Made by a program: the position numbers and the translations under genes
Assembly: GCF_028290105.1 (NCBI RefSeq)
Contig: NZ_JAQGKL010000015.1
Location: 1-64,000, forward strand
Direction of reading: 5' to 3'
Length of the DNA stretch: 64,000 nt
Source of the DNA: Methylobacterium sp.
GTDB lineage: Bacteria > Pseudomonadota > Alphaproteobacteria > Rhizobiales > Beijerinckiaceae
In this document: one piece after another, positions 1-64,000 of the stretch
Layout: every line of letters starts with the position of its first letter
Numbering within the stretch: position 1 is the first letter of the stretch
Notes under the pieces: generated by a model
What the model was told of the DNA's origin: nothing
Seen by the model: only the letters and a program-made list of their open reading frames with translations
The model's database searches: none

Positions 1-247
1 GTTTGGCCTTCACGACCTCGGCCTGAGCGACTTCGGACTCGGCGACCTCGGCCTTATTGGCTTCGGCCTTCGAGGCTTTGGCCTTCGAACCCTTCACTTT
101 CGGGGCTTCGGCCTCAGGCGCGACGGCCGTCTCGCCGTTGTCCGGCGCGGAGGCCGGGACCTTCGGAGGCGCCTTGGCCTTCGAACGGGATTTCTTCGCA
201 GGCGCGTCCTCGGCCCCGCCCATCGTGTCGTCGGTCTTGTCGGTCAT
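1..247 (-). CDS. N-terminal part of a protein with an Ala/Lys/Glu-rich low-complexity leader; probably RluB-like 23S rRNA pseudouridine synthase (runs off the window)
   Basis: Open minus-strand frame from ATG at 247 (MTDKTDDTMGGAEDAPAKKSRSKAKAPPKVPASAPDNGETAVAPEAEAPKVKGSKAKASKAEANKAEVAESE...). Product inferred from proximity to tadA, a common alphaproteobacterial arrangement; the catalytic domain lies outside the window. Confidence 0.45.
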   Translation of the reverse strand, partial: MTDKTDDTMGGAEDAPAKKSRSKAKAPPKVPASAPDNGETAVAPEAEAPKVKGSKAKASKAEANKAEVAESEVAQAEVVKAK

Positions 248-333
248 TCCAGCCCCATAACAGAGCCGGCGCCGTGTTGCGAGTGACCCCGCGCGCAAGG
301 GTCGCGGAGCGTCGCCGCAGGTCCCGGACACGC

Positions 334-358
334 GAAAAGGCGGCTCGCGCCGCCTTTT
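334..358. terminator. Hairpin, probable bidirectional terminator
   Basis: Perfect inverted repeat aaaaggcggc-tcgc-gccgcctttt between the csbD-like gene and the left-edge gene. Confidence 0.6.
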
Positions 359-400
359 CCATCATTCTCGGAACCGTCCAGGGGCCGGAAGGCCGTCCGT

Positions 401-604
401 TCAGAGCTTGCTCTTGACCGTGTCGGCGGCGCTCTTGATGCCGTCCTTGGCGTCGCCAACGGTCTTCTGGGCTTCGCCCTTCAGCTCCTGCGCCTTGCCT
501 TCGGCCTTGAGCTTGTCGTTGTCCGTGGCGTTGCCGATGCCCTGCTTGACGTTGCCGACGGCCTCGTTGGCGAGACCCTTGATCTTGTCGGTGGTGCTGC
601 TCAT
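401..604 (-). CDS. CsbD family stress-response protein
   Basis: 67 aa [67 protein letters not shown]; typical CsbD composition and motifs. Confidence 0.9.
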
Positions 605-763
605 CGTGCGCTCCTCGTCTTCGGTTTTGCGGCCGACTTAACGAATGATCGATCCGCGTCGGCCTTTCCAACGGCCACGCCGCGAGGATGTTCCGTGGAT
701 TAACATCTCGGAAACAAACCGCCTCGGTTTGTGCGTGGCGGCCGACGCGCTAGGGAATCGCGC

Positions 764-1252
764 ATGTCCGCATCGACGCCAATCCAGCATTCGTCACAGC
801 CCGAACCGATCGATCCCCTGAGCCTCGCCTTCGATGCGGCGCGCAGGGCGGCGGCAGAGGGCGAGGTGCCGGTCGGAGCGGCCATCGTGAAGGACGGAGC
901 CGTGATCGCGGTGGCGCACAATCGTCCGCTCGCCCTGCGCGATCCCACGGCGCACGCGGAGATCCTGGCGATCCGGGACGCCTGCCGGGCGCTGGACGAC
1001 GAGCGTCTCAGCGGATGCGATCTCTACGTCACCCTCGAACCCTGCGCGATGTGCGCGGGCGCGATTTCGTTCGCGCGCATCCGGCGCCTGTACTTTGCCG
1101 CGTCCGACCCCAAGGGCGGCGCCGTGGAGCACGGCCCGCGTCTGTTCAACCAGCCAACCTGCCATCATGCACCGGAGGTCTATGGCGGCTTCCGGGAAGC
1201 GGAAGCCGCCGGCCTGTTGCGCGCGTTCTTCGCCGAGCGCCGAGGCGCCTAG
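764..1252 (+). CDS. tadA: tRNA-specific adenosine deaminase / nucleoside deaminase
   Basis: HAEI...PCAMCAGAI deaminase zinc motifs, VPVGAAIVKDG; internal ATG at 764 preferred. Confidence 0.92.
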   Translation: MSASTPIQHSSQPEPIDPLSLAFDAARRAAAEGEVPVGAAIVKDGAVIAVAHNRPLALRDPTAHAEILAIRDACRALDDERLSGCDLYVTLEPCAMCAGAISFARIRRLYFAASDPKGGAVEHGPRLFNQPTCHHAPEVYGGFREAEAAGLLRAFFAERRGA

Positions 1253-1258
1253 CGCGGC

Positions 1259-1561
1259 TCAGCTTCCGCCGCCGCCACCCCCGCCGGTGTTGCCGATCGG
1301 CTTCTGGTTCTGCTCGGCGTTCCCGGACGCACCGGAATTGTTCGAGACGCTCGACGCTCCGGTCGCGCCGGGGGCCACGGTGCCGATGGAACCGGGGCCG
1401 CCATTGTCGACCCCGCCGGGCTTGACCACCGGCGCCCCGGTGACGCCGGGCTGCGTCATGCGCGGCGGGCCGGGCTGCCGGATTTCGGCCGGGGCGTTGC
1501 CCTGGGCCAGCGCCGTGGCGGTGCAGGCCAGGATGAGCGCGAGCGCGGTGGTGATCCGCAT
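1259..1561 (-). CDS. Small secreted Gly/Pro-rich protein
   Basis: MRITTALALILACTATALAQ signal peptide followed by low-complexity sequence ending GGGGGGGS. Confidence 0.6.
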   Translation of the reverse strand: MRITTALALILACTATALAQGNAPAEIRQPGPPRMTQPGVTGAPVVKPGGVDNGGPGSIGTVAPGATGASSVSNNSGASGNAEQNQKPIGNTGGGGGGGS

Positions 1562-1663
1562 GACGTCGTCTCCGTGGTGAGAGCCTGAATGCATCAGCGC
1601 AAAACCAACATGTGCGGGCGCCGCTGGTTTCACGCGTTGCCGGCTTTGAGGTGGAGGCCCGCG

Positions 1664-3151
1664 TCAGGCCGAGGCCAGGGGTTTCGACACGTCCTCCAGC
1701 GACTTGCCCTCGGCCGCCGTCCCGAACACGCCACCGACCACGGCCGCGACCGCCATCAGCGCCGCGCCGACGAGGTAGCCGATCAGCACGTTGTCGCGGG
1801 AGCCGGTCTCCACCAGGGCACCGAAGAGGAGCGGGCCGGAGACGCCGCCGATGCCGGTACCGAGGGCGTAGAACACCGCGATGGCCAGCGCCCGGATCTC
1901 GAGCGGAAAGGTCTCCGCCACCGTCAGGTAGGCGGCGCTCGCGGCCGCCGAGGCGAAGAAGAACACCACCATCCAGGCCGCCGTCTGGCCAACGGGGCCG
2001 AAGACGTCGATCTTGAACAGGTAGCCGGTGACGGTGAGCAGGATCGCCGAGATGCCGTAGGTGAAGGCGATCATCGGCCGGCGCCCGACCGTATCGAAGA
2101 GGCGCCCCAGGAGCAGGGGACCGAGGAACGAACCGAGCGCGAAGGGCAGCAGGTACCAGCCGACATGGTCGCCGGGCACGTTGTAGAAGCGCTGCAGCAC
2201 CAGGGCGTAGGTGAAGAACAGGGCGTTGTAGAAGAACGCCTGCGCGATCATGAGGGCGAGGCCCACGAAGGTCTGGCGCCGGTGTCCGACCAGCATGGTG
2301 CCGAACACCTCCTTGAGGGGCGTGTGGCTGCGGGTCCGCAGCTTCATGCGCTTGGCCGCGTCCACGGGCGGCAGAGTGTGGCCCTCGTCGGTGAAGCGCT
2401 TCTCGATGCCGCTGACGACCCGGTCGGCCTCGGCGACGTAGCCGTGGGTGGCGAGCCAGCGCGGGCTCTCGGGAATCCAGGTCCTCAGCAGCAGGATGAC
2501 GAGGCCGATGCCGCCGCCGACGAAGAAGGCGATGCGCCAGCCCCAGGCCGGGTCGATCATGCCCGGGCGTAGGACGGCGATGGAGAGGAACGAGCCGAGC
2601 GCCGCCCCGATCCAGAACGAGCCGTTGATGACGAGGTCGGTCCAGCCGCGCACCCGGGCGGGGACGAGTTCCTGGATCGTCGAGTTGATGGCGGTGTACT
2701 CGCCGCCGATGCCCGCACCGGTGAGGAAGCGGAAGATGCAGAAGCTGTAGATGTTCCAGGAGAGCCCGGTGGCGGCGGTGGCCGCGAGATAGAGCGCCAG
2801 GGTGATGAAGAAGAGCTTCTTGCGGCCGATGCGGTCGGTGAGCCAGCCGAAGCCCAGCGCGCCCACCACGGCACCGACGAGATAGGAACTCGCCGCCAGT
2901 CCGATGTCGAACTCCGTGAAGCTCATGGGCTCGGCCCGCAGCGCCCCGACGAGGGAGCCGGCCAAAGTCACCTCCAGGCCGTCGAGCACCCAGGTGATGC
3001 CGAGCGCCACGATGACGAGGACGTGGAAGCGCCCCCAGGGCAGGCGGTCGAGCCGGGCCGCGATGTCGGTCTCGATCACCGTACCCATCGGCACCCGCTC
3101 CGGCGTGGCTCCCGCCGCCGCGCCGCCATTCGCCAAGGCCCTGGTTGCCAT
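1664..3151 (-). CDS. MFS transporter (sugar/aromatic acid:H+ symporter-like)
   Basis: 12-TM pattern, GWLTDRIGRKKLFF and ESPRWLATHGYVAEADRV motifs; start at MATRALANGG. Confidence 0.88.
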   Translation of the reverse strand: MATRALANGGAAAGATPERVPMGTVIETDIAARLDRLPWGRFHVLVIVALGITWVLDGLEVTLAGSLVGALRAEPMSFTEFDIGLAASSYLVGAVVGALGFGWLTDRIGRKKLFFITLALYLAATAATGLSWNIYSFCIFRFLTGAGIGGEYTAINSTIQELVPARVRGWTDLVINGSFWIGAALGSFLSIAVLRPGMIDPAWGWRIAFFVGGGIGLVILLLRTWIPESPRWLATHGYVAEADRVVSGIEKRFTDEGHTLPPVDAAKRMKLRTRSHTPLKEVFGTMLVGHRRQTFVGLALMIAQAFFYNALFFTYALVLQRFYNVPGDHVGWYLLPFALGSFLGPLLLGRLFDTVGRRPMIAFTYGISAILLTVTGYLFKIDVFGPVGQTAAWMVVFFFASAAASAAYLTVAETFPLEIRALAIAVFYALGTGIGGVSGPLLFGALVETGSRDNVLIGYLVGAALMAVAAVVGGVFGTAAEGKSLEDVSKPLASA

Positions 3152-3281
3152 CGAAATCCTCGTTAACCGTGCCACGCGACAGTTGTTGGCAATCCCGCGC
3201 ACGCGCCGGGGGTTCCGCCAAGCTTTGCCCGTCGGTTAAGCGATCTGCGCTCGACTGCGCGTTCGATTGCCGGACGCCGCG

Positions 3282-3605
3282 ATGCCACGCCTCACCGTTT
3301 CCCAACCCTCCCTCGCCCGCGCCCTCGCGGTGAGCGTCGGCACCTCGGCCCTGCTCACCTGCACGGTCCTGGGGCTCCTGCAGGTACCGGCCCTCATCGG
3401 CGCGATCCGGGATCTGGTGCCCGAGGCCGAGGCGCGGACCGCGTCGAGCGGACACGGTCACGACCCCTGGCGCCTGCGCCCGAGCGATATCGGGACGACG
3501 GGCTCGATCCATCCGCCGGAGGCGCGGGTCACGTCAGGGGTCGAGATCCCGGACGAGCGGCGCATGGTCCGGGTGGTCTATCCCGGGCTGACCACCCAGC
3601 GCTGA
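3282..3605 (+). CDS. Hypothetical protein with N-terminal hydrophobic segment
   Basis: MPRLTVSQPSLARALAVSVGTSALLTCTVLGLLQVPALIGAIRD...; divergent from the MFS gene. Confidence 0.55.
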   Translation: MPRLTVSQPSLARALAVSVGTSALLTCTVLGLLQVPALIGAIRDLVPEAEARTASSGHGHDPWRLRPSDIGTTGSIHPPEARVTSGVEIPDERRMVRVVYPGLTTQR

Positions 3606-3608
3606 GCC

Positions 3609-4691
3609 TCAGCGCGCCTCCGACAGGCGCGGGTCGAGGGCATCGGCGAGGCCGTCGCCCAGGAGGTTGAGCGCCACCAGGGTCGCCACCAGGAAGCCCG
3701 CCGGGGCGGCGAGCATCCAGGGAGCCGATTCGATGGCGCGCGAGCCCTCCGCGATCAGTGCCCCCCAGCTCGTCGCCGGTTCCTGCACGCCGAGGCCGAG
3801 GAAGGACAGGAAGCTCTCGAGGAGGATGACCTTCGGCACCAGCAGGGTCGCCGCCACGGTGACGGGGCCGAGCGTGTTGGGCAGGATGTGCCGCCGCAGG
3901 ATCGCGAAGGTCGAGAGGCCGAGCGCTTCCGCCGCGCGCACGAAGTCGCGGTGGCGCAGAGACAGGGTCTGCGCCCGGACGATGCGGGCCATGTCGAGCC
4001 ATTCGACCGCCCCGATGGCCACCAGGATCAGCCCGATCCCGGCGCGGAAGAACACCAGCAGCATGATGACGAAGAACACGAAGGGCAGGGCGTAGAGGAC
4101 GTCGACCACGCGCATCATCACCGCGTCCACCCGCCCGCCGAGATAGCCGGCGAGCGCCCCGTAGAGCATCCCGATCAGCAGGGAGACGCCGGTGGCGACG
4201 AGGCCGATGAGGAGGGAGACGCGGCCCGCCACGAGGCTGCGGCTGAGGAGGTCGCGCCCGAGAACATCGGTGCCGAGGGGAAAATACAGCTGGCGTATAG
4301 GCGCCTCGACCACGAGGCGCCGCCCCCCGGCCTCGCGCGCCACGATCGTGGCGGCGCCGAACAGGTCGGAGCGGGGCAGGTAGCTCAGGCTACGTTCGTT
4401 GATCGGCTGGGCGGCCGTGAGCACGAGGTGCAGGGTCGAACCCTCGGCCCGAACGGAGTCCGGTGTCACCCGCATGCGGAAGGCGAGCCGCTCGATCGCC
4501 GGTCCGATCGCCTCGGGGCGGGGGTGGGGCGCCAGCGACGGGGCCGTGCGCACGAGATCAGGATAGATCCGCGTCGGATCGTGGCCCGTGAGGAAGGGTC
4601 CGACGAGGCAGGCCAGGGTGATCGCCGCGAGCACGGACAGTGCCGCGAGGGCCATACGGTTGCGGGCGAGGCGAAGGAGCGCGCGCCTCAC
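3609..4691 (-). CDS. Opp/Dpp-type ABC transporter permease (OppC-like)
   Basis: GTDVLGRDLLSRSLVAGRVSLLIG and EALGLSTFAILRRHILPNTLGPV EAA loop; overlaps the upstream permease by 4 nt. Confidence 0.9.
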   Translation of the reverse strand: MRRALLRLARNRMALAALSVLAAITLACLVGPFLTGHDPTRIYPDLVRTAPSLAPHPRPEAIGPAIERLAFRMRVTPDSVRAEGSTLHLVLTAAQPINERSLSYLPRSDLFGAATIVAREAGGRRLVVEAPIRQLYFPLGTDVLGRDLLSRSLVAGRVSLLIGLVATGVSLLIGMLYGALAGYLGGRVDAVMMRVVDVLYALPFVFFVIMLLVFFRAGIGLILVAIGAVEWLDMARIVRAQTLSLRHRDFVRAAEALGLSTFAILRRHILPNTLGPVTVAATLLVPKVILLESFLSFLGLGVQEPATSWGALIAEGSRAIESAPWMLAAPAGFLVATLVALNLLGDGLADALDPRLSEAR

Positions 4692-5611
4692 CGCGCCGCC
4701 CGCAGGCGCGGGTCGAGGAGCCCCGAGAGGAGGTCGGCCACGATGTTGAGGGCGATCACGAACAGCGCCACGAGGATCACCGTGCCCATGACCAGTGTGT
4801 AGTCGCGGTTCAGCGCGCCATCGACGAAGTAGCGGCCGATGCCGGGCAGGCCGAAGATGGTCTCGACGACGACCGACCCCGTGAGGAGGGCGGCAGCGGT
4901 GGGCCCGAGGATCGCGACCACGGGCAGCAGCGCGGCCCGCAGGGCGTGCCGGGCGATCCGGTGGGGCGGCAGGCCCATGGCGCGCTGAGTGCGGATGGGT
5001 TGAGCGGCGAGCACCTCCGCCAGCGCGGCGCGGGTGAGCCGCGCGAGCGCCCCGACCTGGGGCAGGGCGAGGGTGACGACGGGGAGCACCAGATGGGCGG
5101 GCGCGCCGCCCTCCCAGCTTCCCACGGGCAGCCAGCGCAGGCTCAAGCCGAACACGATCTGCAGCAGCGGCGCCACCACGAAGGTCGGCACCGCCAGGGT
5201 GAGACCCGCCGTGACACCGACGAGGCGGTCGACGGCACCACCCCGCCGGAAGGCCGCCAGCGCACCGAGGCCGATGCCGAGCACCAGGGCCAGTCCGAGC
5301 GCGAGGGCGCCCAGCGTCATCGACACGGGCAGGCCGCGCGCGAACAGCTCGGCGACGGTGAGGTCGCGAAACGAGAAGGACGGCCCGAAATCGCCGGTGA
5401 GCAGCGCGCCGAGATAGCGGGCGTATTGCACGGGGAGCGGCTGATCGAGACCGTAGACCCGGGCGAGGTTGGCCATCGCGGCCGGGGGCAGGGGCCGTTC
5501 CAGATCGAAGGGGCCGCCGGGCGCGAGGCGGATGAGGAAGAAGCTCAGCGTCACCACGGCGAACAGGGTGGGGACCGCCTGCAGCAGGCGGCGCGTCACG
5601 AAGCGGATCAC
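4688..5611 (-). CDS. Opp/Dpp-type ABC transporter permease (OppB-like)
   Basis: GTG start at 5611 (VIRFVTRRLLQAVPTLFAVVTLSFFLIRLAPGGPF); typical OppB N-terminus and EAA loop; lies inside the long ORF 4688..7189. Confidence 0.88.
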   Translation of the reverse strand: MIRFVTRRLLQAVPTLFAVVTLSFFLIRLAPGGPFDLERPLPPAAMANLARVYGLDQPLPVQYARYLGALLTGDFGPSFSFRDLTVAELFARGLPVSMTLGALALGLALVLGIGLGALAAFRRGGAVDRLVGVTAGLTLAVPTFVVAPLLQIVFGLSLRWLPVGSWEGGAPAHLVLPVVTLALPQVGALARLTRAALAEVLAAQPIRTQRAMGLPPHRIARHALRAALLPVVAILGPTAAALLTGSVVVETIFGLPGIGRYFVDGALNRDYTLVMGTVILVALFVIALNIVADLLSGLLDPRLRAAR

Positions 5612-7209
5612 GCGGTCAGCCTGAGGAAGCGCGTCGGCGCGGCGTTGCGCAGGTTCGGGTGGTAGCCGGTCAGACGCGGGGCGATCAGGGCCTTCGAGCG
5701 GGTGTGCATCACCGGAATCCAGGGCAGGTCGGTGACGATGATGCGCTCGGCCGCGAACAGGAGATCGGCGCGCCGGGCGAGGTCGCGCTCGGCGGCGGCC
5801 TGGCGCATCAGGGCATCGTAGGCCGGGTCGCTGAAGCGGCCGGGGTTGAGCCCGTCGTTGCCGGTCTCCAGCAGGAACAGGAAGTTCTGCGGGTCGGAAT
5901 AGTCGGCGATCCAGGACATGCGGGCCACATCGAAACTTCCGCCGTCGCGCAGGTACGCGAAGTGGGTCTTGGCGTCGGTGTAGACGAAGCGGGTCTCGAC
6001 GCCGATGCCGCGCCACATGTCGGCGATGGCGAGCGCGGTGTTGCGGTTGTTGTCGCTGGCGTTGAAGCGGTATTCGAGGCGCAAGGGGCGCCTGCCTTCG
6101 CCGAACCCGGCTGCGGCCAGCAGCGCGCGGGCCTCGTCCTCGCGGTCGATCGGCAGCGCGTCGCGCCCCGGCAGCTCCGGCGGCGTGCGGTAATTGTCGA
6201 GGCCGGGCGGGCAGAGCGAATAGGCGGGGTCCATGGTCTCGCCCCAGAGCTTCTGCGCCAGGAACTCCCGGTCGATCACGAGGGAGAGGGCACGGCGCAC
6301 CCGGACATCGTCGAACGGCGCCTTTCGGGTGTTCAGCGCCAGCGCGTAGAGGCCGAGGGACGGCCCGAGCACGACCTGATCGGGGAAGCGCGCCTTGAGG
6401 GAGGCGATCTGGTCGCCCGGCAGGTCGGCCAGCGAGTCGATCTCGCCGGCCGCGTAGCGACGGACCGCGCTCGACAGGTCCGGCGTCGGCAGGAAGGCGA
6501 CTTGCGGGATCGTCACGTCCCCGGCCGCGTGGAAATGCGGGTTGCGCACGAGCGTGATGCGGTCGTTCGGCACCACGTCCCGCAACCGGTAGGGACCGTT
6601 CGTGACGCTGTTGCCCGGACGCGCGAAGGCGTCGCCGAAGCGTGCGACGGAGGCCGGGTGGACCGGCAGGGCGGTCTGATGCGTCAGCAATTCGAGGAAG
6701 TAGGGGGTCGGCTGCTCCAGGGTCAGCACGAGGCGGCGGAGTTCGGGCGCCGCGACGCCGAGGGCTTCGGCCGGCAGCGCACCCTGGTTCACCGCGCGGG
6801 CGTTCCTCAGCGGAAACAGCACCTCGGCGTATTTCGCCGCCGTCGCGGGGCTGAGGATGCGCCGGAGGGCGAAGACGAAGTCGCCGGCCAGTACGGGATC
6901 GCCGTTCGACCAGCGCCCGGTCTCGCGCAGCGCGAAATCGTAGGTCAGGCCGTCGTCGGAGATCGTCCAGTGGGTCGCCGCCCCCGGAATCATGGCGCCG
7001 CGGTTGTCGTAGGTCAGCAGCCCCTCGTAGAGATCGCGCAGGATGTGCGCCTCGGCGACCGTCGAGGATTTGTGCGGATCGAGCGTCTCGGGGTCCGCGT
7101 CGTTCCCGCGCCGGTAGAGATCGGTGGGCGCGGCCGACGCCGTGCCCGCACGACCCGCTGCCAGGAGCGCCGCACCGCCGACCAGCCATTGCCGTCGATG
7201 CGGGCGCAT
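5608..7209 (-). CDS. Peptide ABC transporter substrate-binding protein (OppA/DppA family)
   Basis: DPETLDPHKSSTVAEAHILRDLYEGLLTYD, VRRALSLVIDREFLAQ, SBP_bac_5 pattern; N-terminal signal peptide. Confidence 0.92.
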   Translation of the reverse strand: MRPHRRQWLVGGAALLAAGRAGTASAAPTDLYRRGNDADPETLDPHKSSTVAEAHILRDLYEGLLTYDNRGAMIPGAATHWTISDDGLTYDFALRETGRWSNGDPVLAGDFVFALRRILSPATAAKYAEVLFPLRNARAVNQGALPAEALGVAAPELRRLVLTLEQPTPYFLELLTHQTALPVHPASVARFGDAFARPGNSVTNGPYRLRDVVPNDRITLVRNPHFHAAGDVTIPQVAFLPTPDLSSAVRRYAAGEIDSLADLPGDQIASLKARFPDQVVLGPSLGLYALALNTRKAPFDDVRVRRALSLVIDREFLAQKLWGETMDPAYSLCPPGLDNYRTPPELPGRDALPIDREDEARALLAAAGFGEGRRPLRLEYRFNASDNNRNTALAIADMWRGIGVETRFVYTDAKTHFAYLRDGGSFDVARMSWIADYSDPQNFLFLLETGNDGLNPGRFSDPAYDALMRQAAAERDLARRADLLFAAERIIVTDLPWIPVMHTRSKALIAPRLTGYHPNLRNAAPTRFLRLTA

Positions 7210-7217
7210 CGTCCCGC

Positions 7218-7652
7218 TCAGGCGCCGGTCTGCGGGGTCAACCCCGCCGCCTCGATGCCCGCCAGCGCGCAGAGTTCGTCGTTGTCGGAGGTGTCGCCCG
7301 AGATGCCGACGGCGCCGATCACCGCGTCGCCCTGGCGGATGAGGACGCCGCCCGGCACCGGCACCAGGGCGGCGGGGCCGACGAGGTGGCTGACGGCGGC
7401 GAGGAAGTAGGCCTGCTCCTCGGCGCGCTTGTGGATGGCGCGCCCGCCGATGCCGAGGGCGAGGCAGCCGTTGGCCTTGCCCATGGCGACTTCGGCCCGG
7501 CGCAGGGAGGTGCCATCCTCGGCCGCCATGGCCTTCAGGGCGCCGCGCGCGTCGTAGACCACCACCGCCAGGGGCTTGAGGTTGTGCGCGCGGGCGGTCT
7601 CCAGGGCGGTGGCGAGGATGGTCTGCGCGGCGGCGAGGCTGAGGTCGGACAT
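7218..7652 (-). CDS. GlcG/HbpS family (DUF336) heme-binding-like protein
   Basis: PLAVVVYDARGALKAMAAEDGTSLRRAEVAMGKANGCLALG ... PVPGGVLIRQGDAVIGAVGISGDTSDNDELCALAGIEAAGL is characteristic. Confidence 0.9.
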   Translation of the reverse strand: MSDLSLAAAQTILATALETARAHNLKPLAVVVYDARGALKAMAAEDGTSLRRAEVAMGKANGCLALGIGGRAIHKRAEEQAYFLAAVSHLVGPAALVPVPGGVLIRQGDAVIGAVGISGDTSDNDELCALAGIEAAGLTPQTGA

Positions 7653-7722
7653 CGGGGCTCCGGGTTTTCTTCGAGCGGGCGTGCCCCTCGACTAACCCGG
7701 CGGCGCGCGAGCGACCAGGGGC

Positions 7723-8709
7723 TCAGGCATCGAGCCGAGCCAGGAACGCGTCGTAGCGCGCCGTGACCTCGGACAGGCGCTCGAAATGCGGGAAGGCGCC
7801 GGTCTCCATCACGTCGATGGTCCAGTTCGGGGCAGCCCGGAAGCGCTCGGCGTGCCGGTAATCGACGAAGTCGCCCCGCGTGCCGTGGACCATCCAGACG
7901 GGCAGGTCGAGGCGCGGATAGATCTGCCCGGTCTCGGTGGCGAAGAGGTGGCCGGCGAGGAACGAGAACGGCGCGTGCTCGGCGCCCGGCTGATGGGCCG
8001 ACACCTGATCGTAGTCGAGCAGGCCCTCGTCGATGTCGGGGGAGCCCCAGGTCTTCTGCAGGAAGAAGCGCATGCTCGGGCGGCTGACGAGCAGGTCGAA
8101 CAGGGCCCGGCCCCAGAGGGGATACGCGACGACCGACCGGGCGGTGTCGCTGCCCTTCGGGCTGCGGCGCTCGTAGCGCCTGTCGAAGCCGGTCGGGCTG
8201 ATCAGGCCGAGGCTGCGGTAATCGTCGCGCCGCTCCAGGGCGGCCCGGGCCAGGAACTCGGCGGAGAGGGAGAGCGCCACGGCGTCGATGCGCACGCCGT
8301 CATGGCGGTCCCGGATCTCCGCGACCATGGCGTGGATCGCCGCCGTCATGAGTTCCGGCGTGTAGACCCGGTCGCTGCGCTCCGAGAAGCCGAAGCCCGG
8401 CAGGTCGAGGGCATAGACCGGCCGGGACTTGGCGTAATGCCGGTAGAGGGGGCGGACCTCGTAGGCGTTGGCCGCCGCGTTGACGGAATGGATCAGCAGG
8501 AGGGGCACGCCCTCGGCCTCGGTCGCGCCGTAGAAGCTGAGTCCGCCGGCCTCGCCACCGAGGCATTCCTGCCGGCCGGGCAGGGCGGGGGGCATGCGCC
8601 GCCGGTGATCGATCCCGAAGCGGCTGTAGGCCAGCCAGGCGCCGGCGGCACCCACAGGCAGCAGGGCCAGCAGGGGACCGAGCCGTGTGCGGCGGGTTGC
8701 ATCGGGCAT
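7723..8709 (-). CDS. Alpha/beta fold hydrolase
   Basis: LLLIHSVNAAANAYEVRPLYRHYAKSRPVYALDLPGFGFSERSD; hydrolase fold pattern with N-terminal hydrophobic segment. Confidence 0.85.
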   Translation of the reverse strand: MPDATRRTRLGPLLALLPVGAAGAWLAYSRFGIDHRRRMPPALPGRQECLGGEAGGLSFYGATEAEGVPLLLIHSVNAAANAYEVRPLYRHYAKSRPVYALDLPGFGFSERSDRVYTPELMTAAIHAMVAEIRDRHDGVRIDAVALSLSAEFLARAALERRDDYRSLGLISPTGFDRRYERRSPKGSDTARSVVAYPLWGRALFDLLVSRPSMRFFLQKTWGSPDIDEGLLDYDQVSAHQPGAEHAPFSFLAGHLFATETGQIYPRLDLPVWMVHGTRGDFVDYRHAERFRAAPNWTIDVMETGAFPHFERLSEVTARYDAFLARLDA

Positions 8710-8797
8710 GGCGGCCTTCCTGACGTTGCGCTCCGTCGGAAACGCCTGTGCTCCGGAGATTGTTGCCCGCGCGGCCCATCGCTGGACCGACCCCGTC

Positions 8798-10672
<1,875 letters not shown>

Positions 10673-10823
10673 GCCGGGCTTGTGCGGGCACGGGGCCTCA
10701 CTGGCAAGAGTCGCGACCGAGGCGGCATCGGCGCGGACGGCGCATCCACGCCTATCCGCGTTCGAAAGCAGTGTGCGGCTTGACCCAGGAGTTGTGCGGC
10801 GTATCGATCAAGCTTGATCATTG

Positions 10824-11531
10824 ATGGAGGCAAGACGCGTGACCACAGGACGGCTGGCGACCATCCCGTTCTTCAAGGAGCCGGGGATCGAGCTGTCTGC
10901 CTACGAGACGCGCTGCCACTGGCGCCGCTTCGACGAGAACGAGGTGCTGGTCGATTACGACGACGTTTCCACGGACGTCTATTTCCTGGCCTCGGGCGAA
11001 GTCCGCATCCTGAACCGCTCGCAATCCGGCAAGGAGGTGATCCTCGGGGAGATGCGCGGCGGCGCCTTCTTCGGCGAGCTCGCGGCGCTGGACGGCATCG
11101 GCCGCTCGGCCAACGTCACGGCGCTCACCCGTGGCGAGGTCTGCGTGGTGCCGGCCCCCGTGTTCCGGCAGATCATCTTCGCTTCGGAAGCCATCGCCGA
11201 CCGCCTGTTCCGGCTGCTCGCCAAGCGCGTGCGCGAACTGAACACGCGCCTGATGGAGCACGCGCTCCTCGACCTGCGCCACCGCCTCTACGCCGAGTTG
11301 CTGCGCCTCTCGGTGCCGCGCGCCGGCGGCGACGGCGAGCGGGTGGTGACGCCGCCGCCCTATCACCACGTGCTCGCCGCCCGGATCGGCTGCCGGCGCG
11401 AGCAGGTGACGCGTGAGTTCACCGTGATGGCCGCCGACGGGCTGATCGACCGCACGCGCGGCGCCCTCGTCATCCGGCGTCCCGACCTCCTCGAAGCGCG
11501 CGTGGCCGAAGCCCTGCGCGAGGACAACTGA
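10824..11531 (+). CDS. Crp/Fnr family transcriptional regulator
   Basis: Cyclic-nucleotide-binding-like domain (FLASGEVRILNRSQSGKEVILGEMRGGAFFGELAALDG) plus C-terminal HTH (HHVLAARIGCRREQVTREFTVMAADGLIDRTRGALVIRR). Confidence 0.88.
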   Translation: MEARRVTTGRLATIPFFKEPGIELSAYETRCHWRRFDENEVLVDYDDVSTDVYFLASGEVRILNRSQSGKEVILGEMRGGAFFGELAALDGIGRSANVTALTRGEVCVVPAPVFRQIIFASEAIADRLFRLLAKRVRELNTRLMEHALLDLRHRLYAELLRLSVPRAGGDGERVVTPPPYHHVLAARIGCRREQVTREFTVMAADGLIDRTRGALVIRRPDLLEARVAEALREDN

Positions 11532-11547
11532 GGCGGGTCCCCGCGTG

Positions 11548-12615
11548 ATGGCGCGGACGACCTCGCCGGGCCGGCTCACCTGCGCCGGCCTCGGCAAGCG
11601 CTTCGGCGACCATGCGGCGGTGACCGACCTTAACCTCGATCTGGCGGCTGGCCAATTCCTGTGCCTGCTCGGGCCCTCGGGCTGCGGCAAGAGCACGTTG
11701 CTGCGCCTGATCGCCGGCTTCGAGACGCCGAGTTCGGGCACGATCCGCCTCGACGGCCGCGACATCACCGCCGAACCGCCGCATCGGCGGCCGGTGAACA
11801 TGATGTTCCAGTCCTACGCCCTGTTCCCGCACATGAGCGTCGCGGCCAACATCGCCTACGGGCTGAACCGCCTCGGCCGGGCGGCGCGCGGAGAGCGGGT
11901 CGACGAACTCCTGCGCCTGGTGCGCCTCGACGGGTTCGGCGCGCGCCGGCCCGACACGCTCTCGGGCGGCCAGCGCCAGCGGGTGGCGCTGGCCCGCGCG
12001 CTGGCCCGCTCGCCGCAAGTGCTGCTCCTCGACGAGCCGCTCGGCGCCCTCGACCGAGCCTTGCGCGAGGAGACGCAAGGCGAGCTGCGCGGCCTGCAGC
12101 GGCGCCTCGGCACGAGCTTTATCGTGGTCACCCACGACCCAGCCGAGGCCATGGCGCTCGCCGACCGGATCGGCGTCATGGATCGCGGCCGCCTCGTGCA
12201 GATCGGCGATGCCGCCACCCTGTACGAGCGCCCGGCGAACCGCTTCGTCGCCGGGCTCCTCGGCGACGTGAACCTGATCGAGGGGCGCGTGCTCGCGCGC
12301 GATGCCGCGGGGATCGCCACCGTCGAGACGCCGTGCGGTCCCTTGCTCGCGGCGGGACAGGTTGAGGGTGCCTGCGTGATCGCCCTGCGCCCGGAGCGCC
12401 TGACCGTTAGCGAGGATCCGGGGCAGGCGAGTTCGAGCCTGACCGGGCAGGTCCTCGACACGACCTATCTCGGCGACCGGGTCCGCACGCAGGTGCGCCT
12501 CGCGGATGGCAGGCTCTGGCGCGTCAGCGCACCGGCGGGGTCGAAAACCATGCCGGCCGGGACGGATGTCCACCTGAGCTATCGCCCGGAGGCGGCATGG
12601 TCGATGCCCGCGTGA
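11548..12615 (+). CDS. ABC transporter ATP-binding protein (PotA-like, spermidine/putrescine type)
   Basis: Walker A GPSGCGKSTLLRLIAGFE, LSGGQRQRVALARAL, TOBE-like C-terminus. Confidence 0.9.
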   Translation: MARTTSPGRLTCAGLGKRFGDHAAVTDLNLDLAAGQFLCLLGPSGCGKSTLLRLIAGFETPSSGTIRLDGRDITAEPPHRRPVNMMFQSYALFPHMSVAANIAYGLNRLGRAARGERVDELLRLVRLDGFGARRPDTLSGGQRQRVALARALARSPQVLLLDEPLGALDRALREETQGELRGLQRRLGTSFIVVTHDPAEAMALADRIGVMDRGRLVQIGDAATLYERPANRFVAGLLGDVNLIEGRVLARDAAGIATVETPCGPLLAAGQVEGACVIALRPERLTVSEDPGQASSSLTGQVLDTTYLGDRVRTQVRLADGRLWRVSAPAGSKTMPAGTDVHLSYRPEAAWSMPA

Positions 12616-12631
12616 GCGGAGGCGATCCGCG

Positions 12632-13519
12632 ATGAAGCGGTTCCTGCCTGTGCTGCCCTTCCTCTGGCTGGGCGCCTTCGTGCTGCTGCCGGTGGTCATC
12701 ACCCTGAAGATCAGCCTGTCGGCACCGGCCACGGCCCAGCCCCCTTACCTTCCGGTGCTCGACTGGAGCGCGGGGCTCGAGGGCTGGGGCTCCTTCCTCG
12801 AAGCCCTGGATTTCACGAATTTCGAGACCCTCGCCCAGGATGCGCTCTACCGCGACGCGGCCCTGTCCTCGCTGACGCTGGCCGCCATCGCCACCGCGAT
12901 CCTGGCGCTGATCGGCACGCCCATCGCCCACGCGATGGCGCGCGCGCCGGCCCGGATGCAGCCGATCCTGCTCGCCCTGGTCATCGTCCCCTTCTGGACG
13001 AGCTTCCTCATCCGCATCTACGCCTGGATCGCGATCCTGAAGCCCGAGGGCCTGCTCAGCGCTGCCCTGATGAAGCTCGGGCTGATCGCCCGGCCGCTCG
13101 AAATCCTGAACACGCAGGGCGCGGTGCTGATCGGGCTCACCTACGCCTACCTGCCCTTCATGGTGCTGCCGCTCTACGCCGTGCTCGCAAAGCTCGACCC
13201 CCGCCTGACGGAGGCGGCCGCAGACCTCGGGGCCGGGCCGGTGCGGGCGTTCTGGTCCGTGACGCTGCCCCTGGCGCGCCCGGGGCTCGCGGCGGGCGCG
13301 CTCCTCTGCTTCGTGCCGATGGTAGGCGAGTTCATCATCCCCGACCTGCTCGGCGGGTCCGACACACTGATGCTCGGGCGCGTGCTCTGGAGCGAGTTCT
13401 TCTCCAACCGCGACTGGCCGCTGGCCTCCGCCGTGGCGATCCTGGTGCTGGTCCTCGTCCTCGGTCCCCTGCTGTTCTTTCGCGAGGCGGATCGAGACGG
13501 CCGCGAGGCGTCGCGATGA
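12632..13519 (+). CDS. ABC transporter permease (PotB-like)
   Basis: TM pattern; EAA loop EAAADLGAGPVRAFWSVTLPLARPGLAAG. Confidence 0.9.
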   Translation: MKRFLPVLPFLWLGAFVLLPVVITLKISLSAPATAQPPYLPVLDWSAGLEGWGSFLEALDFTNFETLAQDALYRDAALSSLTLAAIATAILALIGTPIAHAMARAPARMQPILLALVIVPFWTSFLIRIYAWIAILKPEGLLSAALMKLGLIARPLEILNTQGAVLIGLTYAYLPFMVLPLYAVLAKLDPRLTEAAADLGAGPVRAFWSVTLPLARPGLAAGALLCFVPMVGEFIIPDLLGGSDTLMLGRVLWSEFFSNRDWPLASAVAILVLVLVLGPLLFFREADRDGREASR

Positions 13520-14289
13520 GAGCGCTCGACCGCGCCGCCCTCATCCTCGGTCTCGGCTTCCTCTACGCGCCGATCCTGATGCTGGCGGTCTATTCGTTCA
13601 ACGCCTCCGCCCTGGTCACCGTCTGGGGCGGGTTCTCGACCCGCTGGTACGGCGTGCTCCTCGCCGACGGGCCGCTGCTCGACGCGGCCCGGGTCTCGTT
13701 CCTCGTGGCCCTTTGCGCCGCTGCCATCGCGACGATCCTCGGTACGCTGGCGGCCCTCGCCCTCGACCGCAGCGGTTTCTTTGCCGGCCGGCGCGCCTTC
13801 ACAGGGCTCGTCTACGCGCCGCTGGTGATGCCCGAGGTGATCACCGGGTTGTCGCTGCTTCTGCTCTTCGTCGGGCTCGGGCTCGACCGCGGCATCCTCA
13901 CCATCGTGATCGCGCACGCGACCCTGGGCCTCGGATTCGTCGCGGTGATCGTCGGCGCGCGCCTGCGCGGCCTCGACCGATCGCTGGAGGACGCGGCGTC
14001 CGATCTCGGCGCCGGCCCGGCCCGCGTGTTCGCGACCGTCACCCTGCCGCTGATCGCCCCGTCACTGGCGGCGGGCTTCCTCCTCGCCTTCACCCTGTCC
14101 CTCGACGACCTCGTGATCGCGAGCTTCGTCTCCGGGCCCGGCGCGACCACTCTGCCGATGCGCCTCTACAGCCAGGTTCGCCTCGGGGTGAATCCCGAGA
14201 TCAATGCGGCCTCCACGCTCCTCGTCGCAGCCGTCACCGCCATCGTGTTGACCGCGTCGTGGTTGACCGGCCGCAACGATCCGGTCTGA
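13516..14289 (+). CDS. ABC transporter permease (PotC-like)
   Basis: EDAASDLGAGPARVFATVTLPLIAPSLAAGFLLAFTLSLDDLVIASF; 4-nt overlap with the upstream permease. Confidence 0.9.
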   Translation: MRALDRAALILGLGFLYAPILMLAVYSFNASALVTVWGGFSTRWYGVLLADGPLLDAARVSFLVALCAAAIATILGTLAALALDRSGFFAGRRAFTGLVYAPLVMPEVITGLSLLLLFVGLGLDRGILTIVIAHATLGLGFVAVIVGARLRGLDRSLEDAASDLGAGPARVFATVTLPLIAPSLAAGFLLAFTLSLDDLVIASFVSGPGATTLPMRLYSQVRLGVNPEINAASTLLVAAVTAIVLTASWLTGRNDPV

Positions 14290-14299
14290 GGCGCCCGGT

Positions 14300-16168
14300 T
14301 CAGGGGGCGTAGGCGCGGGCGGAGGTCGGGATCTGCGCGCCTGGACCGCCGGCCGGCATCCGCAGGGCGTTCGGTGGCAGGATCGCGCCGCCGCGGGACA
14401 CGGGCTCCGTCTGGTTCGTCAACGCGCGCACCGCGAGATTGTCGAGCGGCCCACCGATCAGGAACCGCGCCGGCGTCGCCCGCGCCCCGTCCGCCGTCGC
14501 GGCCCGCGCCTCGATGTCCATCACAGCCTCGCAGCGGCGATCGGGCAGGAAGACCCTGCCGCGCAAGGCCGCCGACAGGGCCGGCCCCTCCAGCGCCCCC
14601 TCGGCGATCTCGCCGACTCCATCGACGAAACGCAGGCTCAGGGTCGCGCGCTCGAACGCCGTGCGGCCCGAGCGCTGGGTCGGCACCCTGTGGCTCAAGG
14701 CGACGTCGGCGAGATCGAGGCCGACGAGGGTCCCGCCCTGGATACCGAGCACGGCATGCCCATCGAGGTGGTTCAGGAGCCGATCCGTCGTGGCGCCCGT
14801 GCCCTGTGCCATGAACTGGCCCTGGACCCGTCCGAACATCCAATTCTCCTGGCGCAGGTCGCTGAGCAGGCCCCCGAGATCGAGGCCGTCGAAGGCGCCC
14901 TGCGCCTTCATCTCGGTGACCATCGGGTCGCCGGACGACGCATTCAGAGCGAGGCGACCCTTCAGCGTGCCCGTCGCGACGGTGGCGCGATTGAGCGACG
15001 CCTCGATGCTCCCGCTCCGCACGAGGACGCTGGCGGCCACGTCCTCGGCGAGCATCGGTCCGACCCGTGCCGAGCCCGTCGACAGCCGCAGATCGAGGTC
15101 GCCGGCCGTGAGCGGCGCCAGCGCGACGCCGCGCGTCGCGTCCGCCGCATCGAGGCCGAGCATTTGCAGGGTCTCGGCGGCGAGGGGCGCCAGGTTGAGG
15201 GATTCGGCGGCCAGCGTCGCCTGGATGGCGGGCCTGTCCCGGTCGAAGGCGACCGAACCCGCGCCCTCCAGCAGATTGGCCCCGAACGAGACCCGCACGT
15301 TGGGCAGCATCAGGCGCCGCCCATCGAGATCGAAGCTGCCGTCGAGCCCGAAGGCCTTGACCACGGGGGCCAGCGCCACCGCGCCACCCGCCCAGGCCAG
15401 GGTCTCGGGCAGGGACCGGGTCTCGAAGGTGCCCCGTCCGGTCAGCCGAAGGCCGCCGTCGCGGACGAGCCCGTTACCCTCGGCCGTCAGGCTGCCCGCC
15501 GCCCAGTTCGCGGCGAGCGAGAAGGGCGTGGCGCCACCGTCGAGAAGGTCGACGAGCCGAAGGCCACCGAGCGTGAAGCGCGCGGGCGCGTCGTTCCACA
15601 GGAAACTGCCGGCGAGATCCGCCTGGGCGCTCCAGAGTGGCCACGAGAGGGAGAGATCGATGTCGCGGGCGGTCTGCGGGCTGCCGTCGCGCGGGTCGCT
15701 GCCGACTGCGATGGTCCGCGACAGGCTGACCCGGCGTGGATGCGAGGTGCCATCCGCCCCCAGGCGCGCCGCGAGCAGGCGGGCCGGCTCGGACCAGCGC
15801 GCGTCGTCGGCGTCCACCGGCAGCTGGATCGTCGCGCCGTCGAGCGCGAGGGTGTTCACGTCGATGCGCCCGGTGAGCAGGGCGAGCAGGTTCAGTTGAA
15901 GCGCGAGGGTTCCGCCCTGCGCCAGGACGGGGCCGTCCGGCGTGCCGGAGGTGAGGCGAACGCCGCCGAAGCCGAGGCGCGGGAGTGGCAGCAGGGTGAT
16001 CTCGGCCGGTCCCTCGGCCCGCATGGCCACCCCGTAGGCTTGCGCAAGCTCCCGGGCGACGAAGCGCGTCAGCCCCGGGGCCGTCACCGACCAGGGCAGG
16101 CAGGCGCATGCAAGGCCCGCCGTGAGGGCTCCGAGACCGGTGATCGTTGCGAGGCGGCGCAGCGGCAT
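14300..16168 (-). CDS. AsmA family protein
   Basis: Start MPLRRLATITGLGALTAGLACACLPWSVTAPGLTRFVARELAQAYG; AsmA-like pattern (LDGATIQLPVD, DGSFDLDGRRLMLPNVRVSFGANLLEGAGSV). The upstream part of the listed ORF is not coding. Confidence 0.8.
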   Translation of the reverse strand: MPLRRLATITGLGALTAGLACACLPWSVTAPGLTRFVARELAQAYGVAMRAEGPAEITLLPLPRLGFGGVRLTSGTPDGPVLAQGGTLALQLNLLALLTGRIDVNTLALDGATIQLPVDADDARWSEPARLLAARLGADGTSHPRRVSLSRTIAVGSDPRDGSPQTARDIDLSLSWPLWSAQADLAGSFLWNDAPARFTLGGLRLVDLLDGGATPFSLAANWAAGSLTAEGNGLVRDGGLRLTGRGTFETRSLPETLAWAGGAVALAPVVKAFGLDGSFDLDGRRLMLPNVRVSFGANLLEGAGSVAFDRDRPAIQATLAAESLNLAPLAAETLQMLGLDAADATRGVALAPLTAGDLDLRLSTGSARVGPMLAEDVAASVLVRSGSIEASLNRATVATGTLKGRLALNASSGDPMVTEMKAQGAFDGLDLGGLLSDLRQENWMFGRVQGQFMAQGTGATTDRLLNHLDGHAVLGIQGGTLVGLDLADVALSHRVPTQRSGRTAFERATLSLRFVDGVGEIAEGALEGPALSAALRGRVFLPDRRCEAVMDIEARAATADGARATPARFLIGGPLDNLAVRALTNQTEPVSRGGAILPPNALRMPAGGPGAQIPTSARAYAP

Positions 16169-16540
16169 TCCACTCCATCCGGCGGTCACCCGCGCGATGG
16201 GTCGCACGATCGTCAACGAGGACGATGTGCGTCGCGTCGGACGGGACGCGAGGCACGGATGAGCCGGCCATTGCCCTCCTGATACCCCTTGCGTGCGCGC
16301 TTGTCTCCCCGACCCGGCCGGGCCCGAGCGCGCCGTCCACGGCATGGAACGGCGATCCGGCTTGTCCGCCGCGCCCGGATCGGCGCACAAGGCGCCCCGG
16401 AGGATCCGGAACGATCCCGCCGGTCGGCGCTGCGCGCGCTGCAAAATGTAACCGCTGCACTGCCACAAGGGCTTGGCAGGACGCGGCTTTCGCGTGACGG
16501 TCGGCGCAAGGCAGAAAATTCGCGATACAGGAGGGCTTCC

Positions 16541-17263
16541 ATGAAGAAGGTACATTCCGACGCCGCGTCGGCGCTGGCCGGCGTGCTGAAGGATGGCATG
16601 ATGATCATGTGCGGGGGCTTCGGCCTCTGCGGCATCCCCGATGCCCTGATCGACGCGATCCGCGACTCGGGCGTGAAGGACCTCACGGTCGTCTCGAACA
16701 ACGCGGGCATCGACGGCGTCGGCCTGGGCAAGCTCCTCGAGACCCGTCAGGTCGCCAAGATGATCTCGTCCTACGTCGGAGAGAACAAGGAATTCGCGCG
16801 TCAGTACCTCGGCGGCGAACTCGCCATCGAGTTCAACCCGCAGGGCACGCTGGCCGAGCGCATCCGCGCGGGCGGCGCCGGGATCCCGGCCTTCTACACC
16901 AAGACCGGTGTCGGCACCCTGATCGCGGAGGGGAAGGATGTGCGCGAGTTCGACGGCGAGGACTACGTGATGGAGCGCGGCCTGTTCGCGGATCTCGCCA
17001 TCGTGCACGCCTGGAAGGGCGATACCGAGGGCAACCTGATCTACCGGAAGACGGCGCGGAACTTCAATCCGATGATGGCCACCGCCGCGAAGGTCACCGT
17101 GGCGCAGGTCGAGCACCTCGTGCAGCCCGGCGAGATCGACCCCGACACCATCGTCACGCCCGGCATCTTCGTGAAGCGCATGGTTCACGTGCCGGTGCGC
17201 GAGAAGCGCATCGAGCAGCGCACCACCCGCAAGCGCGGCGAGTCCGCCGCGGCTTCCGTCTAA
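16541..17263 (+). CDS. scoA: 3-oxoacid (succinyl-) CoA-transferase subunit A
   Basis: [40 protein letters not shown] ... [22 protein letters not shown]; paired with subunit B. Confidence 0.92.
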
Positions 17264-17300
17264 GAGCCCGCGTCGAAGAGCCCGCAAGGAGACACCCATC

Positions 17301-17960
17301 ATGGCCTGGACCCGCGAACAGATGGCCGAGCGCGCCGCCAAGGAGCTGCAGGACGGCTTCTACGTGAACCTCGGCATCGGCATCCCGACCCTCGTCTCGA
17401 ACTACATTCCCGACGGCATGTCGGTGCAGCTGCAATCCGAGAACGGGATGCTCGGCATGGGGCCGTTCCCGTTCGAGGGCGATGAGGACGCCGACCTCAT
17501 CAATGCCGGCAAGCAGACGATCACCGCGCTGCCCACCACCAGCTACTTCTCCTCGTCGGATTCCTTCGGGATGATCCGGGGCGGGCACATCAATCTGTCG
17601 ATCCTCGGCGCCATGCAGGTGGCCGAGAACGGGGATCTGGCCAACTGGATGATCCCGGGCAAGATGGTGAAGGGCATGGGCGGCGCCATGGATCTCGTGG
17701 CCGGCGTCAAGAAGGTGGTTGTGGTGATGGAGCACACCGCCAAGGGCAAGGACGGCTCCGAGAGCCCGAAGCTGCTGAACCAGTGCGACCTGCCGCTGAC
17801 GGGCACCCACGTGGTCGACATGGTGATCACCGATCTCGGCGTCTTCACCATCGACAAGAAGGGCGAGGGCGGGATGGTCCTCGTCGAGCTCGCCGACGGC
17901 GTCACCGAGGACGAGGTGCGCGCCAAGACGACCGGGCGGTTCATCACCAAGCTCGCCTGA
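17301..17960 (+). CDS. scoB: 3-oxoacid (succinyl-) CoA-transferase subunit B
   Basis: [42 protein letters not shown] active-site Glu motif. Confidence 0.93.
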
Positions 17961-18024
17961 TGCGCAAGCTCTCCTGATGGGCGAGCTCGCCTGACGCGCA
18001 ACCCCGCATCGGCGTACCCGAACA

Positions 18025-18057
18025 GCCCGCCCGGCTCCGTGCCGAGGCGGGTTTTTT
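18025..18057 (+). terminator. Rho-independent terminator after scoAB
   Basis: cccgcc cggctccgtgccga ggcggg followed by tttttt. Confidence 0.75.
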
Positions 18058-18130
18058 CCGGGCAGCCCCGTCCTCGCCCCCTGCTGGCCGCCCTACTTAA
18101 AGTGGCGACCCAAATAATGAGGAGCGCGAC

Positions 18131-18304
18131 ATGACGGTGATTTCGAAGTCGGTGATGGAGGAGGGCAAGGCCGCCAAACTGGCCGGTCAGGCGGATTCGA
18201 GCAATCCCTACCCGGCCGGATCGCAGAATAGCGCCGATTGGCTGGAGGGCTACACCTTCGACGAGCCGGAGCAGAACACGAACCGCGCCGAAAGCGACGA
18301 CTGA
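18131..18304 (+). CDS. Small RMF-like protein (ribosome modulation factor / CrpP-like)
   Basis: 57 aa ORF not in the supplied track: MTVISKSVMEEGKAAKLAGQADSSNPYPAGSQNSADWLEGYTFDEPEQNTNRAESDD; ggag-like RBS; G-x(5)-AG-x(5)-NPYP-x(6)-WLEGY resembles the RMF core (cf. E. coli RMF RGYQAGIAGRSKEMCPYQTLNQRSQWLGGW). Confidence 0.75.
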   Translation: MTVISKSVMEEGKAAKLAGQADSSNPYPAGSQNSADWLEGYTFDEPEQNTNRAESDD

Positions 18305-18540
18305 GACCGCTCGTCGCCGAGAGAACTCCCAGATCGCGGGAGTTGTCTGGGCGGCACGCTGCCAAGTTTTCGGGCGGCCGTGCTATCGAAAGCCGAGCAC
18401 GTCAGCTGCGCCAACACAGGTACGAGCCGCGATCGGCACTGCCGAAAACCGGCTCGCTCGCGATTTCGACATGTCGAATGAACAAATGTTACTGGGTGTA
18501 CGTTGCCGTTCCAGTTCATAGAATTGGGAGACAACGCACC

Positions 18541-18834
18541 ATGTCGATCAAGACCTTTGCCATTGCTGGCTCGCTCGCCCTCGCCTTGACCGGATCGGCC
18601 TTCGCTCAAACCGGCGCCGGCGGTTCGACCGAGCGCAACCTGAACAACCCGGGCAGCGTGAAGAGCAACAGCGAGAAGTCCATGGAGCGCTCCGGCGGTC
18701 CCGCGGCCACGGGCTCGACCATGGCACCGGCCGGCACCTCGGGCGGCCCGAGCACCGCCACGGTCGGCGCACCGGGCGGCAGCACCGGCGGCAACGGCGA
18801 AACCGGCAGCGGCGCGGCCCCCAGCGGTAAGTAA
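18541..18834 (+). CDS. Small secreted Gly/Ser/Thr-rich protein with NNPGSV motif
   Basis: MSIKTFAIAGSLALALTGSAFAQ signal peptide, then TERNLNNPGSVKSNSEKS and low-complexity tail. Confidence 0.7.
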   Translation: MSIKTFAIAGSLALALTGSAFAQTGAGGSTERNLNNPGSVKSNSEKSMERSGGPAATGSTMAPAGTSGGPSTATVGAPGGSTGGNGETGSGAAPSGK

Positions 18835-18877
18835 GCCGGCCACCGTTCGAGTCACGCGGCGCGAATAACGCCCATGA

Positions 18878-18911
18878 ACAGCCCCGCGGCCTTCCGGCGC
18901 GGGGCTGTTTC
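18878..18911 (+). terminator. Rho-independent-like hairpin
   Basis: acagccccgcg-gccttccgg-cgcggggctgt followed by ttcc. Confidence 0.6.
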
Positions 18912-18928
18912 CGTCAGCGGCCTGCGCC

Positions 18929-19423
18929 TCAGTGCCCCGTGTAACCGAGGGCCGCGGCCGCTTCATTCAGCCGCCTGAAGGCGTGGGTATAGCGCTCGCG
19001 CAGGGCTTCGCCGTCGGCCAACGTCCGCTCGGGGCAGAGGTTGTCCTCGGTGTCGGACATCTTGATCAGGATCGCGCCGAGGTCGTGCTGCGCGATCAGC
19101 CGGGAGATCCGCTCGTCGTAGGGCATCCGCTCCAGGGGCTTCGTGAGCAGCAGCACCATCGCGATCACGGGGGCCGGGAAGCCTTCGGCGCGCAACGCCA
19201 CCGGGGTGGTCGGCGTATCCTCCAGCACATCGTGCAGGATCGCCGCCTGCATCACCTGCATCGGTTCGATCGGAAGGCGGTCCACGGATTTGGCGTGGCC
19301 GGCGCGGGCCACGGCGGCGTTCGCCACACGCTCCAGGTGACGGATGTAGGGCTGCCCGCCTTTATCGATCTGCCCCGCATGGGCGATCATCGCAAAGCTG
19401 TGGGCTTCAAAGATCGATGCCAT
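18929..19423 (-). CDS. HD-domain phosphohydrolase-like protein
   Basis: MASIFEAHSFAMIAHAGQIDKGGQPYIRHLERVANA...AAILHDVLEDTPTTP; H...HD...D pattern of SpoT-like HD domains. Confidence 0.85.
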   Translation of the reverse strand: MASIFEAHSFAMIAHAGQIDKGGQPYIRHLERVANAAVARAGHAKSVDRLPIEPMQVMQAAILHDVLEDTPTTPVALRAEGFPAPVIAMVLLLTKPLERMPYDERISRLIAQHDLGAILIKMSDTEDNLCPERTLADGEALRERYTHAFRRLNEAAAALGYTGH

Positions 19424-19666
19424 GCCGTGTCCGCTCGCGTGATGGGACCGCCCTCGTCCATCACTGCCCCGAATACCCGCGAGGGTAAACACGCGTCGGT
19501 CCGGAAAGGCGTCGTGCCGATGGGCACGACCGGAGCGGCGCCGGTCGCGACGATTTCGGGACGCGGCCGACCGGCAGCATTAGCCGTGCGTTAAGCCGAA
19601 CCGTCGAAATCACGGGAGAGTCGAGGGCGTTCCTTCACCTTCGGGCGTATCGCGAGGACAGTGCGT

Positions 19667-20074
19667 ATGGGTAGCGTTCCGGCGACGATGGACAATGTCG
19701 TTCCCTTCAGGCGCGCGGCCCGCCTTCCGCAGGCAGCTCCAATCGCGCCGCAGGCGAGCGTGGCGGCCCGGCGCAGCGAGCAGCGGGCGCTGATGGATGC
19801 GGTCTACGCGACCGGCAGCCTCTCGGTGGCAGCCGGCGACCGTGAGACCAAGCTGATCGCGGCTCGGCTCCAGGTCTACGGTTTCCTCCTCGTCGAGGAG
19901 ATCGCGGCGGATGGCGCCCCACGGCGCCTGCGCCCGTCGGAAGCCATCCGAGCACGGACCGACTGTCCCTGGAGACTGTCGAAGGCCAGCTACGGGGCAG
20001 GGGCGAGCCTCGCCGTCACCATCCCGGCCGTGGACGGTTTCCTGTTCGAACAGCCGGCGGGACTGCCCGCTTAA
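19667..20074 (+). CDS. Hypothetical protein
   Basis: ORF MGSVPATMDNVVPFRRAARLPQAAPIAPQASVAARRSEQRALMDAVYATGSLSVAAGDRETKLIAARLQVYGFLLVEE...; start uncertain. Confidence 0.5.
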   Translation: MGSVPATMDNVVPFRRAARLPQAAPIAPQASVAARRSEQRALMDAVYATGSLSVAAGDRETKLIAARLQVYGFLLVEEIAADGAPRRLRPSEAIRARTDCPWRLSKASYGAGASLAVTIPAVDGFLFEQPAGLPA

Positions 20075-20216
20075 GAGGGCGCCCGAAGTGCCGGCCCAGG
20101 CGCTGTGGCACCCGGGAGACATCGGCAATTTCCTCGCAAAGACCGGTGTCGCGGTCATCGAATTCTAAGCCGGGGCGTGAGACAAGCGAGTCTGTTCCAC
20201 GCCCGGCCACACTGCC

Positions 20217-20330
20217 ATGCTGACCGCCTCAGAAAACATCGTCATCCAGCACCGTGAGATCGTCGCCGTCCTGGCGACCTACGGGATATTTCTCACCGGC
20301 GTGATGACGGTGGCCTGGCTGATCGCCTGA
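20217..20330 (+). CDS. Possible 37-aa single-TM small protein
   Basis: MLTASENIVIQHREIVAVLATYGIFLTGVMTVAWLIA; one hydrophobic helix; below the ORF track length cut-off. Confidence 0.3.
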   Translation: MLTASENIVIQHREIVAVLATYGIFLTGVMTVAWLIA

Positions 20331-20418
20331 CCCGGCCCGAGGGTTCGGACGCTCCGTCGCGGGGCCGGAACCCGCCCGTTGCAAGCCCGTTCTTCGCCCG
20401 ACCGTCCGGGAGAGAACC

Positions 20419-20772
20419 ATGGCGCAACAGGCCGACGACCACGCCAAGACCTATGAGGCGTTCCGCGACGCCGTGAACATGACGGCCGCGAAGCTGGGAG
20501 CTTTTCTCGAGACCGAGGAAAGCCGTTCCGTGGGCCAGAAGGCGGAAGGCGGCGAGGCCACGGGCCACCGCGAGGGCCGGCGGATCGTCACGCTGCTGCG
20601 CACGAAGAAGTCCGACCTTACCGACGACGATTACGCGCACATGGCCAAGGTGGTCGGCTACGTCCACCGGCACCTGAAGCAGGGCGGCCCGTCGGAGACC
20701 GCCAAGGTGAAGGACTCGCCCTGGCGCCTGTCGCTGATGAACTGGGGCCACGATCCGCTGAAGGACGATTGA
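20419..20772 (+). CDS. DUF3140 family protein
   Basis: FLETEESRSVGQKAEGGEATGHREGRRIVTLLRTKKSDLTDDDYAHMAKVVGYVHRHLKQ...SLMNWGHDPLK is characteristic. Confidence 0.88.
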   Translation: MAQQADDHAKTYEAFRDAVNMTAAKLGAFLETEESRSVGQKAEGGEATGHREGRRIVTLLRTKKSDLTDDDYAHMAKVVGYVHRHLKQGGPSETAKVKDSPWRLSLMNWGHDPLKDD

Positions 20773-20879
20773 GTCGAGCCGGCACGGCAAAGCCGATGCG
20801 CTGCGCGAACGGGTGCAGGCGAACCGAACGCGTCACGGATGATTAGAAAAACCACCGGGGCCCGCTAAAGGGGCAAACC

Positions 20880-20955
20880 TGGTGGAGCTGAGCGGGATCG
20901 AACCGCTGACCTCCGCAGTGCGATTGCGGCGCTCTCCCATCTGAGCTACAGCCCC
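20880..20955 (-). tRNA. tRNA-Ala (anticodon CGC)
   Basis: Reverse complement GGGGCTGTAGCTCAGATGGGAGAGCGCCGCAATCGCACTGCGGAGGTCAGCGGTTCGATCCCGCTCAGCTCCACCA: 7-bp acceptor stem, CCGCA-ATCGCAC-TGCGG anticodon arm, GTTCGATCC T loop, encoded CCA. Confidence 0.95.
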
Positions 20956-21077
20956 GTTCCGGGGTGGCGGCCTTTTAGGCTCGCGCGCGCCGACCTGTCA
21001 ATTCCAGAAATCCTGCGGCTTTGCGTGCGCGTGATGCGCCCTGCGAGCGCGGGGCCACGAGGACTTCGTTTCCGCGC

Positions 21078-21380
21078 ATGAACGCCTTCATCTGGCTCTT
21101 CGACACCGTCGTGCAGCTCTACATCTACGTCCTCATCGCCAGCGCCGTCCTGAGCTGGCTCGTGGCGTTCAACGTGGTGAACGTGCGCAATCCCATCGTG
21201 TCGCAGATCGGTGAGGTGCTCTATCGCCTGACCGAGCCGGTGCTGCGCCCGATCCGGAACATCCTGCCCAACCTCGGTGGCGTGGACCTGTCGCCGATCG
21301 TGCTGGTGCTGCTGCTCCTGTTCGCGAGCCGCCTGCTGCACGAATTCGTGCCCGTTCAGACCACCGTCTACACGCGCTGA
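21078..21380 (+). CDS. YggT family membrane protein
   Basis: MNAFIWLFDTVVQLYIYVLIASAVLSWLVAFNVVN...LYRLTEPVLRPIRNILPNLGGVDLSPIVLVLLL. Confidence 0.92.
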   Translation: MNAFIWLFDTVVQLYIYVLIASAVLSWLVAFNVVNVRNPIVSQIGEVLYRLTEPVLRPIRNILPNLGGVDLSPIVLVLLLLFASRLLHEFVPVQTTVYTR

Positions 21381-21475
21381 TCGCGAGCCGGTTCGGCGGA
21401 CCGGTCCCGGTTCGCCGCGCCAAATCCGACCACAAGAAACGTGAGCCTCAGCGCCGTTCCAGGGACGCCCGAACC

Positions 21476-22522
21476 ATGAAGACCAATCCCGGCCGCTTCT
21501 TCGAGGATTACCGCCTCGGGGAGACCATCCGCCATGCCACGCCCCGGACGGTGACGGAGGGGGATGTCGCCCTCTACACCGCACTCTACGGCCCGCGCTT
21601 CGCCGTGCAATCCTCGGATGCCTTCGCGCGCGCCATCGGCTATCCGCAGCGCCCGCTGGACGACCTGCTGACCTTCCACGTCGTCTTCGGCAAGACCGTG
21701 CCGGACATCTCGCTGAACGCGCTCGCCAATCTCGGCTACGCCGAGGGCGGCTTCCGCCGGCCGGTCTATGCGGGGGAGACCCTCTCCACGGTGTCGGAGG
21801 TCATCGGCCTCAAGGAGAGTTCGAACCGGCAGACCGGCGTGGTCTACGTGCGCTCCACCGGCTCGGATGCCGACGGCAAGACGGTGCTGAGCTATTGCCG
21901 CTGGGTGCTGGTGAAGAAGCGCGATCCCGAGGCGACCATCGCGCAGGAGCATGTGCCGACCTTCGCCAAGGTCGTGGACCCCGCCGATCTCGCCGCCGCC
22001 CTGCCGCCCCTCGATGCCGGCGCCTACGATCTCGAACTCGCCGGCTCGCCGCACCGCTTCTCCGACTACGTCGTCGGCGAGAAGATCGACCACGTCGACG
22101 GCATGACCGTGGAGGAGGCCGAGCACCAGATCGCCACGCGCCTGTTCCAGAACACCGCCAAGGTGCATTTCGACGCCTTCGCCACGAAGGACACCCGCTT
22201 CGGGCGTCGCCTGATCTATGGCGGACACGTCATCTCGCTGGCGCGTGCGCTGAGCTTCAACGGTCTGGCAAACGCCTTCGCACTCGCCGGCATCAACGCC
22301 GGGCGCCACGTCGCGCCGCTGTTTGCCGGCGACACCGTCTACGCCTGGAGCGAGGTGCTGGAGACCGCCGAACTGCCGGGCCGCACCGACATCGGTGCCC
22401 TGCGCCTGCGCACGGTCGCCACCAAGAACCAGCCCTGCGGCAACCACCCCGACAAGACCGGCGACGGCTACGATCCGTCGGTGATCCTCGACCTCGATTA
22501 CTGGGCCTTCATGCCGCGCTGA
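21476..22522 (+). CDS. mcd: MaoC-type mesaconyl-CoA hydratase (ethylmalonyl-CoA pathway)
   Basis: MKTNPGRFFEDYRLGETIRHATPRTVTEGDVALYTALYGPRFAVQSSDAFARAIGYPQRPLDDLLTFHVVFGKTVPDISLNALANLGYAEG; about 348 aa double hot-dog hydratase. Confidence 0.85.
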   Translation: MKTNPGRFFEDYRLGETIRHATPRTVTEGDVALYTALYGPRFAVQSSDAFARAIGYPQRPLDDLLTFHVVFGKTVPDISLNALANLGYAEGGFRRPVYAGETLSTVSEVIGLKESSNRQTGVVYVRSTGSDADGKTVLSYCRWVLVKKRDPEATIAQEHVPTFAKVVDPADLAAALPPLDAGAYDLELAGSPHRFSDYVVGEKIDHVDGMTVEEAEHQIATRLFQNTAKVHFDAFATKDTRFGRRLIYGGHVISLARALSFNGLANAFALAGINAGRHVAPLFAGDTVYAWSEVLETAELPGRTDIGALRLRTVATKNQPCGNHPDKTGDGYDPSVILDLDYWAFMPR

Positions 22523-22564
22523 GGGTCGCGCGCCGCCGGAACGATTCGGCGGCGCGAACGTCGG

Positions 22565-23368
22565 TCACCCACCCGAGAACAGGCCGGCCACCGCCCGCCG
22601 CAGCGGGTTGACGGGGTCGGAGAGCAGGCGAAGCGCCATCAGGCACGCGATCGTGACGAGGAGCGGCCGGATCAGCCGAGCCCCGAGCCGGATCGCCAGG
22701 CGCGATCCGACCTGCGCGCCGAGGATTGCGCCCACCGCCATCATCAGCCCGATCGGCCAGACCACGTGCCCGCTGATGGCGAAGAGCGCGAGGCTGCCGA
22801 GGTTGCTCGCCGCATTGGCGAGCTTGGTGTGCGCCGTGCCCTTGACCACCCCGAGCCCGAGCAGGGTGACGAAGCCGATCATGTAGAAGGCGCCGGCGCC
22901 CGGACCGAACACGCCGTCGTAGAAGCCGACGGCGGGGGCCCAGGTCAGGGCGAAGAGGTTCGGCGTGAACCGCGCGGCGGCGTCCTCGTTGCTCATCCGC
23001 TTGGCGGTGGCGAAGTAGATCGCGATGCCGACAAGTAGGAGCGGCACCGCCGCGTCGAGCACCGTACGCGGCAGCAGGCTGACGCAGAGGGCGCCCGCCA
23101 CCGAGGCGAGACCGGCGCTGACGGCGATCTTCCAGGCATCCGGCCAGTGGATCAGCCGGCGCCGGGCGAAGGCCAGGGTCGAGGAGACCGCACCGGCGCT
23201 GCCCTGGAGCTTGTTGGTGGCGATGGCCGACACGGGATCGAGCCCGGACAGCAGCAGAGCGGGCAGGGTCAGCAATCCGCCGCCACCCGCGATCGCATCG
23301 ACGCAGCCGGCGGCCAGCGAGACCGCGAAGAGACCCGCGATCAGGCCGATATCCACCCCGAAGATCAT
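22565..23368 (-). CDS. TSUP family transporter (sulfite exporter TauE/SafE-like)
   Basis: GCVDAIAGGGGLLTLPALLLSGLDPVSAIATNKLQGSAGAVSSTLAF; PAVGFYDGVFGPGAGAFYM. Confidence 0.93.
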   Translation of the reverse strand: MIFGVDIGLIAGLFAVSLAAGCVDAIAGGGGLLTLPALLLSGLDPVSAIATNKLQGSAGAVSSTLAFARRRLIHWPDAWKIAVSAGLASVAGALCVSLLPRTVLDAAVPLLLVGIAIYFATAKRMSNEDAAARFTPNLFALTWAPAVGFYDGVFGPGAGAFYMIGFVTLLGLGVVKGTAHTKLANAASNLGSLALFAISGHVVWPIGLMMAVGAILGAQVGSRLAIRLGARLIRPLLVTIACLMALRLLSDPVNPLRRAVAGLFSGG

Positions 23369-23432
23369 CCCGTCCCCTCGTCTCGGATCCAGTGAGACCG
23401 ACTGGAGGCGGGTGCGGATGGGAGCCTGCGGC

Positions 23433-24005
23433 TCAGTTGCGGACGATGACCCGCGTGCCGACCTTGGCGCGGTCGTAGAGATCGACCACGTCCTTGTTGG
23501 TCATGCGGATGCAGCCCGACGAGACCGCGGCGCCCATGGTCTCGGGCTCGTTCGAACCGTGGATGCGGTAGAGCGAGGAGCCGAGATAGAGGGCGCGGGC
23601 GCCGAGAGGATTGTCCTGGCCGCCGGCCATGAAGCGCGGCAGATCGGGGCGGCGCGCCAGCATCTGCGACGGGGGCCGCCAATCCGGCCATTCCTTCTTC
23701 ATGGTCACGTGCTTCTCGCCGGACCACGAGAATCCCTGGCGCCCGACGCCGACGCCGTAACGCACGGCCTCGCCGCCCCCCAGCACGTAGTAGAGCCGGC
23801 GCTGGCTCGTGGAGACCACGATGGTGCCGGGCTTCTCGGAGCCTTTCCAGGCCACCGTCGCGCGCGGGATCGCCTGCTCGCGAAAGATATTCATGAAGTC
23901 GGCGATCGGCCCGCTGTCGAACGGGTTGCCGGCCAGGGCCGGCCCGGCCGAAAAGGCCAGGGCCGCCGCGAAGGCGGATGCGGCGAGAACGCGGCGCGTC
24001 TGCAT
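23433..24005 (-). CDS. L,D-transpeptidase (YkuD domain), secreted
   Basis: MQTRRVLAASAFAAALAFSAGPALAG signal peptide; LYRIHGSNEPETMGAAVSSGCIRMTNKDVVDLYDRAKVGTRVIV catalytic HG...SxGCIRM. Confidence 0.93.
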   Translation of the reverse strand: MQTRRVLAASAFAAALAFSAGPALAGNPFDSGPIADFMNIFREQAIPRATVAWKGSEKPGTIVVSTSQRRLYYVLGGGEAVRYGVGVGRQGFSWSGEKHVTMKKEWPDWRPPSQMLARRPDLPRFMAGGQDNPLGARALYLGSSLYRIHGSNEPETMGAAVSSGCIRMTNKDVVDLYDRAKVGTRVIVRN

Positions 24006-24253
24006 GGTCGTCTCCTCCTGCCGAAATAGACTCGGGCGGGCGCAAAGCCCACGAAAGTCATCAGGCTGATGGTCGGGACCGGGAGCCTTGGCGAGATGGG
24101 GGAGGGCGGTCAACCAAGCCGGTCACGAAGGTCGCCGCCCTGTGTGATCCCGGCAACGCATCCGCCTCGGCGCAGAACGGCGCCGCCGCCCCGCATCAGA
24201 CACGATGCCGCAGGAACTTGTGGCGGGCATGTCGCGGCACCAGACTCTGATCC

Positions 24254-24673
24254 GTGACAAGCTTGGCAACCCACGGTCCGACGAAGGCCGTCTCTCCGGC
24301 ACGGCTCGATGCCCTGCAGGCACCGCGTGCACCGCGTGGCATTCGCCGCATCGTCGGGACGTTCCTGACCCTGCTTCTCCTCGCCTGCACCCTGCTCCCG
24401 GCATTCGACGTCGCCAGCGCCAGCCCGCGCTCCGCCGAGGTCGAGGCGGTGCTCGCGCTATCCACGCTTCCGATCGCCCCCGATACGGGCACGAACGTCT
24501 CGACACTCGCGGTCGACACGGACGACGCCCCCGCGTGGGCGGACCTGCCGCGCCCCGCCGTGCTGCTCGCCCGAAACGCCGCCGCACCCATCGCGCCGCG
24601 CTTCATCGATGGGGTCGCGACGCCGGCTGGCTCGCCTCCCGAGCGGCCCCCACGCCCGGCCGCGATCGCCTGA
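24254..24673 (+). CDS. Hypothetical protein with one hydrophobic segment
   Basis: GTG-start ORF MTSLATHGPTK...IRRIVGTFLTLLLLACTLLPAFDVASASP...; no recognised domain. Confidence 0.35.
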   Translation: MTSLATHGPTKAVSPARLDALQAPRAPRGIRRIVGTFLTLLLLACTLLPAFDVASASPRSAEVEAVLALSTLPIAPDTGTNVSTLAVDTDDAPAWADLPRPAVLLARNAAAPIAPRFIDGVATPAGSPPERPPRPAAIA

Positions 24674-25022
24674 CCGGCGACGGGAGTCCCACATCCAGAC
24701 GCGTCCGCTGACAAAATCCGTCGGCGCTCACGACTGATGTCGTCGGATTGCCAAGATCGTCCCTCACTTGGGTACGGCTGCAGACATTTCTTCACGAATC
24801 GACGACACGGTTCCAGCCCTGGAACCCACGCCCGTGTGCCTTGCCACGACGCAGCCTTCGCTGACCCGCCCGGGTCGCGATGCGGGCACGTTTGCCGGCC
24901 TGGCCCATCGCTTGCCGCGAAGCCGAGTCGATGGGGAACGCAGGAATGCGGGCCAAGACAACGGCGGTGCCGGCTCGCGCGGCAAACGCCACAGACCAGA
25001 ATTTCGCAGGAGCGAAGCCATC

Positions 25023-26342
25023 GTGACGTCTCTCTCTACCCGCCTGTTCCGGACCCGGTCGACCGCCCTGGCCGCCGGCTTCGTGCTGGTCGCTCTGTCC
25101 GCCTGCAACCAGAAACAGCAGGCCGCCGCCCCCGTTCCCGGCCCGACGCCGGAAGTCGGCATCGTGACGGTTCGCGAGCAGCCGATCCCCTATGTCCGCG
25201 ACCTGCCGGGCCGGGTCGCGCCGCTGCGCATCGCCGAAGTGCGCTCCCGCGTCTCGGGCCTCGTGATCAAGCGGACCTTCGAGCAGGGCAGCTTGGTCAA
25301 GGAGGGTGACCTTCTCTACAAGATCGATCCGGCCCCCTTCGAGGTCGATCTGCAGAGCGCCGAGGCCGCGCTCGCCCGCACGGAGGCCGCGCAGGTGCTG
25401 GCGGGCCAGCAGGCGGATCGCCTCGAGCAGCTGCTTTCGCGCCAGACCGCGAGCCAGGCCCAGTACGACAGCGCCTATGCGGGCCTCAAGCAGGCCCAGG
25501 CCGAGGTCGCGGGCGCCAAGGCGACGCGCGACCGGGCCAAGCTCAACCTCAGCTGGACGGACGTGCGCGCGCCGATCTCGGGCCGCATCGGCCGGGCGCT
25601 GCTCACCGAGGGCACCCTGGTGGACCAGGGCGGAACCTCGAACCTCGCCACCATCCAGCAGCTCGACCCGATCTACGTCGACATCACGCAGTCGGTGGGC
25701 GAACTGAACAAGCTGCGGCGGGATCTCGCCAGCGGCGAACTCTCGCGGCTCTCGGCCGACACCGCCAATGTCCACCTCATCATGGATGACGGCGCACTCT
25801 ACGGCTCGGCCGGCAAGCTCCTGTTCTCCGACGTCACCGCCGATCCGAGCACCGGCCAGGTCACCCTGCGCGTGCTGTTCCCGAACCCGCATGACGAGCT
25901 TTTCCCCGGCATGTACGTGCGCGCCCGCATCAAGCAGGGCATCGACACCGACGCCCTCGCCGTGCCGCAGCAGGCGATCCAGCGGACCAGCGACGGCAAG
26001 GCCGAGGTTTGGGTGGTGCGCGAGGACGACACGGTGATGCTCCAGCCCGTGGAGGTCGGCCCGGTGGTCGATACCCAGTGGATCATTCGCTCCGGACTGA
26101 AGGCCGGCGACCGTGTGGTGGTGGAAGGCGTGCAAAAGATCGCCGCCGGCCAGCAGGTGAAGTCCGTCGAGATGAAGGTCGCCGTCGCCGACACGGGCCC
26201 GAAGCCCCGCGACACCGACACGCCCGAACCCGAGATGGAAGAGAAGCCCGGCACGCCGAACCCGGCCGTCCCCAATCCGGACGCGTCCAAGCCGGTTTCG
26301 TCCAAGCCGCCCTCGTCCAAGCCCGTCTCGCAGGTGCGCTGA
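25023..26342 (+). CDS. RND efflux transporter periplasmic adaptor (AcrA/MexA family), lipoprotein
   Basis: Lipobox VALSACNQ; VRDLPGRVAPLRIAEVRSRVSGLVIKRTFEQGSLVKEGDLLYKIDPAPFEVDL. Confidence 0.93.
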   Translation: MTSLSTRLFRTRSTALAAGFVLVALSACNQKQQAAAPVPGPTPEVGIVTVREQPIPYVRDLPGRVAPLRIAEVRSRVSGLVIKRTFEQGSLVKEGDLLYKIDPAPFEVDLQSAEAALARTEAAQVLAGQQADRLEQLLSRQTASQAQYDSAYAGLKQAQAEVAGAKATRDRAKLNLSWTDVRAPISGRIGRALLTEGTLVDQGGTSNLATIQQLDPIYVDITQSVGELNKLRRDLASGELSRLSADTANVHLIMDDGALYGSAGKLLFSDVTADPSTGQVTLRVLFPNPHDELFPGMYVRARIKQGIDTDALAVPQQAIQRTSDGKAEVWVVREDDTVMLQPVEVGPVVDTQWIIRSGLKAGDRVVVEGVQKIAAGQQVKSVEMKVAVADTGPKPRDTDTPEPEMEEKPGTPNPAVPNPDASKPVSSKPPSSKPVSQVR

Positions 26343-26345
26343 ACC

Positions 26346-29300
26346 ATGGCCCGCTTCTTCATCGACCGGCCGGTCTTCGCCTGGGTCGTCGCGCTCTTCA
26401 TCATCCTCGGCGGCGCGCTCTCGCTGCCGATGCTGCCGGTGGCGCAGTATCCGGTGATCGCGCCGCCCTCGATCGCGCTCTCGACCGCCTTCCCCGGCGC
26501 CTCCGTTGAGAGCCTCTACACGGGCACCACCCGGCTCATCGAGGACGAGCTGAACGGCGCGGCCAACATCATGAGCTTCGAGTCGACCACCGACTCCTTC
26601 GGCTCGATCAACATCACCGCGACCTTCCTGCCCGGCACCGACCCGGCCCTGGCCTCCGTGGAGGTGCAGAACCGGCTGAAGCGCGTCGAGGCGCGGCTTC
26701 CCTCGGAGGTGCGCCAGCAGGGCATCCTGGTGGAGGAGGCCTCCGCCGCGACCCTCAACATCATCACCCTCGTCTCCACCGACGGGAAGATGGACGAGAT
26801 CGGGCTCGGCGACTTCCTGATCCGCAACGTCATCAACGAGATCCGGCGCGTGCCGGGCGTGGGCCGGGCCACGCTCTACTCGACGGAGCGCTCCCTGCGC
26901 GTCTGGGTCGATCCCGACAAGCTGCGCGGCCTCTCCCTGACGCCCGAGGACGTCACCGACGCGATCCGCAACCAGAACATCCAGATCGCCTCGGGCGCCG
27001 TCGGCGCGCAGCCGAGCCCGAGCAAGCACCCGGTCTTCGCGCCGATCATCGTCAAGGGACAGCTCAACACCGTCGAGGATTTCGGCGCGATCGTGCTGCG
27101 GGCGAATTCCGACGGGTCGAACGTGCGCCTGCGCGACGTGTCCCGGATCGAACTCGGCGGCGACGCCTACCAGTTCTCGACGCGGCTGAACGGCGGCGAG
27201 GCGGCGGGCATCTCGGTGACGCTGGCCCCGGACGGCAACGCCCTGGAGACGGCCAACGCCATCCGGGCCAAGATGGAGGAACTGTCGCAGTTCTTCCCGC
27301 CCGGCCTGAAGTGGGACATTCCCTACGACATCACCCCGGCCGTGAAGGCCTCGATCAAGAAGGTCATGATGACCCTCGTCGAGGCGGTGGTGCTCGTGTT
27401 CGTCGTGATGTTCCTGTTCCTCCAGAACATCCGCTACACCCTGATCCCGACCATCGTCGTGCCGATCGCCCTGATGGGGACGGTGACGGTGATGCTGCTC
27501 GCCGGGTTCTCGATCAACGTGCTGACCATGTTCGGCATGGTGCTCGCCATCGGTATCCTCGTCGACGACGCCATCGTGGTCGTCGAGAACGTCGAGCGCA
27601 TCATGAACGAAGAAGGGCTTTCGCCGAAGGAGGCGACGCGCAAGGCCATGAGCCAGATCACCGGCGCGATCATCGGCATCACGCTGGTGCTCATCGCGGT
27701 GTTCATCCCGATGGCATTCTTCCCCGGCTCGGTGGGCATCATCTACCGGCAGTTCTCGATCGCCATGGTGACGTCGATCGGCTTCTCGGCGCTGCTTGCC
27801 CTGTCGCTGACGCCGGCCCTGTGCGCGACGCTGCTCAAGCCGGTGGAGAAGGGCCACGGCCATGCCAAGGGCGGCTTCTTCGGCTGGTTCAACAAGATCG
27901 TCGACCGCGAGACCGCGCGCTACGGGCGCGGCGTCGCCGGGCTGATCAAGCGCTCGGGCAAGGTCATGATGGTCTACCTCGCGCTGCTCGTCGGCGTCGG
28001 CCTCGCCTTCCTGCGCCTGCCCGAGGGCTTCCTTCCGGTGGAAGACCAGGGCTTCTTCACCGTCGACATTCAGACCCCGCCGGGTGCCTCGTTCAACCGC
28101 ACGCAGACCGCCGTGCGCGAGGTGGAGCAATACCTCCTGGCCCAACCCGGCGTCGCCACGGTGACGATGCTGAACGGCTTCTCGTTCTCGGGGCAGGGCG
28201 CCAACCTGAGCCAGGCCTTCGTGACCCTGAAGCCGTGGTCCGAGCGCGATGCGTCGAATTCCGCGAACGCGCTCGTGGCCAACACCAACGCGGCGCTCGC
28301 CGGCTATCGGGACGCCATCATCGACGCCCAGGAGCCGCCGCCGGTGGACAACCTCGGCAACGCCGCCGGCTTCTCGTTCCGGCTCCAGGACCGGGCGCAG
28401 CGAGGCTACTCGGCGCTGACCGCCGCCGAGGCGCAGCTGCTGACCCTCGCCAAGAAAAGCCCCATCCTGCAGAAGATGAAGATCGAGGGCCTGCCCCCGA
28501 CGCCGCAGGCCGAGCTGATCATCGACCGTGAGAAAGCGGCGGCGCTCGGTGTTCGGTTCGAGGACATCAACAGCACGATCCAGGTCAACCTGGGCTCGGT
28601 CTACACCAACGACTTCCCGAACCAGGGCAAGATGCAGCGCGTCTACGTCCAGGCCGAGCAGTTGCAGCGCATGCAGGCGCCGGACCTGCTGAACTACGGA
28701 GTGAAGAACGCCACCGGCACGATGGTGCCGATGTCCTCCTTCGCCGAGCTGAAATGGGGCGTCGGCCCGTCGCAGATCGTCGGCTTCAACGGCTACCAGT
28801 CGGTGCGTCTCACCGGCGAGCCGGCGGCGGGCTTCACCTCGGGCGACGCGCTCAACGAGATGGAGCGCCTGATGGCGCAATTGCCGAAGGGCTTCGGCCA
28901 TGCCTGGACCGGGCAGTCGCTGCAGGAGAAGCAGGCGGGCAGCCAGGCCTCGCTTCTGCTCGGCCTCTCGATCCTGATCGTGTTCCTCTGCCTTGCCGCC
29001 CTCTACGAGAGCTGGTCGATCCCGTTCTCGGTGCTCCTCGTGATCCCGCTCGGCGTCATCGGGTCGGTGGCGGCGGTGTACCTGCGCGGGCTGCCCAACG
29101 ACGTCTACTTCAAGATCGGCATCATCACGATCATCGGTCTCTCGGCCAAGAACGCGATCCTGATCGTGGAATTCGCCAAGGACTTGTGGAAGCCCGGCAA
29201 ATCCCTGGTCGACGCCACCCTCGAGGCCTCGACCCTGCGCTTCCGCCCGATCGTCATGACCTCGCTCGCCTTCATCTTCGGCGTGGTGCCGCTGGCCATC

Positions 29301-29510
29301 GCCACGGGGGCGGCCTCGAAGAGCCAGCAGGCCATCGGCACCGGCGTGCTCGGCGGCATGATCTCGGCCACCATCCTGGCGGTGCTGTTCGTGCCGGTGT
29401 TTTTCGTGGTCGTGATGCGGCTCGTTCGCCGAAAGGACGCCGCCGAGGGCATTCGCGCCGAGGCCGAGCCGGGCGCCGTCCACGTGCCGCACCACGCGCC
29501 CGCGGAATAG
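26346..29510 (+). CDS. RND efflux transporter permease (AcrB/MexB, HAE1 family)
   Basis: MARFFIDRPVFAWVVALFIILGGALSLPMLPVAQYPVIAPP; full 1054 aa; GILVDDAIVVVENVER motif. Confidence 0.96.
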   Translation: MARFFIDRPVFAWVVALFIILGGALSLPMLPVAQYPVIAPPSIALSTAFPGASVESLYTGTTRLIEDELNGAANIMSFESTTDSFGSINITATFLPGTDPALASVEVQNRLKRVEARLPSEVRQQGILVEEASAATLNIITLVSTDGKMDEIGLGDFLIRNVINEIRRVPGVGRATLYSTERSLRVWVDPDKLRGLSLTPEDVTDAIRNQNIQIASGAVGAQPSPSKHPVFAPIIVKGQLNTVEDFGAIVLRANSDGSNVRLRDVSRIELGGDAYQFSTRLNGGEAAGISVTLAPDGNALETANAIRAKMEELSQFFPPGLKWDIPYDITPAVKASIKKVMMTLVEAVVLVFVVMFLFLQNIRYTLIPTIVVPIALMGTVTVMLLAGFSINVLTMFGMVLAIGILVDDAIVVVENVERIMNEEGLSPKEATRKAMSQITGAIIGITLVLIAVFIPMAFFPGSVGIIYRQFSIAMVTSIGFSALLALSLTPALCATLLKPVEKGHGHAKGGFFGWFNKIVDRETARYGRGVAGLIKRSGKVMMVYLALLVGVGLAFLRLPEGFLPVEDQGFFTVDIQTPPGASFNRTQTAVREVEQYLLAQPGVATVTMLNGFSFSGQGANLSQAFVTLKPWSERDASNSANALVANTNAALAGYRDAIIDAQEPPPVDNLGNAAGFSFRLQDRAQRGYSALTAAEAQLLTLAKKSPILQKMKIEGLPPTPQAELIIDREKAAALGVRFEDINSTIQVNLGSVYTNDFPNQGKMQRVYVQAEQLQRMQAPDLLNYGVKNATGTMVPMSSFAELKWGVGPSQIVGFNGYQSVRLTGEPAAGFTSGDALNEMERLMAQLPKGFGHAWTGQSLQEKQAGSQASLLLGLSILIVFLCLAALYESWSIPFSVLLVIPLGVIGSVAAVYLRGLPNDVYFKIGIITIIGLSAKNAILIVEFAKDLWKPGKSLVDATLEASTLRFRPIVMTSLAFIFGVVPLAIATGAASKSQQAIGTGVLGGMISATILAVLFVPVFFVVVMRLVRRKDAAEGIRAEAEPGAVHVPHHAPAE

Positions 29511-29561
29511 GGGCCGAGGCCCGGCAGCGCGTCCGGACACTCTCGACCGGGCGTGGCGACG

Positions 29562-29600
29562 CAAAAAAGGGCGCGCGGTTCGCACCGAGCGCCCTTTCCG
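29562..29600. terminator. Bidirectional hairpin terminator between RND permease and sdhB
   Basis: aaaaaagggcgc-gcggttcgcaccga-gcgcccttt. Confidence 0.65.
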
Positions 29601-29624
29601 ATGAGTCGACACCGTCGGAGAAGT

Positions 29625-30428
29625 TCACACCTCGCGGGAGATCATCATCTTCTTGATCTCGGCGATCGCCTTGGCCGGGTTCAGGCTCTTCGGGCAGGTG
29701 TTGGCGCAGTTCATGATCGTGTGGCAGCGATAGAGCCGGAAGGGATCGTGCAGGGCGTCGAGGCGCTCGCCGGTGTTCTCGTCGCGGCTGTCGATCAGCC
29801 AGCGATAGGCCTGGAGCAGGGCCGCCGGACCGAGGAAGCGGTCGCCGTTCCACCAGTAGCTCGGGCACGAGGTGGTGCAGCAGGCGCAGAGAATGCACTC
29901 GTAGAGGCCGTCGAGCTGCGCGCGATCCTCCGGCGTCTGCTTCCACTCGCCCTCGGGGGCGGGCGTCTCGGTCTGAAGCCAGGGCTCGATCGAGGCGTGC
30001 TGCGCGAAGAAATTCGTCAGGTCGGGCACGAGGTCCTTGAGCACCGGCATGTGCGGCAGCGGGTAGATCCGCACCGCACCGACCTTCTTGCCCTTGGCGT
30101 GCTCCTGGCACTCGTCGATGCCCATCGTGCAGGCCAGCGCGTTCTGGCCCTCGATGTTCATGGCGCAGGACCCGCAGATGCCCTCACGGCAGGAGCGGCG
30201 GAAGACCAGTGTCGAATCGACCTTGCTCTTGATCCAGAGCAGGGCGTCGAGGACCATCGGGCCGCAATCGTCACGGTCGACCTGATAGACGTCGACGCGC
30301 GGATTCTTCCCGTCGTCGGGATTCCAGCGATAGATCCGGAATTCCTGCAGGTTGTTGGCGCCGGTCGGCCGAGGCCAGGTCTCGCCCTCGGTGATCTGGG
30401 AATTCTTGGGAAGGTTGAACTGGGCCAT
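29625..30428 (-). CDS. sdhB: Succinate dehydrogenase iron-sulfur subunit
   Basis: [59 protein letters not shown]. Confidence 0.97.
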
Positions 30429-30433
30429 GGGGC

Positions 30434-30808
30434 CTACTCTTTCCGGGCGAAGTCGAGGGCGCGCAGCCGGAGCCGGTCCGCCTCTATGGTCAGGATTGCG
30501 CCGGAGAGCAGATCTGCTTCCGCGCGGGCGAGGGCCTGGACGACCAGCGGGCCGATCCGGGCGGAGAGGGTCGTATCGGTGCGAAGCTCGACGACACTTG
30601 GACGGGCCGCGCACGACATCGCCAGCAAGGTCCCGAAATCGAGATCGTTGGTGACGACGATGCGGTCGGCGCCGCGCGCCCAGTCGATGATCCGATCATC
30701 GGTGGCATCCGCCGGACCCACAGCGGACCAGTGCAACGCGTCGTGCCCGGCCCGCTGAAGGCAATCGACCCAGTCCGTCGAGAGGTTCATGTCGATCACG
30801 AACCTCAC
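30434..30808 (-). CDS. DUF5615 family PIN-like protein (putative toxin)
   Basis: [66 protein letters not shown]-like acidic residues; overlaps the DUF433 gene by 4 nt. Confidence 0.88.
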
Positions 30809-31038
30809 GCCGCCGGCTCAAGGTCGATCTCGCGCTCCTGGGCGAGCCAAGCGCCGTAGCGCATGGCCTCGAGCACGTCGTCCCGCTCCAGATAGGGGTA
30901 GGCAGCGAGCAACTCGTCGATGCCGACGCCCGATCCGAGGTTGGACAGGATCATGCCGACCGTCACCCGCATCCCCCGGATACAGGCCTTGCCGCCCATG
31001 ATGGACGGATTGCGCGTGATCCGGAGGAAAGCGCTCAT
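30805..31038 (-). CDS. DUF433 domain protein (putative antitoxin)
   Basis: MSAFLRITRNPSIMGGKACIRGMRVTVGMILSNLGSGVGIDELLAAYPYLERDDVLEAMRYGAWLA is characteristic of DUF433. Confidence 0.9.
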   Translation of the reverse strand: MSAFLRITRNPSIMGGKACIRGMRVTVGMILSNLGSGVGIDELLAAYPYLERDDVLEAMRYGAWLAQEREIDLEPAA

Positions 31039-31065
31039 GGTGACGAACTCTCGCTGGGTCTGCCT

Positions 31066-32880
31066 TCAGTACACGCGCGCCTTCGGCTCGATGTACTGGA
31101 TCTCGTTCGACATCGTGTAGGTATGGACGGGACGGTAATCGATGCTGACCTGCTTCGACGTATCGTCCATCCATGCGAGCGTGTGCTTCATCCACTCCTT
31201 GTCGTCGCGGTCGGGGAAGTCCTCGCGGGCGTGCGCCCCGCGGCTTTCCTTGCGGTTGGCCGCCGATTCCATGGTGACGACGGCCTGACCGATCAGGTTG
31301 TCGAATTCCAGGGTTTCGAGGAGATCCGTGTTCCAGATCAGCGAACGGTCGTTGACGTGGATGTCCGCCAGACCGGAGGCAACCTTGTGGATGAGGGCCT
31401 TGCCCTCTTCCAGAACCTCGCCCGTGCGGAAGACGGCGCAGTTGTTCTGCATGGTCTTCTGCATCTCGGCGCGCAGGTCCGCCGTCGGGGTGCCGCCATT
31501 GGCATAGCGGAAGCGGTCGAGCCGGCCGAGCGCCTTGTCGGCCGAGTCCTTCGGCAGGTCCATCTGGCGGGCGCCCGCCTCGACGATCTCGGCGCAGCGC
31601 AGGCCCGCCGCGCGGCCGAACACCACGAGGTCGATGAGCGAGTTCGAGCCCAGGCGATTGGCGCCGTGCACCGAGACGCAGGCCGCCTCGCCGAGCGCCA
31701 TCAGGCCCGGCACCACTGTGTCGGGGTTGCCGTTCTTCAGGGTGAGCACCTCGCCGTGATAGTTCGTCGGGATGCCGCCCATGTTGTAGTGCACCGTCGG
31801 CAGCACCGGGATCGGCTCCTTGGTGACGTCGACGCCCGCGAAGATCTTGGCCGATTCCGAGATGCCCGGCAGGCGCTGGTGCAGGATCGCCGGGTCGAGG
31901 TGGTCGAGGTGCAGGTAGATGTGGTCGCTGCTTTTTCCCACGCCGCGTCCGGCGCGGATCTCCATGGTCATCGAGCGGGAGACCACGTCGCGGGAGGCCA
32001 GATCCTTGGCCGACGGCGCATAGCGCTCCATGAAGCGCTCGCCCTCGGAATTGGTCAGGTAGCCGCCCTCGCCGCGCGCGCCCTCGGTGATGAGGCAGCC
32101 GGCGCCGTAGATGCCGGTGGGGTGGAACTGCACGAACTCCATGTCCTGCAGGGGCAGGCCGGCGCGCAGCACCATGGCGTTGCCGTCGCCCGTGCAGGTA
32201 TGGGCCGAGGTCGCCGAGAAGTAGGAGCGCCCGTAGCCGCCGGTGGCCAGGATCGTCTGCTGGGCGCGGAAGCGGTGGATCTCACCCGTGGCCTGGTCGA
32301 TGGCAATGACGCCGAGGCAGCGGCCGTCCTCGTCCATGATGAGGTCGAGGGCGAAGTACTCGATGAAGAAGTTGGTGTGGTTCTTCACCGCCTGCCCGTA
32401 GAGGGTGTGCAGCATGGCGTGGCCGGTACGGTCGGCCGCCGCGCAGGTGCGCTGGGCGGTGCCCTTGCCGTAATCCGTAGTCATGCCGCCGAAGGGCCGC
32501 TGGTAGATCTTGCCCTCCTCGGTGCGCGAGAACGGCACGCCCCAATGCTCGAGCTCGTAGACGGCGGCCGGCGCGTTGCGCACGAGGTACTCGATGGCAT
32601 CCTGGTCACCGAGCCAGTCCGACCCCTTCACGGTGTCGTACATGTGCCAGCGCCAATCATCCGGGCCCATGTTGCCGAGCGAGGCCGAGATGCCGCCCTG
32701 CGCCGCCACGGTGTGCGAGCGGGTGGGAAACACCTTGGAGATGCAGGCGGTGCGCAGGCCAGCCTGGCTGCAGCCCACCGTGGCGCGCAGGCCCGCGCCG
32801 CCGGCACCGACCACCACCACGTCGAAGGTGTGATCGTTGATCGTGTAGGCGGGGGCGCCGTTGGTTCCGTTGCTGGCCAT
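31066..32880 (-). CDS. sdhA: Succinate dehydrogenase flavoprotein subunit
   Basis: [53 protein letters not shown]; about 605 aa. Confidence 0.97.
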
Positions 32881-32918
32881 GAGTTCAAGTCCTTCAGGCG
32901 TCTCGGAGGCGGGGAGGG

Positions 32919-33332
32919 TCAGACCAGTCGGGCGAGGCTCACGCGAAGGATCGCGTAGAGGCAGGCGACGGCGACGATCACCGCGTAGAAATTGTTGGCG
33001 AAGAAGGCCGCGAGCTTCAGTCCCTTGTCGTGGACGTAATCCTCGATGATGACCTGCATGCCGATCCTCATGTGGAGCGTGACCGAGATCACGGCGAGGA
33101 TCAGGATGAGCGCAACCGCCGGGTGCGACATCAGGGCGACCGCCTCGGGGTAGGGGCGGTTGGCCATCAGCGCGACGACGACCACGAAGGCGACCATCAG
33201 GGGAGCGTTGGACGCGGCGGTGAGACGCTGCATCCACCAGTGGCTGGCGCCGTGCCCGGAGGCGCCGAGGCCCTTCACCCGGGCGCGCGGCGTGCGCATG
33301 GTGACGTTGGTGTTCTGGCGATTGTCGACCAT
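32919..33332 (-). CDS. sdhD: Succinate dehydrogenase membrane anchor subunit
   Basis: [42 protein letters not shown]...[29 protein letters not shown]. Confidence 0.93.
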
Positions 33333-33344
33333 CGGTGCCGCTCC

Positions 33345-33746
33345 TCAGCGCAGGGTGAGGGCGAGCGCCCAGATCAGGACGGTCAGGATCACGGAGCCGA
33401 TCAGCGTGCCGCGGGCGAGCCACAGGCGGCGCTCACGATCGAGGCCGTGCCCGAAATCCCAGATGAAGTGGCGCAGGCCCCCGAGCATGTGGTGCATCAG
33501 GATCCAGGTGTAGGCGAACAGGACCAGGCGCCCGAGGATCGAGCCGAAGAACCAGGAGACGGTGCCGTAGGCGGCGGGCCCCGAGGCGAGGGCCACCAGC
33601 CAGATCGCCACCAGGGCCGAGCCGCCATAGAGGGCCGTGCCGGTGATGCGGTGGAAGACCGACATCGCCATGGTCCAGGTCCAGCGGTAGATCTGGAGAT
33701 GGGGCGAGAGCGGCTGGGCGACCGTGGGGCGGACGGTTGGGGCCAT
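33345..33746 (-). CDS. sdhC: Succinate dehydrogenase cytochrome b556 subunit
   Basis: [12 protein letters not shown]-type motif ([32 protein letters not shown]), [17 protein letters not shown]. Confidence 0.94.
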
Positions 33747-33910
33747 CGGGCGTGAGGTCCTCGAAAGGAAGCGACATCCCTTTTGAGACGTCGGCAAGAA
33801 AAATTTGGATCGTCTCTAAAGTGCTAGCGAGCAGGCGCCAATGCGCAAGCCCGCTTCGCCGCAGCGCACATGCGACACACGCGCCAGATCGTCATTCCGT
33901 CGTTCATCGC

Positions 33911-35233
33911 TCACGGCAGCCATCCCAGGCCGCGCCACCAGAGGTAATCCAGCGGCGTGACCACGAGGAGCGAGGCGAGGCCGGTCGCGAGGGTGAGCTT
34001 CGTCGCCGCGCGCAGCGGGACCTTCCCGAGGTCGATCGCGACCACGATGGGGGGCGCCTGATAGGGCAGGAACAGGGTCGAGTAGCCGACGACCTGGACC
34101 ATCACCACCGCCATCAGGTCGAGACCGCTGGCCCGCGCCATCTCGCCGGCGAGCGCCGTGTAGAGGGCCGGCGCGCCGTTGGCGGTGACCGCCAGGGTGA
34201 GGATCGTCGCGAGCCCCGTCAGGATTCCGAAATTGGTGGCGGGTGCATCCGGGGTCAGCGGCGCGACGTGAAGAAGGGCGTGCCCGAGGCGCGCGCCGAG
34301 GCCGGTCTCGTTGACCGTGGCGACGAGGCCGAGCAGGGCGGCGACGTAGAAGCAGGTGCGCAGGTTCACCGCCCCGAAGGCTTCGGCCGGCAGGACGCCG
34401 ATGCGCGGCATCAGGCAGATCAGCGCGGCGACGAGCCCGATCCAGGCGGGTGCGATGCCGTGGAGGCTGTCGGTGACCCAGAAGGCCAGCGTCATGAACA
34501 GGATCACCGCGAGCCGGACGGCCTCCGGGCGCAGGGGCTCCTTCACGAGCGCGGCCCCGTTCTCGCCGTGGTCGAGCCGGTCCGGAAACAAACGGACGAT
34601 CGCCAGGATCAGGATCGCGCCCTTCACGAACGCCAGCACCGGCGCGTGCAGGAGGAGGTAGGGCAGGTAGGCGATGTGCAGGCCGTATTGCGTCTCGGCC
34701 GTGCCCGCCATGACGAGATTCGGCACGTTGGCGGGCAGGATGGCGGCGGAGAGCAGGGGCGTGGCGAGCCCCACCGCTAGGACGGCCCCGTGCCGGCCGG
34801 GACGGCCCGAGCCGAGGCCGAAGGCGTCGCAGAGGGCGAGCACCACCGGGACGAGGAGCGCGATGCGCCCGAGATTCGACGGCATCACCAGGGCGAGCGC
34901 GAAGGACAGGGCGACGATGCCGGCGATGAAGACCGGATAGGAGGCCGAGAGGTGGCCGGACAGGCTTCGCGCCAGACGGTCGCCGAGACCGGTGCGGGTC
35001 ATGGCGAGCCCCACCACCATGCCGCTGAGAACCAGCCAGAAGGCCGAGGAGGCGAACCCTGAGAAGACCACCGCCGGCGGGGCCAGCCGGAACAGCATCG
35101 CCCCGGAGAAGAACAGCATCACGGTGACGATCTCGGCCACCGCCCCGCTGGCCCAGAGGCCCATGCAGAGCACGAGCAGGAGCGCGGTCACCGCGACCGT
35201 CGCCTCCCCGTCCATGAGTGCCCCTGCCGGCAT
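33911..35233 (-). CDS. SLC13/ArsB-like anion permease
   Basis: About 12 hydrophobic helices; [56 protein letters not shown] at 35215 is an alternative start. Confidence 0.8.
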
Positions 35234-35333
35234 CGCCCGAATCGACCCTCGTCTCGCGACGGGACATTGGTCCTAGATTGGAGCGGTTCGCAATTCGGAG
35301 TTTTCCCAACCAGCCTTCGCCGGCCGCGAAGGC

Positions 35334-37559
35334 TCAGAAGCGTGCCGGATCGAGCTCGAAGGTCGGCGGCAGGGCCTCGAACCATTCGCCGTAATAAGGA
35401 TCGCGCGGCAGCTTGACCGCCCAGCGTTCGCGGAAGCGCTGGTGCTCGGCCGGATCGACGGTGCGGGCCCGGTTGCGGCTCTCGTAATGATAGAGGCTCG
35501 CCTGGGCGCAGTAGACGATGCGCAGGCCACGGTCCCACAGGCGCAGGCAGAGGTCGACGTCGTTGTAGTTGACCGCAAAGTTCTCGTCGAAGCCGCCCAC
35601 CGCTTCGAAATCGGCGCGCCTCACCATCACGCAGGCGCCCGTGACCGCGAGATAGTTGCGGTTGCTGACGGTGGAGAAGAAGTGACCCGGATCGTCACCC
35701 GGATAGCCCCGCCGCACGTGATCCGGCGTGGCGTCGACGACCGAGACGCCGGCATGCTGGATCTCGCCGGTCTCGAACAGGAGCTTGGGCCCGACCGCGC
35801 CGACACCCGGAACCTGCAGCAGCGCCAGCATCGCCTCGATCCAGTCGGGGGTGATCACCGCGATGTCGTCGTTGAGGAAGATCAGCACGTCCCCGCCCGC
35901 CGCCCCGGCGCCGAGGTTCATCTTGGCCGCCACGTTGAAGACCGGCTCGGCGTAGGTCACGCGCCGGGCTGCGTGGCGCTCCAGCGCCGCCTGCGTGCCG
36001 GGCCGCAGGTCGCCGTTGTCGACGACGACGAACTCGATGGCCTCGTAGGTGCTCAGTGCCCGAACGCTGTCGAGGCAGGCGGCCAGCAGGTCGACCGACC
36101 TGCCGCCGACGACGCTGTCGCGGCCCGCGCTCGGGATCACGATCGAGACCAGCGGCCGATCCTTGAGCTTGCGGCGCAGTTCGAAGCAGCCCTTGAAGGG
36201 GCTGGAGCGCACGAAATCGAGCTCGCCCGTGCGTCGGGCCCGGTCTTCGAGTCCCCGGATCGCGGCGGCGATGACGTAGTCCTTGTTGTCCATGGTCTGG
36301 GCGGTGGAGCCCGGAATCGCGCGCCAGTGATAGAGCACCTTGGGCACATGCACGACGTTGCGGACGTGCTCAGTGTAGCGCAGGGCGAAGTCGTAATCCT
36401 GCGCGCCGTTGCAGACGTCGCGAAAGCCGCCGATGCGGGCGACGATGTCCATGCGGTAGAGCGCCAGATGCGCGGTGTACATGCAGGCCTCGAGGGCCTC
36501 GGGCGACCAGTCCGGCTTGAAGAACGGGTCGTAGCGCACCCCGTCGATCGAGATCTTGTCCTCGTCCGAGTAAATGAAATCGACGTTCGGATCGGCGTTG
36601 AGGATCCGGACGAATTCGTAGAGCGCGTTGTCGGGGATCACGTCGTCGTGGTCCATCAGCGTCATGTGGCTGCCCGTGGCGAGCGCCATGGCGTCGTTCG
36701 AGGCGGCCGAGATGCGCCCGTTGGTCGAGCGGCGGTGCAGCCTGATGCGGGGATCGGTGGCCGCACAGGCCTGGAGCATCGGCCAGACATGGGCGTCCGA
36801 CGAGTTGTCGTCGCAGAGGCAGAGCTCCCAATCCTCGTAGGCCTGATTTCGGACCGAGGCGATCGCGGCCTCCAGCCAGCGCCTGGGCGTGTTGTAGACC
36901 GGCATGACGATGGAGATGCGGGGCCGCGACGCAAAGCCGGCGATCTCGGCGCGCATCTCGGCCACCGTCCGTCGCGCGGGCGTCTCCACCGCGTCGATCC
37001 AGGCGGTGTAGGAGGCGGGGACCGGGCGTGGCCGGGCGCTGGAAAAGAAGTCGTTCCAGAGTTCAGCGGGGCCCTTCGCCCGCGCGAGGGCGGCGATGCG
37101 GGAGAGGACGCGGCCGGGGGTGCGCTCGCCCGGGTCGAGGCGCGCGACGAGGCGCCCGGCGATCTCGGAGACCGCACCGATGGCGCCGAGATACGTGAGG
37201 TCGACATGGCCGAGGCGGAAGCGGCCGGGACCGTTCATGGGATCGAGGCGCAGGCCCCGGACGCGGCGGGGCAGGCGCACGAGATTGTCGATGCCCGACC
37301 CGTCGAGTTCGAGGGGAATCGTCAGCGTCTCGCGAAAGCCCTTGCCGTCATCGACGTAGAGCAGCGGCGTCAGCTTCGTGCGCCCGAGCGCACTCAGGTC
37401 GGCGCGGATGCGGACCCAGCCGCCGCGATGGCGTTTGCGACCTTCGGGCGGCCAGAGCCGGAAATGCGGGTCGCCCCCCGTCGCACGCCAGGTGTCGGCG
37501 GCGCCGTCCGCCTCGATCTGGCCGGCGGGGGCGAGGCGGCAACGGAGGGTGCGACGCAA
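35334..37559 (-). CDS. Glycosyltransferase with two tandem family-2 domains
   Basis: RISIVMPVYNTPRRWLEAAIASVRNQAYEDWELCLCDDNSSD (first GT2) and PLVSIVIPSAGRDSVVGGRSVDLLAACLDSV...FLNDDIAVITPDWIEAML (second GT2). Confidence 0.9.
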   Translation of the reverse strand: MRRTLRCRLAPAGQIEADGAADTWRATGGDPHFRLWPPEGRKRHRGGWVRIRADLSALGRTKLTPLLYVDDGKGFRETLTIPLELDGSGIDNLVRLPRRVRGLRLDPMNGPGRFRLGHVDLTYLGAIGAVSEIAGRLVARLDPGERTPGRVLSRIAALARAKGPAELWNDFFSSARPRPVPASYTAWIDAVETPARRTVAEMRAEIAGFASRPRISIVMPVYNTPRRWLEAAIASVRNQAYEDWELCLCDDNSSDAHVWPMLQACAATDPRIRLHRRSTNGRISAASNDAMALATGSHMTLMDHDDVIPDNALYEFVRILNADPNVDFIYSDEDKISIDGVRYDPFFKPDWSPEALEACMYTAHLALYRMDIVARIGGFRDVCNGAQDYDFALRYTEHVRNVVHVPKVLYHWRAIPGSTAQTMDNKDYVIAAAIRGLEDRARRTGELDFVRSSPFKGCFELRRKLKDRPLVSIVIPSAGRDSVVGGRSVDLLAACLDSVRALSTYEAIEFVVVDNGDLRPGTQAALERHAARRVTYAEPVFNVAAKMNLGAGAAGGDVLIFLNDDIAVITPDWIEAMLALLQVPGVGAVGPKLLFETGEIQHAGVSVVDATPDHVRRGYPGDDPGHFFSTVSNRNYLAVTGACVMVRRADFEAVGGFDENFAVNYNDVDLCLRLWDRGLRIVYCAQASLYHYESRNRARTVDPAEHQRFRERWAVKLPRDPYYGEWFEALPPTFELDPARF

Positions 37560-37651
37560 ACCCGGGTCCTCGTGAGTGCCGGCGCGCGGAGGGCCGTGCC
37601 TGCCGGACGGGGTTTAGGGCAAGCGTACGGGCCGTCGCAAGCGCAGGCGCC

Positions 37652-39457
37652 TCAGGCCCGGTTCGCCGCGAGGTAGGCGCGCCATCCCCCATGGTGAGTG
37701 ATCTCCGGCGCACCCGCCACGGCGTGCGCCTCGCACAGGAAGCCGGAGGCGGATTGCCCATCCGCCAGCGTGACCTTGCCGATGCCGAGCGGGGCGGGGA
37801 TCGCGGCCGCGAAGCGCCCGAAGCTCGCCGGATCGAGGGCCCAGATCTCGACCTCCAGGCCCGGCCCCGCGTGACCCGGCTCGCGCAGGAGGCCGGGCTT
37901 GGGCGGCACGGTGCCGGGAAGCGCGAAGAGCCGGTAATCGGGCGCGGTCCGGGTGGCGCGCAGGAAGATGGCGCCGAGGTCCTGAAGCTGGTGATTGAGG
38001 GCGAGCCCGGTGAGATGGGCGCCGACGACCACGAGGGGGATCCGGTCGTCTTCCGCCGTCGCGACCCGGCTCGCCTCGGGCAGGGCGGCCCGCCGGTCGA
38101 GGCCCATCCCGCCGCCGAGGGCGCGATGCAGCGCGTCTGCCCAGGGCGCCAGGGCCTCGTCGCTGAACGCCGGCCCCACCAGGGTGACGCCCGCCGGCAA
38201 CCCGTCCCGCCGGAAGCCGGCCGGGACCGCGATGGCGGCCATCCCGAGCAGGTTGGCGAAGTTGGTGTAGCGCCCGAATTGGCTGTTGCGGGCGATGGGT
38301 TCGGCCTGCATCTCGGCCACCGAATAAATGGTGGGCGAGGTCGGCAACAGCAGCACGTCGAGGCCGGCCAGGATCGTGTCGGTGCGGCGCCTGCACGCCT
38401 CGAAGGCGTAGCGCCCCTTGAACGCGTCGACGGCGCTGTAGCCCTTCGCGGACTCGACGATGGCGCGGACATTCGGGTCCATGGCGGCGGCGTGGTCGGC
38501 GTGGAACTCCTCGATCGCCGCGAACCGCTCGGCGACCCAGGGGCCGTCATAGAGGAGCGCGGCGATCTCACGGAAGGGCGCGTAGTCGAAGGGCACCGCC
38601 ACGCCGCCGAGGCGCTCCAGCCGGGCGATGGCGGCGGCGTAGAGCGCCTCCGTCTCGGTATCGCCGTAGAATTCGCGCTCGGCCGGCTCCAGCACGCCGA
38701 AGCGCAGGCCGGCGGCGGGCAGGGTCTGGCGGACGGCCCGGCGCGAGAAGGGGTCGGCGGGGTCGAAACCCTCGGCGACGCGGCGCACCGCGATGCCGTC
38801 GCCCACGGTGGCGGAGAAGACCGTGATGCAGTCGAGGCTGCGACAGGCCGGCACGAGGCCCGTCGTGCTCAAGGCCCCCGGCGTCGGCTTGATGCCGACG
38901 AGATTGTTGAAGGCCGCAGGCACGCGTCCCGAACCGGCGGTGTCGGTGCCGAGGCTGAAGCAGGCGAGTCCGGCGGCCACCGCCACCGCCGAGCCGGAGC
39001 TCGACCCCCCGGAGACGTAGTCGGCGTTGAAGACGCTGCGGGGCGCCCCGTAGGGCGAGCGCGTGCCGTTGAGGCCCGTGGCGAACTGGTCGAGGTTGGA
39101 CTTGCCGGTCACCAGGGCGCCGGCCGCCTTCAGGCGTGCCACCACCTCGGCGTCCCGGTCGGGCGTGTAGGCGAAAGCCGGGCAGGCGGCGGTGGTGGGC
39201 AGTCCCGCCACGTCGATGTTGTCCTTGACCGCGAAGGGCAGGCCCCAGAGCGGCAGCGAATTCGGCTGCGGATGGCGCTCCATCAGGTGGCGGGCGGCCG
39301 CGACGAGGTCGGCCTTCGAAACCGGCGTGATGAAGATCGCCGGATCGGCCGAGGCGGCCATGCGCTCGGCCACGATCTCCGCGAGCGCGACGGGGTCGAG
39401 GTCGCCGGAGGCATAGGCCGCGCGCAGGGTCGCGGCGTCGAGGATGGCGGGCAGCAT
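37652..39457 (-). CDS. atzF: Allophanate hydrolase (amidase signature family)
   Basis: FAVKDNIDVAGLPTTAACPAFAYTPDRDAEVVARLKAAGALVTGKSNLDQFATGLNGTRSPYG...VSGGSSSGSAVAVA; AtzF-type C-terminal domain. Confidence 0.92.
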   Translation of the reverse strand: MLPAILDAATLRAAYASGDLDPVALAEIVAERMAASADPAIFITPVSKADLVAAARHLMERHPQPNSLPLWGLPFAVKDNIDVAGLPTTAACPAFAYTPDRDAEVVARLKAAGALVTGKSNLDQFATGLNGTRSPYGAPRSVFNADYVSGGSSSGSAVAVAAGLACFSLGTDTAGSGRVPAAFNNLVGIKPTPGALSTTGLVPACRSLDCITVFSATVGDGIAVRRVAEGFDPADPFSRRAVRQTLPAAGLRFGVLEPAEREFYGDTETEALYAAAIARLERLGGVAVPFDYAPFREIAALLYDGPWVAERFAAIEEFHADHAAAMDPNVRAIVESAKGYSAVDAFKGRYAFEACRRRTDTILAGLDVLLLPTSPTIYSVAEMQAEPIARNSQFGRYTNFANLLGMAAIAVPAGFRRDGLPAGVTLVGPAFSDEALAPWADALHRALGGGMGLDRRAALPEASRVATAEDDRIPLVVVGAHLTGLALNHQLQDLGAIFLRATRTAPDYRLFALPGTVPPKPGLLREPGHAGPGLEVEIWALDPASFGRFAAAIPAPLGIGKVTLADGQSASGFLCEAHAVAGAPEITHHGGWRAYLAANRA

Positions 39458-39634
39458 GGGTTCAGGTCTCCTCGATCATCGCGGATCGGCCGCCGCCGCG
39501 CGGCGCGGCGCGGGATTGGTCACTTCGATCGTCCAGGGTGCATCCCCCATGCCGCCGATCGCCGGCTCGTCATCCGCAGGTCCTTCGTGGCCTCGCGAAC
39601 GTCCGCGAGCGGTACGGCCGCTCTGGAAGAGGCT

Positions 39635-40489
39635 TCACGTCTGCCAGACGCGCGGAAGCGGCACTCCGCGATAGGCCGTGAGCACCCGCTGGGCGAGGCT
39701 CCGCAGGCCATCCGGATCGGGGCTGAGGAAGCGCAGCACGAGGTGCCCGTTCCAGGCGCTGGCGGCGGCCGCGACGCCCTCCGTCGCGTTGGCGTCGAGG
39801 ATCGCGCGGGCGCGCTCCAGGCGCGCCTCGGCATCGGGCGAGACGTCGAGCAGCGTCGCCATGGCGCGGCCGCCGCCGCCGATGGCCGCGCGTGCGAGTT
39901 GCGCCGAAAGTGCACCGTCGAGGTGCACGGAATCCGCATAAACGAGGCGACCGCCGCGCCGGATGCGCCAGGTCTCGAAGAAGCGCCCCCGCGTCATCGG
40001 TTCGTTGCGCGCGGTCCGCCCGAAGGTGACCGCCTCGAAGGCGAGGAGCCGGGCGTCCGGGGCGAGGTCCGCCTCGAAGCGACGCTCCAGGGCGGCGTGG
40101 TCGAACAGGATCGTCTCCTGCGGCAGGTGGGCGAGGCGGGCGCCGGCCGCGAGCGTCACGCGCGTCTCGACCCGGCTCACCGGGCCGTCGGAACGATAGA
40201 TCTTCTCCGCCGCCGTGGTGGTGAGGACGAGGTCGGCGCCAGGGGCGACCTCCGCCGTGACGGTGAAGATGTCACCGCAGGCGATGCCGCCGGCGGTGTT
40301 GAGGAGGATCGCCTCGCAGGGTCCGGGGGAGTGGCGGGGAATGCGCAGGCGCAGCGGCCCCGCTTCCGCGATGTCGCGGATGCGGGTGTCACGGCCGTCC
40401 GGGCAGTCGACGCCGAGGTGGATGCGCCCCCGCGAGCGCTGACGCTCCGGCGCGGTCAGCGCGAAATCCGGACGGTCGGGATGCAGCAA
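39635..40489 (-). CDS. ureD: Urease accessory protein UreD
   Basis: EAILLNTAGGIACGDIFTVTAEVAPGADLVLTTTAAEKIYRSDG...HLPQETILFDHAALERRFEADLA. Confidence 0.92.
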   Translation of the reverse strand: MLHPDRPDFALTAPERQRSRGRIHLGVDCPDGRDTRIRDIAEAGPLRLRIPRHSPGPCEAILLNTAGGIACGDIFTVTAEVAPGADLVLTTTAAEKIYRSDGPVSRVETRVTLAAGARLAHLPQETILFDHAALERRFEADLAPDARLLAFEAVTFGRTARNEPMTRGRFFETWRIRRGGRLVYADSVHLDGALSAQLARAAIGGGGRAMATLLDVSPDAEARLERARAILDANATEGVAAAASAWNGHLVLRFLSPDPDGLRSLAQRVLTAYRGVPLPRVWQT

Positions 40490-40499
40490 GGCGGCGGCT

Positions 40500-41348
40500 T
40501 CAGGCCGGGCCGGCCGCCACAGGGCGCGCCGGATCCGAACCCCATTCCGACCACGACCCGTCGTAGAGGGCGCGCGGCGGGCGCCCCAGCGTCTCGAGTG
40601 CTAGGCCGACGATGGCGGCGGTGACCCCGGAGCCGCAGGTGGTGACGACGGGCTTGCCCACATCGACGCCGTTCTCGGCGAAGACGGCGCGCAGGGATGC
40701 CGCGTCCTTCAGGCGCCCCTCGGTCTGGAGCGCGGCGTAATGCACGTTGCGGGCGCCCGGCATGTGACCGGGACGAACGCCGGGGCGGGGGTCCGCCTCC
40801 TCGCCGCGAAAGCGGGGACCGGAGCGGGCATCGACGACCTGCGCCGCGCCCGTGTCCAGGGCACGGGCGACGTCGCTGGCATCGGCGACCGCGCCGTGGT
40901 CGAGGCGGGCGGTGAAGTGGCGGCGGGCGCGCGGCCGGCCCTCGCCTTCCTCGATCGGGTAGCCCGCCGCGACCCAGGCGGGAAAGCCGCCCTCCAGGAT
41001 CTCGACGTCGCGGACGCCGAACGTCTGCAGCATCCAGCGCACCCGTGGCGCCGAGAACAGGCCCATGCCGTCGTAGACCACGATATGCGCGCCGTCACCG
41101 ATGCCGAGCGCCCGCATGCGGGACGCGAAGACCTCCGGGCGCGGCAGGGTGTGGGGCAGGGGCGAGGTCTCGTCGCTCATCGTGTCGATGTCGAAGCGGA
41201 TGGCGCCGGGGATGTGCCCGGCGAGGTACTCGGCGCGGGCGTCCCGCCCCTGGGCCGGCAGGTACCAGGACGCGTCGAGAATCACGATGTCCGGGGCGCC
41301 GAGGCGGGCATGGAGCCATTCGGCCGTGACAAAGGGCGTCGTCGCCAT
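40500..41348 (-). CDS. sseA: 3-mercaptopyruvate sulfurtransferase / rhodanese
   Basis: Two rhodanese domains: VILDASWYLPAQGRDARAEYLAGHIPGAIRFDID and QVVDARSGPRFRGEEADPRPGVRPGHMPGARNVHY...TTCGSGVTA. Confidence 0.93.
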   Translation of the reverse strand: MATTPFVTAEWLHARLGAPDIVILDASWYLPAQGRDARAEYLAGHIPGAIRFDIDTMSDETSPLPHTLPRPEVFASRMRALGIGDGAHIVVYDGMGLFSAPRVRWMLQTFGVRDVEILEGGFPAWVAAGYPIEEGEGRPRARRHFTARLDHGAVADASDVARALDTGAAQVVDARSGPRFRGEEADPRPGVRPGHMPGARNVHYAALQTEGRLKDAASLRAVFAENGVDVGKPVVTTCGSGVTAAIVGLALETLGRPPRALYDGSWSEWGSDPARPVAAGPA

Positions 41349-41527
41349 GAGGTTCTCTGTTCGATTGCGCCGGGGATGACCCGGCTGGGAGGCGCGTTCG
41401 AGCGGGCGGAGGCCTTCACCAAACCACATCCCGGCCGGTGTTGCACGCCCTGCGGACCATGCCCCCCTGAACAAGCCCGCCCTGGGCGACGTTGGAAGCC
41501 GACACGACGCCCAATCGGAGTTCCACC

Positions 41528-41818
41528 ATGCGCCTCGCCACCCTCGTCCTCGCCGCGTCGGCCGCCGCGTTCCTCGCCGGAGCCGCCGAAGCCCAATCCA
41601 ACCTGCCCGGAAGTGCCGGCGGCAGCGTGAACAATCCCGGGAGCGTGCGCGGCAGCGCCGGAACCACCGGTGGCACGGGCGCCGGCAGCGCGACGGCCGG
41701 GCCCGGTGCGGGTGCGGCGCGCAATCCGAACGCGGCGCCGATTCCCACCGCTGGCCGGCCGATGAGCCCAGGCGGGACCGGATCGAGTGCGGCACCGAGC
41801 GGCGCCCTGCCGCGCTAG
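41528..41818 (+). CDS. Small secreted Gly/Ala-rich protein with NNPGSV motif
   Basis: MRLATLVLAASAAAFLAGAAEAQSNLPGSAGGSVNNPGSVRGSAGTTGG...; signal peptide. Confidence 0.7.
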   Translation: MRLATLVLAASAAAFLAGAAEAQSNLPGSAGGSVNNPGSVRGSAGTTGGTGAGSATAGPGAGAARNPNAAPIPTAGRPMSPGGTGSSAAPSGALPR

Positions 41819-41840
41819 GCGCGGTTCGCTCATCGCGACG

Positions 41841-41870
41841 AGGCCGGGCGGTTCGCGCCCGGCCTTTTTC
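41841..41870 (+). terminator. Rho-independent terminator
   Basis: aggccgggcg-gttcg-cgcccggcc-tttttc after the secreted-protein gene. Confidence 0.75.
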
Positions 41871-41931
41871 GTCGCACCCGGCGTCCGAGCGGTGCCATTC
41901 GCGAGCGCGGTGGTTAAGGTCAACCCCCACG

Positions 41932-42207
41932 ATGGAGCCGGACGGAGCCGCCTTGAAGCCGCGCGAGACCTATCACATCGAGGTACTGGCCTCAGAAGAC
42001 GAAGCCGACGCGCGCGGCGAAGACTTCGTGCGCCAGCGCGTCTCGGTGCGCACCGGCACCGTCGAGGCCGCCAAGGAGCGCGCCCTCACGCTGTTCGCGC
42101 GTGCCCGCGCGCCGCAGCGCTCCGGTGCGCCCGCCGAAGCGGTCCGGGTCATCGACGGCGCCGGCACGGAGGTCTTCCGCTGGAGCCGCTTCGACGAGCC
42201 GGCCTGA
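41932..42207 (+). CDS. Hypothetical protein
   Basis: MEPDGAALKPRETYHIEVLASEDEADARGEDFVRQRVSVRTGTVEAAKERALTLFARARAPQ...; alphaproteobacterial-type codon use, no recognised domain. Confidence 0.55.
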   Translation: MEPDGAALKPRETYHIEVLASEDEADARGEDFVRQRVSVRTGTVEAAKERALTLFARARAPQRSGAPAEAVRVIDGAGTEVFRWSRFDEPA

Positions 42208-42224
42208 CGACGGCGAGACGACCC

Positions 42225-42578
42225 ATGCGCGCCCTCATCCTTCCGCTCCTGTTCGTCGCCTTCGCGGCCTTGTTCGTGCGCAGCTACACGGTGCCTCCGG
42301 CCCCCGACCGGCGCGGCGGAACGGTGGTCTCGCTGGCTTGGCCGAACCGGCCGCTGTTCGGCAGCCCGCGCGCCGAATGCCTCGGCATTCCGGAGGGGCA
42401 ACCGGTGATCGCCTGCCTGATCGGGTCTGTCGCCCGGGCCCGCGCCGACGGCATGCCGCTGCTACAACTCGACTTCTGCGGTACCTGCTACGGCCTCTCC
42501 CAGCGTATCGCGACCCTCGGGCGAGACGAAGCCATGGTCCAGGCCCGCCTCGCGGAGATCGGCCGCTTCGGCTGGTGA
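42225..42578 (+). CDS. Hypothetical secreted/membrane-anchored protein
   Basis: MRALILPLLFVAFAALFVRSYTVPPAPDRRGGTVVSLAWPNRPLFGSPRAECLGIPEGQPVIACLIG...CGTCYGLS. Confidence 0.5.
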   Translation: MRALILPLLFVAFAALFVRSYTVPPAPDRRGGTVVSLAWPNRPLFGSPRAECLGIPEGQPVIACLIGSVARARADGMPLLQLDFCGTCYGLSQRIATLGRDEAMVQARLAEIGRFGW

Positions 42579-42741
42579 GAGACTCGGCATGGGTGGGTGG
42601 TGAGGCCGCTTCTGAAGAATGGAATCTGACCGGCGGCCGTTCGGCACTGCGCCTCGCAGCTTCCATCGCTTTGATGATGCGTTTCGCATACGCTTTCGCA
42701 GCGCAAGACCCTGTTCCCGGCGGTTTGAGCCCAATCGAGGA

Positions 42742-43965
42742 TCAAGCGTCGCCGGTGGTCTCCGCGGCCGCCGCACCATTGTCCCGCCGCGCTCGAAGCC
42801 GCTGCCGCCACGCCTTGAGTCGGACATTGGCGGCGGCGCGGATCCGCTCCAGCCGCACCGCGAGGGGAAAGAGCGGATCGCCGCCCTTCGTCTCGACGAG
42901 GATATGGGCGAGCGCCAACCGTTCGGTCCAGAAGGTCTCGGGCAAGGTATAGTTCGGAGGCGCGCAGGAATCCGCGCGCGTGATCGCCGTGTCGGCGACA
43001 ATGGCTTGCGTCAGCCGGTGGAAGGCCAGCGCGCCGGGGGAATGCTTCGCGGCCGCCGCATCGTAGGAGATCTTCAGGCTCCAGAGCTGCCCGCGCGTGA
43101 TGAAGCTGATCACGGCCGCCAAGGTCCGCCCGTCGCGGCGGAGGCGGTCGATGCGCACGGCCCCGCGGGCACCGAGGCCTAAGACGGCTCCGCGCATCAT
43201 CGCGACTTGGGCGGGATCGTCCGCGATGGCGGTGCCGCGCCGGCCCTTCCAGCCGCCAGCCTCCAGGGCGATGTAATCGTCGATGGCGGCAGGGAGGTCG
43301 GCGGGGTCGCGGATCGTCTCGGTCGTGACCGCGCCCTCGGCGTTCAGCCGGTCCCAGGCCTGCCTGAGCTTTCGCCGCTTCCGGGAGGAGATGTGATCGA
43401 GATACGCCGCGCGCGCTGCGAAATCGTGAGCGGCAAGGTCGAGGAAGGCGCGCTCATGCGCCCAGAACCGGGCGTGCCGGAGCCGGTTTCGATCGAGCCA
43501 GCCCGACAGGAGGTCGGCGAACGGCCCTCGGGTCGGCACGTGGGTCAACATCAGGCGGGGGCCGACGAGACGGCGCAGGCCTGAGAACAGGCCGTCGAGG
43601 GCGCGGGCCGGCTCGGCCGCATCGAGGAGCGGCGCACCGAAGATGCCGAAATCGTGCATCCAGCCCATCGCCAGGATGAGCGGAACGCCCCAGCGCAGGC
43701 GCGTCGTCCGTATCGGCCAAGCGCCGAGGAGATGCAGCCCCGGCTCCTCCGGCGCCCGATCACCGACCATGGCGACCTGAACGCCCTGGCCGAAGGCGCC
43801 CGCCGCCGGCAGCGCGAAATCGGGATCGTAGAACAGGTTATCGACGAGCGCGCGCCGGCTCAGGTCGCGCCAGGCCTCGACCCAGGGCGCGTTCGCGTCG
43901 AGGGGACGTAGCGCCACGACGAGACCGTCCGGAGTCACCACGCTGCGGATTTTGTGGCGGCGCAT
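42742..43965 (-). CDS. GNAT/FemAB-type acyltransferase (CelD-like, BioF2-like)
   Basis: FLDLAAHDFAARAAYLDHISSRKRRKLRQAWDRLNAEGAVTTETI...YIALEAGGWKGRRGTAIADDPAQ...KISYDAAAAKHSPGALAFHRLTQAI. Confidence 0.85.
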   Translation of the reverse strand: MRRHKIRSVVTPDGLVVALRPLDANAPWVEAWRDLSRRALVDNLFYDPDFALPAAGAFGQGVQVAMVGDRAPEEPGLHLLGAWPIRTTRLRWGVPLILAMGWMHDFGIFGAPLLDAAEPARALDGLFSGLRRLVGPRLMLTHVPTRGPFADLLSGWLDRNRLRHARFWAHERAFLDLAAHDFAARAAYLDHISSRKRRKLRQAWDRLNAEGAVTTETIRDPADLPAAIDDYIALEAGGWKGRRGTAIADDPAQVAMMRGAVLGLGARGAVRIDRLRRDGRTLAAVISFITRGQLWSLKISYDAAAAKHSPGALAFHRLTQAIVADTAITRADSCAPPNYTLPETFWTERLALAHILVETKGGDPLFPLAVRLERIRAAANVRLKAWRQRLRARRDNGAAAAETTGDA

Positions 43966-45407
43966 CAGGCGGCGCGCCGGAAGCGGCGGACCGCCTGATC
44001 GGCGAGGCCCAGGATGTTGAAATGCCAGGCCGTGCCGATCGAGACCAGCCCGAGGCAGCCTAGCTTCAGGACGAGCGCGGCGCGCGCGTCAAGCGGCACG
44101 GCGTCGAAGCCGGTGAGGACGAGCCCGCACAGGGAAGCGGCGGCCGCGATGAGCGCGACGTCGCGCAGGGGCACCGGCATCCGGCTCCCATCCCGCGCAC
44201 CGAACAGGAACACGAGGCAGGCCAGCGCCTGCCCGACGACCATCGCGATGGCCGCCCCCTCGACTCCGTAGCGGGGAACCAGCAGCGCCGACAGTCCGCC
44301 GATGGCGACGAGCAACGTCACCGAAGCGACGGCATCGAGGTGGCTGGTGCGGGTGAAGTAGATCACCTGCCCGAAGTAGTAGGAGCGCAGCATCTGCAGG
44401 ATGCTGGCCGCGATCAGCAGGGGCGCGACGCGCAGGGCCGTCCCGCGATAATCCGCCCCGAGGAGGATGCCGACCAGGAGGTCGTCAAAACACAGGAAGA
44501 ACACCGCCCCGAAAGCCGCGATCACCGTGAGCAGACGCGCGGCATCCTCCAGCACCGGGCGCGCCGCGCCCAAGCCGCCATCGCGGGCCTCGTGCTTGGC
44601 GATCGAAATGAGGGAGAGCGCGATGCTGTCGCCGAAGACGACGAAGCTCTGGCGCAGGAAGTCGGCGAACGCACCGTAGGCTCCGAGCTCGGCGACGCCG
44701 ATGCTGGCCCCGATGATCAGGCGGTCCTAGGTCTGCGCCAGCGCGTCAGCCGCTAAGTAAAGAACCAGCTGCAAGCCATAGTCGAGAAAGCGCCGGGCCT
44801 CCCCCCAGTCGCCCGTACCGCGCAGCAGGGTACGGATAGACAGGAGAGCGGGAATCGCCGCCAGCAGGTTGGCGGTGGCGGTAGCGAGCAGCAGGCCGAG
44901 GGCACCGCCCCCGGCGAGAAGGGCGGTGCTGCCGAGCGTCAGGACCAGCACGGCGCGCAGCACGATCGCAAGGGCGACGGCGCCGACCTCCAGCCGGGTC
45001 CGCGCGATCTCGGCCGCTCCCTCGAAGACCATCATTCCGAACACCGCCACGAGGATGCTGACGGCCACCCGAGGCGCCACGAGCCCGGCTGCGGCGGCGG
45101 CGATGGCAACCAGCGCCGCGATCAGGACCATGCCGCCGAGGAGGCGCACTACGGTGCCGACCTGGGGTGCGGCCCGCTCCTCGGTATAGAGGGCGAAGAA
45201 CGAGAATTTCGGCCACTGGCAGGTCGCGCTGTAGAGGACGAGGGCCCAGGACAGCACGAGAAGGTAGAATCCGAACACGTCCGTCGGCGCGAGGCGTGTG
45301 AACACCGCCAGCGCCGCCATGTTCAGGGCCGCAGCGAAGCCCCGTGAACCCACATAGGTAAGGGTGTGCCGCGCGATCATGAATCCCCAGGGCACAACCA
45401 GCCCCAC
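43965..45407 (-). pseudogene. Polysaccharide flippase (Wzx/MATE-like) interrupted by one in-frame TAG at 44727-44729
   Basis: Minus-strand reading of ...AADALAQT-TAG-DRLIIGASIGVAELGAYGAFADFLRQSFVVFGDSIALSLISIAKHEARDGGLGAARPVLEDAARLLTVI...; both halves are in the same frame and together span about 481 codons. Confidence 0.85.
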
Positions 45408-45788
45408 CGGTCCCTCCGGCGTCGTGGGATTGCGGTAGCACGCCAGTGTTGCCGACGCGTCAACGGCTTCGTCTTACCCCGGTCAGCTCGCACCCCTGGT
45501 AGATCGACAACGAGGCCTCATGCACGCCATGCATGGTGCCTACGCCGCATCCGGTTGGGCCGGCACCCTTGATTGACTTCGCAAGCGCGAAAGCCCATAT
45601 CGCACATGCAGCGTCAGCGGCCGTCATGGTTCCGCTTGAGAGGGCTGCGTGACGGATCGCTGGATCGCTTCTGCGGGCCCCGTGCGACCTGAGCCCCTCT
45701 CTTCAACGTGCATGCACCCGGACTGCCCCCGCACGCGGGCGGCTCCAGCTCAACGGACCGGCCACCTCTTCCAACGACGATCCTGTTC

Positions 45789-47330
45789 ATGAGGTCGTCC
45801 GGCACGGTCCCGCTGCCTGAAAGTTACCCCTTGACCCAATTCACCGATTTCGGACTCGCCCAGCCCGTGCTGCGGGCGCTGGAAGAGGCCGGCTACAAGA
45901 GCCCGACCCCGATCCAGGCGCAGGCCATCACCCCGGCCATGCAGGGACGCGACCTCTGCGGCATCGCCCAGACCGGCACCGGCAAGACCGCCGCCTTCGC
46001 GCTGCCGATCCTGCACCGCCTCGCCGAGACCCCGCGCAAGGCGATCCGCCGTGGCTGCCGCGTGCTGGTGCTCTCGCCCACCCGCGAACTCGCCAACCAG
46101 ATCGCCGAGAACTTCTCGGATTACGGGAAGTACCTTTCGTTCACCAACACCGTGGTGTTCGGCGGCGTCACCATCTCTCGCCAGGAGAAGGCGCTGGCCA
46201 ACGGCGTCGACATCCTGGTCGCGACCCCCGGCCGCCTCATGGACCTCATCGAGCGCCGCTCGCTGACCCTCGAGGCCGTCGAGATCCTCGTCCTCGACGA
46301 GGCCGACCAGATGCTCGACCTCGGCTTCATCCACGCCCTCAAGCGCATCGTGAAGATGCTGCCGAAAGAGCGCCAGAGCCTGTTCTTCTCGGCCACCATG
46401 CCCAAGAACATCGCCGGCCTCGCCGACCAGTACCTGCGCGATCCCGTCCAGGTCGCCGTGACCCCAGTGGCCACCACCGCCGAGCGGGTGAGCCAGGAGG
46501 TCATCTTCGCCCATACGGGCGCCAAGCAGGCTCTCCTCAACCACATCCTGCGCGATCCGAAGATCGAGCGCGTGCTCGTCTTCACCCGGACGAAGCACGG
46601 CGCCGACCGTGTCGTGCGCGGCCTTGAGAAGGTCGGCATCGCCGGCTCCGCCATCCACGGCAACAAGTCCCAGCCGCAGCGCGAGCGGGCGCTCGCCGCC
46701 TTCAAGGACGGCTCCTGCCGGGTGCTGGTCGCCACCGACATCGCGGCGCGCGGCATCGACGTCGAAGCCGTGAGCCACGTCATCAACTACGACCTGCCGA
46801 ACGTGCCGGAGAGCTACGTCCACCGCATCGGCCGCACCGCGCGCGCTGGCGCCAATGGCCTCGCCATCTCGTTCTGCAACGACGAGGAGAAGGCCTACCT
46901 GCGGGACATCGAGCGCACCACGCGCCAGAAGATCCCCGTGGGCGCCTTCCCCGAGGGCTTCACGCCTCCGTCCCGCCAGGAAGCGGCGGACAACGCCCAG
47001 GCCGAGGAGCGTCGCCCCGCACCGCAGGGTCAGCGCCCCGGCCAGCGCCAGGGCCAGCGCCCCAGCAGCCGTCCAGGTGGCCGTCCCGGCCAGGGCCGTG
47101 GCTTCGAGGGTCGCGGCGGTGAGAACCGTGGCGGCGCCGGCCGTCCGAGCCGTCCCGACGGCGCCGCCCGTCCCCAGGAAGCGCGGTCTGAGCCCCGCGG
47201 CGAGCGTCGTCCGAGTGGCCCGTCCGAGAACCGGGCCGAGCCGCGCGGCGAACGTCCCCGCGCTCCGCGCCCGCAGGGCAGCGGCGAAGGCCGCGCGATC
47301 GGCTGGCTGGATCGCGGCCCGCGCTCCTGA
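45789..47330 (+). CDS. DEAD/DEAH-box RNA helicase with Arg/Gly/Pro-rich C-terminal tail
   Basis: AQTGTGKTAAF, PTRELA, VLDEADQMLD, FSATMP, HRIGRTARAG; start uncertain (TTG at 45831 also possible). Confidence 0.92.
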   Translation: MRSSGTVPLPESYPLTQFTDFGLAQPVLRALEEAGYKSPTPIQAQAITPAMQGRDLCGIAQTGTGKTAAFALPILHRLAETPRKAIRRGCRVLVLSPTRELANQIAENFSDYGKYLSFTNTVVFGGVTISRQEKALANGVDILVATPGRLMDLIERRSLTLEAVEILVLDEADQMLDLGFIHALKRIVKMLPKERQSLFFSATMPKNIAGLADQYLRDPVQVAVTPVATTAERVSQEVIFAHTGAKQALLNHILRDPKIERVLVFTRTKHGADRVVRGLEKVGIAGSAIHGNKSQPQRERALAAFKDGSCRVLVATDIAARGIDVEAVSHVINYDLPNVPESYVHRIGRTARAGANGLAISFCNDEEKAYLRDIERTTRQKIPVGAFPEGFTPPSRQEAADNAQAEERRPAPQGQRPGQRQGQRPSSRPGGRPGQGRGFEGRGGENRGGAGRPSRPDGAARPQEARSEPRGERRPSGPSENRAEPRGERPRAPRPQGSGEGRAIGWLDRGPRS

Positions 47331-47354
47331 TCGCGGCGACGACCTGATCTGAGA

Positions 47355-47389
47355 CCACGCCGTCCCGGTTCGCCGGGGCGGCGTTTTCG
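47355..47389 (+). terminator. Rho-independent-like terminator after the helicase gene
   Basis: acgccg-tcccggttcgccgggg-cggcgttttcg. Confidence 0.55.
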
Positions 47390-47491
47390 TATCGGTGCGC
47401 CGGTCATGAACCGGGGGCATTGCCAAGACGCCGGGGCATGCCATCTGAATGACGGCCGGACCCCGTGTCCGGTTTCATCGGAGTGACGGCG

Positions 47492-47677
47492 ATGCGGTTT
47501 GAAATCTACCGGGATTCCGCCGGCGGCTGGCGCTGGCGCCTGCGTTCGCAGAACGGAAACGTGATCGCCGATTCCGCCGAGGCCTATGTCCGCCGGGAGG
47601 ATTGCGAGCACGGCATCGGACTCGTGAAGGCGAGCGCCGCCGCCTCCACCGTGGACATGACCCTGAAGATCGCCTGA
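47492..47677 (+). CDS. DUF1508 (YegP-like) domain protein
   Basis: MRFEIYRDSAGGWRWRLRSQNGNVIADSAEAYVRREDCEHGIGLVKASAAASTVDM. Confidence 0.88.
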   Translation: MRFEIYRDSAGGWRWRLRSQNGNVIADSAEAYVRREDCEHGIGLVKASAAASTVDMTLKIA

Positions 47678-47829
47678 GCCGGCCGCGCTTAAGCATGCGT
47701 TGACCAGCCTGTCACGGCTCGGCGATGATCCCGCAACGCTTTCGGCGTTCGTGCGTTTGCTGCGACCGGGCCTCTCCGACGAGCGGGCGCGGGACGTCGA
47801 ATTTCGACAGATTCCAGGGAGTTGAGAAC

Positions 47830-48120
47830 GTGCTGAGGAAACTCGTGTTGGCCGCGCTTCTGGCCCTAGGCTTTGCCGCCACGGCGCCGCAGGGCGCCTC
47901 GGCCGCCCCGATCGGTCCCGCCCTCGCCCTTCAAAGCGAGGCCGCGCCGGCTGCCGTGCAGACCGTGCAGTATTACGGCTACCGTCGCCGCTTCTATGGC
48001 CCGCGCCGTTTCTACGGCCCGCGTCCGTTCTATGGCCGCCGCTACTACGGCCCGCGTCGCTTCTATGGCCCGCGTCCCTATTACGGCCGCCGGTTCTACG
48101 GCCCTCGCCGCTTCTACTGA
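47830..48120 (+). CDS. Secreted Tyr/Arg/Gly repeat protein
   Basis: GTG-start VLRKLVLAALLALGFAATAPQGASA signal peptide; C-terminus RRRFYGPRRFYGPRPFYGRRYYGPRRFYGPRPYYGRRFYGPRRFY. Confidence 0.65.
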   Translation: MLRKLVLAALLALGFAATAPQGASAAPIGPALALQSEAAPAAVQTVQYYGYRRRFYGPRRFYGPRPFYGRRYYGPRRFYGPRPYYGRRFYGPRRFY

Positions 48121-48309
48121 GACCCCGCTGATCGCCTCGCGAGAGGCGTGATCGTACCGCCGGCCCGGCTCTCGTTGACACGAGGGCCGGGCCTCTTCGT
48201 TTTCAGGCACTAAATTTCCTGATTTTGCCTGGGAAACGACCAGAACATGCGGTAAGTTGCCGAAAGGAAGACGGCGCGCGTCAGATCGCGTCGCTCCGGA
48301 GGAACGCTC

Positions 48310-48438
48310 ATGTTCGCCATCGCCGCACGCTTCGCGCCTCCGCGCGAAGTCTGGGAGACGATCCCGCTCGAACTGATCGTCTCGGTCCTCGCCGTAATTC
48401 TCGCCGGTGGCCTGAAGGCTGCGGGCGTGATGCCCTGA
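48310..48438 (+). CDS. Possible 42-aa single-TM small protein
   Basis: MFAIAARFAPPREVWETIPLELIVSVLAVILAGGLKAAGVMP; ggagg RBS just upstream; below the ORF track cut-off. Confidence 0.4.
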   Translation: MFAIAARFAPPREVWETIPLELIVSVLAVILAGGLKAAGVMP

Positions 48439-48528
48439 CGGCAATTGCAATGGGTGGGCGGACAGACTGCCGTGCGCCTATGGTGATGCCCCGGTCGAGT
48501 GGCCGGGCGACGGGAAACGAGTGACATC

Positions 48529-48939
48529 ATGGCAGAGACGGACGGCACGAGAGTTCCAAGCGGCGAACTCGCGGTGCGCACCATCGCGATGCCGGCCGAT
48601 ACGAACGCCAACGGCGACATCTTCGGCGGCTGGGTCATGTCGCAGATGGATCAGGCCGGCGGCATCGCGGCGGTCGAACGCTCGCAGGGGCGGGCGGTCA
48701 CGGTCGCGGTGGATGCGATGACCTTCATCCGCCCCGTGCGGGTCGGCGACGTGCTCTGTGTCTACACGCGCATCGAGCGGGTGGGCCGCACGTCGATGAA
48801 GATCGCCGTCCAGGCCTGGGCCCGTCGCTTCCGCACACAGATGCGCGAACAGGTGACGGAAGCGACGTTCACCTTCGTGGCCATCGACGACGAAGGACGT
48901 CCGCGCCCCATCGAGCAGGACCAGCCTTCGAATCGATAG
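48529..48939 (+). CDS. Acyl-CoA thioesterase (YciA-like hot-dog)
   Basis: LAVRTIAMPADTNANGDIFGGWVMSQMDQAGGIAAVERSQGRAVTVAVDAMTFIRPVRVGDVLCVYTRI. Confidence 0.93.
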   Translation: MAETDGTRVPSGELAVRTIAMPADTNANGDIFGGWVMSQMDQAGGIAAVERSQGRAVTVAVDAMTFIRPVRVGDVLCVYTRIERVGRTSMKIAVQAWARRFRTQMREQVTEATFTFVAIDDEGRPRPIEQDQPSNR

Positions 48940-50088
48940 TCAGGCGTTGGGCGCGGCCACCTTCTGGCGCAGGCCCGTGATCACCGCCTTCAGGATGTCC
49001 GCGTCGGCGTTGCTGCTGCCCATGCAGCGCACCGTCTCGATGCGCTCGTGCACGAAGGACAGCTTGGCGATCACCGCCGGTGTCAGCTTGAACGGGAAGA
49101 GCGCGGGCTGGCCCATGCTGCGGCTCAGGGAATTGACCGCGTAGGTCAGCGGCAGCCATGTCTCCACGATTCGGCTGAAATCCGACATCCGGTAGGGATC
49201 GAAATCGATCACCACAGGCTCGGCGGGGCCGTGACGCAGGCGCGGGCGCACGTGCATCTCGAACGTGCTCGCCGTCTCCAACGTGTCGACGATGTGCAGG
49301 TACTGCGCCCAGGTCTCGGCGAAATCCTCCCACGGATGGGCGGTCGCATAGGCGCTGACGAAGCTCTCTTCCCAGTTCGGCGGCGCGCCTTGGGCGTAGT
49401 GGCGCTGGAGCGCGCCCGAGTAGTTGATCCGCTCGTCCCCGAACAGAGACCGGAAGGTCCAGATGCTCTGGTCGTAGCGCACCAGGACGTTCCAGAAGTA
49501 ATGCCCGATCTCGTGCCGGAAATGCCCGAGCAGGGTTCGGTAATACTCGCCGAACAGCATTCGCCGGCGCTCACGCTCGACGTCGTCGGCCTCGGCGATG
49601 TTGAGGGTTATGAGGCCGCTGCGATGGCCCGTCAGAACCGGCGGCCCGATCTGGTAGCTCTCGGACGGATCGACGAGAAAGTCGAAGGCGAGGCCGGTCG
49701 TCGGGTTCTCGTCCCGCGTCATCAGGGGCAGGTCGAGGCGCAGCAGCGAGTAGAACAGCCGATGCTTGGCCGCCTCGATCTGACGCCATCGGGTCAGGTT
49801 CCAGCCGATCGAGAGATCCGGGACCACGCGATTGTGCCGGCAGGTGACGCAGTAGCGGTTCGGAGAATCCTCCGGCACCAGCCAGTTGCAGGCATCGAAA
49901 TGAGCGTTGGCGCAGAAGCGATACTTGCGGGCTGGGTTCGCGTAGGCGTGCCAGACGCCGCCAACGGGTTCCAGAGCCGACATCTCGTGGATGTCGCTGG
50001 CGTAGCCAAGCCGGCGCTCGCAGCTCTCGCAATGGGTGCTCTCGAAGCTGATCGGCTGGTCGCAAGCCTGACACTGGAAGATCTTCAT
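48940..50088 (-). CDS. Zinc-ribbon putative zinc-binding metallopeptidase
   Basis: N-terminal CQACDQPISFESTHCESCERRLGY zinc ribbon; HEIGHYFW and downstream acidic WEDFAETWAQYLHIVDTLETA. Confidence 0.85.
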   Translation of the reverse strand: MKIFQCQACDQPISFESTHCESCERRLGYASDIHEMSALEPVGGVWHAYANPARKYRFCANAHFDACNWLVPEDSPNRYCVTCRHNRVVPDLSIGWNLTRWRQIEAAKHRLFYSLLRLDLPLMTRDENPTTGLAFDFLVDPSESYQIGPPVLTGHRSGLITLNIAEADDVERERRRMLFGEYYRTLLGHFRHEIGHYFWNVLVRYDQSIWTFRSLFGDERINYSGALQRHYAQGAPPNWEESFVSAYATAHPWEDFAETWAQYLHIVDTLETASTFEMHVRPRLRHGPAEPVVIDFDPYRMSDFSRIVETWLPLTYAVNSLSRSMGQPALFPFKLTPAVIAKLSFVHERIETVRCMGSSNADADILKAVITGLRQKVAAPNA

Positions 50089-50518
50089 GGAGCCGTCGTG
50101 GGACGCCTTTCCTGTCGCTGTGAAAGCCGCGCAGAGCGTTGCATAGCACACCGCCGGTGAACGGACTGCCCCCCGTGGACGCGTCCACCGTCGAACCGAT
50201 GCGCCTCAGCATGCCAAAGTGCGTGTCGCGGGCGAAGTTCCGGCCGCCGGTGTGCAGCGGGGGGTCGGTTGCAGGGTGCATGAAACTTGCAAGCCGATGA
50301 GCATCCGGATGCGTCTCGGCTGCCCGCGCCGGGAGCGACCGGACGCCGCGAACAACCACAAGGCCGTTGCCCGCAAGGGCATCGCGCATGGGGCCCGGTT
50401 CGCGTATGTCATCGTGAAGCTTGCTCCGGGACACCGCAGGGCGGTGCCCGGTTCCTCCGCAACCGGTGCGTGCCTCGTCGCACGCCCGGCGCCCTGTCCA
50501 GATACAGCGGGAGCCCCC

Positions 50519-53500
50519 GTGTCGATCAAAGCCGCCCTGCATCACGTCACGCACTACACCTATGACCGGCCGATCGCGCTCGGCCCTCAGGTGATCCGCC
50601 TGCGCCCGGCGCCGCATACGCGCACCGCCGTGCCGGCCTACTCGCTGAAGGTCCTGCCGGAAAACCACTTCATCAACTGGCAGCAGGACCCGAACGGCAA
50701 CTGGCTCGCCCGTCTCATCTTCCCCGAGAAGACAACCGAACTGAAGATCGAAGTCGATCTCACCGCCGACATGTCGGTGATCAACCCGTTCGACTTCTTC
50801 GTGGAGGACTACGCACAGGTCCGCGGCTTCACCTACGCGGAGGATCTGACCGCCGAACTGAAGCCCTACCTCGTTCTCGACGAGGCGATGGCGCCCGAGG
50901 TCGACGCGTTCCTGGAGCGGTTGCCCGGCGAACAGAACACGGTGCTGTTCCTCGTGGCGCTGAACGCGCAGGTGGCGCAGGAGATCACCTACGGCGTGCG
51001 CATGGAGCCCGGCGTTCAGAGCGCCGCCGAGACCCTGACCCTAAAGAGCGGCTCCTGCCGGGACTCGGCCTGGCTGATGGTGCAGATCCTGCGCCGCCTT
51101 GGCATGGCCGCCCGCTTCGTCTCGGGCTACCTGATCCAGCTCGTTCCCGACACCACCGCCGTGGACGGCCCGGCCGGCACCACGACCGACTTCACCGACC
51201 TGCACGCCTGGGCCGAGGTCTACCTGCCGGGTGCGGGCTGGATCGGGCTCGACGCCACCTCCGGCCTGCTCTGCGGCGAGGGCCACATCCCGCTTGCCGC
51301 CACCCCGCACTACGCCTCCGCCGCCCCGATCTCGGGGCTTGCCGAGCCCGCGAAGGTCGAGTTCGGCTTCGAGATGTCGGTGACCCGCGTGGCGGAAGCC
51401 CCGCGCATCACGAAGCCATTCTCCGAGGAGGTCTGGGCCGCGATGGACGCGCTCGGCGAGCGCATCGACGTGGACCTGTCCGCGCAGGACGTGCGCCTGA
51501 CCATGGGCGGCGAGCCGACCTTCGTCTCGGTCGACGACTTCGAGTCCGCCGAATGGAACGCCTCCGCCGTCGGCCCGACGAAGCGGGGCCTCGCCGACAA
51601 GCTGATCCGGCGCCTGCGCACCCGTTTCGCGCCGGGCGGCATGCTGCATTACGGCCAGGGCAAGTGGTACCCGGGCGAGAGCCTGCCGCGCTGGGCCTTC
51701 GCCCTCTATTGGCGCCGGGACGGGGTACCAATCTGGAAGGATGCCGCCCTCATCGCGCCCGAGGACGGTGCGCGCGACGCGAACATCCACAACGCGAAGG
51801 ACCTCATCGATGGCGTCGCCCGGCGCCTCGGGCTCGGCGCCTACGTGTTCCCGGCCTTCGAGGACCCGGTTTACTGGGGCGAGAAGCGTGACGACCTGCC
51901 GGTCAACGTCACCACCGCGGAGCCGCACTACCCGAACCCGGAGACGAATGCCCGCATGGCACGGGTGTTCGAGCGCGGCCTCGGCGAGGCCGCCGGTTAC
52001 GCCCTGCCGCTGGCGAGCCTGCCCACCGGCAAGGACGGCGATTCCGATCGGCTCTGGATCTCCGAACCCTGGGAATTCCGGCGCGGCCACGCCTTCCTGA
52101 CCCCCGGCGATTCGCCCGTGGGCTACCGCCTGCCGCTCTCCTCGCTGCCCTACGTGGCGCAGGAGCACTACCCCTACTACCAGCCGCAGGACACGCTGGA
52201 AGCGCGCGACGCCCTGCCCGAAGGGCATCCCGGCACCAAGACCGTCAACGGCTCCGGCGTGATGGGTGTGGCCGTGCGCACCGCCTTCGCGGTGGAGCCG
52301 CGCGACGGGGTGCTCCACGTCTTCATGCCGCCGCTGCAGCGGGTGGACGAGTACCTCGAACTCCTCGGCCACCTGGAAGACGCGGCCGCCGAGCTGAAGC
52401 TGACCCTGCATATCGAGGGCTACGAGCCGCCCTTCGACCCGCGCCTGAACGTCATCAAGGTGACCCCCGATCCCGGCGTGATCGAGGTCAACGTGCATCC
52501 GGCGCCCACCTGGCGCGACGCCGTCCGGATCACCAGCGACCTCTACGAGGACGCCCGGCAGATCCGCCTCGGGGCGCAGAAGTTCATGACCGACGGACGC
52601 CACACCGGCACGGGCGGCGGCAACCACGTGGTGCTCGGCGGCGCGACGCCGAACGATTCGCCGTTCCTGCGCCGGCCCGACCTGCTGAAGAGCCTCGTGC
52701 TCTACTGGCAGCGCCACCCGGCGATGTCCTACCTCTTCGCCGGCCTCTATATCGGCCCGACGAGCCAGGCCCCGCGCATGGACGAGGCGCGACACGACGG
52801 GCTCTACGAGCTCGAGATCGCGATGGCGCAGGTGCCGAAACCCGACGAGCCCAACATCCCGCGCTGGCTCGTGGACCGCATCTTCCGCAACATCCTCGTG
52901 GACGTGACGGGCAACACCCACCGCTCCGAGATCTGCATCGACAAGCTCTACTCGCCGGACGGACCCACGGGCCGCCTCGGGCTGCTCGAATTCCGTTCGT
53001 TCGAGATGCCGCCGGACCCGCGCATGAGTCTCGCCCAGCAGCTCCTGCTGCGCGCCATCGTGGCCTGGCTCTGGCGCGAGCCGCAGACGGGAGGCTGTGT
53101 CCGCTGGGGCACGGGCCTGCACGATCGCTTCATGCTGCCCCACTTCCTGTGGGCCGACTTCGTCGGCGTGCTGGAAGACCTCCGGGCCGCCGGCTACGAC
53201 TTCGACCCGGCGGCCTTCGTGGCGCAGCGCGAGTTCCGCTTCCCGGTCTTCGGGACGGTGGAGCAGGGCGGCGTGAAGCTGGAGCTGCGCCAAGCCCTCG
53301 AACCCTGGCACGTTCTGGGCGAGGAGGGCGCGATCGGGGGAACGGTGCGGTACGTGGATTCGTCGGTGGAACGGCTGCAGGTGAAGGTCGAGGGCTATGT
53401 CCCCGGCCGGCACATCATCGCCTGCAACGGGCGGCGCCTGCCGATGACCGGTACCGGTGTCGCCGGCGAGGCGGTGGCGGGCCTGCGCTTCAAGGCGTGG

Positions 53501-53803
53501 CAGCCGGCCTCGTCCCTGCACCCGACCATTCCGGCCCATTCGCCGCTCACCATCGACATCCTGGATGCCTGGAGCGGACGCTCGCTGGGTGGGTGCCGCT
53601 ACCATGTCAGCCATCCGGGCGGACGCAACTACGAAACCTTCCCGGTCAACACCTACGAGGCCGAGGGGCGGCGTCTCGCCCGCTTCCAGGCCCATGGCCA
53701 CACCCCGGGCCGGATCGCGATGCCGCCGGAGGAGACCAACCGCGAGTTCCCGATGACGCTCGACCTGCGCACGCCGGCACCTCCGGGCTACACGCCCCAA
53801 TGA
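50519..53803 (+). CDS. Transglutaminase-like protein fused to DUF2126
   Basis: GTG start [36 protein letters not shown]; transglutaminase triad [12 protein letters not shown] / [23 protein letters not shown]; long C-terminal DUF2126 region. Confidence 0.93.
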
Positions 53804-56319
53804 GCGAAGCGGCCGAAGCGGAGGTCCGGGGACGGGCCGAGCGCCTCGCGCGCTGGACCTCCGCCTACAGGCCGCAGGCCGGGGTGCCGGACGAGTTCAT
53901 GGATGCGGAGGGCCGGACCAAGGGGGCCTGGCCGCGCTTCCTCGACCGTCTCGGCGACCTCGACGAAGCGGAGATCGGCACCCGCTTCGTCTCGGCGGTG
54001 CGCCGGATCCGGGACACCGGGATCTCGTACCGGATCTACGGCGACAAGCGCGACCATGCCTGGCCATTAGGGTCTCTGCCCCTCGTCATCGAGCAGGCCG
54101 ACTGGGAGACCTTGAGCGCCGGCATCATCGAGCGCGCCGGGCTCATGGAATCGATCCTGGCCGACGTCTACGGCGCGGGGCGTCTCGTGGGCGAGGGTCT
54201 GTTGCCGGCGGCCGTCGTCGCGGGCAGCCCGGAATTCATGCGCCCCCTCGTGGGCGTCGCCCCCCCGGGCGGGCGCTACCTCAAGCTCTACGCGGCGGAC
54301 GTGACGCGCGGGCCCGACGGGCGCTGGCGGGTCCTGGCCGACCGGACGCAATCGCCCTCGGGGCCGGGCTACGCGCTGGAGAACCGCCTCGTCCTCACCC
54401 GGGCCTTTCCGGATCTCCATGCCGACCTGCAGGTCGAGCGCCTCGCCGCCTTCTTCCAGGCCCTTCGCGACGGGTTGGCGGCGGGGGCCGAGCGCAGCGA
54501 TCCGCGCATCTGCCTGCTGACCTCCGGCGTGTTCAGCTCGACCTATGTCGAGCAGGCGGCGCTCGCCCGCTACCTTGGCCTGTTGCTCGTCGAGGGCGAC
54601 GACCTCGTGATGCAGGACGGCGCCCTGCACATCCGCACCGTCTCCGGCCTGAAGCGCGCCGACGTGCTATGGCGGCGTATCGATTCCGACTACGTCGATC
54701 CCCTCGAACTCAACCCGGCCTCGCGCCTCGGGGTGCCCGGCCTCGTCGAGGCCCTGCGCAACGGCAGCCTCGTCGTCGGCAACATGCCCGGCTCGGGGCT
54801 GCTCGAGTCGGGCGCGCTCGCCGCCTACCTGCCGGGCATCGCCCGAAGATTGCTCGGCACCGACCTCCAACTCGCAGGTCCGAAGACGTGGTGGTGCGGC
54901 GATCCGGACGCCCTGGCCGAGGTTCGCGACAACCTCGATACCCTGAGCCTGCGGCCGGTGGCGACACCGCCCAAGGGAGCGGTCCGGGACGCGATCCTGG
55001 CCCCCCACGCCCTCGACGCCGAGCGCGACCGGCTGCTCTCGGCCCTGCGCGACCGCCCCTTCGACTATGTCGCCCAGGAAGCGATGCCGCTCGCCACCAT
55101 GCCGGCCTGGGACCGGACCGGCGGCACCCTCAAGCTGGTGCCGCGGCCCTTCGTGCTGCGGGTGTTCGCGGCGGCGACGGCCGACGGATGGCGCGTGATG
55201 CCGGGCGGCTTCTGCCGGATCTCGGAGCGGCCCGACGTCGAGCCGCTGGAGATGCGCGCCGGCATCAAGTCCGCCGACGTCTGGATCCTGTCGCGCGATC
55301 CCGTCGAGGCGGTCACGCTGATCCAGCCGGGCTCGGCCCGGGTGCGCCGCATCGCCGGGCACCTGCCGTCGCGGGCCGCCGACAACCTGTTCTGGTTCGG
55401 ACGCTACGTCGAACGGGCGGAGGCGGTGATCCGCCTCGTCATCGCGCATCTCGGCAGCGTCGGCTCGGCTGTGATCGCCGACATGGCGGGTGACGCCAAG
55501 GCGCCGACGGCGCTTCGCATCCGCGCGCTCCTCGACGAGTGGGGCGCCATCGAGGCGCCGGACCTGCCCACGGCGGCCCTGGCCCAGCAGGCGCTGAGCG
55601 GGCCGGACGCCTATGGCTCCGCCCTCCGCCACAGCCTCTCGGCCCGGGCCAACGCCGCCACCTTGCGCGAACGCCTCTCAGGCGAAGCGTGGCGGGCATT
55701 GGCCGACCTCAAGGACCTCTTGGAGATCGATCCGGCTCAAGGTCTGCCCGAGGCCCAGCTTCTCGGCCTCGCGGAGCGGGCGCTCAGCCACATCGCGGCC
55801 CTGTCGGGGTTGGCCCAGGAGAACATGAACCGCACCGCCGGCTGGCATTTCGTCGATCTCGGCCGGCGCATCGAGCGGGCGATCAACACCTGCGCCTTCG
55901 CCACGCGTTTCGCCGGCGATGCGGCGACCGCCGAGGATCTCGGCGTGATGCTGTCGCTCTGCGATGCCCATGTCTCGTTCGGCGCGCGCTACCTCCAGGG
56001 CGTCGCCCTCGACCCCGTGCGCGACATGGTGCTCCTCGACCCCTTCAACCCGCGCTCGGTGGCCTTCCAGGTGGAGGCGATCGCACGCCATCTCGGCCAG
56101 TTGCCGGTGCTGCGGGCCGACGGCCTTCCCGAGCCGCACCAGCGCCTCGCGGCCAAGCTCGCGGCGGAGTTCGCCACCGGCGAGGCGGCGGAGTTCGACG
56201 GCGCCGCCCTGACCCGGCTGGAGAACGAGGTCGAGCACCTCGCCGACGCCATCGCCACCCGCTACTTCCCCAACGGGCCGCACGCCCTGCGCCCCGAAAA
56301 GCTCGTGGGTCTCGCGTGA
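53800..56319 (+). CDS. Circularly permuted ATP-grasp (DUF404/DUF407) fused to alpha-E domain (DUF403)
   Basis: [85 protein letters not shown], then [25 protein letters not shown] (alpha-E start); 4-nt overlaps at both ends. Confidence 0.93.
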
Positions 56320-57233
56320 TCTACACGCTGCGCCATCTCACCACCTACCGCTACGCCCGCCCCGTGCGCTTCGCGCGCTGCGCCCTGCGCCTGCGCCCTC
56401 GCGACGGCGAGGGCCAGACGGTGCTCGACAGTTCACTCACCATCAGCCCCGAGCCGGGCACCCGCGTAGTGCGGCGCGACTATTTCGGCCTCGACGTGGT
56501 CTGCGTGACGATCGATGCGCCGCACACCGAGCTGCGGGTCGAATCCCTGTCGCGGGTGCGGGTGGAGCGCGACCCGCTGCCCGCGCCGGAATCCGGGCGT
56601 CCCTGGGAACAGGTGCGTGACGCGGCCGTGACCGGACGGGGCCTCGGACCGGAGCGCCCCGTGCATTTCCAGTTCCCGAGCGTGCGGGTGCCCCTGGTGC
56701 CGGTGGTGACGGATTACGCCCGGCCGAGCTTCCCGCCCGGCCGCAGCGCCTATGGCGGAGCATTCGACCTGATGCGGCGCATCCGGGCGGACTTCAAATT
56801 CGATTCGAAGGCCACCAGCGTGCACACGCCTCTGGCCGAAGCCTTTGCGCTCCGGGCCGGCGTCTGCCAGGATTTCACCCACATCATGATCGCGGCCCTG
56901 CGTGGCCTCGGCCTGCCGGCCGCCTATGTCAGCGGCTACCTGCGCACGATCCCCCCCGCCGGCCGGCCGCGCCTGCGCGGGGCTGATGCGAGCCACGCCT
57001 GGGTTTCGGTCTGGTGCGGGGACGGCTGGATCGGCCTCGACCCGACCAACGGGATCGGCATGTGCGACGACCACATCGTGGTGGCGCGCGGGCGCGACTA
57101 CACCGACGTCTCGCCCATCGACGGGATCGTGTCCTCGTCCGGGCCGCAGAAGCTCAAAGTCGAAGTCGACGTCATTCCGGATGGCGAGCCCATGCCGGAG
57201 CATTCCACGACGCCCGAGACCGCCTCCGCCTGA
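56316..57233 (+). CDS. Transglutaminase-like cysteine peptidase family protein
   Basis: GTG start [34 protein letters not shown]; triad ALRAGVCQDFTHIM / DASHAWVSVWCGDGWIGLDPTNG. Confidence 0.93.
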   Translation: MIYTLRHLTTYRYARPVRFARCALRLRPRDGEGQTVLDSSLTISPEPGTRVVRRDYFGLDVVCVTIDAPHTELRVESLSRVRVERDPLPAPESGRPWEQVRDAAVTGRGLGPERPVHFQFPSVRVPLVPVVTDYARPSFPPGRSAYGGAFDLMRRIRADFKFDSKATSVHTPLAEAFALRAGVCQDFTHIMIAALRGLGLPAAYVSGYLRTIPPAGRPRLRGADASHAWVSVWCGDGWIGLDPTNGIGMCDDHIVVARGRDYTDVSPIDGIVSSSGPQKLKVEVDVIPDGEPMPEHSTTPETASA

Positions 57234-57251
57234 ACGCTCAGGCTTTGCGCC

Positions 57252-57704
57252 TCAGACCGTGCGCGCCGTAAACAGCCGGAACGCCTCCAGCGTCTCGGCG
57301 CTGACATGGTGTTCGATGCCCTCGGCGTCGCGGCGTGCGATCTCGGGGCTGACGCCGAGGGCGCAGAGAAACTGCTCGACGATGCGGTGGCGCTCGCGGC
57401 TCTGCACGGCGAGTGCCTGGCCCGCCTCCGTCAGGAATACGCCGCGATAGGGGCGCTGCTGCACCAGGCCGTCCTCGGCCAGGCGCTTGAGCATCTTGGC
57501 GACCGTCGGCTGGGCGACGCCGAGGCGGGCCGCGATGTCGACCTGGCGTGCCTCGCCGCCATCCCCGATCAGGTCGGCGATCAGCTCGACATAGTCTTCC
57601 ACGAGTTCGAGGCGGCGCGCCTCGCGGGCCTGCCGGAAGCTCTCCACATGGACGTCGGCGTCGATGAGGGCGGTGTCGGGCGTGGAGGACGTCGGATCCT
57701 GCAT
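57252..57704 (-). CDS. mntR: Manganese-dependent transcriptional regulator MntR (DtxR family)
   Basis: [66 protein letters not shown]...GIEHHVS. Confidence 0.9.
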
Positions 57705-57805
57705 GTGGCCGGCGGACTCCCCACTCTGGCGCACCGGATGGACGCCCGTGCCGGTTTGTACCGAAGCCGGGGGCCGGAGGGGAGCCCCAAAGTTCGAAAG
57801 CCGGC

Positions 57806-58693
57806 TCAACCCCGCAGTTGCGCCACGAAATCGCGCGTGAAGCGGGGGAGGGCCGAGAGCGAACGCACGCAAATCGTGAGGTCGCGCAACGCCCACGCAT
57901 CCTCCAGGGGCACGATGGCGATGGGCATGGTGCGGGCGGCGCGGGCGGCGGTGGTCTGCGGCACGATGCCGAGGCCGACGCCGCAGGCGACGAGGCGGCA
58001 GATCGCATCGAAGCTGCGCAATTGCACGCGCAGACGCATGGGCGGGCGCCCGGTGCGCGCCGCCTTGTCCGCGAGAAAGCGCGTCAGCGCGCTGGTCCGG
58101 TCGAGCCCGACCAGGGGATGCTCGATGACCTCCGCGAACGCGACCGCGTCTCGGGTGGCCAGGGGATGCCCGGGGTCCGCCACCATCACGAAGCGGTCCT
58201 GCCGGAAGGGATAGGTCTCCAGCGCTCCGGTATCCACGGTCCCGGCGACGATGCCGAGATCGGCCGAGCCCTCGGCCACAAGCCCGACGATCTCGTCGGA
58301 GGTGCGCTCCTCGATATCGACGCTGACCCCGGTCTGGCGGGCGAGGAACGCGCTCAGGACTTCGGGCAGGAATTCGGTGAGGGCGTTCGTGTTGGAGACG
58401 AGGCGGATCTGCCCCACCGTGCCGCCGGAGAAAGCCGCGAGATCCTCCTGCATCCGGTCGATCCGGTCGAGGAGCCCGCGCGCATGCGCGAGCAGGGTGC
58501 GCCCCGCCGGCGTCGGCACGACGCCCAGGCGTCCCCGCGTGAGCAGCGCCGCCCCGAGCGTCTCCTCCATGGCGCGGATGCGCACGGAGGCGGCGGCCAG
58601 CGCGAGGTTGGCCCGGGCCGCCCCGTGGGTGATCGAGCCCGCCTCGACCACGTGGCGGAACAGGCCGAGATCGACGAGATCGAAGCGCATCAT
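57806..58693 (-). CDS. LysR family transcriptional regulator
   Basis: [72 protein letters not shown]. Confidence 0.94.
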
Positions 58694-58772
58694 GGCGTTC
58701 GCCGTACCGTCCGCATGGCATTCTCCCGCGCGCGTCAGGACTTTCTTAACCGTGCCCGCCCATCCTGCCGGC

Positions 58773-59084
58773 ATGGTGGTCCGTCGTCGCGTCCGTGCTG
58801 TTCTGATGCCCCTCGGCCTCTACGCCGTGTCGGGCCTCGTCGTGGGCTTTTTCGTGCATCAGGCCGAGAGCGGCAACCGCGGCCTCGAGGCCAAGCGCGC
58901 CCTCAAGATCCAGGCGCGCGGCCTGAACCAGGAACTCACCGCCGCCAAGGCCGACCGCGCCATCTGGGAGCATCGGGTCGCGCTCCTGCGCAGTGACCAG
59001 ATCGACCGCGATCTCCTGGAGGAGCGCGCCCGCGTCATGCTCGGCCGCGTCCACGTCAACGACGTCGTGATCATCGATCCCTGA
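58773..59084 (+). CDS. FtsB/DivIC-like septum formation initiator
   Basis: TM helix plus coiled coil: GLYAVSGLVVGFFVHQAESGNRGLEAKRALKIQARGLNQELTAAKADRAIWEHRVALLRSDQIDRDLLEERARVMLG; upstream of pdhA. Confidence 0.87.
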   Translation: MVVRRRVRAVLMPLGLYAVSGLVVGFFVHQAESGNRGLEAKRALKIQARGLNQELTAAKADRAIWEHRVALLRSDQIDRDLLEERARVMLGRVHVNDVVIIDP

Positions 59085-59229
59085 GGCCGGCGGAACGCGG
59101 AAATCACTCGGATTTTCGCCCGCAGGTGACCTGACAACTTCCCCCTTCTGTCGGTGGGCCGGCCTCGCTTTCCCCCGAGGCGTGTCCTAGAACCCCGGTG
59201 AGAACAGATGTTCCCCGGGGAGTTCGCCG

Positions 59230-60324
59230 ATGGATGCCGCGAAGGATGCAGGCCGAGCCGCTTCCGACCCAAGCCTGCCGGAGGCCAGCCCGTCAGCATC
59301 GATCGAGGCCGGAAACCCGGCCGAAACCCATGCGCCGGCTCCGAACGCGCCCCAGTTCACCCGCGAGGAAGACCTCCACGCCTACCACGAGATGCTGCTG
59401 ATCCGCCGCTTCGAGGAGAAGGCGGGGCAGCTCTACGGCATGGGCCTGATCGGCGGCTTCTGCCACCTCTATATCGGCCAGGAAGCGGTCGTCATCGGCA
59501 TGCAGATGGCCTCGGTCGACGGCGATCAGGTCATCACTGGCTACCGCGACCACGGCCATATGCTGGCCTGCGGCATGGACCCCAAGGGCGTGATGGCCGA
59601 GCTGACCGGACGGCGCGGCGGCTACAGCCGCGGCAAGGGCGGCTCGATGCACATGTTCTCCCGCGAGAAGCAGTTCTTCGGCGGGCACGGCATCGTCGGT
59701 GCTCAGGTCTCGCTCGGCACCGGCCTCGCCTTCGCGGACGCCTATCGGAAGAACGGCCAGGTCAGCCTAACCTATATGGGCGACGGCGCCGCCAACCAGG
59801 GCCAGGTCTACGAGAGCTTCAACATGGCGCAGCTCTGGAAGCTGCCCGTTGTCTACGTGATCGAGAACAACCGCTACGCCATGGGGACCTCGGTGGCCCG
59901 CGCCTCGGCGCAGACCGACTTCTCCCGGCGTGGCATCTCGTTCGGCATCCCCGGCGAGCAGGTGGACGGCATGGATGTGCGCACCGTACGCGAGGCGGCC
60001 ACCCGGGCGATCCAGCATGCCCGCTCCGGCGAGGGTCCCTACATTCTCGAAATGCAGACCTACCGCTATCGCGGCCACTCGATGTCCGACCCGGCCAAGT
60101 ACCGGACCAAGGACGAGGTCTCGAAGATGCGCGAGGAGCACGACCCCATCGAGATGGTGCGCAAGCGCCTCATCGAGATGCACGGCGTGCCCGAGGCAGA
60201 CCTCAAGGCCACCGACGCCAAGGTGCGCGAGACGGTCAATCAATCCGCCGAGTTCGCCACGCACGACCCCGAGCCCGATCCGGCCGAATTGTGGACCGAC
60301 ATCCTGCTGGACGCCCGCGCCTGA
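59230..60324 (+). CDS. pdhA: Pyruvate dehydrogenase E1 component subunit alpha
   Basis: [33 protein letters not shown]...[31 protein letters not shown] ThDP motif. Confidence 0.96.
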
Positions 60325-60406
60325 GGCGCCGGCCGCCGCTCAGGCGCGCGGCCGCGCTCCCGCCTCCGAAGGGCTGACCGGCTCATCCTCGATCGACGAG
60401 TATTCC

Positions 60407-61849
60407 ATGGCGACCGACATCCTGATGCCCGCCCTCTCCCCCACGATGGAGGAGGGCAAGCTGGCCAAATGGCTGAAGAACGAGGGTGATGCGGTCAAAT
60501 CCGGCGACGTGCTCGCCGAGATCGAGACCGACAAGGCGACGATGGAAGTCGAGGCCATCGACGAGGGCGTGCTCGCCAAGATCCTGATCGCCGAGGGCAC
60601 CGAGGGCGTGAAGGTCAACACGCCGATCGCCATCATCGCCGCCGAGGGCGAGGATGTCTCGGCGGCTTCCACCGGTGGCGCTGCCCCGAAGGCCGACGCC
60701 GCGACGCAGCCCGCCCCAACCCCGGACATGCAGGCCGAAGGACAGGCCGCGACGCCCGCCCCGAACGCCAAAACGGGGGACGATGCGCCGAAGGCGCCGG
60801 CCGCGCCCGCCACCATCACCAACAAGGCGCCGGCGCCCGTGATGGAAGAGTTCCCGGCCGGCACCGAGATGGTCTCCACGACGGTACGGGAGGCGTTGCG
60901 CGACGCCATGGCCGAGGAGATGCGCCGGGACGACGCCGTCTTCGTCATGGGCGAGGAGGTCGCCGAGTACCAGGGCGCCTACAAGATCACGCAAGGATTG
61001 CTGCAGGAATTCGGCGCGCGCCGCGTGGTCGATACCCCGATCACCGAACATGGCTTTGCCGGCATCGGCGTGGGCGCGGCCTTCACGGGCCTGCGCCCCA
61101 TCGTGGAGTTCATGACCTTCAACTTCGCCATGCAGGCGATCGACCACATCATCAACTCGGCGGCCAAGACCCTGTACATGTCCGGCGGCCAGCTCGGCTG
61201 TCCCATCGTGTTCCGCGGGCCCAACGGTGCGGCGGCCCGCGTCGGCGCGCAGCACAGCCACGATTATTCCGCGTGGTACTCGAACGTGCCGGGCCTCAAG
61301 GTGATCGCGCCCTACACGGCCTCCGATGCCAAGGGCCTGCTCAAGGCCGCGATCCGCGACCCGAATCCGATCATCTTCCTCGAGAACGAGATCCTCTACG
61401 GCCAGAGCTTTCCGGTGCCGAAGCTCGACGATTTCGTGTTGCCCATCGGCAAGGCACGCATCCACCGCACCGGCAAGGACGTCACCATCGTCTCCTTCTC
61501 CATCGGCATGAGCTATGCCCTCAAGGCGGCGCAGGCGCTGGCAGAGGAGGGCATCGAGGCCGAGGTGATCGATCTGCGCACGCTCCGCCCCATGGACACC
61601 GACACGGTGGTGGAATCGGTGCGCAAGACCGGCCGCTGCGTCACCGTGGAGGAGGGGTTCCCGCAATCGGGCATCGGCGCCGAGATCTCGGCCTGCCTGA
61701 TGGTCGATGCCTTCGACTACCTCGACGCCCCGGTCCTGCGTGTCACCGGCAAGGACGTGCCGATGCCCTACGCCGCCAACCTCGAAAAGCTCGCGCTGCC
61801 CAACGTCGCCGAGGTGATCGAGGCCGTGAAGGCGGTCTGCTACCGCTGA
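60407..61849 (+). CDS. pdhB: Pyruvate dehydrogenase E1 component subunit beta with N-terminal lipoyl domain
   Basis: [54 protein letters not shown] lipoyl domain, then [40 protein letters not shown]. Confidence 0.96.
60488..60601 (+). repeat. Lipoyl-domain direct repeat, copy 1 (in pdhB)
   Basis: By eye 3 mismatches over about 114 nt against 62317-62430. Confidence 0.85.
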
Positions 61850-61910
61850 CGCCCCGGGATGGCCACCTCCCCCTCTCGCCCCGCGCGGCGAGAGACCGGA
61901 GACGAGGACG

Positions 61911-62192
61911 ATGACCGACAAATTCGAAGAACTCTCCGCCCCGCCCGATGCCCTCGAACACGGTGGCATCGAGGTTTTGCGTGCCAGCGTCGTCGATGGC
62001 GCGGTGAGCATCGCGCTGAGGCGCTCCTTCGACGATCCGGCCACCTGGGGCCGGCTGCTCGCGGACCTCGCCCGGCAGGCGGCGCGGGTCTACGCGCTGG
62101 AGACAGAGACATCCGAGGCGGAGGCCTTCGAGCGCATCCGTGCGGGCTTCGAGGCCGAGAGCCTCGACCCCGACGCGCCCATTCTGAACTGA
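61911..62192 (+). CDS. DUF5076 domain protein
   Basis: [64 protein letters not shown]; between pdhB and pdhC. Confidence 0.8.
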
Positions 62193-62235
62193 CCGCCGCC
62201 CCCACATCGCCCGCAGACGCTCAGGATTTCCGACC

Positions 62236-63636
62236 ATGCCCATCAACGTCCTGATGCCCGCCCTGTCGCCCACGATGGAGAAGGGCAATCTCGCCAAGTG
62301 GCTGAAGAAGGAGGGCGATGCGGTCAAATCCGGCGACGTGCTCGCCGAGATCGAGACCGACAAGGCCACGATGGAGGTCGAGGCCATCGACGAGGGCGTG
62401 CTCGCCAAGATCCTGGTCGCCGAGGGCACCGCCGACGTGCCGGTGAACGACCTCATCGCGATCATCGCGGCGGACGGCGAAGATCCGGCGACCGTCCAGG
62501 CTCCGGGCGGGGCAGCGCCCACGACGGAGGCGAAGGCCGAGGGGCCGAAGTCGGGATCAACCGAGAACGCGACGCCCGGCGGCGGAACCATGGCCTATGC
62601 CCGCGTCAACGAGGCGCCGGATGGTGCCGTCCCCGGCGGCGGCGCGCAGGCCGAGTCCGGACGCGTCTTCGCCTCGCCGCTCGCCCGCCGGATCGCCAAG
62701 CAGGAAGGCGTCGACCTCAGCGCGCTCACCGGCTCGGGGCCGCGCGGTCGGGTGATCGAGCGCGATGTCCGCGCCGCGCTCGCCAGCGGCACCGGCCAGG
62801 CCCCACCCGCCGCAGCGCAGAAGGCCGCCGAGCCGCCGAGGGCGGCAAGCGCCCCGGCCGCGCCTGCGCCCGCCAAGGCTGCGGCGCCTGTCGGACTGAC
62901 GACCGATCAGGTACGCGGTTTCTACCCCAAGGGGACGTTCGAGGAAGTGCCCCTCGACGGGATGCGCAAGACCATCGCCAAGCGCCTCACCGAGGCGATG
63001 CAGGTGGCCCCGCACTTCTACCTCACGGTGGATTGCGAACTCGACGCGCTGATGGCCCTGCGCGAACAGCTCAACAGGAGCGCGGGCACGACGAAGGACG
63101 GCAAGCCACCGTTCAAGCTCTCGGTGAACGACTTCGTCATCAAGGCCATGGGCCTCGCGCTGATGCGGGTGCCGGCCGCCAACGCGGTCTGGGCCGAGGA
63201 CCGGATCCTGCGCTTCGACAACGCCGAGGTCGGCGTGGCGGTGGCGATCGACGGCGGGCTGTTCACGCCCGTGATCCGCCGGGCCGACCAGAAGACGCTC
63301 TCCACCATCTCCAACGAGATGAAGGATTTCGCGGCCCGCGCCCGCGCCAAGAAGCTGAAGCCGGAGGAATACCAGGGCGGCGTCACCTCCGTCTCGAACC
63401 TCGGCATGTTCGGCATCAAGCACTTCACGGCGGTGATCAACCCGCCGCAATCCTCGATCCTCGCGGTGGGCGCCGGCGAGAAGCGCATCGTGGTGCGCGA
63501 CGGCGCCCCGGCGGTCGCGCAAGTCATGACGGCGACGCTCTCCTGCGACCACCGGGTGCTCGACGGCGCCTTGGGCGCGGAACTGATCTCGGCGTTCAAG
63601 GCCCTGATCGAGAATCCGATCGGGATGCTGGTCTAG
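62236..63636 (+). CDS. pdhC: Dihydrolipoamide acetyltransferase (PDH E2)
   Basis: Lipoyl domain, E3-binding domain ([33 protein letters not shown]), catalytic domain ending [20 protein letters not shown]. Confidence 0.96.
62317..62430 (+). repeat. Lipoyl-domain direct repeat, copy 2 (in pdhC)
   Basis: gatgcggtcaaatccggcgacgtgctcgccgagatcgagaccgacaaggc... shared almost exactly with 60488-60601. Confidence 0.85.
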
Positions 63637-63718
63637 CCTCGTTCGACGGGCGGAGCAGGCCGTCCCCATCCAATCCCTCAAGCCCAACCCCAAGCGGGGA
63701 GGGGCGTAGGAGTGCGCC

Positions 63719-64000
63719 ATGGCCGACACCTATGACATCCTCATCGTCGGCGCCGGGCCCGGCGGCTACGTGGCCGCGATCCGGGCGGCTCAGCTCGGGT
63801 TCCGGACGGCGGTGGTGGACCGCGAGCATCTCGGCGGCATCTGCCTCAACTGGGGCTGCATCCCCACGAAGGCGCTGCTGCGTTCGGCCGAAATCTACCA
63901 CTACCTGCAGCACGCGGCGGATTACGGACTGTCGGCGGAAAAGATCGGGTTCGACACCGCGGCCATCGTCAAGCGCTCGCGTGGGGTCTCGACCCGGCTC
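63719..64000 (+). CDS. lpdA: Dihydrolipoyl dehydrogenase (partial, runs off the window)
   Basis: MADTYDILIVGAGPGGYVAAIRAAQLGFRTAVVDREHLGGICLNWGCIPTKALLRSAE. Confidence 0.95.
   Translation, partial: MADTYDILIVGAGPGGYVAAIRAAQLGFRTAVVDREHLGGICLNWGCIPTKALLRSAEIYHYLQHAADYGLSAEKIGFDTAAIVKRSRGVSTRL

Follow-up and report, generated by a model that had tools for sequence, protein, structure and literature searches.

A transglutaminase-DUF2126 operon with a degenerate ATP-grasp-alpha-E protein as a candidate accessory module of the CP-ATP-grasp/alpha-E/transglutaminase systems

Systems built from circularly permuted (CP) ATP-grasp, alpha-E and transglutaminase (TG) proteins are found in over half of the sampled Pseudomonadota genomes (alpha-E in 171/299), and in other phyla too, and have never been characterised. 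An Anbu-type system of this composition was reportedly predicted by Iyer et al. in 2009 and has been in print since that year. The locus studied here, part of a 64,000-nt stretch of Methylobacterium sp. DNA (the window), raises the question of which of its proteins, if any, could be the ligase of such a pathway. The original prediction assigned it to these ATP-grasp/alpha-E/TG systems, proposed to act in peptide ligation or tagging, and the three families are indeed present together at the operon, with ATP-grasp and alpha-E as one fusion.

Table 1. Features of the locus in the window
Feature	Coordinates	Strand	Remarks
Mx (Peptidase_Mx metallopeptidase), 382 aa	48940..50088	-	N-terminal zinc ribbon; HEIGH and EDFAETW, CxxC pairs
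Divergent intergenic region, common to the Mx gene and the operon	50089..50518	.	From gene coordinates
TG-DUF2126	50519..53803	+	GTG start inferred; PF08379, PF01841, PF09899; N-terminal transglutaminase, residues 1-276; DUF2126 putative amidoligase, residues 277-1094
Fused CP-ATP-grasp and alpha-E, 839 aa	53800..56319	+	PF14403, PF04174, PF04168
Stand-alone transglutaminase-like protein, 305 aa	56316..57233	+	PF08379, PF01841; GTG start overlaps preceding stop

The locus had been described as three overlapping plus-strand genes with a divergent HEIGH metallopeptidase, and all four genes were recovered in place with the overlaps exact: ATGA at 53800, between TG-DUF2126 and the fused gene, and GTGA at 56316, between the fused gene and the second TG. 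Translational coupling joins these three genes into one operon, and the metallopeptidase gene (Mx) is divergent to it, an arrangement retained in Methylobacterium/Methylorubrum loci. Profile HMM searches matched PF14403, PF04174, PF04168, PF09899, PF01841 and PF15887 in the four proteins; NCBIfam gave zero matches, as did PADLOC (anti-phage defence models) for all four. An association with phage was ruled out, phage proteins showing TG-level similarity only. The original prediction saw no Anbu gene here, and no Anbu Ntn-hydrolase was found within the window; the genome does carry an Anbu operon elsewhere.

The active site of the fused protein was compared between 97 fused and 19 stand-alone ATP-grasp homologues (canonical residue numbers are used unless stated). 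In Pfam profile searches the fused protein matched PF14403 (2e-129) and PF04168 (1.4e-63), and its ATP-grasp half adopts a fold of the GSH-synthetase type (Foldseek: 3n6x, 1.2e-20; glutathione synthetases, about 1e-6). All 19 stand-alone enzymes carry the E-x-N metal pair, the GGYG loop and the NSS motif without variation, and the spacing of canonical D181/E194/N196 equals, within one residue, that of Asp330/Glu344/Asn346, the Mg ligands of trypanothione synthetase (PMC3581523). In the window protein, E194 and N196 correspond to A180 and R182 (window numbering), and both GGYG and NSS are gone. The same holds across the fused set: E194 is retained in one of 97 proteins and N196 in none (Arg in 94), Y410 and G411 of the GGYG loop remain in one and two proteins, respectively, and D353, D354, K355, D462 and N494-S495-S496 are absent from all 97, whereas every one of these positions is invariant in the stand-alone set. 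A single branch, with 100/100 support, separates fused from stand-alone ATP-grasps in the tree. As read from these alignments, the fold is retained and the Mg and ATP residues are lost in essentially all 97 relatives. The signature residues of alpha-E (the R-x2-E-R and E-R motifs) are intact in the fused protein. The replacement motif, DRTQ-PSG, is itself conserved in the fused proteins, also in Tsukamurella, and this conservation suggests that the site is under selection and argues for retained function rather than decay.

Since the Mg and ATP residues are lost across the fused subfamily, the fused ATP-grasp is probably not the ligase of this operon. On this point the original prediction, which had called the operon ATP-grasp "the ligase" and had itself named loss of its catalytic residues as contrary evidence, is not borne out: exactly that loss runs through the whole fused subfamily. 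The working ligase is probably either a partner of the fused protein or a paralogue whose gene lies in another part of the genome.

A second, canonical ATP-grasp/alpha-E/TG/Anbu operon is present, complete, in the same genome on contig C117. The Mg and ATP residues of its ATP-grasp are intact, and Thr1, Asp17 and Lys32 of its Anbu can all be read off the sequence. A canonical ATP-grasp with at least 49% identity was found in all 80 DUF2126 genomes tested (53 genera), and alpha-E in 92/92 DUF2126 genomes against 171/299 sampled Pseudomonadota genomes overall, both being raw counts that ignore shared ancestry. Because each of the 80 genomes carries an intact canonical ATP-grasp, the DUF2126 module seems to rely on the canonical set. 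The canonical ATP-grasp of the Yersinia bercovieri Anbu operon frees Pi from ATP, and no protein interaction was found among the proteins of that operon (PMC6376114). Any amide bond would more likely be made by DUF2126, predicted to be GS-like, and the intact ATP-grasp of C117.

DUF2126 is present at full length (PF09899, 1268.6 bits, E=0, profile positions 2-826 of 826) and displays strongly invariant polar motifs, E-x-[16 protein letters not shown]. Judged by eye only, these motifs resemble GS. HHalign of DUF2126 against GS (GlnA and GCS2 alignments) gave no match, and a known GS-GCS2 control pair was likewise unmatched. The AlphaFold model of DUF2126 was weak (pLDDT 68), and Foldseek returned no match to the PDB at E<=0.001, only chance-level ones; a literature search found no paper on DUF2126. 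The N-terminal part of TG-DUF2126 matched the TG core (PF08379 and PF01841). Both TG domains had been credited with a Cys-His-Asp triad, and these triads ([14 protein letters not shown] in TG-DUF2126 and GVCQDFTH/SHAW/GLDPTNG in the second TG) are kept across homologues.

Mx, a single-copy gene in this genome, matched PF15887 (4.1e-104) and the zinc ribbon PF10005 (9.5e-30). Its HExxH motif and downstream Glu are conserved in 31 homologues, and the CxxC pairs are kept across homologues too, in agreement with its description as a HEIGH metallopeptidase with a CxxC...CxxC ribbon. Among 57 Mx-bearing Pseudomonadota genomes, Mx adjoins DUF2126 or canonical genes in 17, spread over 10 families and several gene orders, and linkage to system genes was seen in Bacteroidota too. 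Mx is unlinked in the other 40, in some lying among unrelated genes, and alpha-E is present in 56 of the 57 (raw counts, shared ancestry ignored). Judged by gene neighbourhood, the linkage is real and not universal, and the proposal that the metallopeptidase is a partner came through this survey: Mx appears as a recurrent partner of ATP-grasp/alpha-E/TG systems. Its role as a plain replacement for Anbu was ruled out, given that Mx directly adjoins Anbu in three loci (L125, L126 and L127) and is found both with and without Anbu.

Our model, to which we give a probability of roughly 0.5, is that the operon is an accessory DUF2126 module of a CP-ATP-grasp/alpha-E/TG system, a predicted cytoplasmic pathway that makes and remodels peptides joined by amide or isopeptide bonds, or else protein-borne peptide tags. 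The canonical ATP-grasp, acting in trans from the Anbu operon, would activate a carboxylate and form the first amide bond, and DUF2126 would perform a second ligation. The fused protein could, without catalysis of its own, hold the substrate and act as a scaffold bringing alpha-E together with DUF2126 and the TG. Transfer or hydrolysis of the product would fall to the TG-type Cys enzymes, and Mx may trim or remove it, like Anbu in the sister operon. A bolder version, which we regard as speculative and rather unlikely, would make the module the second half of one conjugation-deconjugation pathway, a cycle of the ubiquitin/Pup kind, distinct from those already known: an active ATP-grasp elsewhere would start the peptide, DUF2126 would be the second ligase, an ancient ATP-grasp pseudoenzyme-alpha-E protein would present the substrate as an obligate subunit, the TGs would transfer and Mx would remove the product. 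Two TG copies and two peptidases could fit a degradation or repair pathway equally well, which speaks against the ligation role proposed for the module.

A degradative or salvage pathway is possible, though we consider it improbable. Mx, Anbu and the TG-type Cys enzymes would then act as isopeptidases or peptidases that break down unusual compounds with amide or isopeptide bonds, and the proteins that resemble ligases would be modified for sensing or hydrolysis (compare Dop with PafA). Such a pathway is consistent with two TG-like Cys enzymes and a metallopeptidase in the operon region, with Anbu in the sister operon and its upregulation in Pseudomonas putida under nitrogen limitation (PMC5666114, PMC6376114), and with the lost ATP site of the fused protein; however, it has no obvious need for the intact ATP-grasp that accompanies the module in every genome tested, nor for a DUF2126 with strongly invariant polar motifs. 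More doubtful is a small-molecule pathway whose product is a peptide-like metabolite, resembling a glutathione or polyamine conjugate, instead of a protein tag. The nearest folds, those of glutathione synthetase and glutathionylspermidine synthase-like proteins, point in this direction, as does the fact that in diverse loci (about 20 kb per locus, ORFs of at least 30 aa) no small ORF that could encode a tag or precursor recurs next to the operon; the search gave no system-specific shared neighbour either. On the other side, the proteasome-like Anbu and the TG domains, from established family knowledge, suit protein substrates. That the fused ATP-grasp is itself the amide ligase, with altered residues for ATP and Mg, is quite improbable: the fold and the new motif are kept, as are D167, S187, R196, R292/R293 and R454 (window numbering), which correspond to conserved residues of the canonical enzymes, but the E-x-N pair, the glycine-rich loop, NSS and D462 have jointly disappeared in essentially all 97 fused homologues, the actinobacterial member included, and a canonical copy lies elsewhere in every genome tested.

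For the accessory-module reading, the degenerate site and the intact paralogue that travels with it indicate which protein is the one to assay and which double context experiments should preserve; earlier reconstitutions of a single operon may have missed a partner. The zinc metallopeptidase, through its repeated linkage, becomes a further candidate, for processing of the product.

Compared with known systems, the locus shares its three protein families with the Anbu operon (CP-ATP-grasp/alpha-E/TG/Anbu; PMC5666114, PMC6376114), but lacks Anbu, has ATP-grasp fused to alpha-E with a degenerate site, and adds TG-DUF2126 and the divergent metallopeptidase. RloABC and RimK-RimB (PMC12239564) likewise combine an ATP-grasp protein and a protease in one operon, RloABC with a transglutaminase-like protein, but the ATP-grasp family is another, the protease is aspartic and the TG is membrane-bound and inactive, so that the comparison is one of working principle only. 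With glutathione synthetase and glutathionylspermidine synthase-like enzymes (3n6x, 2hgs) the ATP-grasp half has its fold in common, but not the Mg ligands and glycine-rich loop. Tsukamurella (NZ_LR134463.1, Mycobacteriales) also encodes a fused CP-ATP-grasp-alpha-E protein, followed by an overlapping TG, with the same replacement of E-x-N by x-D-R-T-Q; in its 20 kb stretch no DUF2126 or Peptidase_Mx was annotated or found. The Mycobacteriales fused ATP-grasp-alpha-E/TG locus is presumably the Rv2566-Rv2569c region in M. tuberculosis, and a literature search turned up no paper that addresses the function of the fused protein or of these M. tuberculosis loci. In the DUF2126 (PF09899) putative amidoligase systems, the common Pseudomonadota order of TG-DUF2126, ATP-grasp-alpha-E and TG is that of the window operon, with no family-level difference. 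What is new for the DUF2126 module, on sequence evidence, is the degenerate ATP-grasp within it together with a canonical ATP-grasp that is constantly present elsewhere in the genome.

The genome carrying the window (4.16 Mb, 316 contigs) contains two alpha-E genes, one DUF2126 gene and one gene for the Peptidase_Mx metallopeptidase (Mx). The second alpha-E gene lies in an operon encoding Anbu. The window operon is therefore a paralogous module lacking Anbu, and the textbook Anbu operon is present alongside it in the genome. The proteasome-like protein of the latter, on contig C117, matched solved Anbu structures (1.5e-78 to 7.6e-59), with Thr, Asp and Lys read from its sequence at positions 1, 17 and 32, as given in PMC6376114. 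The canonical operon of ATP-grasp, alpha-E, transglutaminase (TG) and Anbu genes is complete, with an intact ATP-grasp site. In the window operon, successive genes are joined by 4-base stop/start overlaps; the TG triads and the HExxH plus E and CxxC pairs of Mx were kept across homologues. The nearest public loci were from Methylobacterium species (92-94% identity over the metallopeptidase). Also in the window, positions 47725-48120 (+) encode a small protein whose N-terminus resembles a signal sequence and which contains tandem repeats rich in Arg, Tyr and Gly (RRFYGPRPFYGRRYYGPR). A DtxR/MntR-type metal-dependent regulator (PF01325, PF02742) is encoded at 57252-57640 (-; start approximate), in convergent orientation to the final TG gene; it could be relevant if the metallopeptidase is metal-regulated.

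Features of the window locus and of two related loci
Feature	Sequence	Coordinates	Strand	Remarks
Mx metallopeptidase	window	50088-48940	minus	zinc ribbon PF10005 + PF15887
TG-DUF2126	window	50519-53803	+	first gene of operon; GTG start at 50519 inferred from domain boundary
CP-ATP-grasp-alpha-E	window	53800-56319	+	second gene of operon
TG	window	56316-57233	+	third gene of operon
ATP-grasp, alpha-E, TG, proteasome-like protein	contig C117 (L005)	1856-6128		four-gene operon with second alpha-E
ATP-grasp, alpha-E, TG-DUF2126, fused ATP-grasp-alpha-E, TG	Enterobacter plasmid (L139)	7603-16794		five-gene module

The alignment comprised 19 stand-alone ATP-grasps and 97 fused ones taken from DUF2126-type loci; since most of the latter come from Methylobacterium and other Pseudomonadota, they do not all count as independent. 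Among residues invariant in the stand-alone enzymes, E194 was retained in 1/97 fused sequences, the GGYG-loop residues Y410 and G411 in 1/97 and 2/97, and N196 (Arg in 94), D353, D354, K355, D462 and N494-S495-S496 in none. K402 was retained in 13/97. Because both forms conserve the alpha-E signature residues, only the ATP-grasp half is affected by the loss. In trypanothione synthetase, Asp330, Glu344 and Asn346 coordinate the Mg ions, and the substrate carboxylate is bound by Ser351 (PMC3581523). By an argument from spacing, with no computed alignment, D181, E194, N196 and S201 are spaced like these four to within one residue; if they correspond, D167 and S187 are present in the window protein, and the two other metal ligands have become A180 and R182. 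Foldseek placed the modelled ATP-grasp half (pLDDT 68) with 3n6x (1.2e-20) and glutathione synthetases; the fold is therefore retained and the chemistry probably lost. In a 48-row tree, fused and stand-alone forms fall on opposite sides of one branch, which has a length of 1.53 and support of 100/100. A replacement motif, DRTQ-PSG, is conserved among the fused proteins and an actinobacterial relative carries the same change (VADRTQAPSG), which argues for an old and retained function. In the Tsukamurella record NZ_LR134463.1, a plasmid by title, aspS, alaS, ruvX and mltG surround the fused gene and TG (L205, 9004-12386), and the contig may thus be chromosomal.

Among 299 Pseudomonadota genomes, 171 carried alpha-E and 92 carried DUF2126, the latter always together with alpha-E (Fisher p 2e-29, phylogeny ignored). 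When the C117 ATP-grasp was used as query against 80 DUF2126 genomes (53 genera), all 80 gave a match, the best per genome being canonical with at least 49% identity; most also had a fused paralogue (27-38%) adjoining DUF2126. The simplest reading is that the DUF2126 module depends one-way on the canonical set as its source of catalytic ATP-grasp. That the canonical enzyme is catalytic is supported by its Y. bercovieri counterpart, which releases phosphate from ATP (PMC6376114). The two sets are adjacent on NZ_CP116251.1, an IncFII plasmid of Enterobacter roggenkampii, which is evidence for mobility of the system as a whole. This plasmid is from a blood isolate, and the module lies near IS elements and arsC.

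Mx is a recurrent partner of the system. DUF2126 adjoined it in 52/52 nearest loci (L006-L063 without the six loci from Microvirga and Chelatococcus), almost all of which belong to Methylobacterium and Methylorubrum. Full-strength Mx matches occurred in 57/299 Pseudomonadota genomes, 44 of them with DUF2126 (p 5e-16, phylogeny ignored) and 56 with alpha-E. Mx lay at most 12 kb from DUF2126 in 13 genomes of seven families and adjoined canonical ATP-grasp/alpha-E genes in four further genomes of three further families; if the neighbourhood is roughly taken as some 30 kb in a genome of 5 Mb, chance alone would link Mx in less than one of the 57 genomes. Gene orders were divergent, co-directional or interleaved. 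On plasmids, Mx is flanked by alpha-E and TG-DUF2126 in Caballeronia and divergent from TG/alpha-E/ATP-grasp in Hymenobacter (Bacteroidota). The linkage is not constant, Mx lying elsewhere in 40/57 genomes and some copies adjoining unrelated genes. That Mx merely replaces Anbu was ruled out because the two are adjacent in three loci (L125-L127).

An unlinked Mx was seen on a Sphingobium cloacae conjugative plasmid (L141, 254-7116), near genes for Tn7-like TniB/TniQ and for small heat-shock proteins (Hsp20); that stretch contains no ligase genes. In two loci of the Roseomonas group (L081, 10001-14790; L085, 9935-14784), Mx adjoins TG-DUF2126 alone, and neither fused ATP-grasp-alpha-E nor TG was found within about 10 kb, which suggests that Mx and DUF2126 are able to act as a pair.

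What was observed is the gene content, the coupling, which residues are intact and which are lost, and the patterns of co-occurrence and linkage. Beyond this, we propose a mechanism in which the canonical ATP-grasp would form an acyl phosphate and the first amide bond, DUF2126 would be a second ligase, the fused protein would hold the substrate, the TG enzymes would carry out transfer or hydrolysis, and Mx and Anbu would trim or reverse the product. DUF2126 is the weak link. It is listed in Pfam as a putative amidoligase, and its E-x-N, TGTGGGNH and LEFRSFE motifs show no variation; a GS-like fold was confirmed neither by structure search nor by HHalign, whose positive control also failed.

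Iyer et al. 2009 reportedly predicted a widespread bacterial tagging system built from an Ntn-hydrolase, a novel alpha-helical domain and two circularly permuted enzymes, an ATP-grasp and a GS-like ligase. This prediction is summarised in PMC5666114 and PMC6376114, and the system itself is therefore already known, though uncharacterised. In the open-licence literature, we found no report of the degenerate fused ATP-grasp, of the dependence of the DUF2126 module on the canonical set, or of Mx as a member; the variant described here appears to be new.
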